In this document: piece after piece, positions 1 through 64,000 of the stretch
Layout of the letters: the number at the start of each line of letters is the position of its first letter
Numbering within the stretch: the first letter of the stretch is position 1
Source of the DNA: Thermoplasmata archaeon
GTDB taxonomy: Archaea > Thermoplasmatota > Thermoplasmata > Thermoplasmatales > GCA-001856825
NCBI GenBank assembly: GCA_021792255.1
Contig: JAJYUZ010000001.1
Coordinates: 62,001-126,000 of the forward strand
Reading direction: 5' to 3'
DNA: 64,000 bases
Translations under genes and position numbers: made by a program
The notes under the pieces: generated by a model
Database searches by the model: none
Told to the model about the DNA's origin: nothing
What the model saw: only the letters and a program-made list of their open reading frames with translations

Positions 1-1224
1 ATAAAGTCCTTCGAAAGAGCGGCAATAGTGGCCAAACTGTCAAAGTTCGATGGCTTAGAGGTACACGGCGCACACGGGTACCTGATCCATCAATTTCTCT
101 CTCCCACCCTTAATAAAAGAGAAGACAGATATGGTGGAACTTTCGAGAAGAGATTGACGGTTCCTCAAGCGATCGTAGACGCAGTATTAGCTGTCACCGA
201 TTTTCCCGTTGGGATAAGACTCAGTCTGTACGAGGACGACCCCAACGGCTGGAATGAGGATTATGGATTAAGAATAATTGAGTCCCTGAGAAATCTAGAC
301 TATGTACATTTCTCAGCTGGCAATTTTCATCCTCCCGGTTCTTCGGCACCTTTTTATTTCCCCGAAACGCACATCCTTCCTCGTTTGAAGAGAAGACCGA
401 AGATGACCACAATCCTAGTAGGTTCAGTAGTGAATCTTGCCGGGGTAGAGAGAGTTTTGAAATCCGTCGATTTTGTCTCGGTAGGAAGAGGAATGCTTGC
501 TGATCCCTATTTTGCTTATAAGTTGCAAAACAAGCCAGAGTTGCTAAGGCCTTGCATAAGATGCAACCAGGCATGCCGGGAACTGTCCTACGGAGAGGTT
601 AGGTGCACCGTCAATGCAAGCGTAGGCCGAGAACAAAATGAAGAAAAAAAATTGAAAGGAGAAATCGAAATTATTGGGGCAGGGATCCAGGGTCTGGAAG
701 CTTCCCTTTATGCGGCCAAACTGGGTCTAAAAGTGACTATCTACGAAAAGGAAGACAAGATAGGAGGGCAGTTCAACAAGATTTACGATACCTACAAAAA
801 AAGTGCATTTTCCCCTCTTTTGCGCTATTACGAGAAAGCTCTAACATTCTTCAATGTCTCGATAAACACCGATTCGAAGTACAAAGGCAAAGGAATATAC
901 TGTCTTCCACCAGTTATTTATCAAGAGCCACCAGAGAGCGGTGAGCAATTTGAAAGCAACATCTACGCGAATCAGGATTGGTTCCTAAGAATTGCGGAGG
1001 AAAAAAAGATAAAGGTCGGAAAAGACAGCCTGAATAATCTGGACAGGGGGAGGAGAATGGGTTATGTCGCTGCAGCAGAAGCGAAAGGGATAGAATTTGT
1101 CGATAGCGGCGAGTACGACTTTAGGCTAATGGTCAACGATCAGTATGACACACTCAGTGCCATCAATTTAGGAATAGGCAAAGTGAAGCAATTCGTCATT
1201 GAGAGAGAAAATGAATTCATTTGA
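1..1224 (+). CDS. Old yellow enzyme-type NADH:flavin oxidoreductase / 2,4-dienoyl-CoA reductase-like protein (5' truncated by window)
   Basis: The reading frame is open from base 1 and the residues before the track's GTG start (IKSFERAAIVAKL) fit the family, so the gene begins upstream of the window. The N-terminal part carries the OYE TIM-barrel signature (EVHGAHGYLIHQFLSP, then REDRYGG) and the FMN-phosphate end (SVGRGMLADP). A cysteine cluster CIRCNQAC...C would bind an Fe-S centre, as in dienoyl-CoA reductases and trimethylamine dehydrogenase. It is followed by one dinucleotide-binding motif (IIGAGIQGLEAS). The second NAD(P)-binding GxGxxG expected further on is not visible, and the last 120 or so residues do not resemble the usual C-terminus. 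The family reduces enoyl or dienoyl substrates using NAD(P)H, FMN, FAD and Fe-S. The exact substrate is unknown. Confidence 0.8.
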   Translation: MKSFERAAIVAKLSKFDGLEVHGAHGYLIHQFLSPTLNKREDRYGGTFEKRLTVPQAIVDAVLAVTDFPVGIRLSLYEDDPNGWNEDYGLRIIESLRNLDYVHFSAGNFHPPGSSAPFYFPETHILPRLKRRPKMTTILVGSVVNLAGVERVLKSVDFVSVGRGMLADPYFAYKLQNKPELLRPCIRCNQACRELSYGEVRCTVNASVGREQNEEKKLKGEIEIIGAGIQGLEASLYAAKLGLKVTIYEKEDKIGGQFNKIYDTYKKSAFSPLLRYYEKALTFFNVSINTDSKYKGKGIYCLPPVIYQEPPESGEQFESNIYANQDWFLRIAEEKKIKVGKDSLNNLDRGRRMGYVAAAEAKGIEFVDSGEYDFRLMVNDQYDTLSAINLGIGKVKQFVIERENEFI

Positions 1225-1299
1225 AGAGAGAGCACAGCACTCAGTTTAATGGGATGATCCTCTAGAAACATATATCGTTTAGATAGACATCAGAAAACT

Positions 1300-1476
1300 A
1301 TGAACCATCGAGTGTGCCCACAATGTGGCTCAGAACACATAGATTTCGAAACTGGTTATATTACAGGAAAATACAGATGTTTGGATTGCGGGTACGTCGG
1401 AAGCGTAATCTTCGAGTTCGATGACACGAATTACGATAGATTTCTGAAACAACTGAGGGGGGAAGAAGATAAGTGA
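1300..1476 (+). CDS. Small zinc-ribbon protein (58 aa)
   Basis: This ORF is below the track's length cutoff. It starts with ATG and encodes MNHRVCPQCGSEHIDF..., with a second knuckle CLDCGYVG about 17 residues later. The CPxCGS and CxxCGY pairs together form a TFIIB/TFIIS-like zinc ribbon, followed by an acidic tail ending EEDK. Small archaeal zinc ribbons of this type are common and mostly uncharacterised. Many are suspected nucleic-acid or protein adaptors. A TATA-like stretch (ATATCGTTTAGATA) lies just upstream. The function is unknown, but the clean cysteine spacing makes a real gene likely. Confidence 0.7.
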   Translation: MNHRVCPQCGSEHIDFETGYITGKYRCLDCGYVGSVIFEFDDTNYDRFLKQLRGEEDK

Positions 1477-1581
1477 TCTATTTTTTCACGCGAAAAGAAT
1501 CTCAAGGTTACTTCTGAGAGCCCAGAAATCACCTGAAAAGATATTACCGATCAAGCATTAAGAGGACGTTAGTGAGACGGC

Positions 1582-2286
1582 TTGGGCAGAACTGGACCAA
1601 CTGAGAGAGACAAATTGATTGCAATCGGGATAGGTACTGCATTCATGGTCATCGCGCTGATACCGCAGCTCATCACGCAAGAGATACCATCTATCATCGT
1701 GATCATAAAATATGGACTGGTGAAAGTGGTATCGATAATGTCCGGTTTTGAACTCTCAAATCCTATTATCTGGGCTCTTTTTGTGGGAGGAACTGCAGCG
1801 GTCTACCAGGAGACGATGAAATATTTTTCTGTCAACACTCAAGGTAGGTATCTTGCCATATGGATCGGCCTCGGATTCTCTCTGGTGGACATTGCAATAC
1901 TGTTGTTTGAGGGGGGAATCCTACCAATGATGATAATCGGGGTCTCCAAATTTGTTACGACTCTTACAACGACCACCGTAGTGTTAATTGCGCTAAACGC
2001 GATCTCTTCTTTACTCTTTCACCCGGGCACTGCCCTTATTTTGAAATACGGTAGAACGGTCAAGAAGGGCATATATTTTCTATTGTTCACCATACTTCTC
2101 CACGGAATCGAGGACGGAGGAGTAGTATATACCGATATTTACGTAATCACTCATCCCGGTCAGTATCTCTTTGCAATTGCAGTATTCTGGAGCGTCGCAA
2201 TTGTCGTCTCTCTCTTCGCCTTCGTAATGGCAATGAGTCTCAGAACAAAATTGTACTCGGAGAGAGTTGAAGAGAATCTAATATAA
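1582..2286 (+). CDS. Polytopic membrane protein, possibly YhfC/PrsW-like intramembrane peptidase
   Basis: The protein has 234 residues and starts with TTG. It shows six or seven hydrophobic segments, beginning with residues 12-32 (IAIGIGTAFMVIALIPQ) and ending with a helix near residues 195-220. Three features recall the YhfC/PrsW group of putative membrane peptidases. These are a Glu-x-x-Lys element after the second or third helix (YQETMKYF), a helix-associated FHPGTA, and a later LLHGIEDG, with the Glu and His residues as candidate metal ligands. The resemblance is weak and by eye only. There are no informative operon partners: the gene sits between a zinc-ribbon protein and another small membrane protein with intergenic gaps of about 100 bases. 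I treat it as a conserved hypothetical membrane protein. Confidence 0.6.
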   Translation: MGRTGPTERDKLIAIGIGTAFMVIALIPQLITQEIPSIIVIIKYGLVKVVSIMSGFELSNPIIWALFVGGTAAVYQETMKYFSVNTQGRYLAIWIGLGFSLVDIAILLFEGGILPMMIIGVSKFVTTLTTTTVVLIALNAISSLLFHPGTALILKYGRTVKKGIYFLLFTILLHGIEDGGVVYTDIYVITHPGQYLFAIAVFWSVAIVVSLFAFVMAMSLRTKLYSERVEENLI

Positions 2287-2410
2287 ATCAGAGTCTCGAC
2301 TTCAACTTGATCTAGTTCTTTGTTTTGACATTAGATTCGAGGACACATTTTTATAATAATATTGTCTACTAAAGCTGCATACAGAATAGTGTGCAAAGGA
2401 GAGGACTAAA

Positions 2411-2899
2411 TTGCCGTTTGCTTCAAACAAAGAGGAACGAATTCACCAACTGGAAAGACAGCTTTCCGATCTGAGAATGACCAGTTCGTACGGGAGTAAC
2501 TGTGAGACGATAGCGCGAGTTCAGCTCCAATTGACTCAGCTTTATGCAGATACAGGTAACAAGATACTCTCTGACCAAATGCTAGATGAGGCACATAAGA
2601 CACTACAGGATCCACTCTGCGTCAAAACGAAGGCTACTGATCAGATGCAAAGGAACGTCGAATATTACAAGAGTCACCCGGGAATGTTAAACCTACAATC
2701 TATGCCGACGATATACAGATATCTCTCGCTGATTGTTCTACTTGTCGGATATATGGTCCTTTACGCTATGTACTATCTCTATCACGCGTTTTTCGTTTAC
2801 AACGATTTTTTGATAGGTATCCTGATAGTATTCATGGTGAGCATAGGCCTAAATTTTGCAGTAAGGAATATGTACATGAAGAAAGCTTCCAGAATGTAG
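2411..2899 (+). CDS. Hypothetical protein with N-terminal coiled coil and two C-terminal membrane helices
   Basis: The protein has 162 residues with a TTG start, and a purine-rich GGAGAGGA lies just before it. The first 90 or so residues are hydrophilic and predicted helical (EERIHQLERQLSDLRM is coiled-coil-like). They are followed by two membrane helices at about residues 103-127 and 132-152. A TATA-like TTTTATAATAAT lies near 2350. I do not recognise the family. The topology suggests a membrane-anchored protein with a cytosolic helical domain. The antisense ORF at 2406-2615 is a shadow. Confidence 0.6.
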   Translation: MPFASNKEERIHQLERQLSDLRMTSSYGSNCETIARVQLQLTQLYADTGNKILSDQMLDEAHKTLQDPLCVKTKATDQMQRNVEYYKSHPGMLNLQSMPTIYRYLSLIVLLVGYMVLYAMYYLYHAFFVYNDFLIGILIVFMVSIGLNFAVRNMYMKKASRM

Positions 2900-2934
2900 A
2901 GTAGCACTTTCTTTTGCTGATCTATTTTCGTGCT

Positions 2935-3900
2935 TCAAGCATCCTTTGGGTGCCAGACTATTCCAGAACATGCTGACTCCCGAGATTTGAGATGGATATT
3001 GGTCGACAAGAGTGCGTCTTGAGGTCCAGCGATTAACCTGCAGTTGCCTATGAAATCCTTTATTTCGTCAAGATACATGTCGATCCTATCGTCGTATTCC
3101 TTCGTCAGTTCATCATTAATATACAGACTGGACGAAACCGTCGTTGAATAAAAATTCGTGACCGTTAAAACGCCTTCTTCTCCAAAAATTTTGAGATCGT
3201 TCGAATTGGAGGGAATGACTCTTGATGAAAGTGAGTTCGCGATGACTCCATTTTCAAATTCCATGGATACCTGCATCGTGTCGTCTAATACCGAGCATCT
3301 TGGAAGACTGAATGCACTCATCGATCTAACGTCCCTACCAAACAAATTTACAAAACTGTCAAAAATGTGGACTCCCAATCCAACGACAGAGCCTCCTCCC
3401 GATCTGTCCGGTTGTCCTCGCCATATGGAACTGTCGTACGGTGCACTATTTCTTGTCCATTTTCCGAATGCGATCTTTGGTTCACCAATTTGTTTCAGAG
3501 CAAGAATCTTCTTTACTTCCTCAACGGCCGGATGGAATCTAAGGTGAAATCCAACGCGAAAATTCAGATTCTCTTTCTCAGAAAAATTGACTAGCGTTTC
3601 TGTATCTTCAACCTTCAAAGTTACGGGCTTTTCCAGTAAGACCGATTTACCTGCTTCCAGACACATCTTGGCGTGATTGAAATGGAGAAAGTTTGGAGAA
3701 GATATGTAGACCGCTTCGAAGGATCCTTTCACAAAACTCTCCAGGTCTGGTAGGTATTCGGCGCCAATATCCTTCGAAACCCTTTCTCCCTTGGAACGAT
3801 CCGTTGAATAAATATGGGTGATTCTAGATCCAGACGCAATTATTGCAGGTATAACCTTCGTCATGGCGTGATTTCCTAGAGAAATGATCCCAAAATCCAC
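2935..3900 (-). CDS. Gfo/Idh/MocA family NAD(P)-dependent oxidoreductase
   Basis: The protein has 321 residues. The N-terminus (MDFGIISLGNHA) is the Rossmann beta-alpha-beta start, somewhat degenerate because GxGxxG reads SLGNHA. The family hallmark EKP appears as VLLEKPVTL around residue 93. The C-terminal alpha/beta domain follows with VGLGVHIFD, a motif that normally positions the catalytic His. Members oxidise or reduce sugars, inositols or related alcohols. It is transcribed alone, and an AT-rich TATA-like element (ATTTATAA on its coding strand) lies immediately upstream. A second Gfo/Idh gene at 42523 is clearly different in sequence. The substrate cannot be inferred. Confidence 0.85.
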   Translation of the reverse strand: MDFGIISLGNHAMTKVIPAIIASGSRITHIYSTDRSKGERVSKDIGAEYLPDLESFVKGSFEAVYISSPNFLHFNHAKMCLEAGKSVLLEKPVTLKVEDTETLVNFSEKENLNFRVGFHLRFHPAVEEVKKILALKQIGEPKIAFGKWTRNSAPYDSSIWRGQPDRSGGGSVVGLGVHIFDSFVNLFGRDVRSMSAFSLPRCSVLDDTMQVSMEFENGVIANSLSSRVIPSNSNDLKIFGEEGVLTVTNFYSTTVSSSLYINDELTKEYDDRIDMYLDEIKDFIGNCRLIAGPQDALLSTNIHLKSRESACSGIVWHPKDA

Positions 3901-3980
3901 AAATCACTTATAAATTATAAAATAAATCATTTCCTCAATGAAATCGAGAAAGGTTAGTCAAAATTGTGATGGAATCGCGA

Positions 3981-4054
3981 CGGGCCCAGTGGGAATCGAA
4001 CCCACGACCACCTGGTTAAAAGCCAGATGCTCTACCGAGCTGAGCTACGGGCCC
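3981..4054 (-). tRNA. tRNA-Lys (UUU)
   Basis: Read on the minus strand, a full cloverleaf can be drawn. The acceptor is GGGCCCG paired with TGGGCCC, the D arm includes TAGCTCAGCTCGGTAGAGC, and the anticodon stem-loop is CTGGCTTTTAACCAG with anticodon TTT. The T arm is GTGGGTTCGATTCCCAC. No intron is present and no CCA is encoded. It lies between the Gfo/Idh gene and tfb. Confidence 0.95.
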
Positions 4055-4091
4055 CAGGCGGTATGAATTAAAAAAATATAAATATTATTGG

Positions 4092-5042
4092 TCAGACTTC
4101 GACATTTATTCCGAGTTTTTCTGTGAGTTCCTTGTACCGATTCCTGATTGTGACCTCTGTGACTCCAGCTACTTCAGCTACTTCTCTTTGGGTCCTTCTC
4201 TCGTTCAAGGAAATGCTTGCAATATAGATTGCCGCAGCCGCTACTCCGGTAGGTCCCCTCCCAGAAGTCAGGTCCCTATTTTCTGCGAGCTTCAGGATCT
4301 CCATCGCTTTTTTCTTTGCCTCGTTAGATAGTCTCAGTCTATTGCAGAATCTGTTTATGTAGTCCTCTGGACGCGATGGGAAAATACCTAGCTGTAGAAT
4401 TCTGCTCATCATCCTGTAAGTTCTTCCTATCTCTTTCTTCTTGATTCTGGTTACAGACGCAATCTCTTCTAGCGTCCTCGGGACACCCATCTGTCTGCAG
4501 GCGCCATAGATTGACCCTGCCACGACACCTTCTATGGATCTTCCTCTTATCATGTTCTCTTTTACTGCCCTTCTGTAGATGACGGCTGCCGTCTCCCTGA
4601 CATCCTTTGGCAGGCTAAGATTTGATGCCATCCTTTCCAGCTCTTGAAGTGCCTGGGCAAGATTTCTTTCTGCAGCATTTGAAACTTTTATTCTTCTCTG
4701 CCACTTCCTCAGCCTGTAGAGCTGAGCTCTACTCTTGGTCGGAATACTCTTTCCGTAAGAATCCTTGTTCTTCCAGGAAATTTCGGTACTCAATCCCTTA
4801 TCGTGAATAGTATAAGTCATTGGCGCTCCGGTCCTTGCTCTCGCCTCGGACTGTTCGGAATCGAAAGCTCTCCAATCTGGTCCCTGATCTATGAAACTGT
4901 CATCTATGACAAGACCACAGTCTTGACAAACGAGTTCCCCTCGATCATAGTCCCTCACTAGGTGGGTAGAACCACACTCGGGACACTTGGTCACTTCTTC
5001 GAAAAGGTCTCTCTTATTCTTCTTCCTCTCTTCTTCAACCAT
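4092..5042 (-). CDS. tfb: Transcription initiation factor IIB (TFB)
   Basis: The protein has 316 residues, full length for archaeal TFB. The N-terminal zinc ribbon ([20 protein letters not shown], then a CxxC partner) is at about residues 19-43. The B-reader/linker contains [10 protein letters not shown]. Two cyclin-fold repeats follow, with a helix-turn-helix at the end ([18 protein letters not shown]) that contacts the BRE. It bridges TBP on the TATA box and RNA polymerase. The ATG follows a Shine-Dalgarno-like GAGGTGA, and the gene lies four bases after gar1, an archaeal gene order seen widely, so the two are probably co-transcribed. Confidence 0.97.
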
Positions 5043-5046
5043 TCTT

Positions 5047-5262
5047 TCACCTCACATATATTTCCTTTGCCATAACTCCCTTTGAATCTATTGCGGCATA
5101 CGGTGCTTTGACAGGGCCAAACAATCTCGCTATTTTTCCCAGCGGTTTACCCTCCTTTCCAAAGACTTTTGTTGATAACTGAACCTCCCTGTTCAACTTG
5201 GCTATCAGCTTTCCCTCCCTCACTCCTAAAACAGTACCTACTTTCTTGAGAGAATTAGGCAT
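5047..5262 (-). CDS. gar1: H/ACA ribonucleoprotein component Gar1
   Basis: This 71-residue protein is a minimal archaeal Gar1. The six-stranded barrel core includes the characteristic [16 protein letters not shown] segment. Gar1 joins Cbf5, Nop10 and L7Ae in the pseudouridylation RNP and binds Cbf5. It is shorter than eukaryotic Gar1 because the glycine/arginine-rich tails are absent, which is normal for archaea. It is the first gene of a gar1-tfb pair. A TATA-like GATTAAATAC lies upstream in the 30-base gap after pyrG, indicating its own promoter. Confidence 0.92.
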
Positions 5263-5292
5263 AGGCCACTAGTATACCTTTTTAGTATTTAA

Positions 5293-6924
5293 TCATTTCG
5301 CAAATTTTTCCTGTTCTATAAAACCCTTTCTGCGAACATTATTATATTTCGAAGCGGCCAGCACCAGACCTTCGTGCAGAATCGATGGTTTTTCCGGTCT
5401 GCTCTTAAATTCTGCGTGGAACTGTGAGCCCATGAAAAATGGATGGTCCTTCAATTCTAAAATTTCCATCCTCACTCCACTTTCGTCCGTTGCTGAGAAC
5501 AGCATACCACTTTTTTCAATTTCCTTAATAAACTTTGGATTCACTTCGTATCTGTGCCTGTGTCTTTCTAGAACTTCGTGCTGCCCATAAAGGTCAAAGG
5601 CTCTGGTCCCATCCTTGACAATGAGCTTTAGGTCCCCAAGTCTCATTGTCCCTCCCATCTCGCTCAATCCAACTTGCTCTGGCAGGAGATCTATGACAGG
5701 GAATTTGGTTCCTGGATTAAATTCGGTAGAGTTTGCTCCTTCCAGACCTAATACATTCCTTGCAAACTCGACAACCGACAACTGAAATCCCAGACAGATT
5801 CCTAGGAGCGGGACTCCATTCTCTCTAGCAAATTTAATTGCCTTAATCTTTCCTTCCGTACCTCTCGGTCCAAAGCCTCCAGGGATGAGAATGCCATCAA
5901 CTTCCCTGAGCATTTCCTCTTCCCGTTCTTCGCTATCGGAGTTAATCCATTTTATCTTGATTCCTATTCCTGTCTTTCCCGTCACGTGCATAAAAGTGTG
6001 CTCGTGCGAGATATATGAGTCCTTCAGATTGACGTACTTTCCGACCACTCCTATGGTGACGAATTGGGAGGGGTTCTTGATATTCTCGACAACGCCTTTC
6101 CAGAAGTCCATGTTCGATTCGTTGGTCTTCAGTCCGATCTTGTCTAGCATGTAATTTGGCAGGACGGTCTCGTTAAGCACCAAAGGCATCGAGAAAATAT
6201 CTCCAACATCCGGAATTCCAATGACAGCTTTCTCATCAACCTGTGTGAACAGGGCAATTTTTTCCCTGAGCTCTCTATCCAATTCTATTTCGCTTCTTGC
6301 GATAATCGCATCAGGTTGGATACCAATAGATCTTAGTTCCTTTACGCTGTGCTGTGTCGGTTTAGTCTTTGGTTCTCCGACGCTTCTTAGGGTGGGAACG
6401 TAAGTAACGTGAATGAAGAATATCTTTCCGTCCTCCTCAAGTCTCATTTGCCTGAGGGCTTCTAAGAAGGGCATAGACTCTATATCTCCAACCACCCCCC
6501 CTACCTCTATCAACACAATATCGGCACCGTCTTCTACGCCTATCGTCCTGATTCTCTTTTTGATCTCGTCGGTTATGTGTGGTATGATCTGCACGGTGCT
6601 TCCGAGGAAGTCACCTCTCCTCTCTTTTTCAATGACCCATTTGTATATCTTTCCAGTCGTGAGATTGTTTCCACTCTTGAGGTCCCTGCTTAGGAACCTC
6701 TCGTAGTTCCCCAGATCTAGATCAGTTTCAGTTCCATCGCTCAGTACGAATACTTCCCCGTGTTGATAAGGATTCATCGTCCCTGCATCGTAATTGATGT
6801 ATGGGTCGATCTTGACAATATCGACTTTGTAATTTCTTTCCTTTAGAATGTAGGCCAATGAAGAGGTGATTGTTCCTTTTCCAATACCAGAAATTACTCC
6901 TCCAGTAATCGCTACAAAACGCAT
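5293..6924 (-). CDS. pyrG: CTP synthase
   Basis: The track ORF extends to 6981, but the family N-terminus (MRFVAITGGVISGIGKG) begins at the internal ATG at 6924, giving 543 residues, a typical length. The N-terminal synthase domain has the P-loop-like GGVISGIGKGT and the DPYINYDAGTM substrate region. The C-terminal class I glutaminase domain has the nucleophile motif GICLGFQL, and the His-Glu end appears near SQFHAEFKSRP. It makes CTP from UTP, ATP and glutamine. The 19 extra residues in the track ORF do not look like the family. Confidence 0.96.
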   Translation of the reverse strand: MRFVAITGGVISGIGKGTITSSLAYILKERNYKVDIVKIDPYINYDAGTMNPYQHGEVFVLSDGTETDLDLGNYERFLSRDLKSGNNLTTGKIYKWVIEKERRGDFLGSTVQIIPHITDEIKKRIRTIGVEDGADIVLIEVGGVVGDIESMPFLEALRQMRLEEDGKIFFIHVTYVPTLRSVGEPKTKPTQHSVKELRSIGIQPDAIIARSEIELDRELREKIALFTQVDEKAVIGIPDVGDIFSMPLVLNETVLPNYMLDKIGLKTNESNMDFWKGVVENIKNPSQFVTIGVVGKYVNLKDSYISHEHTFMHVTGKTGIGIKIKWINSDSEEREEEMLREVDGILIPGGFGPRGTEGKIKAIKFARENGVPLLGICLGFQLSVVEFARNVLGLEGANSTEFNPGTKFPVIDLLPEQVGLSEMGGTMRLGDLKLIVKDGTRAFDLYGQHEVLERHRHRYEVNPKFIKEIEKSGMLFSATDESGVRMEILELKDHPFFMGSQFHAEFKSRPEKPSILHEGLVLAASKYNNVRRKGFIEQEKFAK

Positions 6925-7030
6925 ATCTCTTATTTCCAAGCTGATATTAATCTTTTGTGAAAGGTCACAGAAGAGGCCCAAACAATTTCTTCTGGAAGGT
7001 TAATAGCAGTGGGAATCAAATTCCAAAAAA

Positions 7031-7038
7031 GTATATTT
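7031..7038 (+). promoter_or_regulatory. TATA box of polB
   Basis: GTATATTT is centred about 27 bases before the polB ATG. At that distance the transcript would start at or next to the start codon, so a leaderless mRNA is inferred. Confidence 0.6.
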
Positions 7039-7060
7039 GAAATGATATCATGATAAATCA

Positions 7061-9379
7061 ATGGAAGACGAGATTAGGGTAATCACCTCCTCATATTTCA
7101 GCGAAAATGGATCACCTATAATAGAAATCTTTGGAAGGAATAGGAACGGCGAGTCCGTTGTTCTCCTCTATAAAAAATTCTTGCCCTATTTCTTTGTCAT
7201 CGAACCAACGGAGGATGAAACGAGGCGACTGAAAGTAGTAGAGGAAATGGTCAGTGTAGAAGAGAAAGAGCTTTGGTTCAAAGGGAAAATAAGGAGAGCA
7301 GTCAAGTTTACTTGTAAATCCCCATGGAGAGTCCCGGAGTTCAGAAAGTATGTTTCAGACTCCAATAGGGTACTGGCCGCTGATATCCCCTTTCACTTCA
7401 GGTTTTTTTACGATTTCGACCTCGGCAGTTGTGTCCGATTCAAGGGGGAAGAAATAAAGAATGACAAGTTCACGGTTGACCACGTTGTCATAGCCGAAAG
7501 TGTTGAGAGAACAACAGACTTCTTGCCACCTCTGAAGGTACTCAGCTTTGATATTGAAAATAGCATAAAGACCCAGCATTTATTCGTCATCGGATACACT
7601 ATCAGTTTCAGGGGGAATTACACTGACGGTTCAATATATGGCGAACCGATAGATATTCTGGACAGATTCATCCAGCTTGTGAGAAAGGAAGATCCTGACA
7701 TTATCACTGGCTATAACATAGATGGTTATGATCTCCCTTTTTTGAAGAATTTAGCAGACAAAGAAAAAATTGTCATGAACCTGGCAAGAGACATGAGTCC
7801 ACCTCAGAGGATACAGGATCAGTTCTGGAGGATTCACGGCAGAGTCGTAGCTGACGCTTGGTGGAATGTGAAGAGGGAAATTCATCCCAAGCAGGAAACT
7901 CTTGCCTACGTCTCGCAGGAACTTCTGGGAGAGGCAAAGGGAGATGTGGACAGGCTGAACATAGACCAGGAATGGCAGAAAGATCGCGAAAGAGTAATAA
8001 AATATTGCATCAAAGATTCGTACCTTGCACTGAAAATTCTTGAAAAGATAGATGTTATCGAAAAATACGAAAACATGAGCACCGTTTCCATGATCCCTCT
8101 AGATGACGTCTGGAACTCCGGGAACTCTACACTAATCGATTCTCTGGTAATCAGGGAGGCGGACAGAAGAAGTATCGCAGTCCCGATGAACAATTTTGTC
8201 ACACAGAACTCAGAGAGAATAGAGGGAGGCTATGTTCACTCGATTGAGGCCGGTCTCTATGATATGGTAGCTGTGATGGACTTCAAGAGCATGTACCCGA
8301 GTCTCATGATAAAGTACAACATATGCTTCACGACGATGTCACCGGAAGGCGAAATAGTTTCTCCTAACGGTACTAGATTTCTCTCCAGACAAGTCAGGAG
8401 GGGGCTGATACCAGAACTGTTGGAAATGCTGATGAAAACCAGAGACAGTTACAAGGATATGATGAAGAGAGAAGTAGATGCTGATAAGAAAAGGTACCTA
8501 GATAGCATGCAGAGTCAGGTCAAGATACTGATGAACTCTTTCTATGGCGTATTTGCATCCAGTTTCTACAGGTTCACTGATCAGAGCATTGGATCGAGTA
8601 TCACCGCTTTTGCCAGGGATGCAATCAAGGGGATCATCAACGATTTTACCTCTAGTGGTATACAGGTCGTCTATGGAGATACTGATTCAGTATTCATAAA
8701 GACGGGTAAGGCGACGGTAGACGAAGCCCTGCAGTTGTCAAACAAGCTGAAAGAGGAGACATCAAACAAGCTGGGTATCGTTATTGAAGTCGAACGGGTC
8801 CTGGATCCACTGTTTTCGCACGGGGCAAAAAAGAGATACGCAGGGAAGGTAGTCTTCCCGAAACAGGATGCAGGAAACATAGTCGTAAGGGGGTACGAGA
8901 TAAGGAGAACAGATTCATTCGATTTGCAGTCTGACGCGCTGATGGAAATATTCCACCACATACTCGATCGAGACGTCAATGGGGCACTCAGGAGAGCCAA
9001 GGAGATAATATCCGATGTGAAAGAGGGGAGAGTGGAAAACGACAAACTCGTCATTTCACGTTCGGTTAAGGAGTTCGAATTCTACAAAGAAATGGACTCG
9101 CTTGCTAACGTTCAGGCGGCTCAGAAAATGATAAAGATGGGGAGAGAGTTCGTTCCCGGAATGAAGGTTTCGTGGATAGTGGTCGACAGCAAGAAGAGGC
9201 CACAAATTGTTGAACCGTATATTCCAAACGTGACGTTCCAATTCAAGCCGGATTACGATTATTATGCGGACCGAGTTGCCCAGACTCTTTCAAGGATAAC
9301 CGAAGTATTCAATGTAGATGAGTCTTCCCTGAGGACTGCTGACGTAAGAAGGAAAAGCACCTTGGAGGACTTCTTTTGA
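7061..9379 (+). CDS. polB: Family B DNA polymerase with 3'-5' proofreading exonuclease
   Basis: The protein has 772 residues, typical of archaeal PolB. The exonuclease motifs are Exo I LSFDIENS (around residue 168), Exo II YNIDGYDLPFL and Exo III YCIKDSYLAL. The polymerase motifs are A DFKSMYPSLMIKYNI, B KILMNSFYGVF and C YGDTDSVF. All catalytic Asp and Glu residues are visible. The extreme C-terminus KSTLEDFF looks like a PCNA-interacting (PIP) box with Lys in place of the usual Gln, which would tether it to the sliding clamp. It is transcribed from its own TATA box. It does not appear split or to contain an intein. Confidence 0.97.
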   Translation: MEDEIRVITSSYFSENGSPIIEIFGRNRNGESVVLLYKKFLPYFFVIEPTEDETRRLKVVEEMVSVEEKELWFKGKIRRAVKFTCKSPWRVPEFRKYVSDSNRVLAADIPFHFRFFYDFDLGSCVRFKGEEIKNDKFTVDHVVIAESVERTTDFLPPLKVLSFDIENSIKTQHLFVIGYTISFRGNYTDGSIYGEPIDILDRFIQLVRKEDPDIITGYNIDGYDLPFLKNLADKEKIVMNLARDMSPPQRIQDQFWRIHGRVVADAWWNVKREIHPKQETLAYVSQELLGEAKGDVDRLNIDQEWQKDRERVIKYCIKDSYLALKILEKIDVIEKYENMSTVSMIPLDDVWNSGNSTLIDSLVIREADRRSIAVPMNNFVTQNSERIEGGYVHSIEAGLYDMVAVMDFKSMYPSLMIKYNICFTTMSPEGEIVSPNGTRFLSRQVRRGLIPELLEMLMKTRDSYKDMMKREVDADKKRYLDSMQSQVKILMNSFYGVFASSFYRFTDQSIGSSITAFARDAIKGIINDFTSSGIQVVYGDTDSVFIKTGKATVDEALQLSNKLKEETSNKLGIVIEVERVLDPLFSHGAKKRYAGKVVFPKQDAGNIVVRGYEIRRTDSFDLQSDALMEIFHHILDRDVNGALRRAKEIISDVKEGRVENDKLVISRSVKEFEFYKEMDSLANVQAAQKMIKMGREFVPGMKVSWIVVDSKKRPQIVEPYIPNVTFQFKPDYDYYADRVAQTLSRITEVFNVDESSLRTADVRRKSTLEDFF

Positions 9380-9418
9380 AGGGCAAAATATTATTTATTC
9401 TTAGTGTAAATAAACAAT

Positions 9419-11008
9419 GTGCCTCACTATCCCGATACTGATGAAGTCGATCGGTCACATTTCTATTCTGCTCCTGGCCTGAGAATTGTGAGCAGCGACT
9501 CAGAATTAGAGACAATAGAGTCGTACTCCATCAATAGGTTTGACAAGGTGAAAATACTCCGAGACCTCAAATCGGGGAGAATGCTCTATTTTGTCACTTC
9601 ACCAGGCATTAGCGAAGACGAGACAAGGACTCTTGGAAACATCAAGAAGTCTTTCACTAAATCATTAAAAGATGAACCAGACATACTGCCTTACGTGGAC
9701 AGGAAGAAGTACCTGAATGAACGAGTCTCTTCGTACATTCTGGAAAATCACTTGAGTTACGACGAAGACACCTTGAATTACCTACAACACATCGTCCAAA
9801 GAGATTATCTAGGCTACGGAAAGATAGACGCGATTATGAATGACGCAAACGTCGAGGACATATCGTGTGATGGCGCTGGAATTCCAATTTATGTCTACCA
9901 TAAGAAATACCGAAATCTCAGAACCAATTTGACCTTTGAAGATGACAGAGAGCTGAATAATTTCATAGTTCTTCTTTCCCAGAAGGGAAATAAACAGATA
10001 TCTGTTTCCGACCCTATCCTCGATGCATCGACCCCCGAAGGTAACAGAATCAACGCGACGTTTGGGAAAGAGGTCACTGCAAAGGGAGGAACGTTCACAA
10101 TTCGTCTCTTCAAGAAAGTACCCTTGACGCCAGTCGACCTAGTCTTGCTCAAAACTGCCAGTCCCGAACTGATGGCTTATTTGTGGATGGCAACAGAGAG
10201 CGGCAAGAATCTGATTGTTCTGGGAGGAACGGGGGTGGGTAAAACGTCGACTCTAAACGCGGTCTCTATATTCCTTCCTTCTAATTCCAAGATAGTCAGC
10301 ATCGAGGACACAAGTGAGATAAACATACCTCACAAAAATTGGATTTCTGCGATCACCAGAAGTGGGGTGGGCGAAGGAAGGTTCGTCACTGGCAGGTCTG
10401 CCGGAGAGATTGATATGTTTGATCTGCTAATGAGTGCACTCAGACAACGCCCAGATTACATGATTGTGGGAGAGATCAGAGGAAAGGAGGCGTACAACCT
10501 GTTTCAGGCTATGTCTATGGGCCAGACAACTCTGACAACCATGCACGCGGAATCTATTGATAACATGATTACGAGACTGGAAAATCATCCACTAAACATT
10601 CCGAGAACGATGTTTACCTCTATAAACTGCGTCGTGTTGCAATCACAGGTCAAGATCAATGGACGACTTGAAAGAAGAATTACAGAAGTATCTGAGATTG
10701 TTAGGCTAGATCCAGAATCTAATGAACTGACCTTTAACACTATTTTTTACTGGGATTCATCCAGCGACAAAATTGTGTTTTCGGGTAAATCAGAAATACT
10801 TACTGAAAAGATTGAAAGCAATGGTCCAGACCAGGAAGAATACAAAGAGTTTAACAGTAGAACAAAACTCATAAAATATCTATCAGAAATGAAAGTCACG
10901 GACTACAAAGAGATGTGGAACTACCTTAGGAAGTATTCGAAAGACCCAACAGGACTTTATTCTGAGATAGAAAGCGCAGTCGAGGAAAGGAGGAAGTCTG
11001 GTGAGTAA
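9419..11008 (+). CDS. Type II/IV secretion ATPase, TadA/VirB11/FlaI-like (copy 1)
   Basis: The protein has 529 residues with a GTG start. An N-terminal domain of about 200 residues precedes a GspE-type motor. The Walker A is GGTGVGKTST at about residue 270, the Asp box is SIEDTSEI, the Walker B-like segment is RPDYMIVGEIRG, and the His box ends in TTMHAES. Such hexameric ATPases power assembly of type IV pili, archaella or Tad pili on the cytoplasmic face. It is the first gene of a five-gene operon and overlaps the next gene by 8 bases. A second ATPase of the same length lies three genes downstream. Confidence 0.9.
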   Translation: MPHYPDTDEVDRSHFYSAPGLRIVSSDSELETIESYSINRFDKVKILRDLKSGRMLYFVTSPGISEDETRTLGNIKKSFTKSLKDEPDILPYVDRKKYLNERVSSYILENHLSYDEDTLNYLQHIVQRDYLGYGKIDAIMNDANVEDISCDGAGIPIYVYHKKYRNLRTNLTFEDDRELNNFIVLLSQKGNKQISVSDPILDASTPEGNRINATFGKEVTAKGGTFTIRLFKKVPLTPVDLVLLKTASPELMAYLWMATESGKNLIVLGGTGVGKTSTLNAVSIFLPSNSKIVSIEDTSEINIPHKNWISAITRSGVGEGRFVTGRSAGEIDMFDLLMSALRQRPDYMIVGEIRGKEAYNLFQAMSMGQTTLTTMHAESIDNMITRLENHPLNIPRTMFTSINCVVLQSQVKINGRLERRITEVSEIVRLDPESNELTFNTIFYWDSSSDKIVFSGKSEILTEKIESNGPDQEEYKEFNSRTKLIKYLSEMKVTDYKEMWNYLRKYSKDPTGLYSEIESAVEERRKSGE

Positions 11009-11939
11009 ACGGACAGCACAATCAGATTCCACCTCAAAGGTCGATGAAAATTATGCTTCTGAGAACAGTGCAGTTAATAGTTTCTTTAGGGTTTCTTACG
11101 GACTTTTTGCTCTATTTATTGGGGGAACGAAATCTGACTTTCTCAGTAGCATACAACTAAATTTGGACAAAGCGGAGATCGATATATCTTCAGAAGTATA
11201 CCTAAGCGGAGTTTACTTTGCTAGTATGCTTGTGGGAATTGTACTGGTTGCTTTGACATTGGGAGAATACCTCAACAGGGGTCCATATAACTTCGTCTCG
11301 ATTCTGATTCCTGTTTCAGTCGTTCTAACTCTAGGCGTCGGTTTCTTCCTTCCAGGAATCAAGTCATCATCTAGAGGTAAAAAAATCGATGAGAATCTTG
11401 GTTCCGCATTCTCCTTCATCTCAGCAATGTCGAGTGCAGACGTACCGATCAATGCTATAATGCTAAAACTGTCCAAAATGAAGGAGTACGGTGAAGTCAG
11501 CAGGGAAGCCTTAAAGATAGCAAGCCGTACAGAGATCCTTGGTACAGACATTTTTACAGCAATGCAGCAGGTTGCGAAAAGTAGCGCATCAATAGAGTGG
11601 CAAAAATTCCTACAAGGTGCGGTGGCTACTTCCACAGCCGGGGCCAGGTTAAAACCATACTTTGTAGGAAAGGCCACGGAATATCAGAGCAGGTTGAGAA
11701 TATCTCTAAAGAAGAACGCTGAAAGCGTGTCGGTATTTGCCGAGACGTACGTGACGGTCGGGGTTGCCTTCCCACTGTTTCTTATCGTCATTCTTGCGGT
11801 GATGTCAGTGATTGCAAGGACAGCAAGTGGAGCGACAATCTCTTTTCTTTTACTCTTCTCTTTCATCGTTTTGCCAGTCATGATTGTCACTTTTATCCTG
11901 CTGATTTCAAGCGTCAACAAGGAGGTCCAGATCTCTTGA
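11001..11939 (+). CDS. Type II secretion/pilus platform protein, TadB/TadC/FlaJ half (copy 1)
   Basis: The protein has 312 residues, a GTG start and a strong upstream AAAGGAGGAAG. Hydrophobic segments lie near residues 68-85, 93-115, 251-275 and 280-303. Between the two pairs is the cytoplasmic T2SF (GspF) helical domain (GSAFSFISAMSSADVPINAI and following). Archaeal FlaJ-type platform proteins usually carry two T2SF domains in one chain of about 550 residues. Here each of two consecutive genes supplies one domain. It should sit in the membrane and couple the ATPase to filament assembly. It overlaps both neighbours by a few bases. Confidence 0.8.
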   Translation: MSKRTAQSDSTSKVDENYASENSAVNSFFRVSYGLFALFIGGTKSDFLSSIQLNLDKAEIDISSEVYLSGVYFASMLVGIVLVALTLGEYLNRGPYNFVSILIPVSVVLTLGVGFFLPGIKSSSRGKKIDENLGSAFSFISAMSSADVPINAIMLKLSKMKEYGEVSREALKIASRTEILGTDIFTAMQQVAKSSASIEWQKFLQGAVATSTAGARLKPYFVGKATEYQSRLRISLKKNAESVSVFAETYVTVGVAFPLFLIVILAVMSVIARTASGATISFLLLFSFIVLPVMIVTFILLISSVNKEVQIS

Positions 11940-12769
11940 ACAGACTGTCTTTGCTCGGGATCTCCTCCGGAGCTGTTTCCATTTTCTTTTCGCTTTACCT
12001 GTTTACAGTCAGCCCAAATAATCCTACATTAATTTTCGATTTTTTGGTCCTAGGTATCTTTCTTGCGCTCGCTCCCGCAGGAATCGTGGATATATTGCGA
12101 ACGAGAAAACAGAGGGCAATAGAAGGTGTACTTCCAGACTTCCTGAGGGACGTTGCCGAGGCCTCAAAATTTGGAACAAATCTTGCGGATTCGATCAAGA
12201 TAGCGTCAGAAGGACAGTATGGGGTCCTCAGTGGTGAGATCAAGAAGATCACTGCCCAAATAAAATGGGGGGTATCTGTTGATGAAGCGCTGAGGGGGTT
12301 TGCAGAGAGAAATAAATCTGCATTCACCGTAAGACTGATAAGCACTGTCATAGAATCGAACAGATCAGGAGGTAACGTGTCTGAAGTTCTCAATATTATA
12401 GCAGATAACTCCAAGGAGACTCAACTTCTTGCAAAAGAGAAATACTCTCAGCTAAATAGCTACGTAATAATTCTCCTGATAGCTTATGCAGTGTTTCTGC
12501 TCACCATACTCATACTTGATCAGCAGTTCTTTCCAGTTATGTCGAGACAAATAAGTTCTGGAAGTTCGATATCGTCCATCAGTTACCTAAACTATAGCGC
12601 AATCCCATTAATCAAAGAGATATTCACGGGAGTAGTGATACTTCAGGGAATAGGAAGTGGGTTGATGTCTGGAGTTCTTTTCGATGGGAGGTACCAGAGC
12701 GGATTCTTGTATGCCGCTGTTCTGATCGCCATCGGATACCTCACCGTTCTCCTATTTGGAGGAGTTTGA
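11936..12769 (+). CDS. Type II secretion/pilus platform protein, TadC/FlaJ half (copy 2)
   Basis: The protein has 277 residues with a TTG start preceded by AAGGAGG. The topology matches the previous gene, with two N-terminal membrane helices (residues 5-22 and 30-50), a cytoplasmic T2SF domain (LPDFLRDVAEASKFGTNLAD... with NRSGGNVSEVLNIIADN), and further C-terminal helices. The segment ESNRSGGNVSEVL is the recognisable TadC/GspF region. It probably forms a heterodimeric platform with its upstream neighbour. It overlaps that neighbour by 4 bases and abuts the second ATPase. Confidence 0.82.
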   Translation: MNRLSLLGISSGAVSIFFSLYLFTVSPNNPTLIFDFLVLGIFLALAPAGIVDILRTRKQRAIEGVLPDFLRDVAEASKFGTNLADSIKIASEGQYGVLSGEIKKITAQIKWGVSVDEALRGFAERNKSAFTVRLISTVIESNRSGGNVSEVLNIIADNSKETQLLAKEKYSQLNSYVIILLIAYAVFLLTILILDQQFFPVMSRQISSGSSISSISYLNYSAIPLIKEIFTGVVILQGIGSGLMSGVLFDGRYQSGFLYAAVLIAIGYLTVLLFGGV

Positions 12770-12771
12770 AA

Positions 12772-14361
12772 ATGTCAAAAGACTCCATTCCTTATATAAA
12801 ACGCGATCCCCCTGGATTTAATAGCAGATTTACGGGCAAGGATCTGTGCAGTGACATGACCATGGGCACAGACCAGCAACTGGTTTATGACTACGAAGTA
12901 GAACCCCCCTTTGGTTCCGTTCAAATTGTCCTCGATAAAGGAAATGGCACTTATTTTTACAAAGTTAAGGAGCCAATTTTGAGTGCAAACTCCAGATCAT
13001 TTTCAGAAGAGGCTAGACGGAATTTTGTCGCATCAATCTCATCGTATTCACCGAGGAAGGATGACAGAATTAGAACACTCAGAACATTCCTCAGAGAATT
13101 TGCTGGTAAGACAAAAGCGGGTTTATCGGAGCTAGAGCTTGAAAAGGTCTTTTATTTTCTCTACAGAGAATTCGAAGGATACGGGCCCATAGAAGTACCC
13201 CTGCTGGACGACAATATTGAAGATATTTCGTGCGTAGGTCCTAATGCTCCACTGTACGTGGTCCACAGAAAATTTGGATCTGTAGTTTCTAACATAATTT
13301 TTGAGAGAGATAGCGATGTGGATGACTTCGTCAGAAATTTGGTACAACGCTCCGGGAAACACATATCGATTGCTGTCCCGATGGTAGATTGTTCTCTCCC
13401 GACTGGAGCCAGACTTCAAGCTACTCTTGGCAGGGAAATCACAAAAAATGGATCTTCCTTCACAATCAGACGGTTCAGGGATGATCCCCTCACTCCCACA
13501 GATCTTGTCGATCTTGGAACAATGAATGTAGACATTGCCGTATATCTCTGGCTAGCCATCGAGAAAGGGGAAAACATGTTCATATTAGGTGGTACTGCGT
13601 CCGGAAAAACTACCACACTGAATTCCATTCTCCTGTTCGTGCCATTGGACAAGAAGGTGGTAAGCATTGAAGACACAAAAGAACTCAACATTCCTCATGA
13701 GAACTGGGTCCAGACACTGACGAGACAGGGAACTGGAGATGTGAATGCCGCAACAAGGAAAAGGGTCGGAGAACTAGATATGTTCGATCTCCTTGTGAAC
13801 AGTCTCAGGCAGAGGCCAGACTACATAATTGTTGGAGAGGTACGAGGACGAGAGGCATACACCGTCTTTCAGTCGATGGCTACCGGCCAAACGGTCATCA
13901 GCACCTTTCACTCAAACGATGTGGCTTCTTTCGTTCATAGACTGGAAGGCGAACCTCTAAGCATACCAAGATCAATGATTACATCCCTCAATATCGTGGT
14001 ACTTCTTGCTCAAAGCAAAGTTGGGGAAAACACGATCAGAAGAATAAAGAAGGTTGTCGAGATAGTCGGCATCGAGAAGGCATCAAACGAAGTCGTCACG
14101 AACACGGTCTTTGAATGGGATCCTGGTTCTGACAAATTCATTTTTACAGGCCACTCTTACTTTCAGGAAAGAATGATGAAAGAAGAGAACAAGACCCTCG
14201 AACATTTAAATGATGAAATAAACAAGAGAAAGGAGATGCTGGAGGATCTGAGACGACAACGAAGGATAGGGGCTACAGAATTCTCCGAAAAAATCAACAA
14301 ATTTCTGGAAGATTCCGGTCGCGTTTCAGAACATGGAAGCAATGAACGGAGTGTCGATTAA
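12772..14361 (+). CDS. Type II/IV secretion ATPase, TadA/VirB11/FlaI-like (copy 2) with coiled-coil tail
   Basis: The track starts at TTG 12766, but the ATG at 12772 has better spacing from the GGAGGAG at 12758-12764, giving 529 residues. The Walker A is GGTASGKTTT, the Asp box is SIEDTKEL, the Walker B-like segment is RPDYIIVGEVRG, and the His box is STFHSND. It is clearly homologous to the ATPase at 9419 over most of its length. The last 65 residues are rich in Lys, Glu and Arg and look coiled-coil. The two ATPases could be extension and retraction motors, or two motors for two filaments. That is inference. Confidence 0.9.
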   Translation: MSKDSIPYIKRDPPGFNSRFTGKDLCSDMTMGTDQQLVYDYEVEPPFGSVQIVLDKGNGTYFYKVKEPILSANSRSFSEEARRNFVASISSYSPRKDDRIRTLRTFLREFAGKTKAGLSELELEKVFYFLYREFEGYGPIEVPLLDDNIEDISCVGPNAPLYVVHRKFGSVVSNIIFERDSDVDDFVRNLVQRSGKHISIAVPMVDCSLPTGARLQATLGREITKNGSSFTIRRFRDDPLTPTDLVDLGTMNVDIAVYLWLAIEKGENMFILGGTASGKTTTLNSILLFVPLDKKVVSIEDTKELNIPHENWVQTLTRQGTGDVNAATRKRVGELDMFDLLVNSLRQRPDYIIVGEVRGREAYTVFQSMATGQTVISTFHSNDVASFVHRLEGEPLSIPRSMITSLNIVVLLAQSKVGENTIRRIKKVVEIVGIEKASNEVVTNTVFEWDPGSDKFIFTGHSYFQERMMKEENKTLEHLNDEINKRKEMLEDLRRQRRIGATEFSEKINKFLEDSGRVSEHGSNERSVD

Positions 14362-15211
14362 TACGAAGGGAGTAAAGTACGAGGAGGAAGGAGTTGCAAC
14401 AGCCGTAGGGGCAATATTCGCCATCCTAATTTTTATTTTCCTTCTCAGCCTCTTCATCACAAGTTACGTACCGGCAGAAATGACCGCGTACGAGGAACAG
14501 TACTCCTCAGGAGTTACTAATGACATGATGCAGTTCATAAGCACGGTAAGTCTGTTAACCGTCAACTATCAACAGGGTGAGAGTGCTTCGGTGACCTTTG
14601 ATCTTCAATCCAACTATATACCCCTATTCACCTCACCGACAATGGGTGAATTGAGTCTTACTTCATCGGCCCCGGGAACTGACGGCTATCTCTCTGTGAG
14701 CAATTCTACAGTTACAGTGCACTCGGGGGGTTGTCTATCTTTATTGACCAACAATAGGTACTTCGTGGACGAATCACTTTATTTTGAACTCTCTACATTG
14801 CTGTATGAGCAAAGGGATAGCAGTCCACTAATAAATACAACTCTTCAGTCAAGTCTCATTCGAGTCGAACCCTCCACAAATGGCTCCATCAACCTTTCAA
14901 TGAGTCTGATCAACATTACTGGTGGACCTATCACACTGTCTTCGGGATCACCTTTTGCCCTTTCCGTTACTGCACTGTCGAAGGATTATTATCAACTGAG
15001 CGGCAATCTTACTTTAACATATTATTCTTCATTTGGTTTTCAAATTTATAAATCCCTGTCAGAAAGTCTAACAAACATAAATGGAATCAGCATTGGTTAC
15101 GTAAACGAGGGCAATGGGTACGGAACTGTAGACATCAGCTCCTCCGCTACTCCAATAATTCTCAACGTAACGGAAATGACTATCCTTGTCGGTGACAGCA
15201 TTTCTTCCTAG
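14333..15211 (+). CDS. Pilin-like single-span surface protein
   Basis: The protein has 292 residues. After a short polar N-terminus comes EEEGVATAVGAIFAILIFIF, a type IV pilin-like hydrophobic helix preceded by charged residues and a Gly. A long Ser/Thr/Asn-rich, Cys-poor, beta-rich ectodomain follows, with several N-glycosylation sequons (NST, NTT, NLS, NIT). The position at the end of the ATPase/platform operon, overlapping the ATPase gene by 29 bases, argues that it is the exported substrate or a filament/anchor subunit. It is larger than typical pilins and resembles the pilin-like anchored proteins found in other archaea. Cleavage by prepilin peptidase after the Gly is possible but unproven. 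Confidence 0.7.
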   Translation: MEAMNGVSINTKGVKYEEEGVATAVGAIFAILIFIFLLSLFITSYVPAEMTAYEEQYSSGVTNDMMQFISTVSLLTVNYQQGESASVTFDLQSNYIPLFTSPTMGELSLTSSAPGTDGYLSVSNSTVTVHSGGCLSLLTNNRYFVDESLYFELSTLLYEQRDSSPLINTTLQSSLIRVEPSTNGSINLSMSLINITGGPITLSSGSPFALSVTALSKDYYQLSGNLTLTYYSSFGFQIYKSLSESLTNINGISIGYVNEGNGYGTVDISSSATPIILNVTEMTILVGDSISS

Positions 15212-15257
15212 CTATGTCTTGGCCAAAGACTGGAGAGCTCAGCGAAGGTGTGAAAAA

Positions 15258-15842
15258 TCACATTATGTAAGATACCGTATCAGAATCGAAATTCTCTACG
15301 ATCTTAAGATTCTCTCCGTTTCCACTAGGAGCATTTGCTAGGAACGGGTACACCTGCCAAGGATCTCTTGTTCCCAGTTCATATGCAGGATGACCACCTT
15401 CGAAAATTGTAGCACATATTCTTGCGACAGTTGCCCTGGCCTTATACTCGTCCAAAATACCTAAAGAGTGAAGATATTCGTGCATCAGTATTACGAACAC
15501 GAATGAATTGACCTCTTCTCTGGGTCGGTTAGCGTGCTTCAGAGCATCGAGAAGATTTCTGTTCATTACGATGTAATTCCCACCAACCTCCCAAAACGCT
15601 CCTAGCTGCGCTGGCAAGTTGGCAAGGGCCAGCCCAATTCCTACTCTTTCTCTACCCAGAACAGATTTCACAGTCTTTCTTACTAATGAAAAAATAGTGT
15701 TGTAGTCCGTGCTCGAGTTGTTCCCCCCAAATATCCCTGCAAGTCTGGATGGAATGTTTAACTCTTTCCGAATAACAGGGTTTAACAAAATAGGCCCCAT
15801 ATTCACCTCGGCAGTCTTGTCCAGTTCAGACGAAAATTTCAT
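15258..15842 (-). CDS. Putative zinc metallopeptidase (HExxH)
   Basis: The protein has 194 residues. The motif MHEYLHSLGILDEY around residue 126 has the HExxH arrangement (HEYLH) of zincin peptidases, followed by a Gly and an acidic residue that could be a further ligand. There is no signal peptide, so it should be cytoplasmic. The archaemetzincin C-terminal cysteine pattern is absent. The substrate is unknown. It lies convergent to the pilin-like gene, 46 bases away, and divergent from the molybdenum hydroxylase operon. Confidence 0.65.
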   Translation of the reverse strand: MKFSSELDKTAEVNMGPILLNPVIRKELNIPSRLAGIFGGNNSSTDYNTIFSLVRKTVKSVLGRERVGIGLALANLPAQLGAFWEVGGNYIVMNRNLLDALKHANRPREEVNSFVFVILMHEYLHSLGILDEYKARATVARICATIFEGGHPAYELGTRDPWQVYPFLANAPSGNGENLKIVENFDSDTVSYIM

Positions 15843-15939
15843 TAAAATATGAATTATCTCTTCTACATAAATTCTTCGTAGTACGGTTGCCGGAGAGAAT
15901 GTTCAAGAGGTCAATCAGCCATTTACAGGGCTTATTAAT

Positions 15940-15948
15940 TTTTAAATA
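15940..15948 (+). promoter_or_regulatory. TATA box of the molybdenum hydroxylase operon
   Basis: TTTTAAATA is centred about 25 bases before the GTG start of the FAD subunit gene, so a leaderless transcript is inferred. Confidence 0.55.
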
Positions 15949-15968
15949 CAAAATTCGACTCAACACAG

Positions 15969-16841
15969 GTGCACCCATCATCATTCGAATATTTTGCTCC
16001 AGCAAGAATGGAGGAAGCGCTGAGTCTCCTTTCAAAGCACAGCGGAGAGGCAAAGATTATGGCAGGAGGTCAGAGCTTGATACCGTTGTTGAAACTGAGA
16101 ATAGCATCTTTTCCCTACGTTGTGGACATTTCAAGAATAGAGGGTATGGACCAAATAAAGGAAGAACGAGGTTTTCTGGAAATTGGTGCTCTCACCAAGA
16201 TCAGCGAACTTGAAGACAGCAATATAATCAAAGATAAATACCAAATTTTGCACGAAGCAGCAACTCAAATTGCTGATCCCTTGGTAAGGAACAGGGGGAC
16301 TGTTGGAGGAAACATTTCGCACGCGGATCCATCAAACGACATACCCGCTGTAGTTATTGCTATGAAGGCAAAGTTGGAAGTCATCGGAAGGAAAGAAAAA
16401 AGGACATTAAATGCCGACTCGTTCATCACCGATTCATTCAGTACTGCACTCGAGGAAGGAGAAATACTCAGCAAGATACTGATTCCGATTCCTGACACCA
16501 GATCTGGAGGGTGTTATATTAAACAAAAGAAAAGCGCCGGTGATTTCTCTATTGCAGCAATTGCTGTCCAAATGACGCTTGGTGATGACTACAAAGTCCG
16601 GAGCGCGGGTATAGGGCTTACGTCTGTCGCCCCTAAACCAACCAGGGCAGTCAAGGCCGAGCAATACATCGAAGGCAAGAGAGTCGACAACTCGGTGGCA
16701 AAGGAGATATCTAAAATTGTTGTTTCGGAATCCGACCCTTCGACTGATTTCTACGGGACTGCAGAATTCAAGAAGAAGATTCTCGGTAGAATAGCGGAAG
16801 ATGCAATCAACCTGTCGTACGAACGGGCTATGGTGAAATAG
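15969..16841 (+). CDS. Molybdenum hydroxylase, FAD-binding medium subunit (CoxM/CutB-like)
   Basis: The protein has 290 residues with a GTG start. The FAD-binding fold shows AGGQSLIPLLKLR near residue 34 and RNRGTVGGNISHADPSND near residue 105, both diagnostic of the medium subunit of CO dehydrogenase, xanthine dehydrogenase and glyceraldehyde oxidoreductase. It passes electrons from the Fe-S subunit to the final acceptor. It is the first gene of a three-gene operon (medium, small, large). The stop codon directly abuts the ATG of the small subunit. Confidence 0.92.
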   Translation: MHPSSFEYFAPARMEEALSLLSKHSGEAKIMAGGQSLIPLLKLRIASFPYVVDISRIEGMDQIKEERGFLEIGALTKISELEDSNIIKDKYQILHEAATQIADPLVRNRGTVGGNISHADPSNDIPAVVIAMKAKLEVIGRKEKRTLNADSFITDSFSTALEEGEILSKILIPIPDTRSGGCYIKQKKSAGDFSIAAIAVQMTLGDDYKVRSAGIGLTSVAPKPTRAVKAEQYIEGKRVDNSVAKEISKIVVSESDPSTDFYGTAEFKKKILGRIAEDAINLSYERAMVK

Positions 16842-17348
16842 ATGAGCACGACTAAAATAAAAACAAGAATAAATGGAAAGCAGATAGAATCGGAGGTCGA
16901 ACCTAGGAAATTGCTAGTCCATTTCCTTAGGGAAGATTTAGGTCTGACTGGAACTCACATCGGTTGTGATACATCAAATTGTGGAGCATGCACTGTACTC
17001 GTCGACGGAAAGGCTATCAAGTCATGCACGATGCTGGCAGTCCAGGCCGATGGAAAAGAAGTCACTTCTATAGAAGGAATTTCCAAGGATGACGAACTTC
17101 ATCCACTGCAAAAGGCATTTTTGGAGAAGCACGGACTGCAGTGCGGATACTGTACATCCGGAATGATACTCACTTCACTCTGGCTGTTAAGGAAGAACAA
17201 AAATCCAACGGAAGAGGAAATCCGAAAGAGCTTATCAGGAAACCTGTGTCGATGCACCGGCTACCAGAGGATTGTCGAGTCCGTCATGTATGGAGCACAG
17301 CTAATGATAGAAAAGGAAGCAGAGGAACACGAAATGGTGATGAGATGA
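16842..17348 (+). CDS. Molybdenum hydroxylase, [2Fe-2S] small subunit (CoxS/CutC-like)
   Basis: The protein has 168 residues, a normal length. The plant-ferredoxin-type cluster is GCDTSNCGACTVLVDGKAIKSC, and the second, alpha-helical cluster is CGYCTSGM with NLCRCTGYQRIV. All eight cysteines are present. The subunit relays electrons from the molybdopterin centre to FAD. It is translationally coupled to the large subunit by an ATGA overlap (17345-17348), which fixes that start. Confidence 0.95.
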   Translation: MSTTKIKTRINGKQIESEVEPRKLLVHFLREDLGLTGTHIGCDTSNCGACTVLVDGKAIKSCTMLAVQADGKEVTSIEGISKDDELHPLQKAFLEKHGLQCGYCTSGMILTSLWLLRKNKNPTEEEIRKSLSGNLCRCTGYQRIVESVMYGAQLMIEKEAEEHEMVMR

Positions 17349-19399
17349 ATATGTCCACGGTGAGGTGGGAGGACAGCGACCTAGCCTACGACTCATCGAA
17401 CTTTGTTAGAGGAAAAGGGCATTTTGTGGACGACATAAAACTGCAAGGAATGCTTTTTATGACAGTCCTGAGAAGTCCCTATGCACGCGCTAGAATTTTG
17501 AGTCTTAAGGGAGGGATGAACAGTCAAGACTTAGGAGCCAAGATGGCTTCGGTCGGAGAAGGGGCAGACCCAGGTGCTGGCATTTCCATCGAACCGGTTT
17601 TTGCAACGGGTTTCGTCAACTATGTCGGAGAACCAGTAGCGGCAGTTTTTGCAGAAGATAGGTACAAATCTACAGATCTGCTCGAGTCGGTAGAAGTTGA
17701 CTACGAACCTCTGAAGCCTGTAGTCACTATGGACGACGCACTTGCATTTGGTCCTATTCACGAAGGTATGAAAAACAACATTTTAGTGGAGGCTACTAAA
17801 GGAGATGATTTCTCGGACCCTAAGTCACCAATAGTCCTTGAGGACACGCTTGAGAATGAGAGGGTATCGACCAACCCAATAGAACCCAGAGGAATTGTAG
17901 CGAGCTACGCAGACGGCATTTTGAACGTTTGGATCTCTACCCAGTCGGTGCACAGCATAAAAGAAGGCCTAGTAGAATCACTAAACTTGAATCCAGATAA
18001 TGTAAGAGTAATGCAGGCAGATACCGGAGGAGCGTTCGGTTCAAAGGGTGGCCTGTACCCAGAATACGTGATGGCTTCTTACGCTTCGATGAAGTACAGA
18101 AAACCAGTAAAGTGGATTGAGACCAGAAGGGAACATCTGACATCGACGAACCCCGGGAGGGGGGTAAGAAGCAGAGTAAAGATTTTCGCTGAAAGAAGCG
18201 GGAAGATTACTGGCATGAAGGGGGACGTGCTAATAGATGCTGGTGCATATGGTTCCGGAATTGCATCATTTTCTGCACAGTTCGTGGCCATGATGATGAC
18301 GGGACCTTATTCGATCGAAAAAGCATTTGTCACTGGGAGGTCACTCCTCACCAATAAAGTACCGCAAGGACCTTATCGGGGGGCAGGAAGACCGGAGGCA
18401 TCTTTCTTTATTGAGAGGATGGTTGATCTTCTTGCGGACGAAGTGAACAAGGATCCTGCTGATGTCAGACTTCTGAATACAAGTGATAAGCCTTTCAACT
18501 CGCCCCTCGGAATGAAGATAGACGCAGCAAGACCATTCTTCGAGAGCGCCATAAAAGAACTAGAGTACAGGAAGGAAGCCAAAATGACTAAAGGAGTTGG
18601 AGTATCATTCTTTGTCTTGGTGCCTGCCGTCTATCCCGGAGAGAGTGCTAGAATTATGGTAAGAGACGGTAGAATAAGAGTATGGCTTGGTGGTAATAGC
18701 CACGGGCAAGGACACGAAGACTTTGTGAAGAAACTGGTCAACGAAGAGCTGAATGTTCCAGGAGATCTTGTAACCCTCTATCGAGGTGACACTGGAATGA
18801 CCAAGGTAGGCGTCGGATCATGGGGGAGCAGGTCCGCAATAGTAGCAGGTGCAGCAGTCGTTTCGGTATGCAGAAAGCTGAAAAAGGACGTCGAAGATGA
18901 CAATGGGACATACTCCTATGAATTGCTGCTGGCAGGCAGCTACGACGAATTCATAAACGAGGAGAAGAGGATGACTCTGAATTCCTTTGGGGCTAATCTC
19001 GCATCAGTCGAAGTTGGAAAATTCGGAACCGTTCGTGTAAAAAAGTGCTTGGCTTATTACGACGTTGGAAGGGCCCTGAACAAGGAAATGGTGATTGGTC
19101 AGATTCAAGGAGGGATGGCTCAAGGAATCGGTCAGACTCTCCACGAAGGGTTGTTCTACAATGAAGACGGTCAGCTCATTACTTCAAGCATTTCTGACGC
19201 AGGGGTTCCTCTAGCGGAAGACCTTCCTAACTTTGGAGTCAAGATTGCAGAGAACAGGTCTGCGCTTCCACACGGAGCCAAAGGAGTTGGAGAATCTCCA
19301 ACTATCGGTGTTCCGACCGCACTTATCAGGGCTATAGAAAAGGCAAGTGGTTTGCGACTCAGAAAGACTCCAGTGACCGCGGAAGATCTTATGCAGTAG
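17345..19399 (+). CDS. Molybdenum hydroxylase, molybdopterin-binding large subunit (aldehyde oxidase / CoxL form II-like)
   Basis: The track begins at 17141 inside the small subunit. The ATG at 17345 overlaps the small-subunit stop (ATGA) and gives 684 residues, somewhat shorter than the usual 750-800. The N-terminus resembles the family (NFVRGKGHFVDDI). Cofactor motifs are TGGAFGSKGGLYPE, QGPYRGAGRPEA and the catalytic-Glu motif AKGVGESP. The CO dehydrogenase form I loop (AYxCSFR) is absent and the PYRGAGR version is present, so CO oxidation is unlikely. An aldehyde or purine substrate is more plausible, for example glyceraldehyde as in Sulfolobus CutABC. The gene ends directly against the convergent mocA-like gene. 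Confidence 0.9.
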   Translation: MNMSTVRWEDSDLAYDSSNFVRGKGHFVDDIKLQGMLFMTVLRSPYARARILSLKGGMNSQDLGAKMASVGEGADPGAGISIEPVFATGFVNYVGEPVAAVFAEDRYKSTDLLESVEVDYEPLKPVVTMDDALAFGPIHEGMKNNILVEATKGDDFSDPKSPIVLEDTLENERVSTNPIEPRGIVASYADGILNVWISTQSVHSIKEGLVESLNLNPDNVRVMQADTGGAFGSKGGLYPEYVMASYASMKYRKPVKWIETRREHLTSTNPGRGVRSRVKIFAERSGKITGMKGDVLIDAGAYGSGIASFSAQFVAMMMTGPYSIEKAFVTGRSLLTNKVPQGPYRGAGRPEASFFIERMVDLLADEVNKDPADVRLLNTSDKPFNSPLGMKIDAARPFFESAIKELEYRKEAKMTKGVGVSFFVLVPAVYPGESARIMVRDGRIRVWLGGNSHGQGHEDFVKKLVNEELNVPGDLVTLYRGDTGMTKVGVGSWGSRSAIVAGAAVVSVCRKLKKDVEDDNGTYSYELLLAGSYDEFINEEKRMTLNSFGANLASVEVGKFGTVRVKKCLAYYDVGRALNKEMVIGQIQGGMAQGIGQTLHEGLFYNEDGQLITSSISDAGVPLAEDLPNFGVKIAENRSALPHGAKGVGESPTIGVPTALIRAIEKASGLRLRKTPVTAEDLMQ

Positions 19400-20017
19400 T
19401 CATTTTTTCTCTTCATACTTCTTACGGCTCTCTATTTTTTGTAGATCGTCTACAATATCGATGTCCGTTAAGCTAGGTGCGTCGACTTCGACCTTGATCA
19501 GATTCTCTACGTGTGATTCAGCTATGCTTCTTGCCCCTTTATCCTCTTTCAACTGTTTCAGCTCACCGAATACAGATGAAGGAAACAGTATCGGGTTGCG
19601 GACTTGTCCATCCACTGAACACGCAATTATTCTACGCGGGCTCACTAGGAATTCAAGAACGAGGCGGCTGATATCTGACGGTTTAATCAGAGGCTGATCT
19701 GCAAGCAGAAAGAGAATCCCATCTACATCACCTTCGAATTGTCGGGTTGCCAGTGCGATGGAAGTACCTATTCCTCTCGCCCACTCCTTGTTAACTATCT
19801 TCAATGTACCCTTGTGCAATATCGGATCGAGGTCTCTTCCGGGGGGCGTCACCACTGCGATATTCCAAAAGTTGTTCGCACGGACAGAATCCATGGTTCG
19901 TTCCAGGATGCTGATCCCGTCGATTCTTTGAAGGAGCTTATTCGAGCCAAATCTCTTTGAAGCGCCTGCAGCCAAAATGACAGCTGCAATCTTTATTCTA
20001 TTCTTTTCAACATTCAT
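19400..20017 (-). CDS. MocA-like molybdenum cofactor nucleotidyltransferase
   Basis: The protein has 205 residues. The NTP-transferase N-terminus AAVILAAGASKRFGSNKLLQ and the metal-binding LLADQPLI motif match MobA/MocA enzymes. These attach CMP or GMP to molybdopterin for xanthine-dehydrogenase-type enzymes. The context (Mo hydroxylase large subunit, CoxG-like and XdhC-like genes) favours MocA-type cytidylylation. The start overlaps the stop of the CoxG-like gene by 4 bases, so the two are co-transcribed on the minus strand. Confidence 0.88.
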   Translation of the reverse strand: MNVEKNRIKIAAVILAAGASKRFGSNKLLQRIDGISILERTMDSVRANNFWNIAVVTPPGRDLDPILHKGTLKIVNKEWARGIGTSIALATRQFEGDVDGILFLLADQPLIKPSDISRLVLEFLVSPRRIIACSVDGQVRNPILFPSSVFGELKQLKEDKGARSIAESHVENLIKVEVDAPSLTDIDIVDDLQKIESRKKYEEKK

Positions 20018-20454
20018 CTTTCGAACGCTTCTCTGAAGGAGTTTGTCAGTACTGAAATGTACTTCTCAGCAGTGTTGTTAATGACTCTAGATCCCATTGT
20101 AGCTATCACTCCGCCGATCGTAATCTCAACATTCCAAGTTACCAAAGTTGCACCATCGGTGGAGTCAGAAAAGTCATAAGTAGCTTTAAGGTTGAGCGAT
20201 CCCGTAGCCCCAGATCCCTTTGCCCAAATCTCTACCGAATGGTCGTCAATCTTGTTTTTGATTTCCAGGAGCAAATTGAACTTACCCTTGATCGCAGACT
20301 GACCTGCTTTTACCACGAGCCTCGAAGAAGTTTTGTCGATCCTCTCTACAGACTGAACGTCCGGGATAACGGAAGTGACTTTCTCAATATCCGACACGAA
20401 CGCCAAAACCGTCGGCCTATCAGTTTTCACTTCAAATTTTCCTTTGAAATTCAT
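20014..20454 (-). CDS. CoxG-like SRPBCC protein
   Basis: The protein has 146 residues. The START/SRPBCC fold of CO dehydrogenase subunit G is recognisable from MNFKGKFEVKTDRPTVLAFV through the C-terminal helix (AEKYISVLTNSFREAF). CoxG proteins are encoded with molybdenum hydroxylases and are proposed to help membrane association or maturation. It is transcribed with the mocA-like gene. The intergenic region with the XdhC-like gene (about 100 bases) is divergent and has TATA-like sequences for both directions. Confidence 0.88.
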   Translation of the reverse strand: MNFKGKFEVKTDRPTVLAFVSDIEKVTSVIPDVQSVERIDKTSSRLVVKAGQSAIKGKFNLLLEIKNKIDDHSVEIWAKGSGATGSLNLKATYDFSDSTDGATLVTWNVEITIGGVIATMGSRVINNTAEKYISVLTNSFREAFER

Positions 20455-20530
20455 ACCAAAGAGGTAACCAAAACAAATCCTTTAACCTTGCTAGTGGAGT
20501 GTTATGTCATCAACAGAACTCGAAAAATCA

Positions 20531-20537
20531 TTTATAC
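20531..20537 (+). promoter_or_regulatory. TATA box of the XdhC-like gene
   Basis: TTTATAC is centred about 26 bases before the TTG start at 20559, consistent with a leaderless transcript beginning at a TTG codon. Confidence 0.5.
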
Positions 20538-20558
20538 GGAGATTGATTGTAAACGACA

Positions 20559-21365
20559 TTGAATAACTGGGAGTTTTCACAGGTCATTTCAGAATTGGTC
20601 AAGAAAAGTGAGCCGTTCGTAGTAGCAACCGTAGTTAGGGTTTCTGGTTCTTCCATTGGAAAACCGGGTTTTAAGGAAGTGATATCTAGTAATGGAGACG
20701 TCATCTATGGTACACTTGGCGGAGCTTGTCCAGATTCCGCGATTGTTGAAAAAGCAAAAGAGGCTTTGAAATCAGGAAGTGCAAGGACGATCAAGGTTTT
20801 CTTGGAAGACGCGAAGGAGACTCTCGTCGGGATGGCGAAAAACAACGAGGATGAAATTCATGTCGAAACAAATTGTGGCGGAATCATGGACATTTACCTA
20901 GAGCCATATAAGAGAAACGAGCGACTCGTGATCGTGGGGCAGGGAGGAAGGGACGAAATAGAAGACACTCTCGTGTCACTGGGAAAGTCCATCGGAATGA
21001 GTGTTACAGTGATTGATCCCAATCCTATGATGAACTCAAAGCCTGATGAGCTCGTTGACCCCGTGAATTCTCCTATGAACGAATTCGTTTTTCAAGAAGA
21101 TGACTTTGTAGTAGTGCTCACGAAGGGTACTAGAGACATACAGGTATTGGAATCGATCTCTAGACACAAGGTGAAGTACGTTGGACTGCTAGCCAGCAAG
21201 AAAAGGATAAGGACAGATCTTGACGCTCTTGAAGCCAGTGGAGTGAGTGCGGAGTTTCTTAAATCGATTCACGCTCCAATCGGTTTAGATATAGGGGCGA
21301 TCACTCCTTCGGAGATATCGCTTAGCATAATTTCCGAAATAGTCTCGATTAGAAGAAAGGAATGA
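20559..21365 (+). CDS. XdhC/CoxI family molybdenum hydroxylase maturation factor
   Basis: The protein has 268 residues with a TTG start. The N-terminal XdhC domain includes FVVATVVRVSGSSIGKPGFK and YGTLGGACPDSAIV. The C-terminal Rossmann domain starts at LVIVGQGGRDEIEDTL and contains YVGLLASKKR, which corresponds to the family's YIGLLGSRRR. XdhC binds the molybdenum cofactor and supports sulfuration and insertion into the apoenzyme. Its placement next to the hydroxylase and MocA-like genes supports that role. Confidence 0.9.
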   Translation: MNNWEFSQVISELVKKSEPFVVATVVRVSGSSIGKPGFKEVISSNGDVIYGTLGGACPDSAIVEKAKEALKSGSARTIKVFLEDAKETLVGMAKNNEDEIHVETNCGGIMDIYLEPYKRNERLVIVGQGGRDEIEDTLVSLGKSIGMSVTVIDPNPMMNSKPDELVDPVNSPMNEFVFQEDDFVVVLTKGTRDIQVLESISRHKVKYVGLLASKKRIRTDLDALEASGVSAEFLKSIHAPIGLDIGAITPSEISLSIISEIVSIRRKE

Positions 21366-21377
21366 GGGTTTGTCTGG

Positions 21378-22445
21378 TTAACCCCTAATGACTCGAGCAG
21401 TGCTTCTCTTCACTTTCCGATGGCTCAATCCCGTAGCCTCAGGGGACAACGGAGCATTCCTTTTATTGCTGTAGTTCCAGAAAATCCCCCCTTCACCGAG
21501 CAGTGCAATTTCTCTTCTTGAGGGAATCTTTCCTGCCATTAGTCTCGTGAAAATTACGTCGATTGAGTTGAAATCGCTGTAGCGAATTCCGCCTGCCGAA
21601 ATTCCAAACAGAGGCATCCCCTTCCACATGGAAACAATGGTCATCGTAGTCGGCTTCATCGGAATTCCATATGCAATAATTTTAGCGCCCAGATCACGGA
21701 TGGTAATGGGTGTCTTATCAGTAGGATCCACGGACATTCCTCCGGTAATTATTATAGCATCGACTCCCGCTATCCTAGCGCTTTGGATGGCTCTAGTCTC
21801 AAGCTCTTGATTGTCTGGAACTATCTCCTTGTAAGCGATTTTCCAGCCGTATCTTTCGCACTTCTTTTTCATTATACTAAAGTACTGGTCTTTCTTTCTC
21901 TCTTCGTAGATCTCTGTACCGGTGATAATAAGAGCTATTTTAGAGTACTTGAACGGCAACACTCTTACCATTCCTCTCTTAACCAATTTGACGATATTCT
22001 CCATACGCTCCTTCTCGATTCCGAGAGGGATTACGTCAATCGCGGCAATGATCTCTTCCTTTCCCACAGCATGGTCTTGACCCTTCGTTATCAGGAGAAC
22101 TTCCTGATTGAGATTGAATTTGATCAGTTCTTTGTGATCGATTTGAATGAGTCCAGGTTCCTTGGAAACGAGAAATGCAATACCGTGTTTTCCTCCAACA
22201 ACTTCAGTGCTTTCATCAGAAATTCTCTTCGCGATCTCCAATGATATTTCCCACTCGTAGATCAGGCCAGCTTTGTTGTCTTCAGTCCAGACCTGGTATA
22301 CTCCAGAATTCTTCAAGCGCTCCACGTCAGATTTGGTGATCCTATGCCCACGCCCAAGGAGTGTGGAAGACTCTTTACTGGTAACTAGCGTAGTGTCATA
22401 AGCCAGAATCTTGCCAACGGCCCTTTCTGTTGGAGTTTTCTTCAC
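21378..22445 (-). CDS. Molybdopterin-binding (MoeA/CinA-type) protein
   Basis: The protein has 355 residues. The C-terminal half is a MoCF-binding domain (IALIITGTEIYEERKKDQY, then DAIIITGGMSVDPTDKTP), the fold shared by MoeA, MogA and CinA. The N-terminal half is not MoeA domain I or II in an obvious way. Related proteins occur beside XdhC-type genes and are thought to handle the cofactor for hydroxylases. It ends 12 bases from the convergent XdhC-like stop codon and completes the molybdenum cluster. Confidence 0.82.
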   Translation of the reverse strand: MKKTPTERAVGKILAYDTTLVTSKESSTLLGRGHRITKSDVERLKNSGVYQVWTEDNKAGLIYEWEISLEIAKRISDESTEVVGGKHGIAFLVSKEPGLIQIDHKELIKFNLNQEVLLITKGQDHAVGKEEIIAAIDVIPLGIEKERMENIVKLVKRGMVRVLPFKYSKIALIITGTEIYEERKKDQYFSIMKKKCERYGWKIAYKEIVPDNQELETRAIQSARIAGVDAIIITGGMSVDPTDKTPITIRDLGAKIIAYGIPMKPTTMTIVSMWKGMPLFGISAGGIRYSDFNSIDVIFTRLMAGKIPSRREIALLGEGGIFWNYSNKRNAPLSPEATGLSHRKVKRSTARVIRG

Positions 22446-22581
22446 AGTTCTTAATCTTCAATTCCATTATAATTATTGACTTATTTTCTAGACTACAAGA
22501 ATCGGAGCTAATTAGTCCATTAGTATGTTCAATTTAACTGAACTAAGTTTTATTAAGTAGACCTTTATTAATTCAATTGAA

Positions 22582-23700
22582 ATGAAAAAGGATTCAGTTG
22601 TAGTTTCTATTTCAACCGAGAATGGAGCGTATTTTGTTAAATCTGACACGAGCAGGAAGAAGTGGTCAAGGAGCAAGTGTTTCCTTTCCGGAGAGAGCGT
22701 TAACAACGTTGCAATTGATGGAGATGGAAGATTTTACGCCTCAACCCTAACAGAGGGCGTGTTCTCATCAAGCGACAGAGGAGAAACTTGGAAACCTTCA
22801 AACAAGGGACTGCACGTAAGAAAAGTATGGACAGTCGAAGTGGACAAACATCAGGAAGGACTCCTGTACGCCGGGACACAATACGGTCATCTCTTCAGAT
22901 CCACCAACTCAGGAAAGTTGTGGGAGGAGGTAACTGGACTTTATACGGCGCCCCATAGAGAGAACTGGGGGATAGACTGGGGATTTGGTACCACGGGGCT
23001 AACAATCCATTCGATCAAAACCGATCCATATGAGAAGGGGAAACTGTACATAGTCGCTGCAGGGAACGGGACTTACAGAAGTGATGATGCAGGGAATACC
23101 TGGAAGTCACTGAAAGGTGGTATTACCGAATCGTGCCCGATTTTAGGAGGTGAACCACATCCTTCTATTCCAAGCGTCGAGGACAAGGAAAAGATCTCAG
23201 AGCATCTCAACTCGGTGCATTCGTGTACGCACAAGATAGCCCTCTCTTCTTCTAAACCCGGTACAATATATCAGCAGAACCACTGTGGTGTCTATGCTTC
23301 AACGGATTCAGGAAACAAGTGGAAGGACATAAGCAAATCAAAAGAAGACAGACACGGATTTCCTATCATGGTATTAGACGGGAAGAAGGAATCTGTCTTC
23401 GTGATCCCTGCCTATCAAGGTAAGTGCAAGAAGCACAATTCGTGCATTGAGGGACAGATCACTGTCAACAGAACGGAGGACGGGGGTAAGAAGTGGAAAA
23501 AGCTGAGTAACGGCCTACCCAAGGGAATGCATACGGTAGTGCTCCGAGATGGAATGGCTCAGGACTCTCTAGAGGAACCCGGGGTCTATTTCGGAACTTC
23601 AACTGGAGAACTATTTGGTTCCATTGACTTGGGTGAATCATGGAACAAACTTGCAAGCGGACTAGGCAGAATTCAGGGCGTCTCTGCCTTCAATATCTAG
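22582..23700 (+). CDS. Cytosolic sortilin/BNR-type beta-propeller protein
   Basis: The protein has 372 residues. Repeated SSDRGETWKPS, RSTNSGKLWEE, RSDDAGNTWKSL, STDSGNKWKDI and TEDGGKKWKKL units are Asp-box (BNR) motifs of sortilin/sialidase-like propellers, at least six blades. No signal peptide or membrane segment is visible, so it should be intracellular. A cysteine-containing stretch (HSCTHK, NHCGVY, GKCKKHNSC) interrupts the later blades and could bind metal. Glycosidase activity is possible but no catalytic residues can be assigned. It is a single gene behind its own AT-rich promoter. Confidence 0.75.
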   Translation: MKKDSVVVSISTENGAYFVKSDTSRKKWSRSKCFLSGESVNNVAIDGDGRFYASTLTEGVFSSSDRGETWKPSNKGLHVRKVWTVEVDKHQEGLLYAGTQYGHLFRSTNSGKLWEEVTGLYTAPHRENWGIDWGFGTTGLTIHSIKTDPYEKGKLYIVAAGNGTYRSDDAGNTWKSLKGGITESCPILGGEPHPSIPSVEDKEKISEHLNSVHSCTHKIALSSSKPGTIYQQNHCGVYASTDSGNKWKDISKSKEDRHGFPIMVLDGKKESVFVIPAYQGKCKKHNSCIEGQITVNRTEDGGKKWKKLSNGLPKGMHTVVLRDGMAQDSLEEPGVYFGTSTGELFGSIDLGESWNKLASGLGRIQGVSAFNI

Positions 23701-23739
23701 CAAAATCCATTTCATTTCAGATTCGATTATTGCGAAAAA

Positions 23740-23812
23740 TGGGCCCGACCGGATTCGAACCGGTGGTCTCCTCCGTGTCAGGGAGACGTCATAGCCGCTA
23801 GACCACGAGCCC
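23740..23812 (-). tRNA. tRNA-Val (GAC)
   Basis: On the minus strand the acceptor GGGCTCG pairs with CGGGCCC (one G-U). The D arm reads TGGTCTAGCGGCTATGAC and the anticodon arm is TCTCCCTGACACGGAGG with anticodon GAC. The T arm is CCGGTTCGAATCCGG. No intron is present and no CCA is encoded. Confidence 0.94.
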
Positions 23813-23852
23813 TAACTCGTCAGTATTGCGTCAATAATAATTTTTTCTTTTA

Positions 23853-24623
23853 TTATTCGGCGGTTGCCAATATCATGCCGAAGTATTCCTGAAGATAATA
23901 ATAATGAAACTTAGGTACAAGATTTCCTTGATCTGCAAACCCGTGAAACATCAACAAATTCCAGTAACTATCGGGTTTTGCAGAAGCAATATGGTCTTCG
24001 CTCAGATGAGCAATATCATCAAATCTATTAGTCCTGATGGCTTTTATCACTGTCTTGTCGTACCTCTTCGCTTCAGTATTAAATCCATAAGGACCGGTTT
24101 TTGAGTGCGTATGAGCCTGATCTGCACTGAAAACTACAGAGACTTTTTCGTCAAGTCCTGAAACAATATCGAACAGCCTTCTTCCAAGTTCTATAAGCTG
24201 GTTCCTCTTAGTAGTCCTCCATTGTCCTAACATTGAAACCTTCTTTGTGCAAAAAAATGTGAGAGGTATAAGTGCGCCAAAATCAACTGGGAACGTTGAT
24301 AACTCTCCCTCTGCAGTAACAAAATTGGTCTCGACAAAATATTTTGATGATTTTATCAGAAGAGAATTTAGTTCTCTGTCTGTCACATATTCGCCTTTTA
24401 GTGTAATTTTTCCGATCCTGTATCTCCCTGAAAGATATTGTGTATTTATCACCGGTAGGCCGGAAGGGATTCTCAATGAGTGCGGACTTATGATGAGTAC
24501 GGAATCCGCCGAATCACCCCTCGTAGCTTTTATAATTGCTTCGTTCATTAATCTGCTTTCCTTGTTTGGCAGAGAAAGGATCTCGTCACCGTGAGGAATT
24601 AAATATGTCCCTACAAGTGTCAC
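23853..24623 (-). CDS. LigB/Memo-type class III extradiol dioxygenase family protein
   Basis: The protein has 256 residues with a GTG start directly after the nre stop codon. The fold is suggested by GTYLIPHGDEI at the N-terminus, LIISPHS around residue 45 and SADQAHTHSKTGPYGF around residue 165. The His residues correspond to metal ligands in LigB and Memo-type proteins. It is the last gene of a trm112-nre-ligB operon. Whether it is a true ring-cleaving dioxygenase or a Memo-like non-enzymatic homologue cannot be told from sequence. Confidence 0.78.
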   Translation of the reverse strand: MTLVGTYLIPHGDEILSLPNKESRLMNEAIIKATRGDSADSVLIISPHSLRIPSGLPVINTQYLSGRYRIGKITLKGEYVTDRELNSLLIKSSKYFVETNFVTAEGELSTFPVDFGALIPLTFFCTKKVSMLGQWRTTKRNQLIELGRRLFDIVSGLDEKVSVVFSADQAHTHSKTGPYGFNTEAKRYDKTVIKAIRTNRFDDIAHLSEDHIASAKPDSYWNLLMFHGFADQGNLVPKFHYYYLQEYFGMILATAE

Positions 24624-25853
24624 CTATTTCACGTATTCAGTTATCTTTCTTTGGCGTTTAATTATTTGGTAAGTTTTACTGTTTGCCCGGAGATCTACCT
24701 TTCTTCTAATCTTGATGATGTCAAAAAATTGATCGATACTGTCTAGGTAATTTTCTGCACGTAGCGCAATCTTGACGTTCTCTCTGACCTGCCAGACTCC
24801 AAGGGGGATTGTGTAATCTCCATCCACGAATCTGAATACGAGGATATTGCCTTTTTTCTCCTTCTTTTTCAGATAATCCAGTATTGGCAGCTTGGCTGCA
24901 AAGAAAGCTCCGGCAATCCTTGGATTAACTACCATTCTTCCAGGTTTCTCATAGTCGCCTTCAGCACTAGACTCTCTAGGGCCTGCCCATATGGATCCGT
25001 TATTCCAGAGTTCTATCATCTCGAACGAATAATCGCCAGGCACGATCAGGATATAGTATTCGTTTCCTATTCTTTTGAAGTGAAAGTACACATTTCCCTC
25101 GACTTCTGCGCAATTCCGAACAAATGGGATAAGCTGATCAGAAAGGGTTTTGTCGACAGCAGTTATAGACCATCTAGTCGGAACTATTTTCCTGTTTTTC
25201 GTCTTTCCAAGCATCCCGGCAGAGAATACCTTTTCGATCGCGTAAATGGAAGTCTCGGAATATAGAAGCTTCAATGCATCTACGGTCTTAAGATCGGTAT
25301 CGTAGTAGACTTTCTCCAAATTGGGATGCGAAGGAGAACTTTCGTGATAGAAATTCTTGGCGTACCCTCCTGGACCAAAGGGCTGCGATTCTGCCGAGAA
25401 ATCGATCTTTCTCTCGGTCGAAGAATATTCTATTTCACTGAACACAGGTCTTGACGACAGTATCAAGTCGTGCAACTCTAGAAGATAGTTGTTGGGGTCA
25501 GAAGGTGAAGAAATCGGCAGAATTTTATAACCTCTGTATAGAGAAAAACGCAACTTTGCTATTTGATCCAGCGTCAGTCTGCCCCACTGGTCAGGTCGTT
25601 CATAGATTGAAGTATCTCCCCTCCTGACAGGGAGAGCCGGTCCAATCCTAACTTTTGGATATCCAAACTGTCCAACAAAGATTGAAGGCGGGCTGTCTCC
25701 CGAGACGTCATTGACTTCTAGCGAGATCCCTTGGGTGAGATATGCCTTTGCGACGATAGGACAAGCAGATTTTCCACAGAGAAGTTTTGAACCTTTGCAT
25801 CTGATGCAGAGACTTACTGGAATGTTCTTTAATTCGTCGTCTAAGTGTATCAT
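24624..25853 (-). CDS. Nre family DNA repair protein (NreA-like) with C-terminal PIP-like motif
   Basis: The track ORF runs to 25997, but the ATG at 25853 overlaps the Trm112-like stop by ATGA and starts the family sequence, giving 409 residues. The N-terminal zinc motif is CIRCKGSKLLCGKSACPI, followed by FVGQFGYPKVRIGPALPV, both typical of archaeal Nre proteins. The extreme C-terminus QRKITEYVK resembles the PCNA-binding motif (Q-x-x-h-x-x-aromatic) described for NreA. Nre proteins act in DNA damage tolerance in archaea. The 48 extra residues in the track belong to the overlapping trm112-like frame region. Confidence 0.88.
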   Translation of the reverse strand: MIHLDDELKNIPVSLCIRCKGSKLLCGKSACPIVAKAYLTQGISLEVNDVSGDSPPSIFVGQFGYPKVRIGPALPVRRGDTSIYERPDQWGRLTLDQIAKLRFSLYRGYKILPISSPSDPNNYLLELHDLILSSRPVFSEIEYSSTERKIDFSAESQPFGPGGYAKNFYHESSPSHPNLEKVYYDTDLKTVDALKLLYSETSIYAIEKVFSAGMLGKTKNRKIVPTRWSITAVDKTLSDQLIPFVRNCAEVEGNVYFHFKRIGNEYYILIVPGDYSFEMIELWNNGSIWAGPRESSAEGDYEKPGRMVVNPRIAGAFFAAKLPILDYLKKKEKKGNILVFRFVDGDYTIPLGVWQVRENVKIALRAENYLDSIDQFFDIIKIRRKVDLRANSKTYQIIKRQRKITEYVK

Positions 25854-26023
25854 TCTGGAGGCAGTAAATTGGGTATCCCTTCTTCGATGGGATACTTTGT
25901 ATTGCACTTCACACACTCCAGTACTCCTTCCAGAATCTCGTCTCCTTGAACTTTGTCGATCTTTAGTGTCAGGTCTTCCTTGCAGACAGGACAGCATATT
26001 ATGTCAAGAAGTTCCTTCTTCAC
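25850..26023 (-). CDS. Trm112-like zinc-binding methyltransferase activator (57 aa)
   Basis: This small ORF is absent from the track. From a GTG at 26023 it encodes KKELLDIICCPVCKEDLTLK... and a second cysteine pair CVKCNTKYPIEEGIPNLLPP, the Trm112/UPF0434 pattern with the conserved YPI..GIP..LP end. In eukaryotes and archaea Trm112 stabilises and activates several methyltransferases. It is 56 bases downstream of a UbiE-like methyltransferase gene on the same strand and overlaps nre by ATGA, so co-transcription is likely. Confidence 0.85.
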   Translation of the reverse strand: MKKELLDIICCPVCKEDLTLKIDKVQGDEILEGVLECVKCNTKYPIEEGIPNLLPPE

Positions 26024-26079
26024 ATCTGCTAAACGAGTCTATCGATTAATAGGTTGTGCAGATTTCGCAACTAGCAAAA

Positions 26080-26730
26080 TCACTTTCTGCCAAAAACTAT
26101 CGAGGCAGAAGGTGACACGAATCTTCTGATTTTGACTTCTTTAAAACCTGCCTTTCTCATCTCTTCCGCGACGACTTCTGGAGACTTGAAATTCTTGACT
26201 GTCATTGCGAGGTAATTATAGGAACCCGAGGATGAAACAAGTTTTGCAATCCTTGGCAGCAATTTGTAGAAGTAAAGCGAGAAAAATTCCGATAGACCTT
26301 TCCTCTTTTCTGGGAACGCATCCAAATTGGCCATAATGCCACCTTCTTTTAGAGTTCTAATCCCCTCTCGAAAGTAATCCTCCGTTGACGGGAGGTTTCT
26401 GAGCACGAAAGAAGAGACAATTGCGTCGAAAACATTCTCCTTTATGGGCATTTTGGTTGCCGAAGCAAGAAGTAACTTTCCTTTGTTCCTGTTCAGAGCA
26501 ATCATCTCTCTCGTTATATCGATACCGACAAAGTCTCCCGTTGGGCCAGCTAGACTCTCCAGCTTACCAGTTCCAGTTCCTACATCAAGGACTCTCCCCG
26601 ATTTAGGTATTATCTTCAGAAGAGACAATCGCCAGAATATGTCCATTCCTAGTGACATGTAGGTATTCATCTTATCATAAATAGAAGGTATTTCCTTGAA
26701 TACCGCTTTCACTTTTTCTACGTCTGGCAT
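26080..26730 (-). CDS. UbiE/COQ5-type class I methyltransferase
   Basis: The protein has 216 residues. The SAM-binding motif I VLDVGTGTGKL is at about residue 46, and motif II/III includes FDAIVSSFVLRNLPS and TLKEGGIMANLDAF. The N-terminal FKEIPSIYDKMNTYMSLGMDIFWR is the UbiE/MenG signature. Together with the UbiA-type prenyltransferase at 27470 it fits menaquinone-type quinone biosynthesis. Its 5' region is shared with the divergent UMP kinase gene. Confidence 0.88.
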   Translation of the reverse strand: MPDVEKVKAVFKEIPSIYDKMNTYMSLGMDIFWRLSLLKIIPKSGRVLDVGTGTGKLESLAGPTGDFVGIDITREMIALNRNKGKLLLASATKMPIKENVFDAIVSSFVLRNLPSTEDYFREGIRTLKEGGIMANLDAFPEKRKGLSEFFSLYFYKLLPRIAKLVSSSGSYNYLAMTVKNFKSPEVVAEEMRKAGFKEVKIRRFVSPSASIVFGRK

Positions 26731-26742
26731 CCACTCATGAAA

Positions 26743-26758
26743 GTATTTATTCTATTAT
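26743..26758. promoter_or_regulatory. Divergent TATA boxes for ubiE-like gene and pyrH
   Basis: In the 41-base gap, GTATTTATTC faces the pyrH GTG about 26 bases away. The adjacent stretch read on the minus strand (TATAATAG) sits about 26 bases from the methyltransferase ATG. Both transcripts would be leaderless and the two promoters abut. Confidence 0.5.
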
Positions 26759-26771
26759 ACCTTGTTGAGAA

Positions 26772-27428
26772 GTGAGCGGGCCAGTTATCAGTCTAGGCGG
26801 TTCCATATTTTCTAAAACTGATGAAAAGTACCTCTTGGAATTCATAGAAAGGATCAGAGAAGAAGAGGGGTATGCAATCGTTGTTGGCGGAGGACCAATT
26901 GCTAGAGACCAAATTTCAAAACTGAGAGCTATTGGCGCGAAGGAGTACTACTTGGACATGATGGGTATTCAGGCAACCAGACTCAACGCTACAATGGTCT
27001 CTTTGGCTCTCGGAAATCTGATGGATGTTCCAAAATCCATCGACGAGGCCGTCCGGCAAATGAAACTATATAAAAGGGTAATCATGGGTGGGACCGAGCC
27101 AGGGCACACAACAGATGCTGTTTCTCTTCTGCTAGCAGAAGCTCTCAGTCGGGAGACAGTGGTCAACGTAACGAACGTAGATTACCTGTACGACAAAGAT
27201 CCAAAGTTGAAAGATGCAAAGAAGATCGAAAAAATATCCTACTCCTCAGCTGTTGAAATGATAACTTCTGAAAAAAGAGGAGCAGGACAGAATTTTCCAC
27301 TGGACATACTTTCCCTAAACATAGCAAGAAGGAGCAACATTAAGATCAAGATTGTATCCTTCAGAGATTCATTAAATGTATTCAATGCCATAACTGGGAA
27401 GAAATTTAGAGGAACAACAGTCAGCTGA
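26772..27428 (+). CDS. pyrH: UMP kinase (archaeal PyrH)
   Basis: The protein has 218 residues with a GTG start. It belongs to the amino-acid kinase fold. VISLGGSIF is the N-terminal phosphate loop, VVGGGPIARD follows near residue 38, MGGTEPGHTTDAVS binds UMP, and VDYLYDKDPK is the ATP-binding end. It phosphorylates UMP to UDP and supplies the UTP used by CTP synthase (pyrG at 5293). Length and motifs fit the archaeal type of about 220 residues. Confidence 0.94.
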   Translation: MSGPVISLGGSIFSKTDEKYLLEFIERIREEEGYAIVVGGGPIARDQISKLRAIGAKEYYLDMMGIQATRLNATMVSLALGNLMDVPKSIDEAVRQMKLYKRVIMGGTEPGHTTDAVSLLLAEALSRETVVNVTNVDYLYDKDPKLKDAKKIEKISYSSAVEMITSEKRGAGQNFPLDILSLNIARRSNIKIKIVSFRDSLNVFNAITGKKFRGTTVS

Positions 27429-27469
27429 CGACCCACTCAGGAATTTCTTATCAGGTGCTTATTGCACTA

Positions 27470-28312
27470 TTAAAGCACTGAAAGAATTATCAAAACCGTG
27501 AAAAGAAAGTGTATTGCTACAGAATAGTTCGTTTGTCTTGAAATTTTTAGAGGGGACTTGGGAAGAAAGACAATATGAATCAGGGACGCAATGAATACGA
27601 TGGTTGCCGCCACCACGAGACCCCTGAAGATCGAAATCATAATGGCAGCGGTCAGGAGCATTATCGGATATACCGTTCTAAAGTATCTTACCCTTATTCC
27701 GTTCTCTCTATCTTCAGGAAGATGGTGAAGATATCTTATCGACGAAGCGAGCAGACCAAGACTGAGCGAGACCAGAATGGTCTCCAGAGTTATCTGTTGA
27801 TCTAGTGCTATTATTGTTCCTAGGACAGGAAAAGGACCGAACGAAAAAAAAGTCGCAAGCTCTCCTATTCCCCTAGCGCCCAACCTGATTGGCGGCACTA
27901 CGTACAACAATGAGAGAAAAACCGCAGTGAGCCCCAGATAAAGAAGGAGGAGACTCTTAGTCAAATACACCACAGTCAGTCCGACTGAGACTGCAAGGAT
28001 GATCATTGTCGCGAATGAATACCTGAGGACTACGGGCCTGACTTTCAGTTTTTCGATGAAGTAAGAGCCTAGGGGGAATAAGGTATCGTCGTTTCTCAAT
28101 GCTCTGCTGCTGGCGTGGTCATAATAGTCCATAGCCAGATTCATTCCGGCTTGCATGGATATCGTGACGACTAATAGAAGAGGTACAAGGTAGGAAATCT
28201 CGAAATGCACAAATCCCCATCCGATCAGGACTGGGCTAATGCTCGTAAAGTAGATTGGTGCCTTTAGCCCCTTAATAAAGTCCCACGCCTTCATTTCTCC
28301 CTGTGATTCCAT
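27470..28312 (-). CDS. UbiA-family prenyltransferase (MenA-like)
   Basis: The protein has 280 residues with eight or nine hydrophobic segments. The first Asp-rich motif is NLAMDYYDHASS (NxxxDxxD), which binds Mg-diphosphate. The second is replaced by HHLPEDRENGIRV, as in some MenA-type enzymes. It should be a membrane enzyme that transfers a polyprenyl chain to an aromatic acceptor. The UbiE-like methyltransferase about 0.7 kb away points to menaquinone synthesis. A heme or lipid prenyltransferase is the alternative. Confidence 0.83.
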   Translation of the reverse strand: MESQGEMKAWDFIKGLKAPIYFTSISPVLIGWGFVHFEISYLVPLLLVVTISMQAGMNLAMDYYDHASSRALRNDDTLFPLGSYFIEKLKVRPVVLRYSFATMIILAVSVGLTVVYLTKSLLLLYLGLTAVFLSLLYVVPPIRLGARGIGELATFFSFGPFPVLGTIIALDQQITLETILVSLSLGLLASSIRYLHHLPEDRENGIRVRYFRTVYPIMLLTAAIMISIFRGLVVAATIVFIASLIHIVFLPKSPLKISRQTNYSVAIHFLFTVLIILSVL

Positions 28313-28366
28313 AGTAACATAATTATATTATCCGAGTCGCACTCAAAAAAAGACATGCACCGTGAT

Positions 28367-30049
28367 TCATTTTCTCGATGAATGGAGATACCTGTAAATC
28401 ATGAATATCAGTTTCTTTTCCGGTGTCGTTGGAGTGCCCCACATTATCTGTTTCTTCAAGACCGTATACTTGTCTGCACAGTTCCTTATCAGTGCTTCAC
28501 CTTTAGACATCATTCCGTAGTCTCCGACTCTCGACAATCTGACTGCAAGTCTGCTAGTTTCCAGTACGTGGTGCGATTTTTCGTACTCCTCATTTTCGAT
28601 GTATCCCAACTGTTCCTTCTCCTTGAGCAGCATATCTATAGCGTCGTAGGTCGTTTCTACTATGGTCCGTCGATCCATCCAGTCGGTCTCGTAATTGAGG
28701 TAATCCTCCCACGTCCTTCCACGATCGAGTCCATTGTAGTGATCTAGAAGTGTTTTGAATCTGAGTCTGTAACCCGTTGAAGGATTTTCGAATGACTTCG
28801 AACCAGGATCGAGAAACGGAGATAGTGGAGAAGTGAAGATGAACAGTCTCTTATCGTTTCCACTCGATTCCATCAGATGCTTTGCATATTTTACATCGTC
28901 CAGTGAGCTATCTCTAGTCTGTCCACTCAGTCCCACCATAAAGTATACGTCTAGTTTCTTCCCCCCCAAGTCCAAGAAGTCAAAAACAAATTTCTCCAAT
29001 TCCTTATTACCGTAAGGTCTCCCATTTTGAAGTCTGATGTCGTAATTCGAAGAGTCAGGAGAAATTTCCATCGAAACGTCTGGAGAAGCTCCAAACAGTT
29101 TCTTCATGCGTTCTCTTGGGTGAGGAATGAACACTTCCATCAGCAATGGCACGTCCATTCCTTCCTTTTTTAGGTTGTTGAAGATATAATCTATTTCCTT
29201 TTCCGATCGCATCAACAGATCTCCAGCCACGAATACTGGGATTTTAAGCTCGTTATTTATCCTCATTATGTCTTCAACTATTCGCTTGGATGACCTATAA
29301 ATTGGCCCAGCTCTATGGTAGAAGTTTTTGAACGCGTAGTATGACCCACCACATATTCCACAACTGTAGGCGCAACCGTGGGTCGAAAGAACCATTGCAA
29401 CAGGTTCTTTCAGCCAGTCGCAGTAAGGTAAGTGTCCAGAGATGTCCATCGTTTTAATGGAACTCTTTATAATTTCTGAATAATCGAACTCCTGGTAGTC
29501 CATGTCTGGGGTAAAGGTGAATCCATTGTCTTTGGTCTTCCCATCTGTCTTGTATATAGCATTGGGGATTTCCTCCATGTCCTTACCAGCTAAGACCATC
29601 TCCATTGGCTGTTCTGTCGTGTCTCCTCTAATCACGATATCTACATCTTTCGTTTTTGACATAATTTCGGTGGCATAATATGTGGCTGAGAAACCTCCCA
29701 GCATTACCTTTATGTCTGGTCTCTCTTCCTTTATTATACGTGCCAGGCTAAGTGCGCCGTGGACGTGGGGAAGCCAGTGAAGGTCTATCCCAATGTATTC
29801 CGTATCTAGTTTCAAGAGTTCTTCGTTGAAATTGTATCTCTTTGAACTCAGCATCTTTAGCGCGATATTGTCAATCCTCACTTTGTACCCTCTTGAATTT
29901 AGGTAGGAGAGGATCGCAAGAAAACCGATAGGATACATTTCGAATACGCCGGTGCTGGGCACAAGCTCAGAAATCGGACCTGCTACGATATCCCTCTTCC
30001 TGAAATCGTATATAGAAGGGGGATGCATCAGGACAAGGTCATATCTCAC
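28367..30049 (-). CDS. B12-binding domain radical SAM protein
   Basis: The protein has 560 residues with a GTG start. The first 170 or so residues form a cobalamin-binding-type Rossmann domain (LMHPPSIYDFRKRD..., later DIVIRGDTTEQPMEM). The radical SAM cluster motif is THGCAYSCGICGGSY (CxxxCxxC) around residue 225, followed by a partial TIM barrel with VYFMVGLSGQTRD. I recall a Thermoplasma-type family of this architecture, the Ta0216 group. Related enzymes methylate or join unactivated carbons, including archaeal lipid modification, but no substrate can be assigned. It stands alone, transcribed in the same direction as the prenyltransferase gene. Confidence 0.88.
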   Translation of the reverse strand: MRYDLVLMHPPSIYDFRKRDIVAGPISELVPSTGVFEMYPIGFLAILSYLNSRGYKVRIDNIALKMLSSKRYNFNEELLKLDTEYIGIDLHWLPHVHGALSLARIIKEERPDIKVMLGGFSATYYATEIMSKTKDVDIVIRGDTTEQPMEMVLAGKDMEEIPNAIYKTDGKTKDNGFTFTPDMDYQEFDYSEIIKSSIKTMDISGHLPYCDWLKEPVAMVLSTHGCAYSCGICGGSYYAFKNFYHRAGPIYRSSKRIVEDIMRINNELKIPVFVAGDLLMRSEKEIDYIFNNLKKEGMDVPLLMEVFIPHPRERMKKLFGASPDVSMEISPDSSNYDIRLQNGRPYGNKELEKFVFDFLDLGGKKLDVYFMVGLSGQTRDSSLDDVKYAKHLMESSGNDKRLFIFTSPLSPFLDPGSKSFENPSTGYRLRFKTLLDHYNGLDRGRTWEDYLNYETDWMDRRTIVETTYDAIDMLLKEKEQLGYIENEEYEKSHHVLETSRLAVRLSRVGDYGMMSKGEALIRNCADKYTVLKKQIMWGTPTTPEKKLIFMIYRYLHSSRK

Positions 30050-30138
30050 TGGAAGGTAATTATAACCACAAATTTAATGGATTTGGGAATAAACGAAAAA
30101 AAATTAATCTTCAAATTCTATTAACTTCTGGTGAAAGA

Positions 30139-31257
30139 ATGAGAGTTCTTGTTCTCGGAGGTGGCATGGTTGGCGAGGGCATTGCCTACGCCCTTAGGTC
30201 CGATAATGATGTTACGATTGCCGACTATAGCTCAGATACACTCCAACGACTTAAGAAAAAATTGGGAGTTAATACAGTAAAAGTGGACGCATTCAAGGAA
30301 CCTTTGGCCCCCGTGATGAAGGATTTTGACGTAGTATCGGGAGCGCTGCCAGGAAGACTGGGAATGAAGGTGATCAAGGAGGCTTGCAACGCGGGCGTCA
30401 ACCTTGTAGATAACAGCTTCATGGAAGAGGATTTTTACAGCCTGGAGAAGGAAGCTAAAGACTCCGGAATTACGATAGTTCCTGACGCAGGAATAGCTCC
30501 AGGCCTTTCTAACGCGATAGTAGGTAGAATCGCCTCGGATTACGAGTATCTGGAAAATGTAGAGATAAAAGTGGGAGGCCTTCCAGAAAAGAACATACCT
30601 CCAATCGGATACAAGGTAGTCTTTTCGCCGATGGATACCTTGGATGAGTTTACCAGAAAGGTTCAAATCATACAAAATGGAAAGTTGACTGAGACTGAAC
30701 CCGGCGAAGGTCTGGAATATTTCTTTGTTAATGGTCTCGGCTCGCTTGAGGCATTCTACACTAACGGACTGAGGTCTCTTCTGCGTAACATCAAGGCGAA
30801 GAACATGGTAGAAAAGACCGTCAGGTACAGGGGGCATATCGAAAAGATGAACTTTTTGAAAGATCTTGGTCTTCTTGGAGAATCAAAAGTGGATTTGAAT
30901 GGTAACGAAATAGTACCGAAGGAACTTCTAGCCGCCCTGTTTCTGAAAAATCTCAGCTTTCCGGAGATCGGAGATGTGCTCTACATGGAAATTAGGGTGA
31001 CACCCGCCAGGGGAAAAGAAGATATCGTATATACGGTATTTGATAAAGAGGATCCAAAGACTGGATACACTGCCATGACGAGAACGACGGGCTTTACCAA
31101 TGCTTCTGTCGCAAGTCTGATGCTAAAGGGAATGATCAAAGAGAAAGGGATTATTCCGCTTGAGGTGGTTGGAAGAGACCCAAAGAACTTCAACGAAATC
31201 ATAGGATTCCTCGAAAAGATGGGAGTATTCGTCTCTGGCCCAGAAAAATCTAGATGA
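30139..31257 (+). CDS. Saccharopine dehydrogenase-like NAD(P) oxidoreductase (lysine 6-dehydrogenase-like)
   Basis: The protein has 372 residues. The N-terminus VLVLGGGMVGEGIAYAL is a Rossmann fold. DVVSGALPGRLGMKVIKEA and VDNSFMEEDF, followed by PDAGIAPGLSNAIVGRI, match the saccharopine dehydrogenase/lysine 6-dehydrogenase family. A GGTGAAAGA precedes the ATG. The gene overlaps the Dph6-like gene by 4 bases (ATGA). The substrate is uncertain because the family includes saccharopine reductases, lysine 6-dehydrogenases and spermidine-pathway enzymes. Confidence 0.85.
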   Translation: MRVLVLGGGMVGEGIAYALRSDNDVTIADYSSDTLQRLKKKLGVNTVKVDAFKEPLAPVMKDFDVVSGALPGRLGMKVIKEACNAGVNLVDNSFMEEDFYSLEKEAKDSGITIVPDAGIAPGLSNAIVGRIASDYEYLENVEIKVGGLPEKNIPPIGYKVVFSPMDTLDEFTRKVQIIQNGKLTETEPGEGLEYFFVNGLGSLEAFYTNGLRSLLRNIKAKNMVEKTVRYRGHIEKMNFLKDLGLLGESKVDLNGNEIVPKELLAALFLKNLSFPEIGDVLYMEIRVTPARGKEDIVYTVFDKEDPKTGYTAMTRTTGFTNASVASLMLKGMIKEKGIIPLEVVGRDPKNFNEIIGFLEKMGVFVSGPEKSR

Positions 31258-31898
31258 AGGCAATTTCTCTTCTATCTGGAGGGAAGGATTCATTTCTGAG
31301 CCTAATCATTGCCCTCTCCGTGGGCATGGATGTTGAAAGAACTATAACCGTTAAGGCTGAGCAAGACTCGTACATGTTTCACTATCCTAACGCAGAACTT
31401 GGGAGTAAATTGTCTGAGGCACTGGGTATAAGCAATTCCCTTATTATGGAATCAGAATTTAACAGAATGATTTCTAGGTATCCCGGATACTTCTTAATAG
31501 CTGGAGCGGTTGAGTCGGAATATCAGAAGACCAATTTGGAAGAGATATGTGAAAACTTTGGGTTGAAGACTTTCTTTCCTCTGTGGAGAAAGAATCAGGA
31601 ATCAATAATAGTGGATTTTATTTCCACGGGCTCGGAAGGAATTTTCGTTTCCGTCGCAGCCGAAGGGCTCGGTTTAAATCTCTTAGGCAAGCCAATCAAT
31701 GAAGATTCCCTCGAGATACTAAAGAAGATGAACAAAAAATACGGAATTTCAATTGTTGGCGAGGGAGGGGAGTATGAGACACTGATAACGTGCTCTCCTT
31801 TCTCTGCAACGTGCATAAAAATTGTTCATTCAGTTATTATTGACCGAGGGATTCAGAAGAACCTAATAATAAAGAATTACGAGACAGTTAATCCCTGA
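31254..31898 (+). CDS. dph6: Diphthine-ammonia ligase-like protein (Dph6 family)
   Basis: The protein has 214 residues. The N-terminal PP-loop is SLLSGGKDSFLSL, and the family motif GEGGEYETLITCSPF occurs near residue 165. Dph6 amidates diphthine on elongation factor 2, the last step of diphthamide synthesis. It is translationally coupled to the upstream dehydrogenase. Its last 11 bases overlap the convergent ZPR1-type gene. Confidence 0.88.
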   Translation: MKAISLLSGGKDSFLSLIIALSVGMDVERTITVKAEQDSYMFHYPNAELGSKLSEALGISNSLIMESEFNRMISRYPGYFLIAGAVESEYQKTNLEEICENFGLKTFFPLWRKNQESIIVDFISTGSEGIFVSVAAEGLGLNLLGKPINEDSLEILKKMNKKYGISIVGEGGEYETLITCSPFSATCIKIVHSVIIDRGIQKNLIIKNYETVNP

Positions 31899-32355
31899 TA
31901 AAGTGGGACACTCCAGAGGGATCACTCATCGAGATGGTGAAGCGCAATTTACCCTCTACGGCATCTTTAATCTTTCTTTCTATTTCTTCCACTTTTTTAC
32001 GGTCTTCAAATAAGGGCAAGAGTTTTAGAAATCTGTTGAGAAGCCCCTCGACGTTGGTGATGAATGACTCAGCTAATGGACCGGGATAGAGCTCGAGTCC
32101 AAGCTCCGGAATCAGCATTGTCGCTCCGCTTCCCCTTACCAATTTGATGTCAAGATCCTTCTTTTCTCTTATCTCCACGCTGTCTTCTTTCTGGAAATTG
32201 CCCTGGAAAGCGAAATCGTTGATCCTGTATCCACACTTCTTGCACCTCATGTAGTAGTGAATAACGTTTCCAAAGTGCGGAATGTCCAACTCGTCCATGC
32301 CTTTCTCCATCGACTTCTCCGAACAAGCAGGACAGGCTATATCTGTTTCGTCCAT
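31888..32355 (-). CDS. ZPR1 zinc-finger domain protein
   Basis: The protein has 155 residues with a single ZPR1 unit: CPACSEKSMEKGMDELDIPHFG, then MRCKKCGYRINDF, then the beta-rich C-terminal domain (GSGATMLIPELGLELYPGPL). Eukaryotic ZPR1 has two such units and binds elongation factor 1A. Archaeal versions have one and are poorly studied. The start lies inside the end of the IPP isomerase gene (19-base overlap), so it is probably translated from the same mRNA. Confidence 0.9.
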   Translation of the reverse strand: MDETDIACPACSEKSMEKGMDELDIPHFGNVIHYYMRCKKCGYRINDFAFQGNFQKEDSVEIREKKDLDIKLVRGSGATMLIPELGLELYPGPLAESFITNVEGLLNRFLKLLPLFEDRKKVEEIERKIKDAVEGKLRFTISMSDPSGVSHFIRD

Positions 32356-33386
32356 TCTAGCAGTCTACCTCTGTAAATTTTTCGGACCTTCTTTATGTCA
32401 TTGAGATTAGAACATCCAGTCAAAAACATTGCCGCTTTGAGTTCATTTTCAAGTTGCGATATCAAGATAGAGACTGCCTTATCGGATTGGATTGCCGCCT
32501 TCAGGAACGTGGATGCGAGTCCTCCAAGCGAGGCTCCCATGGCCAGGCCTCTGAACACATCCAGCCCGGTCCTGATGCCACCCGATGCTATCATTGGAAG
32601 TTCCACATCATCGCATATCAGACATATCGGAGAAGGGATTCCCCAGTTCCAGAAGGTCTTGCCAATTCTTTCCTTTGGTTCGTCTTCCTTGCTCCTGCTT
32701 CTTAAGGACTCCACAGCCGCAAATGAAGTACCGGACCTTCCACCAACATCTATTGCAGAGACTCCAAGCTGTTTAAATTCAAGAGAGTCCTGTGTGGAGA
32801 ATCCAGCTCCAGTCTCTTTTGCAATTATCTTGTATTTTTTTGAAAGATCTCCTACTCTTTTCTTTATTCCCTTGGAATTCCTATCTCCCTCTGGTTGCGA
32901 TAACTCTTGAACGAAATTGAAATGGACTGCTAGCGCGTCTGCTTTGATCAGGCTGACCGCGTACTCTATTTCCAGGTCACTCAGAGCGTTCTTGTCCTGT
33001 TTAATTAGCTGAGGTGCTCCAATATTAGCGATCCTGAACGGTACGTCATATTCGGCAACGACCGAGTAAGAGTCTCCCATTTCCCTATTCTGAATCGCAG
33101 CTCTTTCGGACCCGACTCCCATTGCAATTCCTGCTTCTGCTGCCCCCCTTGCAAGATTCTCGTTTATCTTCTTTGTATCCGGGTGTCCTCCTGTCATGGA
33201 AGATATGAGAATAGGCAGCTTGAGCTTCTTTCCCAGAAACTTTGTCGAAGTATTTATCTCATCAAAATTTACCTCTGGCATAGATTTTTGGATAATGTCG
33301 ATGTCATCCCAGTAATTGTAATCGTGGGAGACGTCCTGCGTGGATATGATATCTATGTGTTCCAGTTTTCGCCTCTCGACGGTCAT
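32337..33386 (-). CDS. fni: Isopentenyl-diphosphate delta-isomerase, type 2 (FMN-dependent)
   Basis: The protein has 349 residues. Diagnostic motifs are SSMTGGHPDTKKIN, the substrate/Mg motif HFNFVQELSQPEGDRN, and the FMN-binding GGRSGTSFAAVE and ASGGIRTGLDVFRGLAMGA. It interconverts IPP and DMAPP for archaeal isoprenoid lipids. Its ATG overlaps the stop codon of the upstream isopentenyl phosphate kinase (ATGA), so consecutive pathway steps are co-transcribed. Confidence 0.96.
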   Translation of the reverse strand: MTVERRKLEHIDIISTQDVSHDYNYWDDIDIIQKSMPEVNFDEINTSTKFLGKKLKLPILISSMTGGHPDTKKINENLARGAAEAGIAMGVGSERAAIQNREMGDSYSVVAEYDVPFRIANIGAPQLIKQDKNALSDLEIEYAVSLIKADALAVHFNFVQELSQPEGDRNSKGIKKRVGDLSKKYKIIAKETGAGFSTQDSLEFKQLGVSAIDVGGRSGTSFAAVESLRSRSKEDEPKERIGKTFWNWGIPSPICLICDDVELPMIASGGIRTGLDVFRGLAMGASLGGLASTFLKAAIQSDKAVSILISQLENELKAAMFLTGCSNLNDIKKVRKIYRGRLLEWTKQI

Positions 33387-34123
33387 GTGATCACCGTGGA
33401 AATAGTTTCCATCCCTCGGAAGTAACGTCCCAATCTCTCAGGCTTTTTTCCATTCAGGACAACCACTCTTCTACTATAGGCTACCATTTTCTTAATCCTT
33501 TCCATCTTTCCTGCCATTGATCCAGTTGCGTCCGTGTCGGTGTCCACAACCGATATCATCTTCGACTTTATTGAAGGGATTAATTTGGCGTTCTTGTTCT
33601 TCTTTGGGTCTCTATCATAGAGTCCATCAACGTCCGTTAGGAACACAACTGACTCTGGCCTGAACTTCCTAGAAAGATCGAGCGCGATTTCATCCCCGGA
33701 GATTATTCTATATTTCCCGTTGAAAAGAATTATGTCTCCGTAAAGTACAGGAACGAATCCCTTCCTAAGCAATGACTGAACTGGTTTGAAATCAGGTTTA
33801 TTTGAATTGTAAATTACGTGGGGAGGGACAGATATTGCCTTTACTCCCTTCGCATTGAGTTCGTCCACGATTTCTGAGTCGAGGGTGAGCACGTCTGAAA
33901 TCACTCTTGCTATCTCCGCTTCTCTTCCTTTAATCGGTCCAGGTTTATCCAGCCCGAATTTGAGTGCAAGAATATGACCGAACGAACCTGCTCCGTGGAT
34001 CAATATCTTTTTCTCTTTATTAGAAGATATTACCTCGCACAAATTTCTCAGAAGAGCCTGGTTTACTTTTCTATAGTTGGCTTTGTCAGTTATGACACTT
34101 CCTCCGAGCTTTATCACATTCAC
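33383..34123 (-). CDS. ipk: Isopentenyl phosphate kinase
   Basis: The amino-acid kinase fold begins NVIKLGGSVITDK, and the catalytic His motif is HGAGSFGHILALKFGL. DVDGLYDRDPKK, MAGKMERIKK and NGKKPERLG follow, all typical of archaeal IPK. The track starts at 34156. I prefer the GTG at 34123 (246 residues), which matches family N-termini. The GGAGG upstream is 12 bases away from it, so a TTG at 34132 is also possible. It phosphorylates isopentenyl phosphate to IPP, the last step of the modified archaeal mevalonate routes, and is followed by IDI2. Confidence 0.93.
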   Translation of the reverse strand: MNVIKLGGSVITDKANYRKVNQALLRNLCEVISSNKEKKILIHGAGSFGHILALKFGLDKPGPIKGREAEIARVISDVLTLDSEIVDELNAKGVKAISVPPHVIYNSNKPDFKPVQSLLRKGFVPVLYGDIILFNGKYRIISGDEIALDLSRKFRPESVVFLTDVDGLYDRDPKKNKNAKLIPSIKSKMISVVDTDTDATGSMAGKMERIKKMVAYSRRVVVLNGKKPERLGRYFRGMETISTVIT

Positions 34124-34191
34124 TCTTTGCAATTTCCTCCAAATAATTAAAATCATGGAAGATTGTATATTAGTGAAACAATTGTACCGTT

Positions 34192-35184
34192 ATGCCTTTG
34201 GACGTTTCAATGTTCAGGTACGTCGAATCGATTCCTGACGGAACCATTGACCTCGCTTCGAGTGCAATGAGAGGTATGAACCCTGATGGTCTCGGTGGGA
34301 CAGAAATAGAAGAACAGATTGCCAAATTGTACGGCGTCGAAAAAGAGCAGGTAATCGTCACTCCTTCGAACACATTTGCATCTTTCTTCACTCTATATCA
34401 TCTGAGAAAGAAAATTTCGTCCTTGGTCACTATAACTCCAGAGTACCCCGCTTATTATTATCAAGCGAGGGAGATCGGAATAACGGCATCTCTTGATAAC
34501 AGGGTTTCTTCAGAGGGTGTGGACTTATCTCCGTGGGATGTCGACGAAAAAACGGGATATTTTATTAGTAACCCGAACAATCCTACAGGCCTTTCGTGGA
34601 GTGAAGAGAGCATTAAATCGATCGCAAGAGAAACGGAAGGAAATGAATCCTACCTTGTGATTGATGATACGTTTTCCTTTTTCAATGGAACATTTCCACG
34701 GCGACTTGAGACAGGGAATACTATAATTCTAGGCTCGGTCTCTAAATTTTTTGGAGATTCAGGCATAAAGATGGGGTGGATAGTAAGTGGGAAACAGATA
34801 ATACAAGAAATGAGGGAGCGCATCGGAATCATCGTCCCTGTCATTTCTAATAACGTAAAGAGAAGGGGAAGCTATCTACTAAGCAACATAAATGTGTTCA
34901 AGGATTATAACAAGAAAAAGTTGGATGAAAATTCTAAGATTCTTTTCGAGAATTTTGATGAATATATTTTGGGTTACAGAGGAAGCGTCATAAATGCCAT
35001 CTCCGTGGGAGGGGACTCGACAAAATTTTCACTCTCTCTCATGACAGAAGGAGTGGCAACAGTTCCTGGTTATTACTTTGGTACTGACTCTCTAGTGAGG
35101 ATCGGCATCGGAACCGAAGATTCTGAGAGGACAGAAAAGGGAGTCAAAATTATTGCGAGGAGACTGTCGGACTGGTCGAGGTGA
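34192..35184 (+). CDS. PLP-dependent aminotransferase, class I/II
   Basis: The protein has 330 residues. The fold is shown by ISNPNNPTGLSW and VIDDTFSFF near the cofactor, and the Schiff-base lysine motif LGSVSKFFGDSGIKMGW around residue 184. It is smaller than typical aspartate aminotransferases because the N-terminal arm is short. The last four bases overlap the GTG of the HerA gene. The substrate is unknown; histidinol-phosphate or aromatic aminotransferases are possible relatives. Confidence 0.85.
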   Translation: MPLDVSMFRYVESIPDGTIDLASSAMRGMNPDGLGGTEIEEQIAKLYGVEKEQVIVTPSNTFASFFTLYHLRKKISSLVTITPEYPAYYYQAREIGITASLDNRVSSEGVDLSPWDVDEKTGYFISNPNNPTGLSWSEESIKSIARETEGNESYLVIDDTFSFFNGTFPRRLETGNTIILGSVSKFFGDSGIKMGWIVSGKQIIQEMRERIGIIVPVISNNVKRRGSYLLSNINVFKDYNKKKLDENSKILFENFDEYILGYRGSVINAISVGGDSTKFSLSLMTEGVATVPGYYFGTDSLVRIGIGTEDSERTEKGVKIIARRLSDWSR

Positions 35185-36623
35185 AGATGGATCCTGTTGG
35201 AATCCTATACGGAGATATCCATCCAACGGTCGTAAATTGCTCAGTAATGGGAAAGTTGAGACAGGGAGATTATGTCAGAATAAAACACCAGGAGGACGGC
35301 TGGGTTTTAGGGAAGGTAGATTCCATTGAAGCGAAGACCAACCTTTCAATTGAGAAATCGTACAAGATAATGGAAGGTAGCAATGTAGAGATACAGCAAG
35401 CGGTCTCGGCTCAGATAGTCATAATAGGTTATCTAGATCAAAAGAGAATCCTGCAATACCCGCGAACTCCCTTCCTGGCTGGAACACCAGTGTATTTAGC
35501 AGACGACGAATTCATAGCGTCCACCTTAAACATAAGCGCCGGAAAGAAGGGAAGAGCCTACGTGGGCCTGATTTATGGGCACAGCATTCCTTTTTCAATA
35601 GACATTAATGCCATGGTCCAGAAGCACATTTCAGTGATGGCAAAGACCGGTGGGGGGAAGAGCTACCTTACGGGTGTTATAGTCGAGGAACTCATAAAGA
35701 ACGATGTGACTGTTGTAATCATAGATCCTCATGGAGAATATGGATCAATGAAGAAGAAAGCATCGGATACCGACGAAATGAAGAGATTCTCCATTCGTCC
35801 GGGTTCCTATGGAGAGAAGATAATAACGTTTGCGCCCGAACGTGGTGACGAAAAGCTCACATTCACTCTTTCACAAATCAACGTTAAAGAGTTAGTCAGC
35901 ATAATGAATTTGTCCGATCCAAAGTCTTATGTTTTGCCTCTAAGAAAAGCAATCGACGCAATCAGACTTTCGAGCAAGGACTATGATTTTGATGATATCA
36001 CAAAAGAGTTGAAGAGACAGGATGATTCGTCCTTGTCTCAGACTCTTGAGAAGGAATTACTGTACCTCAAGTCTCTCAACGTTCTGGGAAAGCGGGGATT
36101 GAGGGTGGACGAACTGGTCGTGAAGGGCAAAGTGTCGATTATCGAAATGAAGGGGCTCCCTCCAGACGTGCAGGAGCTGATTGTGCAGAGGCTCTTGTAT
36201 GCTCTTTTCGAGGCAAGAAAGAAAGATCGGATACCCCCTCTTCTCACTGTCGTAGAGGAGGCGCACAATTTTGCACCACAACAGGGAAAGGCATTCTCGT
36301 CGAAGATAATGAGGACGGTTGCTTCCGAAGGTAGAAAATTTGGATTTGGATTGCTGGTAGTCTCTCAGCGGCCTGCAAAAATTGACAAGAACGTGCTATC
36401 CCAGTGCGGAACTCAATTGATCTTAAAAGTCACAAATCCTAACGACCTGAAGGCGATAGGAAATTCGGTCGAGGGTCTTACAACTTCCTCTCTCGACGAA
36501 ATACAGAGGCTTCCAGTTGGAATCTCTCTTATCGCGTCTCCGGACCTCCCAATTCCACTCTTTGTTGAGGTTCGTCCAAGAGAGACGGACGATGGAGGAA
36601 AGAATGTGAGGGTCGTTAAATGA
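35181..36623 (+). CDS. herA: HerA-type DNA-translocating ATPase (DUF87)
   Basis: The protein has 480 residues with a GTG start inside the upstream stop codon. The N-terminal HAS barrel spans about residues 1-135. The Walker A is MAKTGGGKSYLTG, VIIDPHGEYGS follows, the Walker B is LLTVVEEAHNFAP, and an Arg-finger region follows VVSQRPAKIDKNVLSQC. HerA is a hexameric bidirectional translocase that works with NurA, Mre11 and Rad50 at DNA ends. None of those is next to it here. It is followed by a DUF357 gene overlapping by 4 bases. Confidence 0.92.
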   Translation: MKMDPVGILYGDIHPTVVNCSVMGKLRQGDYVRIKHQEDGWVLGKVDSIEAKTNLSIEKSYKIMEGSNVEIQQAVSAQIVIIGYLDQKRILQYPRTPFLAGTPVYLADDEFIASTLNISAGKKGRAYVGLIYGHSIPFSIDINAMVQKHISVMAKTGGGKSYLTGVIVEELIKNDVTVVIIDPHGEYGSMKKKASDTDEMKRFSIRPGSYGEKIITFAPERGDEKLTFTLSQINVKELVSIMNLSDPKSYVLPLRKAIDAIRLSSKDYDFDDITKELKRQDDSSLSQTLEKELLYLKSLNVLGKRGLRVDELVVKGKVSIIEMKGLPPDVQELIVQRLLYALFEARKKDRIPPLLTVVEEAHNFAPQQGKAFSSKIMRTVASEGRKFGFGLLVVSQRPAKIDKNVLSQCGTQLILKVTNPNDLKAIGNSVEGLTTSSLDEIQRLPVGISLIASPDLPIPLFVEVRPRETDDGGKNVRVVK

Positions 36624-36904
36624 CGATCCAGGAGAGGTGCAAGAAATATCTGGAGATGACAAGTGAGGCACTTAGGCTGGTAAAGATCTCTCCATCAAAG
36701 GAAAGTTTTCTGAACAAGGTGGCAACGGACTTCATTGAAATGTGCAACAACTACCTCAAGGATGCCACTTTCTTTTACGAGAAGGGCGATTATGAAAACT
36801 CCCTAGCTGCAAGTTCGTATGCGTACGCCTGGCTTGATGCCGGGGTACGACTAGGAATCCTCAGCGCGACTGGTGACTATAAGCGATTTACTCAGTATTC
36901 TTAA
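36620..36904 (+). CDS. DUF357 family protein
   Basis: The protein has 94 residues, all-helical. The family core is ATFFYEKGDYENSLAASSYAYAWLDAGVRLG, a TPR-like helical hairpin. DUF357 is archaeal and its role is not known. Its start overlaps the herA stop codon (ATGA), so it is co-expressed with herA, which may hint at a function with the translocase. Its TAA stop overlaps the convergent gene's TAA stop in a shared TTAA. Confidence 0.85.
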   Translation: MTIQERCKKYLEMTSEALRLVKISPSKESFLNKVATDFIEMCNNYLKDATFFYEKGDYENSLAASSYAYAWLDAGVRLGILSATGDYKRFTQYS

Positions 36905-37194
36905 CGAAATGTACTATAGTCGTATATCAAATCTATTAGTCTTTTGCTGGTGACGTCGTCAATTATTCCTTCGTTCTTTTTGACCAAGACATAATCTCTT
37001 GCTTCCAGTACTCCATTTTTTGCAGCCTTTGCATAAACGGATCCTATAACTCCTCCTCTGACACTTTCTGGAAGATCTTTCAAGCACTTTCCTAAGAGAA
37101 ATCTGAACTCCTCATTTTTTCTCATGTTGAGTTTTCTTAACTTTCTCTTCGTCTCTATACCATCTGCGTTCGTAGGGGTTCGATTTACCTCCAT
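36901..37194 (-). CDS. Conserved-looking hypothetical helical protein
   Basis: The track ORF starts at 37221, but a TATA-like AATATTTAAATG overlaps that codon. The next ATG at 37194 would lie only a few bases after the expected transcription start, so I use it (97 residues). The protein is basic at the N-terminus (ETKRKLRKLNMRKNEEF) and helical. Its second half (SVRGGVIGSVYAKAAKNGVLEARDYV) might be a winged-helix-like fold. I do not recognise the family. Confidence 0.55.
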   Translation of the reverse strand: MEVNRTPTNADGIETKRKLRKLNMRKNEEFRFLLGKCLKDLPESVRGGVIGSVYAKAAKNGVLEARDYVLVKKNEGIIDDVTSKRLIDLIYDYSTFR

Positions 37195-37426
37195 CTGTTG
37201 GTAAAGATTAATCCGTAACATTTAAATATTTCTGTAATGCGTCTAAGTCTAATATCCCCTGAAATCAAGGAGTAGGGTAATCTGTATTCTCACAAGAGCG
37301 CACTTATTCACCGTCGAACGGTAAGCACTCTCCATTCCAGTTCGTTTCACCGGCAATGTGTGATTTGATAAGGCTTAAATTGGATTCACGTACTGGCAAA
37401 TAATTTATTGTAAATTGGCTTAGGCA

Positions 37427-39805
37427 TTGGTGACGGAGGCTGTAAGAAAAAGGCACATCTTCTACTCAAGCGGAGCAGCAAGAGCTTTTTCGGTCATCGA
37501 AGGAGAAGATGCTCAAGGAATAGTCGACCTAATCAAGGAGATGTCATCTTCAGTGAACGTCAAAATAATGCCTGAAGAAGAAAGTCTTGTGATCCTTCTC
37601 AAATCGGGTGCTTCGGTAGACGATCTGCGTACAATGAAGATACTCCAGAATTTTCTCAAGATAATAGGAGAGACATCAAAGGTCCATAAGCTGGTGGCAG
37701 AAGACATTTCGGAAAAAAAGATAGAGAAATATAGCGAAATAACTCTGAATTATTATAAATTAATTTCTGAGCTAGGAAAGAGTGAATTGGAAGATTTTAC
37801 CGAATTCATGAATTTATTCCCGCTGAAATACGATCTGTCAGAGGACTACATTAGCCACCTGCCTTCATTCCTCAAACCTTATTATGGGCTGTTCAAGAAA
37901 CGTGAGGACCCTCCCAAAAGGAAGAGCAAAATCTCAAAAAGAAGATTTCCCGATTATTCGACTGAAATGAGGTGGATCGCCAGAGACATCTTGTTCAAAA
38001 ATGGCACCACAGGCATCGTCGTACCGGACGATTATTTAGTGGTAGGTTTAGTCAGAGAACTGGAACTATATGGAATCAACCCCAGCGTGACTACCCCAGT
38101 CTCTGAAATATTGCTGAATGACGTGCCTTACAACTTTGTCGTTTCAGCGCTCAAGTGCATAGACGAAAATTTTTCGTACGAGACAGTCATTTCTTTATTA
38201 GAAAATCCTTTCTCAGGAATAGATCCGGTCAAGACGTACGACATAAAGGACCAGTGTTACGAAAAAAACATAACGAAGGGTATAGAAGACTGGAAGACCT
38301 TGTTCCACGACTTAAAAGTTAATGGGAATATTTTGGTAGATCTAGAATTATTATCCGAAGTAATATCTAATAAGGACGGCCTTTTTGACTTGGTCAGATT
38401 TGTCGATAAATATCTGGGAGAGAGAAGCTATCCCAGCAGAATGCTGGGTATTCTTCTTTCCGCCTACGAAGGCTATTCGAACGATGTAGCTGAGTTAATC
38501 AATGATCTCGAGTCGATGAAGTACATACCGAAGGTGAACATTGTCGGAGGTACGGATGTCTGGATTGGAAAGCCCCTCGACTTGCTGGGAATTCCGCTGA
38601 ACAACCTTTACCTTGCGGGGTTGGATGCGGCGTCGTCCCTTCGAGCATTCCCGGAAGAGGCAAGAGACTTTTTGGTGAGAACCGGGCTTGGTGGTGCCTT
38701 TGAAGACGTGGTAGAAAGTGCATACCTATCCTTAATTGAACGGGCGGAGAACGTTAACCTGAGCTATTCTACAATGGATGAAAAACTCTCCTATACGGAA
38801 TCAACTTCGTTCTATGATGGAATTGCAGCCGACGAGGAGTATATTCAGAGAGAGACGGCATTCTTGCCGCAGAGTCCAGTTACTCGATGGGAGATGGGGA
38901 AAGAAAACAGAGTTTCCAACAGATACCTGCTTGATGAAGGGCTGATAAAGTCCAGAATAGATAAACCGATTTATCCGACGCTTATAGAAAATTACGCAGG
39001 GTGCCACTTTAAGGGTTTCGTCAACGGGATGTTGAGTATAGACGATATTGACTCTCCCAGAGAATTCCTTGATCCTCGAACAACTGGAACTTTGACGCAC
39101 AGGATCCTTGAGAAGTTCTATTCCACAGAAACATCTCCGGCAGAATTTGGAAAGTCAGCAGATTCTTACATCAGAGGCGAGATCAACAAGGAAAAATACG
39201 AATCTAGAATCGAGGCACTGAAATTCTACAGGGACAGATATCTCATGAGTGGGAGATTGGTAAGATTCTTCCTGATGGATGTGAGACACTCACTTGAACT
39301 GGGAAGAAAGACTGTACAGAAGGAATTTCATTTTCCGACCGCCGAGCAACAGGTGTTTTACAATTTCGGAGAGAAAAAGATCAGCATCGGTGGTTACGTC
39401 GATAGGGTTGACGAAGATAAAGGAGGTTTTTGCATCATAGATTATAAGAGTTCGCTGTACGGCTATCCAAAGAACGATCTGTGTGACGAGAGGCACAACA
39501 AGATCCAACTTTTTTTCTACAAACTTGGAGTGGAGTCGATTCTCAAAAAGAAGGTGAGTGCCGCTGCCTACGTTTCATTCAGAGACATAAACGATGGATT
39601 CAGCACTGCGGGTTTTTTCAACTCAATTCCTAACGAACAAGCACAATTGCAGAAGTGCAGGGAAATAGTAGATCCCGTGCTTGAAGACTTCGTGAGCGGA
39701 GACTGCGATCCAGTTGTCAAGGAAGGAGAAAGCCTCTGGAAATGCGAAAACGAACTGTTCTGTTCCCTACTGAGCATTTGCAGGGTCCAGGAAAGGAGAT
39801 GGTGA
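37427..39805 (+). CDS. AddB/RecC-like protein with C-terminal PD-(D/E)xK Fe-S nuclease domain
   Basis: The protein has 792 residues with a TTG or GTG start. Its C-terminal 260 or so residues form a RecB-family nuclease. NYAGCHFKGFVNGML supplies the first cluster Cys. GYVDRVDEDKGGFCIIDYKSS is the catalytic GxxDRxD...D-x-K core, and WKCENELFCSLLSIC gives three more Cys for a 4Fe-4S cluster as in AddB. The N-terminal 500 residues have no Walker A but contain segments like NNLYLAGLDAASSLRAFPEEARDF, which resembles the inactive helicase fold of AddB/RecC. One base separates it from a UvrD/AddA-like helicase, so the pair should form a DNA-end resection machine. Confidence 0.85.
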   Translation: MVTEAVRKRHIFYSSGAARAFSVIEGEDAQGIVDLIKEMSSSVNVKIMPEEESLVILLKSGASVDDLRTMKILQNFLKIIGETSKVHKLVAEDISEKKIEKYSEITLNYYKLISELGKSELEDFTEFMNLFPLKYDLSEDYISHLPSFLKPYYGLFKKREDPPKRKSKISKRRFPDYSTEMRWIARDILFKNGTTGIVVPDDYLVVGLVRELELYGINPSVTTPVSEILLNDVPYNFVVSALKCIDENFSYETVISLLENPFSGIDPVKTYDIKDQCYEKNITKGIEDWKTLFHDLKVNGNILVDLELLSEVISNKDGLFDLVRFVDKYLGERSYPSRMLGILLSAYEGYSNDVAELINDLESMKYIPKVNIVGGTDVWIGKPLDLLGIPLNNLYLAGLDAASSLRAFPEEARDFLVRTGLGGAFEDVVESAYLSLIERAENVNLSYSTMDEKLSYTESTSFYDGIAADEEYIQRETAFLPQSPVTRWEMGKENRVSNRYLLDEGLIKSRIDKPIYPTLIENYAGCHFKGFVNGMLSIDDIDSPREFLDPRTTGTLTHRILEKFYSTETSPAEFGKSADSYIRGEINKEKYESRIEALKFYRDRYLMSGRLVRFFLMDVRHSLELGRKTVQKEFHFPTAEQQVFYNFGEKKISIGGYVDRVDEDKGGFCIIDYKSSLYGYPKNDLCDERHNKIQLFFYKLGVESILKKKVSAAAYVSFRDINDGFSTAGFFNSIPNEQAQLQKCREIVDPVLEDFVSGDCDPVVKEGESLWKCENELFCSLLSICRVQERRW

Positions 39806-39806
39806 A

Positions 39807-42146
39807 ATGAGCGGCGACTACGTTTCTGCTGTCCCCGGATCTGGAAAGACCGAGACTCTCATCAACAAGTGTTATGAACTGATGGAGGAAGAAGGCGTAG
39901 AAAACGTTGTCGCAATAACATTTACCGATCGCGCATCAGAAGAACTCGTCGAACGGTTGAAGAAAAGAGCACTGAAGGAAGGAAAGTCAGAATTGGTAAG
40001 ACAACTTCCGACTTCAAACGTAGGGACCATCCACAATTTCTGCTCAAAAATCGTAAGAAAATACGGTTCAGAAATAGGTATACCGTGGAACTTCAGAGTG
40101 ATGGATGAACTTGAATCTTTTAACATGCTGGAAAGGAGCGTGAGGAACTTTATAATAAATACTAGGAATGCGAACAAAGTAACGGAGAAAGGGTTACTTC
40201 TGGGCAGAATGTTAGAAGAGTTCGGAACGGACGTCGAACAAGTCATAAAAGACTGTACTGAGGTGATGGAGGCACAGAAGGGGTACCTTGATTATATGAT
40301 GCTCACAAACCGAAGTTTCTATACAATGTACAGATTGGAATCATTTGACGAAGCCGTCATGAAGGAAGTATCTTCCAGATTGCGGATATCTTTGATACCC
40401 AGTTTGCTGTCTCTCCTCTCATCCTTCGTGAGCGAATATCAGGCCATAAAACGAAAGGCAAGACTAATGGATTTCGACGACCTTTTATTATACACCCTCA
40501 AAGTCATGGACGTGAGGGGAGAAGAGGTAGCCAAGAAGTACAAGTACATACTGGTCGACGAGTTTCAGGACACCGATGAACTACAGATCGCATTATTCAA
40601 TAAGTTCTTGGAGAACGATTCTACTTTTTTCGTCGTCGGTGATCTCAATCAGAGTATCTACTCGTTCAGAGGGGCGCACCCGGGAGCTCAACGGAACTTT
40701 TCGGACAGAATTTCCAACCAAATCACTCTGAAGACAAATAGGAGAAGTGGAAAGAATCTCATCACCTTCTTCAATAAATTTTTCCCCACATTGATAGAGT
40801 ACGAGCCGATGGAAGGCTCTTCAGATCACTTGGGTGGAGCTTATCTTCATATTGAGGATGACAAACTCCTCGCGGTAGCCGAAATTATCAAAATGAAGAT
40901 AAGGGAGGGAAAACTCCCGGGTAAGATTGCGGTCCTTAGCAGAACTTCGTCGGATTTCTTTAATTTAAAAAGATATCTGAAAAGAGAGGGTATAGATTGC
41001 GTTCTCATTTCGGGGGAGTCGATATTGAAGTCGCAGGAGGGACTAGACGTGCTCTCCCTGGTCCGGTACTTAGCTGACCCTGGAGATCAGGTCGCTCAAG
41101 CATCACTCCTTTTCTCCCCAATGTTCAGTATGAACGTATCAGACTTAATGCGATCAAAAGACAAACTTGGAGAAGTTTTGGAGACGAAGCTTGGCAAGTA
41201 CAGACAGGAAGTTAGGGACGAAAGAATCGATTTCCTGATTAACAGAATCATGCTCAAGGAAGAGTACACTTCCAACCTGCTTGGAACTATCGACGGAAGA
41301 GAAAGGGTGGATAGGCTCTACAGAATTCTTGAGCTTATCTCTTCTCACGTCTCTGCGTATGGAGGCAACGTATATTCCTTGGTAGAGTGGTTGCAGAACG
41401 CTAGCAACAGTAAGGAAAGTGGCCCGATTGAGGATCTGCTTGAGGATCAGTCCAGAGTGAAGATTATGACGATTCATCAGGCAAAGGGGCTGGAGTTCGA
41501 CTCAGTAATAATTTATGATTTGCGACCGGGAGTGGACAGGGAGAAGTACTATGCAGACGAATACGTTGGAATCGTCGCAAAGAGAGAAAAAGATTTTATC
41601 ACCTCACCCAGCAAAAAAATAATTGGCAAGAGTGAAAGACACAGCTTCTCTCTGAATGAAGAATCTAGAATACTGTACGTTGCATTTACTAGAGCGAAGA
41701 GTGATCTGCATTTCGTCTTTTCCGAAAAGGATCTGAAGGATGAGAGAAATGCGAAGAAAGCAGATGATTTGATCTCTCTCTTCCAAAGGACTATAGGTCT
41801 CTGGAAAGAAAGCGATCCGAAGGGGAGAGAGGAGGCCATTTCTAAGATGTCACTGATCTCTTCTAAGATTTCAAAGACTTCACCACTAGAACAGAAAAAA
41901 ATAGATCAGAGTGTTTCCGAATTACCGAAACTGAACGATATTCGGCCGTACACTCAAAACGACGATGACAATGAGCAGGCAATCGTACAATTTCTCAAGG
42001 GAAAAGGAGATAAGATCAAAGAGTTCAGGCTGTACTCCAATGGATCTAGAGTGACAATAACAGAAATGGGCCTAAAGATTTATGAGGATATCTCAACGCC
42101 AAACAACTATTTCGTGAAAAATGGGGAGATAAAATTCATCCTTTAG
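39807..42146 (+). CDS. UvrD/AddA-like superfamily 1 DNA helicase
   Basis: The protein has 779 residues. The SF1A motifs are all present: I AVPGSGKTETLINK, Ia VVAITFTDRASEEL, II ILVDEFQDTDELQ, III VVGDLNQSIYSFRGA, IV-like TLKTNRRSG, V IMTIHQAKGLEFDSVIIYDL and VI ILYVAFTRAKSDLHF. The protein ends shortly after motif VI plus about 140 residues and has no nuclease domain, unlike bacterial AddA. The nuclease is supplied by the upstream gene one base away. SGDYVSAVPGSGKTE follows the start codon directly, so the N-terminus is very short. Confidence 0.92.
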   Translation: MSGDYVSAVPGSGKTETLINKCYELMEEEGVENVVAITFTDRASEELVERLKKRALKEGKSELVRQLPTSNVGTIHNFCSKIVRKYGSEIGIPWNFRVMDELESFNMLERSVRNFIINTRNANKVTEKGLLLGRMLEEFGTDVEQVIKDCTEVMEAQKGYLDYMMLTNRSFYTMYRLESFDEAVMKEVSSRLRISLIPSLLSLLSSFVSEYQAIKRKARLMDFDDLLLYTLKVMDVRGEEVAKKYKYILVDEFQDTDELQIALFNKFLENDSTFFVVGDLNQSIYSFRGAHPGAQRNFSDRISNQITLKTNRRSGKNLITFFNKFFPTLIEYEPMEGSSDHLGGAYLHIEDDKLLAVAEIIKMKIREGKLPGKIAVLSRTSSDFFNLKRYLKREGIDCVLISGESILKSQEGLDVLSLVRYLADPGDQVAQASLLFSPMFSMNVSDLMRSKDKLGEVLETKLGKYRQEVRDERIDFLINRIMLKEEYTSNLLGTIDGRERVDRLYRILELISSHVSAYGGNVYSLVEWLQNASNSKESGPIEDLLEDQSRVKIMTIHQAKGLEFDSVIIYDLRPGVDREKYYADEYVGIVAKREKDFITSPSKKIIGKSERHSFSLNEESRILYVAFTRAKSDLHFVFSEKDLKDERNAKKADDLISLFQRTIGLWKESDPKGREEAISKMSLISSKISKTSPLEQKKIDQSVSELPKLNDIRPYTQNDDDNEQAIVQFLKGKGDKIKEFRLYSNGSRVTITEMGLKIYEDISTPNNYFVKNGEIKFIL

Positions 42147-42277
42147 CACTTACTCTGGGGGACATTCATAGCCTTCGTCAAGTCCATCCAACAAATCATG
42201 TGACGAGTATGCCTGTTGGATAAGGATAACGGTCCCACCTTTGAGAGAGATTTTATATTTTTATCGAATTAGGCTTA

Positions 42278-42352
42278 GCTCCGGTAGTGTAGACCGGCCA
42301 AGCATATGGGGCTCTCAATCCCACGACCCGGGTCCAAATCCCGGCCGGAGCA
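42278..42352 (+). tRNA. tRNA-Glu (CUC)
   Basis: The acceptor GCTCCGG pairs with CCGGAGC. The anticodon arm TGGGGCTCTCAATCCCA has the loop CTCTCAA and anticodon CTC. The T arm is CCCGGGTCCAAATCCCGG. No intron is present and no CCA is encoded. It marks the left boundary of the catabolic-looking cluster that follows. Confidence 0.95.
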
Positions 42353-42492
42353 TTGGTGAGAAGGGATAACAATGGAGTCAGCTGTATAGTGCAGAACATT
42401 TCACTTTGGTGACTGATCTCGATAATTACAGCCTTAAGCACGATATCGAGAGACTTTGTGAAAATGTCCTGGGAGAATCAACGGGCAAAAAC

Positions 42493-42499
42493 ATTTAAC
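42493..42499 (+). promoter_or_regulatory. TATA box of the second Gfo/Idh gene
   Basis: ATTTAAC lies about 27 bases before the ATG at 42523, suggesting a leaderless mRNA for the Gfo/Idh-MFS pair. Confidence 0.45.
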
Positions 42500-42522
42500 T
42501 CAATAAGGGTGTTCAATGATGA

Positions 42523-43527
42523 ATGAGCGGGAGAATTGGTATAGGAATCGTGGGTATCGGTGGGATTTCAGTCATTCACGAGGCTGCGTATCAAGAAGAC
42601 CCAAGGACAAAAATTGTCGCTTTGTGCGACACCAACAAGGAAGTACTTAAAGAGAGGGCAAAACAAATCTCAGTAAAAGCGTACGAAAGCTACCAGGATC
42701 TAATCAACGATTCGGAAGTTGAGGCAATCGACGTGTGTTTGCCACACTATCTTCACCATAAAGTTGCAAGATATGCAATTGAACGTGGCAAGAATGTGCA
42801 GTTGGAAAAGCCAATTACGATGAATTACGTCGATGCAGTAGATTTAGTTAATCTGGCAAAAGAAAAAGGGGTCAAACTGTCGGTTTCAGAAAACACGCGG
42901 TTTGTCAAGTCTTACCAACAGGTTAAGAGACTTCTTGTTTCCGGGAAGATAGGTGAGATATGGCAAGTGAGAACTCTGATTGCGGGAAGCGAAGTTGAGA
43001 GACTTTCTAACAAGAATGGTTGGATTGCCAAGAAAGAATATGGGGGAGGAATTGTCATGGATGCCGGGGTTCATACCTTCTATCTCTTCAAGTGGCTCTT
43101 CGGGGGCCTGAGGTCCGTTCAGTCAATCCTCTGGAATAGAATAGAGGGAACTGAGGTGGAAGATAACGCCATAATGTATGGTATACTGGAAAATGGCTCC
43201 CAATTCCAGGCACAGCTTAGCGACACTGCTCAGAGTCCTTGGACAGAGAGACTTGAGATATACGGCAGCGGAGGTGCAATTATCAGCGATCAGTTGTCTG
43301 ATCCACCTTTAAAAATCTACAACGGATGGATGGATAGTGAGGGAGAGAAAGTTGCAGAAGTTGAATACAATCCTGCCGGATGGAAGGCTATTTCAATTAT
43401 GGATGGCATTCACGATTTTGTCTCAGCGATCGTCGATGATAGACCGCCTACGGTAGACCCATCTGATGCGGCTTACGCAGTCAGGATTGCAGAAATGGCT
43501 TATTCAAACTCATCGATGATCCAATGA
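42523..43527 (+). CDS. Gfo/Idh/MocA family oxidoreductase
   Basis: The protein has 334 residues. The Rossmann start IGIGIVGIGGISVIHEAAY is canonical. The family motif NVQLEKPITMNYVDAV lies near residue 95, and GGIVMDAGVHTFYLFKWLFG carries the D-x-G-x-H motif that orients the catalytic His. Members act on sugars, sugar acids or inositol derivatives. It overlaps the transporter gene by 4 bases, so the pair probably imports and oxidises a small polyol or sugar. Confidence 0.9.
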   Translation: MSGRIGIGIVGIGGISVIHEAAYQEDPRTKIVALCDTNKEVLKERAKQISVKAYESYQDLINDSEVEAIDVCLPHYLHHKVARYAIERGKNVQLEKPITMNYVDAVDLVNLAKEKGVKLSVSENTRFVKSYQQVKRLLVSGKIGEIWQVRTLIAGSEVERLSNKNGWIAKKEYGGGIVMDAGVHTFYLFKWLFGGLRSVQSILWNRIEGTEVEDNAIMYGILENGSQFQAQLSDTAQSPWTERLEIYGSGGAIISDQLSDPPLKIYNGWMDSEGEKVAEVEYNPAGWKAISIMDGIHDFVSAIVDDRPPTVDPSDAAYAVRIAEMAYSNSSMIQ

Positions 43528-44780
43528 ATCCTGTGGAGAACAGACCCGATATCGTAAGAGGAAAAAGGGGAATAGCTTTCCTTTTGCTGTTCAGTTCCTT
43601 CTACCTGGGCCTTAATTATTTGTGGATTTCTTACGAGTCTCTAATACTTCCTGAACAGATTTTAGTCGCATTTCCTTCCTTCGAAAGAGGACTGGCACTG
43701 GGCGCGATCGCTTCTGGAGGAGTGGCCCTAGGAGTAATCGTAAATATTATTTCGGGCGTAGTTAGTGACCAATTGCACTCTAGATGGGGAAGAAGAACGC
43801 CGCTGATCATCGCTGGAACAATCCTACTGGTCGCCGTCTTGGCTCTTGTAGCGGTCATCCCTATAACAATCCCTCTCGTCGTAACTGGTTTCGTTTTCAT
43901 GCAGGTATTCTCCAATCTCGCCCAAGGTGCATTTCAACCTTTGCTACCGGATCTCTTCCCCCATGAGAAGAGAGGTGAAGTCGGCGGATTCTTGGGACTG
44001 TACGCTCTCATCGGAGATGCGCTGGGATTTGGTATTACTGGATTGCTTGTCGGAATAGGGTATTTATCAGTCTCTGTTTTTGTAATTATTGTCCCAGTCT
44101 TGCTAACGACTTCGCTTATGTTGTTTACAGTGAGAAAATACGATGCTCCATATTTAGGAACTTCAATCGGTGTTCGGAAAGCTTTCGTCAAGATTTTCAG
44201 TCCGGAGGAGTCTGTACCGGGTTTCATATGGCTCGTAATGGGTTCCTTTCTTGTCCTCATAGGTTCAAGCGGCCTTGTATACTTCGAACTTTATTTCTTT
44301 AAATATATCCTTAACATTCCAAACCCCGCATTCGGGGTTGCTATCGCGGGAGTTGTAGTGCTCATAACCGGGATGGCCGCGGCACTGGGTCTCGGGTACC
44401 TTTCCGACAAGATAGGGAGAAAGATCATACTAATTTCTGCAGCGTTGGTGGGAGGGGTAGCAATGTTGTCCCTGCCCTTTGCAAGATCATTTTACGTCTT
44501 CCTAATAGTTGCGGCTGTAGTTGGCGCCACTACTGGCCTCTTCTTGAGCGTTGAGATGGCATATGCAAGCGATCTAGTTCCTAAACGATCCTCCGGACAG
44601 TATATGGCTTACTCCAACATTGCATTTGGTGGATCATCTTCGTTTGCACCCCTTGTCGATGGTGCTATCTTCTACGTTTTCAGGAGCAATATTTACCAGA
44701 GCTTCACGGCAATGTTTTTCCTAGCTTCCTTTTTCTATTTCGTCGGAGCGGCAATACTCTTGAAGACTCCTAAAAGATGA
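43524..44780 (+). CDS. Major facilitator superfamily transporter
   Basis: The protein has 418 residues with about 12 hydrophobic segments. The loop 2-3 motif is SDQLHSRWGRRTPLIIAG, which resembles the sugar/glycoside-cation (GPH) and related MFS groups. The equivalent loop 8-9 motif is YLSDKIGRKIILIS. It should be a proton-linked importer in the cytoplasmic membrane. Coupling to the upstream Gfo/Idh oxidoreductase (ATGA overlap) suggests a sugar or polyol substrate. Confidence 0.88.
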   Translation: MNPVENRPDIVRGKRGIAFLLLFSSFYLGLNYLWISYESLILPEQILVAFPSFERGLALGAIASGGVALGVIVNIISGVVSDQLHSRWGRRTPLIIAGTILLVAVLALVAVIPITIPLVVTGFVFMQVFSNLAQGAFQPLLPDLFPHEKRGEVGGFLGLYALIGDALGFGITGLLVGIGYLSVSVFVIIVPVLLTTSLMLFTVRKYDAPYLGTSIGVRKAFVKIFSPEESVPGFIWLVMGSFLVLIGSSGLVYFELYFFKYILNIPNPAFGVAIAGVVVLITGMAAALGLGYLSDKIGRKIILISAALVGGVAMLSLPFARSFYVFLIVAAVVGATTGLFLSVEMAYASDLVPKRSSGQYMAYSNIAFGGSSSFAPLVDGAIFYVFRSNIYQSFTAMFFLASFFYFVGAAILLKTPKR

Positions 44781-44835
44781 AAGACCAATAAATCACCGTT
44801 GTTTATTGGCAAACTCAAACTGCGAGTCGCATAGA

Positions 44836-44845
44836 TTTAAATATA
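44836..44845 (+). promoter_or_regulatory. TATA box of the M24 peptidase gene
   Basis: TTTAAATATA is centred about 25 bases before the ATG at 44865, a good archaeal promoter position with little or no 5' leader. Confidence 0.55.
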
Positions 44846-44864
44846 GTAGAAAAGATGGAGAGAC

Positions 44865-45983
44865 ATGAATTTTGAGGGAGAGCCTCTAGCTCTAAAGCAT
44901 GAGAAAATCTCAAAGTCCATCGCGGATCTTGGAATAGAGGGAATTTTTATAACCTCCATTGAAAATGTCTATTATTTCACTGGTGCACCTGTAATGCCAG
45001 GAACCGGGAACCCCATCCTTTTTGCACTCAGAAACAGAATCCCTTTTTTTGCCTATTTGAGCAAGAGCGGAGAAGTGACGCTTTTCGTGTGGTTCGGCGT
45101 GACGATGGGAGTGGAGTACCAAGTGGACGACGTTAGGAGTTACATGGATATGGATGGGGGGATTGCCGAATTGTCCAGTTTTATCGAAGAGAAGGAGATA
45201 GGATTGAGCAAAGTTGGAATTGAATCCAACTGTCCCTATTACGTCACAGACCTTCTACGCAAATCAGGAATCTCGTGGATCGTGATTGATTATCCTATCA
45301 AGAATATGCGCTTGGTGAAGAGGAAGGAAGAGATTCTCTTGATCAGAAAAGCAACCGAAATTGCAGAGTCTACCGTCAAAGATTTGGGTGAGGAAATGAA
45401 GATTGGAATGACAAGGCAGGACCTTGCAAGGAAGGCCAGATTGTTTATGATAGAGCACGGTGCGAACTCGATAGATCACATCACACTCGCATTCGGGCCA
45501 TCAAATCCAGAAGTAATGATTGACGAGTCTCTCAAGGCGGGACAGATAATCACCGTTGATCTCGGAGCAATCTACGAAGGATACGTTTCGGATACAAGGA
45601 GACTGTTTTACTCTGGGAAGATTGTTCCTGAGAGGACAGAGAAGTTGTACAGAACGATGGTCGGCATTGTAGATAAGATCGGAGAAGCTTTGATTCCAGG
45701 AAGGAAATTTGGTGAGATCTACGATTTGGCAGTCAGGTTATACGCCGACAACGCTCTAGAACCAATGTTTGTAAGCGCAGGTCACAGTATTGGTATTGTG
45801 ACTGAGGAAGAAATGATCACTCAAGGATGTGGAACTGAAATAGAAAACAATATGATCCTTAACATAGAGTTGTACGCACCAGATGACAACGGAGTAATGA
45901 TAGGAGATGAGGAAACATATTTGATACAGAACGGAAGCAGCACAAGGATTACGGAGTTACAGAGAAAGATTTTTCAAGTATGA
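44865..45983 (+). CDS. M24 family metallopeptidase (Xaa-Pro dipeptidase/creatinase-like)
   Basis: The protein has 372 residues. The N-terminal creatinase-type domain spans about residues 1-150. The C-terminal pita-bread domain has metal ligands in VDLGAIYEGYVSDTRR (two Asp), AGHSIGI (His), NIELYAP (Glu) and GDEETYLIQ (Glu). All five expected ligands are visible. It could be a prolidase or a C-N hydrolase acting in the surrounding catabolic cluster. It has its own promoter. Confidence 0.87.
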   Translation: MNFEGEPLALKHEKISKSIADLGIEGIFITSIENVYYFTGAPVMPGTGNPILFALRNRIPFFAYLSKSGEVTLFVWFGVTMGVEYQVDDVRSYMDMDGGIAELSSFIEEKEIGLSKVGIESNCPYYVTDLLRKSGISWIVIDYPIKNMRLVKRKEEILLIRKATEIAESTVKDLGEEMKIGMTRQDLARKARLFMIEHGANSIDHITLAFGPSNPEVMIDESLKAGQIITVDLGAIYEGYVSDTRRLFYSGKIVPERTEKLYRTMVGIVDKIGEALIPGRKFGEIYDLAVRLYADNALEPMFVSAGHSIGIVTEEEMITQGCGTEIENNMILNIELYAPDDNGVMIGDEETYLIQNGSSTRITELQRKIFQV

Positions 45984-45987
45984 TAAC

Positions 45988-45996
45988 TATAAATAT
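45988..45996 (+). promoter_or_regulatory. TATA box of the BKACE gene
   Basis: CTATAAATA is centred about 26 bases before the ATG at 46018, so the BKACE-SDR transcript is probably leaderless. Confidence 0.55.
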
Positions 45997-46017
45997 CTGA
46001 TTTTTCATTGAAAAATA

Positions 46018-46806
46018 ATGGAGCCACTCATAATAACTGCCACACCCAACATAAGCTGGCTGAATCCTAAACTGAAGTTCCCCAAAACACCCGAAGAGAT
46101 TGGAGAGGCGGCAGAAAAGTGTGCTAAGGCAGGAGCATCAATAATACACATTCACTCCGATGGGAAATGGAAAGAGAGTACGAGGATGGTAAGAAGGAGG
46201 ACCGATGCAATCATTCAGTGTGGAATGTCAAGTCTTTCAATAAAGAACAGAATGGATGCGATCAACGGCGACTGCGACATGATTTCGATAATTCTTGGAC
46301 ATCACGACGAGGCCTTCGTCAACGTGGAGACTCACAAGCTTCATACGAGAGAGGAATTGAAGGAATATGCGGCACTATTGAGAAAGCACGGACTGAAGCC
46401 TGAATTTGAGGTCTGGCACAGTGGACACATATGGAATTTGAAATATCTCATAGAACGAAACTACTTCCAAAGACCATATTTTTCGACTCTTTTTTTTGGT
46501 TGGCCAGGAGGAAACTGGTCCCCTCCCATACTCGAAGAATACCTTCAGAGAAGAAGGATGATGCCGGATAACAGCATCATAAGTGTGAGTGTGATGGGCC
46601 CTGAGAACATTAAAGTCCTAACGGCCGCCATACTGATGGGAGATCACGTAAGGGTGGGAACCGAAGATCATCCTTTCATCGGTAACAAAAAGGCCAAGAC
46701 AGAAGAACTCGTTTCGTGGATTTCCGATGTTGCCAGATCCTTGGGCAGGAGAGTCGCCTCAACAGATGAGGCAGTAAATTTGATTGGCGTGAGGAGGAGA
46801 GGTTAA
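46018..46806 (+). CDS. Beta-keto acid cleavage enzyme family protein (BKACE, DUF849)
   Basis: The protein has 262 residues. The TIM-barrel zinc site is indicated by ASIIHIHSDGKW (HxH) near residue 46 and VRVGTEDHPF with the conserved Glu near residue 217. LIITATPN and FEVWHSGHIWNL are other family landmarks. BKACE enzymes cleave beta-keto acids with acetyl-CoA to an acetoacetate-type product and a CoA ester, for example in carnitine or lysine breakdown. The gene's last base is the first base of the SDR start codon, so the two are coupled. Confidence 0.85.
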   Translation: MEPLIITATPNISWLNPKLKFPKTPEEIGEAAEKCAKAGASIIHIHSDGKWKESTRMVRRRTDAIIQCGMSSLSIKNRMDAINGDCDMISIILGHHDEAFVNVETHKLHTREELKEYAALLRKHGLKPEFEVWHSGHIWNLKYLIERNYFQRPYFSTLFFGWPGGNWSPPILEEYLQRRRMMPDNSIISVSVMGPENIKVLTAAILMGDHVRVGTEDHPFIGNKKAKTEELVSWISDVARSLGRRVASTDEAVNLIGVRRRG

Positions 46807-47570
46807 TGGAGGGAAAAAAGGTAGCCATAATAACGGGAGGCGCGCGTGGTATAGGCGAGGCAGCAGCGAGAATTTTTTTAGATAACGGATACAAGGTTTC
46901 TATCCTTGACATAATTGAGGGAAGAGAGTTTACCAAACATTCTCACGATGAAAATGACTTCATATTTGTCAAGTGTGACATCTCTAAAGAAGCCCAGGTG
47001 AAGAACGCAGTCTCCAAAACCTTCGAAGAATTTGGTAGGATAGATGTACTGCTCAACATTGCAGGCGTAGTAATAGTGAAACCAATAGAAGAGATTACAG
47101 TCGATGAATTTAGGAGAGTGGTGGATGTAAACATTGGAGGAACTTTTCTGATGATTAAGCACGTAGTCCCAATAATGAAGAAGCAGAGGACCGGTGCCAT
47201 CATTAATATGGCCTCAGTATCAGGGCACGTTGGTCAGGTCAGACACTCCCTGTACGGAGCCACGAAAGGGGGGATAATTGCATTCACCAGAGCACTGGCC
47301 TGGGAGCTATCTCCTTTCGGGATTAGGGTGAACTCCGTGAGTCCAGGTTCCGTAGATACACAAATGCTTAGGGATGATGTTTCAGGTGAGGCAAAGCGTC
47401 TGGGACGGAGCTATGAGCAGGTCAAGAAAGAACGAGAGGCTGAACAGGCATTTGGCAGGTGGGCAGAACCCAAGGAAATCGCCGAGGCAATATTCTTTCT
47501 TGCAGACGAACGCGCCTCTTTTGTCACGGGGACTGACCTACTTGTTGACTGCGGGTGGGTAGCAAAGTAA
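46806..47570 (+). CDS. Short-chain dehydrogenase/reductase (SDR)
   Basis: The protein has 254 residues, a classical SDR. The cofactor motif is ITGGARGIGEAAA, with an Asp at the end of beta-2 (SILDII) favouring NAD. LLNIAGVV, the catalytic Ser in MASVSGH and the YGATK (YxxxK) motif follow. The C-terminal VTGTDLLVDCGW is typical. It likely oxidises a hydroxy acid or sugar to the keto compound cleaved by the coupled BKACE enzyme. That order is inferred from adjacency. Confidence 0.92.
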   Translation: MEGKKVAIITGGARGIGEAAARIFLDNGYKVSILDIIEGREFTKHSHDENDFIFVKCDISKEAQVKNAVSKTFEEFGRIDVLLNIAGVVIVKPIEEITVDEFRRVVDVNIGGTFLMIKHVVPIMKKQRTGAIINMASVSGHVGQVRHSLYGATKGGIIAFTRALAWELSPFGIRVNSVSPGSVDTQMLRDDVSGEAKRLGRSYEQVKKEREAEQAFGRWAEPKEIAEAIFFLADERASFVTGTDLLVDCGWVAK

Positions 47571-47571
47571 T

Positions 47572-47898
47572 TCACAGCATCAGTTTCTGTAATCTGAGGA
47601 GATCCTCCATTGATCCCTTAACTTTTATTTTTCTTGTTGAATAGGCTACCACTGGATTGATTTTTCTGTTTATTATCCCTTCCAGCACATCGCTAGTGGT
47701 ACTCACTACTACGTCTGGATTACCTGTTGATCCTTTGAGTATTCCGGCACTTCCTCTCTCTATAGAAAGGAGATATTGTTCCTTGACATCAGTAAATTCG
47801 AACTGCACCTGCTTGACCACATCCTTGAATTTTTCTTGAACGTCCGGATTAGAAAATTTGTTCCTTATGGATTCGAGGATTGATTCAACGTTCGTCAT
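47572..47898 (-). CDS. SCP2 sterol-carrier domain protein
   Basis: The protein has 108 residues. The SCP2 fold is indicated by VQFEFTDVKEQYLLSIERGSAG, GNPDVVVSTTSDVLEGIINRKINPVVAYS and the end KVKGSMEDLLRL. Such stand-alone SCP2 proteins bind acyl-CoA or lipid. It is convergent with the SDR gene, with one base between the stops. A TATA-like CTATAAATACG on its strand (47922-47932) sits about 27 bases before the ATG. Confidence 0.88.
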   Translation of the reverse strand: MTNVESILESIRNKFSNPDVQEKFKDVVKQVQFEFTDVKEQYLLSIERGSAGILKGSTGNPDVVVSTTSDVLEGIINRKINPVVAYSTRKIKVKGSMEDLLRLQKLML

Positions 47899-48223
47899 CT
47901 TTGAATTGATTAGAAAGGTCGTATTTATAGTTTGGACATTGATTATGGAAGGAAACTACATTAAGATCCGATGGAGCGATACTTACCGTTTTCAACTAAT
48001 TTCCCTGCCGAACTCTTCACGAAGGGGCCGGGGAGTCAGCAATAGGGACATTCAAATTGACGACAAACAATACCAGCCCTGACACCAAAAAGAAAGAGGG
48101 AATTGATGTCTCATCAAAGCCAAAAACCCAATAGATTCTGCCCATCCTTGTAATACAAGAGCTCTTCGAGTTCCATTCTGTTACGTTACTGGTAATCAGA
48201 ACGAGAGCGGCCTTTTTCCTTTC
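47899..48223. other. Intergenic region with no recognised gene
   Basis: The right-hand part of this 325-base stretch shows no convincing ORF. The track ORF at 47858-48082 overlaps the SCP2 gene and has no recognisable sequence. The SCP2 promoter occupies the left end. A G/C-rich stretch near 48020-48045 (GGGGCCGGGGAGTCAGC) stands out, but I could not fold it into a known RNA. Confidence 0.5.
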
Positions 48224-48460
48224 CTATTTCTTCTCCGGTTTCTTCTTCTTGCTCTGTCTGACCACAACATCTTCCAAGGTTTCTTCAGCACGCTTCAGAT
48301 CGGATTCTACAGACTTCAACACACCCCGTTCCACCGGCTCTTCCCTCTTTTTCATCTCTTTCTGCAGTGATTTCTCGATTGCTTCTTTCCTCTTTCTCTT
48401 GGCATACTTGATCTCGTCTCTCTTCTCCTCCTTCTTCAACTCTCTCTTCCAGTCACTCAA
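48224..48460 (-). CDS. Small, highly charged coiled-coil protein (78 aa)
   Basis: The ORF starts with TTG, with TAGGGGGAAG about eight bases before it as a ribosome-binding site. More than half of the residues are Lys, Arg or Glu (KRELKKEEKRDEIKYAKRKR...), ending QSKKKKPEKK. This is a likely single helix or coiled coil. It may be a nucleic-acid- or ribosome-associated protein or a nonfunctional ORF. The low coding density around it makes expression uncertain. Confidence 0.45.
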   Translation of the reverse strand: MSDWKRELKKEEKRDEIKYAKRKRKEAIEKSLQKEMKKREEPVERGVLKSVESDLKRAEETLEDVVVRQSKKKKPEKK

Positions 48461-49193
48461 AGTGCTTCCCCCTACACGAAATGGAATTCACCAGGTCAAA
48501 TAATCCATTGCCCTTGTAAAAGTCTTTCAAATGTTCACGAACTGAAGGATCAGATAACATCCTTCTTCAAACCAGAGTTGTCTAATAAACGTTTCTGGCG
48601 TTAGCTATGTGCTTGATCTATCGACCATTTGCTTTATACAACAAAGCTACAAACGGCCACCCATTAGCTCAATTATTCTTAACAACCCGATTTGAGTCAC
48701 TATGATAGAAGAGCGCGTTTCCGGTCATACTATCTGACGGAAAAATACAAACTCCCGTGAGGAACCAGCATGATGATTAGTCCTATTACCCAACAGACTA
48801 GACTTGGAGGAGGAACATAAAGACTGTACAACAAAAAGGCAATAGGGGCCATGGTCATCTTTATTGCCGTCGCCTATTTCGTCGGTATCTCTGAAATTCT
48901 CTCGTCCAATAACTACCTAATTCGACTCTCTGCTAGTCCAGACCCGCACTCTGTTGGATCCAGGTCAAGTATCTTACTCACCGCGACTACGCGGCCAGAC
49001 TGCATATTCTAACTAGCCTTCAGAGGCTGGAACTTAGCCCAAATGAAGATAAGTAGCATCCTTGAAAGTCGTACATAGGCATACATTCTTCTGCCATATC
49101 CAGGAGGATCACAAGTAACTGAACTTCTTGGATAGAACCTCCGGGACCCATTCAGTCTCTTAGTACGTGCTATCTTGAGCTCGAGAACCGTTC
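48461..49193. other. Long low-coding region with gene debris
   Basis: This stretch of 733 bases has no intact gene in any frame, which is exceptional in this densely packed window. It contains the decayed fragment described at 48818-49012. I found no tRNA, CRISPR repeat, transposase relic or clear RNA gene by eye. It follows directly on the catabolic-looking cluster and may mark the scar of an insertion or deletion. Confidence 0.55.
48818..49012 (+). pseudogene. Decayed 5' end of a membrane-anchored or secreted surface protein
   Basis: A strong GGAGGAGGA is followed by a disrupted start region (ACATAAAGACTG). The frame then reads RLYNKKAIGAMVIFIAVAYFVG, a basic patch plus membrane helix or signal anchor. 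It continues with LIRLSASPDPHSVGSRSSIL and LTATT, which resembles the start of the Ig-like repeats found in archaeal surface proteins. It stops after 53 codons from the internal ATG at 48851. The ribosome-binding site with no usable start codon behind it, together with the sudden stop, suggest a degraded gene. Confidence 0.4.
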
Positions 49194-49379
49194 TTAGAAG
49201 AAGCTCTTTTTAATGACTGAATTGACTTTCTCCATTACTTCTGGCGAAATCTCTGTCATGTTGTGGGCGGTTTTTGCGTGATTTGCGATCAACGGCATAA
49301 GTTCTTCCTTAGTAGAGGCTTTTGTCTCGAAGGCACAATTTTGGCCAGTGTCGGCGCATTTGAAGCTATATTTAGCCAT
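49194..49379 (-). CDS. DUF1059 small protein
   Basis: The protein has 61 residues: MAKYSFKCADTGQNCAFETK, then LIANHAKTAHNMTEISPEV. The two Cys and the HAKTAHNM His pair are the family's putative metal ligands. The function is unknown. On its strand a TTTTTATTG TATA-like box lies about 26 bases before the ATG, so it is probably leaderless and divergent from the dCMP deaminase gene. Confidence 0.85.
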   Translation of the reverse strand: MAKYSFKCADTGQNCAFETKASTKEELMPLIANHAKTAHNMTEISPEVMEKVNSVIKKSFF

Positions 49380-49485
49380 GTTTATACAAATTAAGGTACA
49401 ATAAAAATTTTACGCACAGTCTGAAAAATTGAAATTTCTGAAGTCTGTTCTAAATCCTTTTTTACGAGGTGAACATACGATTTCA

Positions 49486-49995
49486 ATGGAGAGACCATCT
49501 TGGGATGAATATTTCATGAGAATGGCCTTTATGGCAGCCACCAGATCAAACTGTGTCAGAAGAAAGGTGGGGGCCGTAATAGTTAAAGAAAAGAGAATCA
49601 TGTCGACTGGTTATAACGGACCACCCAAAGGTGCGCTCCACTGTGACGAGGCTGGCTGTCTGAGAGACCAGTTAAAGGTTCCTCCCGGCGAAAGGAGAGA
49701 ACTATGTAGAGGACTGCATGCGGAACAAAATGCAATAATTCAAGCAGCTTACAACGGAACCGCGATAAATGGAAGTATCATTTATGTCACTACACATCCT
49801 TGTTCCGACTGCTCCAAGATGATAATAAATGCTGGAATAAAAGAAATTATTTTCTCGGAAGGTTATCCGGACGAACTTTCAGAATTGATGCTTATAGAGA
49901 GTGAGATAGAAACTAGACAGTACGATGTTTCTCAAGACTTCAAGGATTTACTGTTCGGATCAAACGTTGCGCTGATACATAGAGACAAGGACTGA
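49486..49995 (+). CDS. dCMP deaminase-type cytidine deaminase family protein
   Basis: The track starts at 49429, but family sequence begins [18 protein letters not shown] at the ATG at 49486 (169 residues). The zinc site is [11 protein letters not shown] (HAE) with [10 protein letters not shown] (PCxxC). An additional Cys/His insertion ([11 protein letters not shown]) matches the dCMP deaminase/ComEB zinc motif. It should convert dCMP to dUMP for thymidylate synthesis. RibD-type deaminase is less likely because of the insertion. Confidence 0.9.
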
Positions 49996-50053
49996 ATGCG
50001 GTCTCCTGAATGTGACATGCTTCGCGGGATAATTTTAGAAGAGCGGAGCCGAC

Positions 50054-50986
50054 TCAGAATGTATCCAGTTTATCTTTGATTTGGATATACTCGTCCTCTA
50101 TTCTCTTGTTCTGCTCCGGGTTCAGTCTCCATCCGTTAGATTGCAGGTTGATCGTGGCCTGATCCCTGTTCTTAGCTCCAGGAATCGGAATGACGTTTCC
50201 TCTTGAAATGAGCCAGTTCAGTGCTAGCTGAACGACCGAATGGCCCGTTTCCAGAGAAATTTCCCTGAGCACTGTGAGGAAAGAGGAAATACTCCTGATA
50301 TTGGATTCAGAAAACAACTTGTTGCTCTTCCGCACATCGCTGGGTTCAAGATTTGCGTGATCATACTTGAAAGTAAGGAGACCCTGAGCGAGTGGCGAAT
50401 ATGCTATCACGCTGATATTTTCTTTGCTGAGGTAAGGAAGCATTTCTTCTTCAATTTCCCTCTGCAGAATGTTGTATCTGACTTGATTCGATACGATGTC
50501 CATGTTTGACAGATACGATCTCGCCTCTTCTATCTGGCAGATGCTAAAATTGGAAAGTCCTATATATCTAATCTTTCCGTCGTTCGCCATCTTTTCAAGC
50601 GTCTTCATGCTTTCCTTCAAAGAGGTGTATATGTCTGGCCAATGTATTTGGTACAGATCTATGTAGTTGGTATTCAGTCTTTTGAGACTTCCCTCCAACG
50701 CTCGCTCAAGGTACTCTGGTTTCAGATGACTTCCAGACGCCTTTGTAGCGATTATAATCTCGTCACGAATGTCCTTTATTACTTCTCCTATGACCGCTTC
50801 CGAGTGTCCGTCTCCATAGACCTCAGCTGTATCTATGAAGTTGAGTCCCATTTCTATAGATGTTAAAATGGCGTTTTTTACGTCAGAATCGACAATTTTT
50901 CCCCATCCTTTCGCCCCCGCTTGCCAGGCGCCAAGGCCAATAACAGAAACTTTTAAATCGGATTTTCCTAGGTTCCTATATTCCAT
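50054..50986 (-). CDS. Aldo/keto reductase
   Basis: The protein has 310 residues. The family TIM barrel shows GLGAWQAGAKGWG, the catalytic Asp-Tyr pair in FIDTAEVYGDGHSE, the catalytic Lys in IIATKAS, YQIHWPD, and the NADPH-binding end IPIPGAKNRDQ. The Shaker-type/AKR11-like subgroup is plausible. It is divergent from the diverged cdc6 gene across a 54-base AT-rich region that contains TATA-like sequences. Confidence 0.93.
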   Translation of the reverse strand: MEYRNLGKSDLKVSVIGLGAWQAGAKGWGKIVDSDVKNAILTSIEMGLNFIDTAEVYGDGHSEAVIGEVIKDIRDEIIIATKASGSHLKPEYLERALEGSLKRLNTNYIDLYQIHWPDIYTSLKESMKTLEKMANDGKIRYIGLSNFSICQIEEARSYLSNMDIVSNQVRYNILQREIEEEMLPYLSKENISVIAYSPLAQGLLTFKYDHANLEPSDVRKSNKLFSESNIRSISSFLTVLREISLETGHSVVQLALNWLISRGNVIPIPGAKNRDQATINLQSNGWRLNPEQNKRIEDEYIQIKDKLDTF

Positions 50987-51040
50987 TAACCGATATAATA
51001 GGATTTATAATTAATTTTCGTCTGTGGTTTTACATTCCGC

Positions 51041-52132
51041 ATGAAAATCATAAAAAACTCCGCCGCCCTCTCACAAGATTACGTTCCAGAGATAGTTTTA
51101 GGAAGAGAGGAACAGATAAATCAGCTAAAGGAATTAATCAGAGTCAGTGACGTCTCTTCTACATTTGTGATCAGGGGAAACCCAGGAACTGGAAAGACTC
51201 TAACCGGCAAGTATCTTTTGAAAGACCTGAAGGAATTCAATGGTGTGTACGTCAACTGTTATGTCAACCAAACGGACAGGTCAATAGTATCTAGCATTCT
51301 TGATAATCCAAACATCAGGCTTCCAGAGATAGGAAACACAAGATCAGAATCTTTGTCCAATCTTTTATTCAAAGAATTGCCTTCCAAGAAAAACTTAATT
51401 GTGCTCGACGAGAGTCAATCACTAAAGCGGAGTCACGGTCAGATTGTTTACTTGCTATCTAGGAGCAAGGAACTGGGCGGACCGGATATAAAATTGGTAC
51501 TCTTGTCGATGGAAGAACCAGAAATGTATCTTGACAGAAGCACATTATCGGGTTTGGGCAGATACAACAGGATCACTTTGAAAGAATACAGTATCAGCGA
51601 GCTCTTTAATATCCTCAAATCTCGAGCAAGTATCAGCCTATATGAAGGAGCATACACGGATTCCGCAATAGGTAAGATATCTGAACTTACTGAAGAGAAC
51701 GGAAGCGCCAGGATCGCAATAGAATTGTTAAGAAATTCCGCCCTATTTGCAGAATCGAGGGGCACATTTCTAGACGATGAGACAGTCCTCAATGCTTACA
51801 GGGAATTTTCTCCACCTCTTGACGAAAGCTCGCTGATCAATCTCGAAGAGGACGAAATTCATCTGTTGAGGTCTTTATTAGAATTAACAGACATTGAGAA
51901 CGGATTCAAAGCATCAGACCTAAAGAATCTACGGCCCGACTTGAGCGACTCAAGAATGTACAAATTTTTAAAAACAATTGAACTGTCTGGACTAGTCAAA
52001 AAAAGCAGGGTGGGAAAGGGGTATTCGGGAGGAGTCGAAAATGAGTACCTGCTAAGAGTCTCGCCACGCGTACTAATCAGTAAATTGAGCCTAATTGAGA
52101 AATCAATTGGAATGTCCCAAAAGGAAGACTAG
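51041..52132 (+). CDS. Diverged Orc1/Cdc6 paralogue
   Basis: The protein has 363 residues. The AAA+ Walker A is VIRGNPGTGKTLTG near residue 45, the Walker B is LIVLDESQSL, and sensor 2 is GSARIAIELLRN. The C-terminal third is a winged-helix domain (FKASDLKNLRPDLSDSRMYKFLKTIELSGL). Compared with the protein at 56000 it is shorter, has DES instead of DEID at Walker B, and lacks much of the conserved N-terminal region. Archaea often carry a secondary Orc1/Cdc6 that binds other origins or regulates initiation. It is followed 67 bases later by the FtsZ-like gene. Confidence 0.85.
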   Translation: MKIIKNSAALSQDYVPEIVLGREEQINQLKELIRVSDVSSTFVIRGNPGTGKTLTGKYLLKDLKEFNGVYVNCYVNQTDRSIVSSILDNPNIRLPEIGNTRSESLSNLLFKELPSKKNLIVLDESQSLKRSHGQIVYLLSRSKELGGPDIKLVLLSMEEPEMYLDRSTLSGLGRYNRITLKEYSISELFNILKSRASISLYEGAYTDSAIGKISELTEENGSARIAIELLRNSALFAESRGTFLDDETVLNAYREFSPPLDESSLINLEEDEIHLLRSLLELTDIENGFKASDLKNLRPDLSDSRMYKFLKTIELSGLVKKSRVGKGYSGGVENEYLLRVSPRVLISKLSLIEKSIGMSQKED

Positions 52133-52167
52133 AAATTCGTCCGAGTTATACGTTCAAATACCGAAAG

Positions 52168-52176
52168 ATATATATA
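52168..52176 (+). promoter_or_regulatory. TATA box of the FtsZ-like gene
   Basis: A perfect ATATATATA, preceded by a purine-rich CCGAAAG that could act as BRE, is centred 27 bases before the ATG at 52199. It predicts a strong promoter and a leaderless mRNA independent of the upstream cdc6 paralogue. Confidence 0.65.
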
Positions 52177-52198
52177 GTGTCATATTAATGTCATTATT

Positions 52199-52750
52199 AT
52201 GTCAGACAATTTTAGAGTACTCGGTGTTGGAGGTGCTGGGATTAATGCGGTAAAGGCTCTTGGTTATAGCAATTCAATCTATTTAGATTCTCAAAGTTAT
52301 GATTCTCTAGAGGGTATAAAGGAATTTCTCAAAAGGATCAGCAGAAATGAGAAGGTAGTCGTAATCTCATCGCCAGCTGGAGAATTTTCATCCGCGGTAC
52401 TAGAAACTGTCTGTAACGCTCTCAACTCAAATGGAGATAGCGTTTTCTTGATAGGAATAATGCCATTTCATAGCGAATCCCCTGAAAGGAAGAGGAGAGG
52501 GGACGCCGTCCTTAGAAATTTAAAAAAAGCCGTAGACTCCACCGCAATCATTGAAAACGAGAACTTTGCTTCTTCCATGAGAGAATATTCTTGGACTCAG
52601 GTACTGGCTAGGATCAACGATCACGTCGCTGACCTTGTCAAAGAATTTATCACTCTTGGAGAAAATCAATTTTCCCCTACGGTACATGAAGTTGTGGTAT
52701 CCAAAAGACAATTGGAATACTCTCCAACCGTGCCTACTGTTTCTAACTGA
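52199..52750 (+). CDS. Single-domain FtsZ/tubulin-superfamily-like protein
   Basis: The protein has 183 residues. The N-terminus FRVLGVGGAGINAVKAL matches the FtsZ T1 loop (VIGVGGGGGNAV). Downstream the order of FtsZ elements is kept. VVVISSPAGEFSSAVLETV occupies the position of the GGGTGTG T4 loop and its helix. GDSVFLIGIMPFHSESPERKRRGDAVLRNLKKAVDS corresponds to the LTVAVVTKPFNFEGKKR segment and helix. IIENENF matches the N-x-x-L region, and ARINDHVADLVKEFITL the central helix. The glycine T4 loop is replaced, and the C-terminal domain with the T7 catalytic loop is missing. It may be a regulatory or GTP-sensing relative rather than a filament-forming GTPase. Confidence 0.65.
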   Translation: MSDNFRVLGVGGAGINAVKALGYSNSIYLDSQSYDSLEGIKEFLKRISRNEKVVVISSPAGEFSSAVLETVCNALNSNGDSVFLIGIMPFHSESPERKRRGDAVLRNLKKAVDSTAIIENENFASSMREYSWTQVLARINDHVADLVKEFITLGENQFSPTVHEVVVSKRQLEYSPTVPTVSN

Positions 52751-52839
52751 GATCAGTATACCTTCTTTGCAATAGCTAAAAGTATTGAGCTTAATGAGAA
52801 AAAAAGATTTAAGCGAAGGGAACATTCGACTTCCCGTAC

Positions 52840-53775
52840 ATGCAGGAAAGGTATAGAGTTCTGGGGAACACTCCTCTTATCCGCGCAGAGAAATTAGGTA
52901 AATTCCTTAATATTGAGGGACTGTACATTAAATATGAAGGATCAAATCCAACTGGGACTCAAAAAGACAGGGCGGCCTCAGTCCACATACTGGCGGCTAT
53001 ATCTGCGGGCTATGATACCATCGTAGTTGGTAGCTGCGGAAATTATGGAGCTTCGATCGCCTATTACGCTCATCTAAATCACTTAAAATCTCGTATTTAC
53101 ATTCCAAAGGAGTTCCATTCCCAACGGCTTGAGGAGATCGAAAAGAACTACGGAGCTACCTTGGTACTCGTGGAGGGCAAGTACGAAGACTCAGTCGAGG
53201 CAAGCAAGAGAGATGCCATCGCCAATTCTTGGTTTGATGGTAATGCTGGCGCCCATCCTGAACTTGGGCTTGAAGCATATTCGAAGATATCCTCAGAGAT
53301 CCACGACTCAATTGGGGAAGCGCCAGTGACGGTCTCAGTGCCTGTTGGAAATGGAACAACTCTGGCGGGGATATACTACGGTTTTGCTAATCAAAGAAAG
53401 CGGGGAGAGATTAAGAAAGTCCCACGGATGATTGCCGCAAGCACCGAAGGAGGAAATCCAGTGGTGGAGAGTTTTAAGAAAGGACTGAAGGAAATTACAG
53501 ACTTTCCCGTGGAGAAGATAAGAGAAACCGAAATCAACGAGGCCCTCGTAAATTATCATTCATACGACGGTGACTTGGCGTACAAAGCATTGCTTGAATC
53601 TGAAGGTTATGCAGAATACGTCACAGATGAAGATCTGATATCATACAAGGATATAGTGAGAGAATATGAGGGCATAGATCCATTGCCTCCTGCAGTCGCC
53701 TCCTTAGCTGCAACCGTTCGCGTGGTCGGGAAAGATAGGATATCGGGAATTCACGTTGCTATTTTGACCGGATAA
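52840..53775 (+). CDS. Threonine synthase-like PLP enzyme (fold type II)
   Basis: The protein has 311 residues. The cofactor lysine lies in EGSNPTGTQKDRAAS, followed by VVGSCGNYGASIAYYAH and the phosphate loop VPVGNGTTLAGIYYG. This is the threonine synthase/cysteate synthase group, but it is shorter than typical threonine synthases (about 350-400) and lacks the N-terminal CxxC-containing extension. The product is probably threonine or a related amino acid. It is convergent with the trmJ-like gene. Confidence 0.83.
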   Translation: MQERYRVLGNTPLIRAEKLGKFLNIEGLYIKYEGSNPTGTQKDRAASVHILAAISAGYDTIVVGSCGNYGASIAYYAHLNHLKSRIYIPKEFHSQRLEEIEKNYGATLVLVEGKYEDSVEASKRDAIANSWFDGNAGAHPELGLEAYSKISSEIHDSIGEAPVTVSVPVGNGTTLAGIYYGFANQRKRGEIKKVPRMIAASTEGGNPVVESFKKGLKEITDFPVEKIRETEINEALVNYHSYDGDLAYKALLESEGYAEYVTDEDLISYKDIVREYEGIDPLPPAVASLAATVRVVGKDRISGIHVAILTG

Positions 53776-53803
53776 TCGATCCGGGGCCCGTGCGTAATGT
53801 CTA

Positions 53804-54502
53804 TCAGTTCTTCACTGCATCCTTGTGACTGCAACCAATAGCTCCCATCAATATTCTGTACTCGTAGGGGGAGATGGTTGCTCTCGAAATTACTCTTCTA
53901 AAGAGCAGACTAGTCTTCCCAATTCTGTGCTTTGGATAGTTATTTTCTATAAGGGACTCTTTAAACTTCTCTATCAGTCTGTCGTTCTCCTCTCTGGTTA
54001 TTGTCTCTTTACCCTTCGTCTTTTTACCTCCGAAAATTTCGTAGAAAAGGATCGCAGCAGCGCTCGAAACATTTAGTATTGGGTACTCTTCGGCTGCTGG
54101 TATGTGAACGAAGAAATCGCACATCGCTAATTCCTCGTTCGTCAGACCGATATCCTCTCTTCCGAGAACAATCCCGACCTTCCCTTTAATTTTCGACGAT
54201 AATTCAACGAATCCTCTTAGATCAAAATAATTTCGGAGAACCTCTTTCGGAGATTCACTCTTTACTCCTGAAGTACCGACAACGTATTCAAGATCGCTAA
54301 TAGCTTCATTCAACGAAGTGACCTTAGAACACTTGATCAGTATTTCATTTCCCTTCATTGAACGAAATAAGTCTTCGCTGGGAATTCTGTTGGTATTCAC
54401 CACTGTCAAATCGCTTAGTCCAAAGTTTTTCATGAGCCTTGCAATCGCGCCTAGATTTCCAGGATTCTTGGGTTCAACTACGATAATCCTAACGGACAGC
54501 AC
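53804..54502 (-). CDS. TrmJ-like SPOUT RNA methyltransferase
   Basis: The protein has 232 residues. The SPOUT/TrmH family-1 motifs are VEPKNPGNLGAIARLMKNFG, GIVLGREDIGLTNEELAMCD and the knot end AEEYPILNVSSAAAILFYE. TrmJ-type enzymes 2'-O-methylate position 32 of tRNA. A C-terminal helical extension of about 80 residues is normal for TrmJ. It is divergent from folC across a 55-base promoter region. Confidence 0.9.
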   Translation of the reverse strand: MLSVRIIVVEPKNPGNLGAIARLMKNFGLSDLTVVNTNRIPSEDLFRSMKGNEILIKCSKVTSLNEAISDLEYVVGTSGVKSESPKEVLRNYFDLRGFVELSSKIKGKVGIVLGREDIGLTNEELAMCDFFVHIPAAEEYPILNVSSAAAILFYEIFGGKKTKGKETITREENDRLIEKFKESLIENNYPKHRIGKTSLLFRRVISRATISPYEYRILMGAIGCSHKDAVKN

Positions 54503-54557
54503 AATCCTAATTTTGAACGTAAATAAACCTTTTTACTTATGACTATCTTCACTTCTA

Positions 54558-55871
54558 ATGGATGGGGAGAAATTCCTATTTTCACTCTCAAGATTTGGCA
54601 TTAAGTTGGGGTTGGGCCCAACGACTGCTTTTGCCAAATTGCTAGGGGACCCTCAAAACAGATTCAGGAGCATTCACGTTGCAGGCTCGAATGGAAAGGG
54701 ATCTACCACTACTTATCTCTACAGAATTCTGAAAAAGCGTTACTTTACAGGGTTGTACACTTCGCCGCATCTGCGAAGATTTTCTGAAAGAATCATTGCT
54801 GGTGATGAAGAAATACCGTCCACTTTCATAGACGAGTTTGTGACAAAGCACAAATCGATTATTGAGTACAACGGAGAAGATACTCAGCTCACTTTCTTTG
54901 AGTACACAACTAACATGGCGTTCGACTTCTTTAGTAAAAAGGGAGTTCAGTTTGCAGCAGTAGAAGTCGGACTGGGAGGAAGACTTGATTCCACCAACAT
55001 ACTGACTCCTGACGTATCAGTTATAACGAGTATTTCTCTCGAACACGCAGACAAGCTTGGAGGGAGCATAGAATACATTGCGAGAGAGAAAGGGGGAATA
55101 ATCAAAAAAGGCGTACCGCTCGTTATCGGGAAAGTTCCTGAAGTCGCCAATGAAATCTTCCAAGGTATTGCAAAACAAAATGAATCGCCCGTTAAGCAAG
55201 TGAAGGATTGTTCTGTAAGAAATCTTGATTTCTCACTTTCTGGCACGAGATTTGAACTTGACACACAGTCCAACAAATATGATGTCGAGTTGAAGGCGCT
55301 TGGAGAGCATCAAGTGAACAACTCCATTGCCGCCATCCTGGCGTGCGAGTCCATAAGCAATCCTCCCGATGCAGGCGAAATACTTCACGGATTGAAAGAA
55401 GACCAGATATCTGGTCGATTCGAAGTCAGAAGGAGAGATCCGTTGATGATTTTAGATGGTGCACACAATTCTGAAGCTTCCAGAGTTCTCAGTTCGAACA
55501 TCAAGAAGTACTCGATAAACGATCCTCTTATTGTCCTTGGAGTACTTAGGGATAAGAATACCTATAACATTTTACAAAACTTATCAGAAGTTGCTGATAG
55601 CGTACTGATAACAGAACCAAACGAGCCAGAAAGAAAAAAAGATAGCGAAGATCTGAAGAGAGAAGCTAAGTTATTTTTCAAAGACGTTGAAGTGGAAAAG
55701 GTTCCGGCAAAAGCTTTAGATGCGGCGATTAATTCTAGGAGAAATACAATAGTAACTGGCTCCCTATATCTGGTCGGAGAGATGGAACTGTTGCTCGATG
55801 ACAAAGAAAAATCAGTTAGCCTTCCAGTGGAAGAAGAGGAACTTCGAAAGAGTCCAGAACTGATTGAATAA
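54558..55871 (+). CDS. folC: Folylpolyglutamate/dihydrofolate synthase (FolC)
   Basis: The protein has 437 residues. The Mur-ligase fold shows HVAGSNGKGSTTTYLYRIL, LYTSPHLRRFSERI, GLGGRLDSTN and DGAHNSEASRVL, all typical FolC motifs. It adds glutamate to folates, or to related pterins in archaea. The last dozen codons (SLPVEEEELRK...) overlap an origin-recognition-box-like element, so the reading frame and a DNA-binding site share the same bases. Confidence 0.92.
   Translation: MDGEKFLFSLSRFGIKLGLGPTTAFAKLLGDPQNRFRSIHVAGSNGKGSTTTYLYRILKKRYFTGLYTSPHLRRFSERIIAGDEEIPSTFIDEFVTKHKSIIEYNGEDTQLTFFEYTTNMAFDFFSKKGVQFAAVEVGLGGRLDSTNILTPDVSVITSISLEHADKLGGSIEYIAREKGGIIKKGVPLVIGKVPEVANEIFQGIAKQNESPVKQVKDCSVRNLDFSLSGTRFELDTQSNKYDVELKALGEHQVNNSIAAILACESISNPPDAGEILHGLKEDQISGRFEVRRRDPLMILDGAHNSEASRVLSSNIKKYSINDPLIVLGVLRDKNTYNILQNLSEVADSVLITEPNEPERKKDSEDLKREAKLFFKDVEVEKVPAKALDAAINSRRNTIVTGSLYLVGEMELLLDDKEKSVSLPVEEEELRKSPELIE
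55821..55841 (+). promoter_or_regulatory. Origin recognition box-like element 1
   Basis: TTCCAGTGGAAGAAGAGGAA contains the dyad TTCCA-GTGGAA followed by a purine-rich tract with GG, the layout of archaeal Orc1/Cdc6 binding sites (ORB). It lies inside the 3' end of folC and has the same orientation as the second element 68 bases downstream. Confidence 0.5.
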
Positions 55872-55888
55872 GAAATCTAGCTTACCGT

Positions 55889-55911
55889 TTTCCAGTGGAA
55901 AGAGAGGGGAC
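55889..55911 (+). promoter_or_regulatory. Origin recognition box-like element 2
   Basis: TCCAGTGGAAAGAGAGGGGA matches the archaeal ORB plan closely: the dyad core TTCCAGTGGAA followed by a G-string AGGGG. It lies in the intergenic region directly upstream of the canonical cdc6 gene, the usual place for an archaeal origin. Confidence 0.7.
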
Positions 55912-55924
55912 TGCATGAAGTGCC

Positions 55925-55990
55925 AGCTATTTATTCGTTTTGGTAAAAGACCTGATAAGAAACGGTTTTAATAAAGAAAATTTTTGACGG
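55925..55990. other. Predicted replication origin, AT-rich unwinding stretch
   Basis: Between ORB element 2 and the cdc6 ATG is an AT-rich stretch (GCTATTTATTCGTTTTGG, TTTTAATAAAGAAAATTTTT). With the two ORB-like elements beside it, it could be the duplex-unwinding element. It also contains the cdc6 TATA box (TTTTAATAAA, about 29 bases before the ATG). Confidence 0.55.
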
Positions 55991-55999
55991 TAGTATAAC

Positions 56000-57256
56000 A
56001 TGAGCAGTTCATCTAAAAACTTATTCGAAAAGTTCACTTATGCCTCTCTAATCGTTAAGGGGCAGAGGCAAGCGTTAGAGCCTGGATTTGTCCCAGATCG
56101 GCTTCCGCACAGAGAAAAAGAAGCGGAACAACTCGCAGAGATAATTTCTCCTTCACTCAAGAATTTCAAACCATCCAATGTAATTATTTTCGGCAAACCT
56201 GGAGTAGGGAAGACTAGTGTGGTCAAGTTTGTCGAAGGCGAGATATACAAGGCAATGCAGTCAAGACTTGACGTAAGAATCAAACTTATCGACGTGAACT
56301 GCGGAGTCGTTGACAACCCCTACGGAGTCCTTTTGGCGGTCGGCGATGGTCTCCTAGAAACGTGGGAGGAAAAACTCCCATTTACCGGATGGCCACTGGA
56401 TAAACTTTACGCGACCGTGCTCGACAAAGTCAAGAACTTTGCTGGTATAGCGATCATAGTTCTGGACGAAATAGACAAGCTCGTGAAAAAGAGCGGAGAC
56501 TCAGTTCTCTATCAGCTTCTGAGGATAAACGAAGTGACAAAGGAAGGCAGAGTGTGCTTACTGGGCATAAGCAACGATCTACGGTTTACAGAATATTTGG
56601 ATCCAAGAGTCAAGAGCAGACTCATAGAGGAGACTATGGTTTTCAACCCCTACAATGCTTCCCAAATATATGACATACTTAGAGACAGATCTCTTTACGC
56701 CGGGATAGCGGACTCAATTGACGAGTCTGCCATGAAAACTTGTGCGGCGCTAGCGGCTCAGGAGCATGGAGATGCAAGAAGGGCGATAGATATGCTCAGA
56801 ATCGCGGTCGAATTGACAGAAAAGGGAAGCGAGAAGAGGATACTGGACGATACGATATATGAGGCCAAAAAGAAGCTGGAAAGGGATGTAGTAGTCGAGA
56901 CAGTCTCTACTCTACCGTTGCACAGCAAGTTAGTTCTCTTCTCAATTTCTCTCATCGACGAGATAAAGAGCGGAGGAAGTTCTACGATGGGAGAATTTTA
57001 TGACCTCTACGAAAAGATTGCTGACAGGATGGGACTCAGCAGTCTCACTCAGAGAAGAGTAGCGGACATAATAGGCGAATTGACGAATCTTGGTCTCGTA
57101 GATTCCAAAGTCCAGAGTTTTGGAAGGTATGGAAGGACCACAACAGCTACACTCAATTACAGTTCTTCTAAGATCAAGGATATCCTTCTCAGCGATGAAA
57201 TCTTGATGCAGCTCAAGGACGTTAAACCTTCACAGAAATCTCTGCCCGTTTCATAA
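56000..57256 (+). CDS. cdc6: Orc1/Cdc6 replication initiator
   Basis: The protein has 418 residues, the normal length. The N-terminal PDRLPHREKEAEQLAEII is the Orc1/Cdc6 entry motif, and the Walker A is IIFGKPGVGKTSVVK. The Walker B is IIVLDEIDKL, sensor 1 is LLGISNDLRF, sensor 2 is HGDARRAIDMLR, and a C-terminal winged helix completes it. It binds ORB elements and loads MCM. It sits immediately downstream of two ORB-like sites, so it is probably the cognate initiator and autoregulated. Confidence 0.95.
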   Translation: MSSSSKNLFEKFTYASLIVKGQRQALEPGFVPDRLPHREKEAEQLAEIISPSLKNFKPSNVIIFGKPGVGKTSVVKFVEGEIYKAMQSRLDVRIKLIDVNCGVVDNPYGVLLAVGDGLLETWEEKLPFTGWPLDKLYATVLDKVKNFAGIAIIVLDEIDKLVKKSGDSVLYQLLRINEVTKEGRVCLLGISNDLRFTEYLDPRVKSRLIEETMVFNPYNASQIYDILRDRSLYAGIADSIDESAMKTCAALAAQEHGDARRAIDMLRIAVELTEKGSEKRILDDTIYEAKKKLERDVVVETVSTLPLHSKLVLFSISLIDEIKSGGSSTMGEFYDLYEKIADRMGLSSLTQRRVADIIGELTNLGLVDSKVQSFGRYGRTTTATLNYSSSKIKDILLSDEILMQLKDVKPSQKSLPVS

Positions 57257-57283
57257 ATCTATATATCTTTGGCATAATCGGGT

Positions 57284-57832
57284 ATGGTGAAGGCGAAGGC
57301 GATTCTGATAATAGGCATGCCTGGTTCCGGCAAGGACGAGTTCGCTATGGTCGCAAGGGAAATGGGCATCGAAGTAATCAACATGGGAGATATCGTAAGG
57401 GAGTTCACTTCCGGCACCGGAGTGAGCATATCGATGAGTGGTGAGATCGCCTCAAAGGAACGAAAGAATCATGGGATGGACATATGGGCCAAGCGAACGA
57501 TTGAAAAGGTAAAAAGCAACTTTGTAGTGGTGGAAGGCATAAGGAATGTCGAGGAGATAGTCAGATTTAGAAAGGACATGGAGATCGGCCTTGTGGTTGG
57601 GATATCATCTGGAAGGGACAATAGGTTCAGTCGTCTACTCAAGAGAGGAAGAGAGGACGATCCTAGAAACATAGACGAATTTTCTGTCAGGGAGAAAAGA
57701 GAACTGAACTGGGGGATAGGAGAAGCACTAGCGACTGCGGATCGCTATATATGTAACGACTCCACCATTCAAGAATTCAGAGAGAAAGTCAGAGAATTTC
57801 TCAAGGGACACATAGTTCAAGAAAGTTCTTAA
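57284..57832 (+). CDS. UPF0200 family nucleotide kinase-like protein
   Basis: The protein has 182 residues. The P-loop is IIGMPGSGKDEFA, followed by GDIVREFT and the LID-like RFSRLLKRGREDDPRNIDEF. This is the archaeal UPF0200 (dephospho-CoA kinase/AAA-like) group with unknown substrate. A CTATATAT box lies about 22-25 bases before the ATG, so it is almost leaderless. Its last 32 bases overlap the convergent guaAA gene. Confidence 0.88.
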   Translation: MVKAKAILIIGMPGSGKDEFAMVAREMGIEVINMGDIVREFTSGTGVSISMSGEIASKERKNHGMDIWAKRTIEKVKSNFVVVEGIRNVEEIVRFRKDMEIGLVVGISSGRDNRFSRLLKRGREDDPRNIDEFSVREKRELNWGIGEALATADRYICNDSTIQEFREKVREFLKGHIVQESS

Positions 57833-58379
57833 AAATATTTTTCCCAAATTGGGTATGCTCAACCTCGGGATGAAATTGCAGAGCGTATCTCTTTTCGTAG
57901 GTATTTGCCATAGCCTGTACCTTACACGTCTCGGACGATGCGAGTAGCTGGAATCCAGGCGGGATGCTCTTAATTTCATCGTTATGACTCTCCCAGGCAA
58001 AGAACTTTTTAGGGACTCCCCTCAGTATAGAATTTTCTTCCGATATGGATATCTCCACTCTTCCAAATTCTGGGTGAATTGCTGGCATGACATTTGAACC
58101 GTAGTGCATTCCCATGAATTGTGCGCCTGCGCATATCCCAAGAATCGGAATCTTAAGCTTATCAAGATACTGGGCAGTTTTTCCCAGCCTGAAACTTTCA
58201 TATGCGATTGAAGGGGCTCCTCCTGAGAGAACGATGCCATCCGCATCGCTGATTTCATCTATTTCAGACTCGTTGCTCTTGATTTCACAATCAACCTCCA
58301 GATCCCGAAGAACTCGCCACTCTCTGTGCGTCCACTGACCACCATTGTCCATGACGTATATCTTCAAACTTTCTGCCAC
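57801..58379 (-). CDS. guaAA: GMP synthase glutaminase subunit A
   Basis: The protein has 192 residues with a GTG start. It is a class I glutaminase: YVMDNGGQWTHREWR at the start, nucleophile motif GICAGAQFMG, and the His-Glu end LQFHPEVEHTQFGKNI. In archaea GMP synthase is split, and this subunit supplies ammonia to the ATP-pyrophosphatase subunit encoded elsewhere. The GTG follows the TrmB-type gene's TGA by one base, with GAGGTG as ribosome-binding site, so the two are co-transcribed. Confidence 0.95.
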   Translation of the reverse strand: MAESLKIYVMDNGGQWTHREWRVLRDLEVDCEIKSNESEIDEISDADGIVLSGGAPSIAYESFRLGKTAQYLDKLKIPILGICAGAQFMGMHYGSNVMPAIHPEFGRVEISISEENSILRGVPKKFFAWESHNDEIKSIPPGFQLLASSETCKVQAMANTYEKRYALQFHPEVEHTQFGKNIFKNFLELCVP

Positions 58380-58380
58380 C

Positions 58381-59088
58381 TCATATCTTTCTGCTCATCA
58401 GCATGTCAATGTAGCTATTGATATGCTCAGCGAGCAACGGGTTGTCTGTAAAACCACACGCAGATAGATCAGGAGCTGCTATAAGCGCCCTTACCCCGTC
58501 AGAGACCATATCTGTTGCGATCAGGGAATTATTCCTGAAAACTCTCGTTCCCTGGGGTACCCGTTGGTTATCTGGGGCTACAATTGAAACGGAGACGTTT
58601 CTCGTGATTGCAGACTCGATCTCCTTTACTAGCTCCTGCCGAAGCTCCCTGAGCTTTGGTGTAGAAATCGAGGCAAACCTCTCAGCTGCGTTTAGGACTT
58701 CTTTCATCTTTTCAAGAACTCTCTCCTTTCCGTAAATTGTGTATATCAACTGCGGAAGGCCCTGTTGCGTAAGCAGTTCGCTCATATCGGTGAGCTTCTC
58801 GAAGAGAATATCTAGATTCTTGGAGAAATTTTTTCTGATTTCATAGACATTTTTTGCCTTGAAGACCTTGGGCCTTCCTTCCAAAGAGGTGATGAATCCT
58901 CTCTCCTCGAGTTTCTCCAGAACCTTATAAGTGGAAGTTCTCGGAATTTTAGCAGTCATAGCTATTGTATCCGGTGTGCTAGCACCCAATAGTATTAGCG
59001 CAAGGAACCCCCTTAACTCGTAGTCTGTCATTGCGAAACTCTCGAAGTATTTCGACACTTCCGAAAGTTCTTTTTCAAAATCTTCCAT
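58381..59088 (-). CDS. TrmB-family transcriptional regulator
   Basis: The protein has 235 residues. The N-terminal winged helix (LLGASTPDTIAMTAKIPRTS, then YKVLEKLEERGFITS) is the TrmB DNA-binding domain, followed by a coiled-coil segment and a PLD-like C-terminal domain (ERFASISTPKLRELRQELVKEI). TrmB proteins sense sugars or metabolites and control operons nearby. Its gene is upstream of guaAA on the same strand and divergent from the tRNA-thiolation gene. The target is unknown. Confidence 0.87.
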   Translation of the reverse strand: MEDFEKELSEVSKYFESFAMTDYELRGFLALILLGASTPDTIAMTAKIPRTSTYKVLEKLEERGFITSLEGRPKVFKAKNVYEIRKNFSKNLDILFEKLTDMSELLTQQGLPQLIYTIYGKERVLEKMKEVLNAAERFASISTPKLRELRQELVKEIESAITRNVSVSIVAPDNQRVPQGTRVFRNNSLIATDMVSDGVRALIAAPDLSACGFTDNPLLAEHINSYIDMLMSRKI

Positions 59089-59135
59089 GGGTAATAATAA
59101 AAAAGGCTTTTATAATTTTTTTCACTACAAGGACG

Positions 59136-60047
59136 ATGAAATGTTCCTTATGCAATAATGATGCGGTGGTGTTCCTAAAGTACAGCGGGAGTCATCTGTG
59201 TGATAAACACTTCACCAAATTCTTTCAAAAGAGAGTGAACTTAGAGTTCAGGAACGAATTAAGAATTAAGAGACCTATTAAAATAGGAGTGGCCCTTTCA
59301 GGGGGAAAGGATAGTTCTGTTGCTCTTTATGAGACAGAAAGAGTATTTGGAAAGAGGAGAGATGTAAGCATCGTTGCGCTCACCATCGATGAGGGGATCA
59401 AATCTTACAGGCCAGAGACAATTCGAACCGCCGAATCCTTAACTAAGAAACTCGGTGTAGAACACCGGATCCTAAAGATAGAAGACAGTTTTGGAACAAG
59501 CATGGATTTGGTGTCCGAGGGCGGAAGGCTCTCTCCGTGCAGTTACTGTGGCGTTTTTCGGAGGAAATTGATTAACACTGCGGGGATAGAAGAAAACGTC
59601 GATTACATGGTCACTGGACTAAATCTGGATGATACTGCCCAATCAGTAATGATGAACATCGTCAGGGGAGATATCTCAAGGTTGAGCAGGATGGGCCCTC
59701 ACAGTCAGGTCAAGGGTGGGCTCGTTCCCAGGCTTCAACCACTGCGTAAGATCCCAGAGAAGGAAGTAATGCTCTATGCAATTTTACAGGGTATCGATTT
59801 CTCCCACTCAGTCTGCCCTTACGCTGATCAGGCAATTAGAAACGAATTCAGAGAGTCAATAGACAGGTGGGAGGAACGTTCTCCTGGGACAAAATACTCG
59901 ATTATCAATTCATTCGATAAGATAAGAGCCCTGATACCATCGGAGCAAGACATCAAGATAGGCAAGTGTAAAGTATGCGGATCTCCCACGCCCGGCGACG
60001 TATGTCAGAGTTGTTCCTTCGAAATGGAGATAAGAACATGGACGTGA
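59136..60047 (+). CDS. TtcA/Ncs6-like tRNA thiolation protein
   Basis: The track starts at 59031, but the first family residues MKCSLCNNDAVVFLKYSG begin at the ATG at 59136 (303 residues), after an AAGGA. The PP-loop is VALSGGKDSSVALYE. An N-terminal zinc finger, SPCSYCGVFRR and a C-terminal CKVCGSPTPGDVCQSC complete the TtcA/Ncs6 pattern, which uses Fe-S or Zn to thiolate tRNA. The target is probably the wobble U34 of Lys, Glu and Gln tRNAs (Ncs6) or C32 (TtcA). The C-terminal Cys arrangement favours the archaeal Ncs6-type group. Confidence 0.9.
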   Translation: MKCSLCNNDAVVFLKYSGSHLCDKHFTKFFQKRVNLEFRNELRIKRPIKIGVALSGGKDSSVALYETERVFGKRRDVSIVALTIDEGIKSYRPETIRTAESLTKKLGVEHRILKIEDSFGTSMDLVSEGGRLSPCSYCGVFRRKLINTAGIEENVDYMVTGLNLDDTAQSVMMNIVRGDISRLSRMGPHSQVKGGLVPRLQPLRKIPEKEVMLYAILQGIDFSHSVCPYADQAIRNEFRESIDRWEERSPGTKYSIINSFDKIRALIPSEQDIKIGKCKVCGSPTPGDVCQSCSFEMEIRTWT

Positions 60048-60520
60048 CTTTAGGAATCATCGCACTCTTTTTGGCATTATTTGTAGGTTTTTTGGCTAGG
60101 TACCTTATCCTAACTAGCAGGAAGAAAAAGTCAAACTTTCTCTACAAGGACTTGAAGGTGATAACATCAGAGGGTACAAATCCCGGTTTGATGGTGTATT
60201 TGATTTCTATAGCAACTGCTATTATCGGTCCATTTTCCTATAGGCTATACCCTTTGAACGACCTGTCTTATATGCTTGCGAACGTAATTGCTGCACTATT
60301 CTTCGTAGTTTTCTATCCTCCTTACGCGCCCGTTACAGGGTTTGCGACCATAGACGTCGTGGAGAAGGATGGAGTCAAATTTTGCATAGTGGGTAAGGTA
60401 ATGAACAGGAAGTACAAGGTTCAGTCAATCTCCGAGCAACCCAAGTTCGAAATAGTCGTTGAGTTCAGAAGAAACAGGTTGATATTCGAGGTCACGGATC
60501 AGTCCTCTTCCCAGCGGTAA
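60038..60520 (+). CDS. DUF2101-like membrane protein
   Basis: I use the ATG at 60038 (160 residues) preceded by GGAGATAAG, rather than the track start at 59975 inside the previous gene. There are three hydrophobic segments: residues 5-24, 49-68 and 77-96. A soluble beta-rich C-terminal domain follows (FATIDVVEKDGVKFCIVGKVM). I do not recognise the family with confidence. It overlaps the thiolation gene by 10 bases and so is co-expressed. Confidence 0.65.
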   Translation: MDVTLGIIALFLALFVGFLARYLILTSRKKKSNFLYKDLKVITSEGTNPGLMVYLISIATAIIGPFSYRLYPLNDLSYMLANVIAALFFVVFYPPYAPVTGFATIDVVEKDGVKFCIVGKVMNRKYKVQSISEQPKFEIVVEFRRNRLIFEVTDQSSSQR

Positions 60521-61142
60521 GTTTGGTGATTACCCTGACGGCCGAATTCATGTATTTTTCATCCATTATGTAAGTCACATCGTTGTAGAATGAAGCCACC
60601 TGGTAAACATTTATTCCGTTTACCGCGAGGATCGATGAGACGTAAGCCACATATCCTCGCAATTTTTCGATGATTAATGGTGAAATTACTACCAACTCAC
60701 CCAGATCATCCCTGAATGAGAGAATTTCCTCAGGTGGGAATTGTTTCCTAACCTCGGGGGTATTCTTCTTGTCAACAACAATAACTATTCCCTGACTTCC
60801 CTGGACTATTCTTATCTTTCCCCCAGAACCAAAGATCTCGCTGTAAATATTTGAGACCTTCTCAAAGTTGTCGGCTGAATTTCTAACGGTCAAATTCGTC
60901 ATCGAATAGAATGCCTCAATTCTCGACTCGTTTAAAGCTGATTTATAAGCGGACTCGAGTGATGGATTTCTCTCAGGATACCTCTTTATCGCGGCCAATA
61001 CTGCATTGAAATTTTGGGTCTTCAGTTGCTTCATCAAGTACATGGCGAGAGAAGAGTAATTGACTATCCCAGACTGGAGAGCATCCATTGCGCAAGGATT
61101 AGATGATAGATATTCAGAGACCCTCCTGCTAATTCTTTCCAT
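60492..61142 (-). CDS. ACT-domain-like regulatory protein
   Basis: The protein has 216 residues. An N-terminal helical region (MERISRRVSEYLSSNPCAMDAL, then YSSLAMYLMKQL) looks like a winged helix. The C-terminal part (LRGYVAYVSSILAVNGINVYQVASFYND, then YIMDEKYMNSAVRVI) is a typical ACT fold that binds amino acids. A regulatory role in amino-acid metabolism is likely. Its 3' end overlaps the membrane protein gene by 29 bases. Confidence 0.72.
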   Translation of the reverse strand: MERISRRVSEYLSSNPCAMDALQSGIVNYSSLAMYLMKQLKTQNFNAVLAAIKRYPERNPSLESAYKSALNESRIEAFYSMTNLTVRNSADNFEKVSNIYSEIFGSGGKIRIVQGSQGIVIVVDKKNTPEVRKQFPPEEILSFRDDLGELVVISPLIIEKLRGYVAYVSSILAVNGINVYQVASFYNDVTYIMDEKYMNSAVRVITKLTAGKRTDP

Positions 61143-61286
61143 GATTGAAGATAAATTCCATCTTAAAAAGTTAGTTCTTCAGTCTCCTCGTCCTTCACCC
61201 GATCGTCAGAAAGGGTAAGTGATTAAGTAAAGGGCCCGGGTAAGCTGACCGTATAACTAAAATCGCTAAATTGAATTAAGATAACC

Positions 61287-61499
61287 ATGGTTGCCGAAGC
61301 AGACAAGAAGATAGTCCTACTTCACAATTTCGACAGGAACGACTATACAAGATTGCTGAATTTCCTCAAGTCGAGCGGGTTATCGAGTAAAACTATAGTT
61401 GCGGTTACAACCTCTGTAACCCTAGACTGGAAAGTGGCAGACCTCATCAAGGAACTCTTCCTCGAAGACGAAGCTCTGAGAGACCAGACAAAGGGCTAA
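61287..61499 (+). CDS. DUF3783 small protein
   Basis: The protein has 70 residues. The sequence KKIVLLHNFDRNDYTRLLNFLK, then TLDWKVADLIKELF, matches the DUF3783 layout of a small alpha/beta domain ending in a W-x-x-x-x-L-I motif. The function is unknown. Its stop codon abuts the convergent rubrerythrin stop. Confidence 0.78.
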   Translation: MVAEADKKIVLLHNFDRNDYTRLLNFLKSSGLSSKTIVAVTTSVTLDWKVADLIKELFLEDEALRDQTKG

Positions 61500-62003
61500 T
61501 TAGAATTTCTTAAATTTAGGTCCACTCGTTCCGCAAACTGGGCATTTCTCTGGTGCTTTACCCATCACTGTATAGCCACACACCGGACATATGAAAATGT
61601 CGCTCTGTTCGATGTCTTTTTTAGCAGTTACGCTGTCGAGTGCCTTCCTGTATAGATCTTCGTGTATCTTTTCGGCCTCGAGGGCGTACTTGGTTGAGAC
61701 CTCTGCACCCCTTTCGTTCTGGAATTTTGCTACCTCGTTAAATACTGGATACATTTCGTTCACCTCATAGTGTTCTCCTTCGACTGCATCCTCCAGGTTC
61801 TCGGCCGTACTCTTGATCATCCCGAGGTTTCTATAGTGGTTGGTTGCATGGACAGTCTCTGCGAACGAAATCGCCTTGAATAGTTTCGAGACGTTCGGGT
61901 ACCCATTTTTGTCAGCGACCTCAGAATAAATAGAGTACTTCATTGCGGCTTTGCTTTCACCGCTAAAAGCCTCTTCTAAGTTATTTTTAGTCATTGACCT
62001 CAT
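61500..62003 (-). CDS. Rubrerythrin
   Basis: The protein has 167 residues. The di-iron four-helix bundle has LEEAFSGESKAAMKY, FAETVHATNHYRNLG and EKIHEDLYRKAL as Glu/His ligand pairs. The C-terminal rubredoxin-like domain has FICPVCGYTVMGKAPEKCPVCG, with both CxxC pairs. It reduces peroxide in oxygen-stressed cells. A TAATTAACC TATA-like box lies about 26 bases before the ATG at 62003, supporting that start. The ATG at 61994 with GAGGT nearby is an alternative. Confidence 0.94.
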   Translation of the reverse strand: MRSMTKNNLEEAFSGESKAAMKYSIYSEVADKNGYPNVSKLFKAISFAETVHATNHYRNLGMIKSTAENLEDAVEGEHYEVNEMYPVFNEVAKFQNERGAEVSTKYALEAEKIHEDLYRKALDSVTAKKDIEQSDIFICPVCGYTVMGKAPEKCPVCGTSGPKFKKF

Positions 62004-62213
62004 TTAAATCACTAGTTGATTACAAGGTGGTTAATTAGAGCTACTGATTCCTGAAAATTAGATCCGGTAGGCAATGCTCTTATTCCAACACGAATTATTG
62101 ATTGTGTACTCCATAAAGAATATAATGATTAGAGCTCATCGCAACTGTAGAGTGCCATTATTTTCACACAAAAGGGCCATCTCTTTCAATCTACACTCTT
62201 AGGAGGAAATATT

Positions 62214-63383
62214 TTGGGATACCTATTCAAAGCTACGTCAATAAATATTGCTAGAGCGATCTACGCGCTCAACTGGTTCGACATAGCACCCGGCCTTATC
62301 TACATCTCCAATGATCTTGGATTGAAATTTGTACAGCTCGGAATTGCGACCACTTTCTTCTACCTGGGCTTAGGTCCATTTCAGTTTGTCGGAGGCGCAC
62401 TAGCCTCGAGGATAGGTTCGAGAAAAGTCGCCTTCATTGGCCTTTTGCTATTAGGAATAGGTGCTATTTATTCGGCATATTCATTCAATCTCTTAGAGTT
62501 AGCCTTTGCAAGATTTATTGCTGGCTGCGGGTCTGCATTCTTCTTTTCCCCCGGATTATCCATTTTAAGGGACATATCGCCCCCTGAGTCATTCGGATTC
62601 CAAGTTGGAATATATAATGGAGCGTTCAGTTTGGGTGGCGGAGTGGGAGCGTTTGGATGGGTATTCGTGGACAGGGCTATAGGGTGGCAATCGGGGCTCG
62701 TACTCGGTGGGGTAATGATGATTGCAATTGCCATCGAGAATTTCATAGTGCTTAGAGGAGGCAAAGAGGTATTAGCAGAAACCACCGGATTTGCTACTAA
62801 AATGCTCTCTATTGTTAAGAATAAGTTCCTCTGGATGCTGGCTATTGGTACGATTGTTTCGACCTTTGTTGAGACAATCGGTGGCCAATTTTTGGTCTAT
62901 TTCGGAGAAAACTATCTCAAAATGTCTCCTTCAGAGTCTGGTTTCATAGATGGATTGTTCCTGATTATTGGTTTTGTCGGTGGACTCGTCGGAGGATACT
63001 TTCTTTCAAATCCCACCAGAAGGAGACCGTTTACCTATCTTATGCTTGTGATGAGCGGGCTGGCCTTCATGATAATACCGTTTTCAAAAAGCTTCATCTT
63101 ACTGACATTTGATGTTGCTGTCGCGGGATTTTCAGTCGTTTCAGGCTTCTCTGCACTGTACGTCTTTGCGACTCCACATGCACGAGACAAGGCAATGGTT
63201 CCCTTTGCTCTTTCGTTTGTCAACTTTATAGGGATTGCGATCGGCTCGATATCGCCTTTCACATTTACACTTCTGACAGACAAGATAGGACCCGCATATG
63301 GCTGGGTAATACTGGGGGCAATAGGTATTGCGCTGGTTCCTCTTCTGCTCATGGCGAAAAATCCGGAGGGGGTCAATACTTAA
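62214..63383 (+). CDS. Major facilitator superfamily transporter
   Basis: The protein has 389 residues with a TTG start preceded by AGGAGGAAA. About 12 hydrophobic segments are visible, with the MFS loop motif LASRIGSRKVAFIG after the second helix and a large Gly-rich first half (LGGGVGAFGWVF). The substrate is unknown. It is not part of an obvious operon. It is distinct from the sugar-type MFS at 43524. Confidence 0.88.
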   Translation: MGYLFKATSINIARAIYALNWFDIAPGLIYISNDLGLKFVQLGIATTFFYLGLGPFQFVGGALASRIGSRKVAFIGLLLLGIGAIYSAYSFNLLELAFARFIAGCGSAFFFSPGLSILRDISPPESFGFQVGIYNGAFSLGGGVGAFGWVFVDRAIGWQSGLVLGGVMMIAIAIENFIVLRGGKEVLAETTGFATKMLSIVKNKFLWMLAIGTIVSTFVETIGGQFLVYFGENYLKMSPSESGFIDGLFLIIGFVGGLVGGYFLSNPTRRRPFTYLMLVMSGLAFMIIPFSKSFILLTFDVAVAGFSVVSGFSALYVFATPHARDKAMVPFALSFVNFIGIAIGSISPFTFTLLTDKIGPAYGWVILGAIGIALVPLLLMAKNPEGVNT

Positions 63384-63552
63384 GGGCTGTGCAGGTGTAT
63401 CATCCTCAAACCGAGGTGCAAAGTGACATGTCAGGTTTCATTTTTTGCATGAGCCTATAAGCTCAAGCACGAAGCATAAACCAAGAACTGCGTTCTGAAC
63501 TTCTAAAATTATTCACAAGGTTTTATTACCTTCTTTTTATAAGGATAAGCGA

Positions 63553-64000
63553 ATGTATAGGTTCGGGATTGCGGGCATTCCTCTTGGTTCTAAAGGCAGA
63601 ACGGTCAAAGATGCTGTTGAAAACACCTTCCAGCTAGGGTTGGACTATCTTGAAATTCAGCTGTTTAGAATAAGCACACAAGAACGAGAAATGCGGGATT
63701 TTGTAGGAACGAAACCAAAAGACCTCGATGAGATGCTCCTCGTTGATTTGCTAAGAAGTGACGATGAGGGGAAGTACAAATCTGTGGGCCTGAACACTGA
63801 AATCGAAGAGGATGATATAGGCACCGAACTCTTCTGGAGTATGGCAAGGGACTACAAAGAACTGAACCTCGCAAGAGATATCGCAAAGGAACTGGACGTT
63901 AAAATTTCTCTTCATACCCCATACTACGTGGATTTTTCAAACGAAGAAAGAATGGTCGTCGACTCGATTCAACACACGATATGGGGTGGAGTAATTGCTG
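63553..64000 (+). CDS. Endonuclease IV-like TIM-barrel protein (3' truncated by window)
   Basis: The ORF starts with ATG at 63553 and is open to the window end, so the track missed it. It begins MYRFGIAGIPLGSKGRTVKDA, then LGLDYLEIQLFR, and later VKISLHTPYYVDF. These are the first three strands of an AP-endonuclease-IV/xylose-isomerase-type barrel, including the HTPYY metal region. Archaeal proteins of this type may be AP endonucleases or sugar-phosphate isomerases. A TTTTTATA lies upstream. The remainder is outside the window. Confidence 0.8.
   Translation, partial: MYRFGIAGIPLGSKGRTVKDAVENTFQLGLDYLEIQLFRISTQEREMRDFVGTKPKDLDEMLLVDLLRSDDEGKYKSVGLNTEIEEDDIGTELFWSMARDYKELNLARDIAKELDVKISLHTPYYVDFSNEERMVVDSIQHTIWGGVIA

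Follow-up and report, generated by a model that had tools for sequence, protein, structure and literature searches.

Archaeal pili have been regarded as running on a single multifunctional motor, and Archaea as lacking retraction ATPases. A gene order in which two ATPase genes flank two platform genes is already known from Cuniculiplasma, as is a two-ATPase locus from Aciduliprofundum boonei. The C. divulgatum cluster CSP5_0712-0715 (ATPase-platform-platform-ATPase) was described in 2016 by Golyshina et al., who noted its likeness to Aciduliprofundum (PMC5155288). A 2025 paper named the proteins CdiPE1, CdiPFa, CdiPFb and CdiPE2 and described its pair of ATPases as unique, finding it enigmatic why there should be a second; a structure of the C. 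divulgatum pilus is also available (8REY) (PMC12448462). The type IV pilus (T4P) locus of A. boonei similarly contains two distinct ATPases (PMC4858521, PMC5155288). In the analysis of Denise et al., PilB/PilT and PilT/PilU are the only ATPase duplications reported (PMC6668835).

The locus characterized here lies in a 64,000-nucleotide stretch of the genome of a Thermoplasmata archaeon (C3:62001-126000, hereafter the window). It resembles CdiP in that two paralogous ATPases flank two platform halves in one operon, the pilin genes are remote and there is no archaellum. In a genome presumed to be that of C. divulgatum (G031, whose pilin and machinery positions agree with those given in PMC12448462), E1 falls inside the E1 clade described below (100/100), and orthology of its E2 with E2 of the window fits a tree with a single E2 clade (p = 0.66). 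The sequences are nevertheless distant, identity between window E2 and its presumed C. divulgatum counterpart being 37%, and the window operon has a fifth gene, P5, for which no equivalent was seen at this locus in the Cuniculiplasma-type family. The Sulfolobus Aap pilus (AapE/AapF) is likewise an archaeal T4P of the adhesion type and combines a secretion ATPase with a FlaJ-like platform, but it has one ATPase, an undivided platform protein and AapX, and needs no further ATPase to retract (PMC12448462, PMC11178785).

Operon structure and genomic context

Five genes on the + strand, designated E1, Fa, Fb, E2 and P5, fill positions 9419-15211 of the window (Table 1). Neighbouring genes overlap (E1/Fa by 8 nt, Fa/Fb by 4 nt and E2/P5 by 29 nt) or abut, and E2 has an alternative upstream TTG start at 12766 that would give a protein of 531 aa. 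The order given in the original prediction (ATPase, T2SF half, T2SF half, ATPase, pilin-like protein, all overlapping or abutting) is borne out by the open reading frames and their domain matches.

Table 1. Genes of the operon, with window coordinates and predicted products
Gene	Predicted product	Position	Strand	Features
E1	First pilus motor ATPase, CdiPE-like	9419..11008	+	GTG start, 529 aa
Fa	N-terminal half of membrane platform, CdiPFa-like	11001..11939	+	312 aa, one T2SSF domain
Fb	C-terminal half of membrane platform, CdiPFb-like	11936..12769	+	277 aa, one T2SSF domain
E2	Second pilus motor ATPase	12772..14361	+	ATG start, 529 aa
P5	Pilin-like protein	14333..15211	+	292 aa

A T2SSE search of the 1.59 Mb genome found no type IV filament ATPase besides E1 and E2; two weaker matches were read from their sequences as a PIN/KH-type ATPase and an ABC ATPase. 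In this assembly, which is 94% complete, the operon is the sole type IV filament engine found.

Convergent with P5 is a gene on the - strand (15258-15842) for a 194-aa protein with the zincin-like motif HEYLHSLG (HExxHxxG) and no Pfam or NCBIfam match. Homologues of this protein were seen only adjoining the operon in the same genus (L035, L037, L038, L039 and L067). Directly downstream of the pilus operon, positions 15969-20454 carry a molybdenum hydroxylase (CO dehydrogenase/xanthine dehydrogenase-like) set with accessory genes, named from ORF translations only.

The ATPases E1 and E2

E1 and E2 are T2SSE/VirB11-type secretion ATPases (PF00437; E-values: 2e-32 and 7e-33, respectively). As the original prediction had it, they are equal in length and homologous yet diverged, with 40% identity over 484 aa. 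The top NCBIfam model for both is FlaI, which would fit a divergent archaellum, but the scores of 399 and 390 bits fall far below the cut-off of 550. Neither protein scores as PilT by the NCBIfam cut-off of 319 bits, the PilT models giving only weak matches (5e-11 and 1e-12; 42 and 48 bits).

An ATPase phylogeny had been proposed as a check of the original prediction. In a tree of 65 rows, the archaellum ATPases, including SaFlaI, form a clade of their own (100/100) and the phylum's Tad-like ATPases form another (100/100), and both E1 and E2 fall outside the two. When a profile of E2 homologues was compared with solved structures, Archaeoglobus GspE (2OAP) scored 590 bits and Sulfolobus FlaI (4II7) 412 bits. 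Among solved structures, the E2 family profile is thus closest to the A. fulgidus protein (2OAP/2OAQ), which lies outside the E1 and E2 clades. A genome-wide search found no ArlI, and the five genes of the operon include no accessory arl gene. The archaellum reading suggested by the FlaI matches is rejected by the tree and by the ranking of solved structures, and we regard a divergent archaellum as highly improbable. By their sequences, E1 and E2 are assigned to the archaeal GspE (2OAP-like) branch; this ranking of GspE above FlaI, with the position outside the archaellum clade, argues that the operon encodes a non-archaellum archaeal T4P.

The catalytic residues of E1 are K275 (Walker A), E296 (Asp-box), E352 (Walker B), H376 (His-box) and R210 (PxGxR), which are present in 64/64 E1 sequences. 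Those of E2 are K279, E300, E356 and H380 in the same order of boxes, and the K, E, E and H residues and the PxGxR arginine are present in every E1 or E2 row that covers these sites. Because every tested catalytic residue is kept in both, the two paralogues have full catalytic sets and neither is decaying. E1 and E2 differ class-wide at, for example, E1 positions 207, 209 and 215, where E1 has E, H and Y and both E2 and the single-ATPase relatives have D, S and L. The window copies have themselves drifted at discriminating sites (N209 and F215 in E1; T211 and A213 in E2). E1 looks like the derived copy and E2 like the conservative one, resembling the single-ATPase (ancestral) type more closely at most of the discriminating sites, because single-ATPase relatives mostly carry the E2 letter at the sites of class-wide difference.

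The split platform

Fa and Fb each contain one PF00482 domain (E-values: 1.7e-10 and 2.6e-19), as originally claimed for a platform shared by two single-T2SF proteins. FlaJ models align Fa to their N-terminal half and Fb to their C-terminal half, and no pairwise similarity between Fa and Fb was detectable. Tad/Epd pili (TadA, TadB, TadC) also have a platform of two single-T2SSF proteins (PMC6668835), but their ATPase clade is the separate one described above, and the platform genes are not diagnostic of Tad/Epd, as many non-Tad relatives have two.

The split platform is not special to this system but common among its single-motor relatives: E-Fa-Fb loci with one ATPase were found in ANME-2, Methanosarcinales and Methanocellales metagenome-assembled genomes (MAGs), as well as in many lineages within the phylum. 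Relatives with a single ATPase, which the original prediction would have counted against itself, therefore occur outside the class and essentially not inside it. Because these relatives share both Fa and Fb, the split platform alone cannot explain the second motor. This weakens the suggestion that one asymmetric platform is served by two motors, as it does the version with one motor per platform half. The second motor, rather than the platform, is the lineage-defining feature.

Pilins and a plausible prepilin peptidase

P5 has a conserved pilin-type hydrophobic N-terminal helix followed by a beta-rich domain, and its AlphaFold model (pLDDT 89) shows a helix at residues 18-77 and then strands. 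PF23960/DUF7289 is matched by 22 of 48 P5 homologues (best 1.4e-10), the window copy being among those without a match, and a P5 profile matches the N-terminus of the pseudopilin GspG (5WDA; E-value: 5e-4). A fold search of the PDB with the P5 model gave no meaningful match (best E-value: 0.03, TM 0.1). P5 is likely a minor or tip pilin of DUF7289-like type.

Two Pilin_N genes are located at 376 and 380 kb of contig C3, approximately 305 kb from the machinery at 71-77 kb. One encodes a 191-aa protein that weakly matches 8REY, the pilin of C. divulgatum (E-value: 0.87). No prepilin peptidase was found with PF01478, and the best match to PF06847 (E-value: 0.098) was a GKGD-bearing ORF. This ORF (L259:919-1578) encodes a 220-aa membrane protein that scores below the Pfam cut-offs and, judged by its motif, is plausibly a divergent prepilin peptidase and candidate PibD.

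Conservation within the class and phylum

The dual-ATPase locus recurs within the order. The order E1-Fa-Fb-E2 is kept at 30/30 class-level loci from 23 families; these loci were chosen by their E2 matches and show gene order, not frequency. Because relatives have the same gene order, assembly error and chance are ruled out as its source in the window, and the search for the operon in relatives that accompanied the original prediction has given a positive answer. P5 is present at 29/30 of these loci. It is mostly upstream of the block, was undetected at one locus, and is downstream at one; the downstream position occurs in the window's own family, in f11 and in a few named records. The block is also present in named public MAGs, among them those of Methanomassiliicoccus, Methanomassiliicoccales and DHVE2 archaea. 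The duplicated ATPase, the split platform and the pilin-like fifth protein are all ancient and under strong constraint.

Retention was assessed by a census of 203 genomes of the class that are at least 90% complete, using a match threshold set to exclude ArlI. The census counts ATPase matches per genome, adjacency having been seen in the separately picked loci. The system was present in 137/203 genomes, and 134 of these 137 carry at least two such ATPases. A single copy was found in only three, whose assemblies are in 160-220 pieces. In the remaining 66 genomes without a match, the system is either absent or below threshold. Within the class, then, essentially no genome keeps just one ATPase: both are retained or neither is. 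Near-complete Thermoplasmatales genomes of genera g9, g11, g20 and g25 (family f6) have no close relative of E1 or E2, and these genera appear to have lost the whole system rather than half of it.

Several lineages depart from the common arrangement. In family f3 (L050/L051, L052/L053 and L054), E1 is at a separate locus and P5-Fa-Fb-E2 remain together, a relocation that was probably a single evolutionary event. An Aciduliprofundum MAG (L221/L250) likewise has a P5-Fa-Fb-E2 block with E1 on another contig. Other dual loci have the order E-E-Fa-Fb in family f42 (L142, L143, L144 and L153) and E-Fa-Fb-E in families f36 and f47.

Age of the duplication

The E1 clade is supported at 99/98 in a balanced tree and at 100/100 in the 65-row tree. 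E2 forms a clade (100/100) in the balanced tree, from which the fast Cuniculiplasma-type rows were left out. With the long-branch rows included, a tree with one E2 clade had a log-likelihood above that of the free search and was not rejected by the AU test (p = 0.66). Because E1 and E2 each form a clade that spans the class, the duplication is placed before the diversification of the class.

How far before is less sharply bounded. The E-Fa-Fb-E loci of the sister lineages f36/f47 may descend from the same event: pB joins E2 at 96/94 in the balanced tree and does not do so in the 65-row tree. In topology tests, neither an E1+pA clade (p = 0.54) nor a duplication confined to the class (p = 0.19) was rejected. 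The two ATPases of f42 form one group (100/99) among single-ATPase lineages, which argues that they arose independently and that the phylum most likely acquired dual motors on two or more occasions.

One might propose that one ATPase is a recent duplicate or pseudogene heading for loss, an outcome that would have undone the original prediction. We found no point in favour of this reading. It is ruled out by the 40% identity between the copies, the class-deep clades and the motifs intact in 64/64 rows, and we give it practically no weight.

Role of the second motor

From the gene content we infer a pilus as the product of the operon. The best overall explanation, which we hold tentatively and at slightly less than an even chance, is that pilus extension on the Fa/Fb platform is the work of E2, and that E1 is a second, specialised motor whose task is most likely retraction. 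The five genes would then provide a minor pilin and the engine, in cytoplasm and membrane, for an adhesion-type archaeal T4P of the CdiP kind, with filament subunits supplied by the remote pilin genes. Fa and Fb would jointly build the platform that is made elsewhere by one double-domain protein, and E1 and E2 would be separate, catalytically complete ATPases working on it. Since P5-Fa-Fb-E2 stay together in f3 when E1 is elsewhere, E2 is the platform's constant companion. This constancy and the conservative sequence of E2 suggest that it is the main extension motor, and that E1 is an obligate partner with a second job. By analogy, we conjecture that this job is retraction or disassembly. The works-like comparison is with PilB/PilT(/PilU) of bacterial T4aP, in which two paralogous motors serve one platform, but the archaeal duplication is independent and E1 and E2 match PilT models only weakly. 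E1/E2 would thus be an independently arisen archaeal parallel to PilB/PilT.

Observations on other pili bear on this conjecture. No twitching was observed in C. divulgatum, which has the same ATPase pair (PMC12448462). Nor is a second motor required for retraction: the Sulfolobus Aap pilus retracts on a single ATPase (PMC11178785), and CpaF has been described as driving extension and retraction alike (PMC11300603). The antagonistic motor pair of the original prediction may still be correct, although neither ATPase is a PilT.

Secretion ATPases of this family form hexamers. The main rival to our explanation is a single mixed (hetero-hexameric) ring of E1 and E2 on Fa/Fb, with neither ATPase active by itself and no separate roles in extension and retraction. 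The both-or-none retention of the census is consistent with such a ring, as it is with our own explanation, and E1-specific substitutions bunch around the PxGxR segment (E1 203-215), which we take to be near subunit contacts. The strongest mutual correlation of tree distances, which fits a mixed ring as well as the two-motor explanation above, is that between E1 and E2 (partial r = 0.79; 0.60 without fast lineages), a value that may reflect only equal protein length and shared ancestry. ATPase hetero-hexamers have been raised in a commentary on the superfamily (PMC6711533). We nonetheless consider a mixed ring unlikely. First, single-ATPase relatives run the same split platform. Second, both paralogues have full catalytic sets. 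Third, E1 lies outside the operon in f3, which is awkward for a strict 1:1 assembly but not fatal to it.

Alternatively, both ATPases could drive assembly, as two extension motors for different pilin sets or conditions (regulation or cargo choice). Makarova et al. proposed that pilin sets are exchanged between paralogous ATPase/TadC pairs, and cited A. boonei, in which a single locus has two ATPases (PMC4858521); the present genome has two pilins. The fixed co-operonic order, the single platform and the near-absence of one-copy genomes, however, point to joint rather than alternative use, and we judge two extension motors to be quite unlikely.

Returning to E2 as extension motor with E1 as its specialised partner, a bolder form of this explanation is that E1 is a dedicated second motor, the counterpart of PilT, that evolved before the class diversified, and that with the independent f42 duplication, opposed motor pairs arose repeatedly in Archaea. 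This is possible, but we think it rather doubtful.

Significance

Four findings were not met with in the papers cited, supplements and subscription journals aside: that the arrangement is conserved class-wide, how old the duplication is, that both ATPases are retained or neither, and that f42 duplicated its motor independently. Twin motors are an ancestral trait of the whole class, including Methanomassiliicoccales, retained together or not at all and with full catalytic sets in both copies. The split platform and the second motor are separate innovations. The second motor can be viewed as a selected and testable feature, for which PilB/PilT is the natural comparison.
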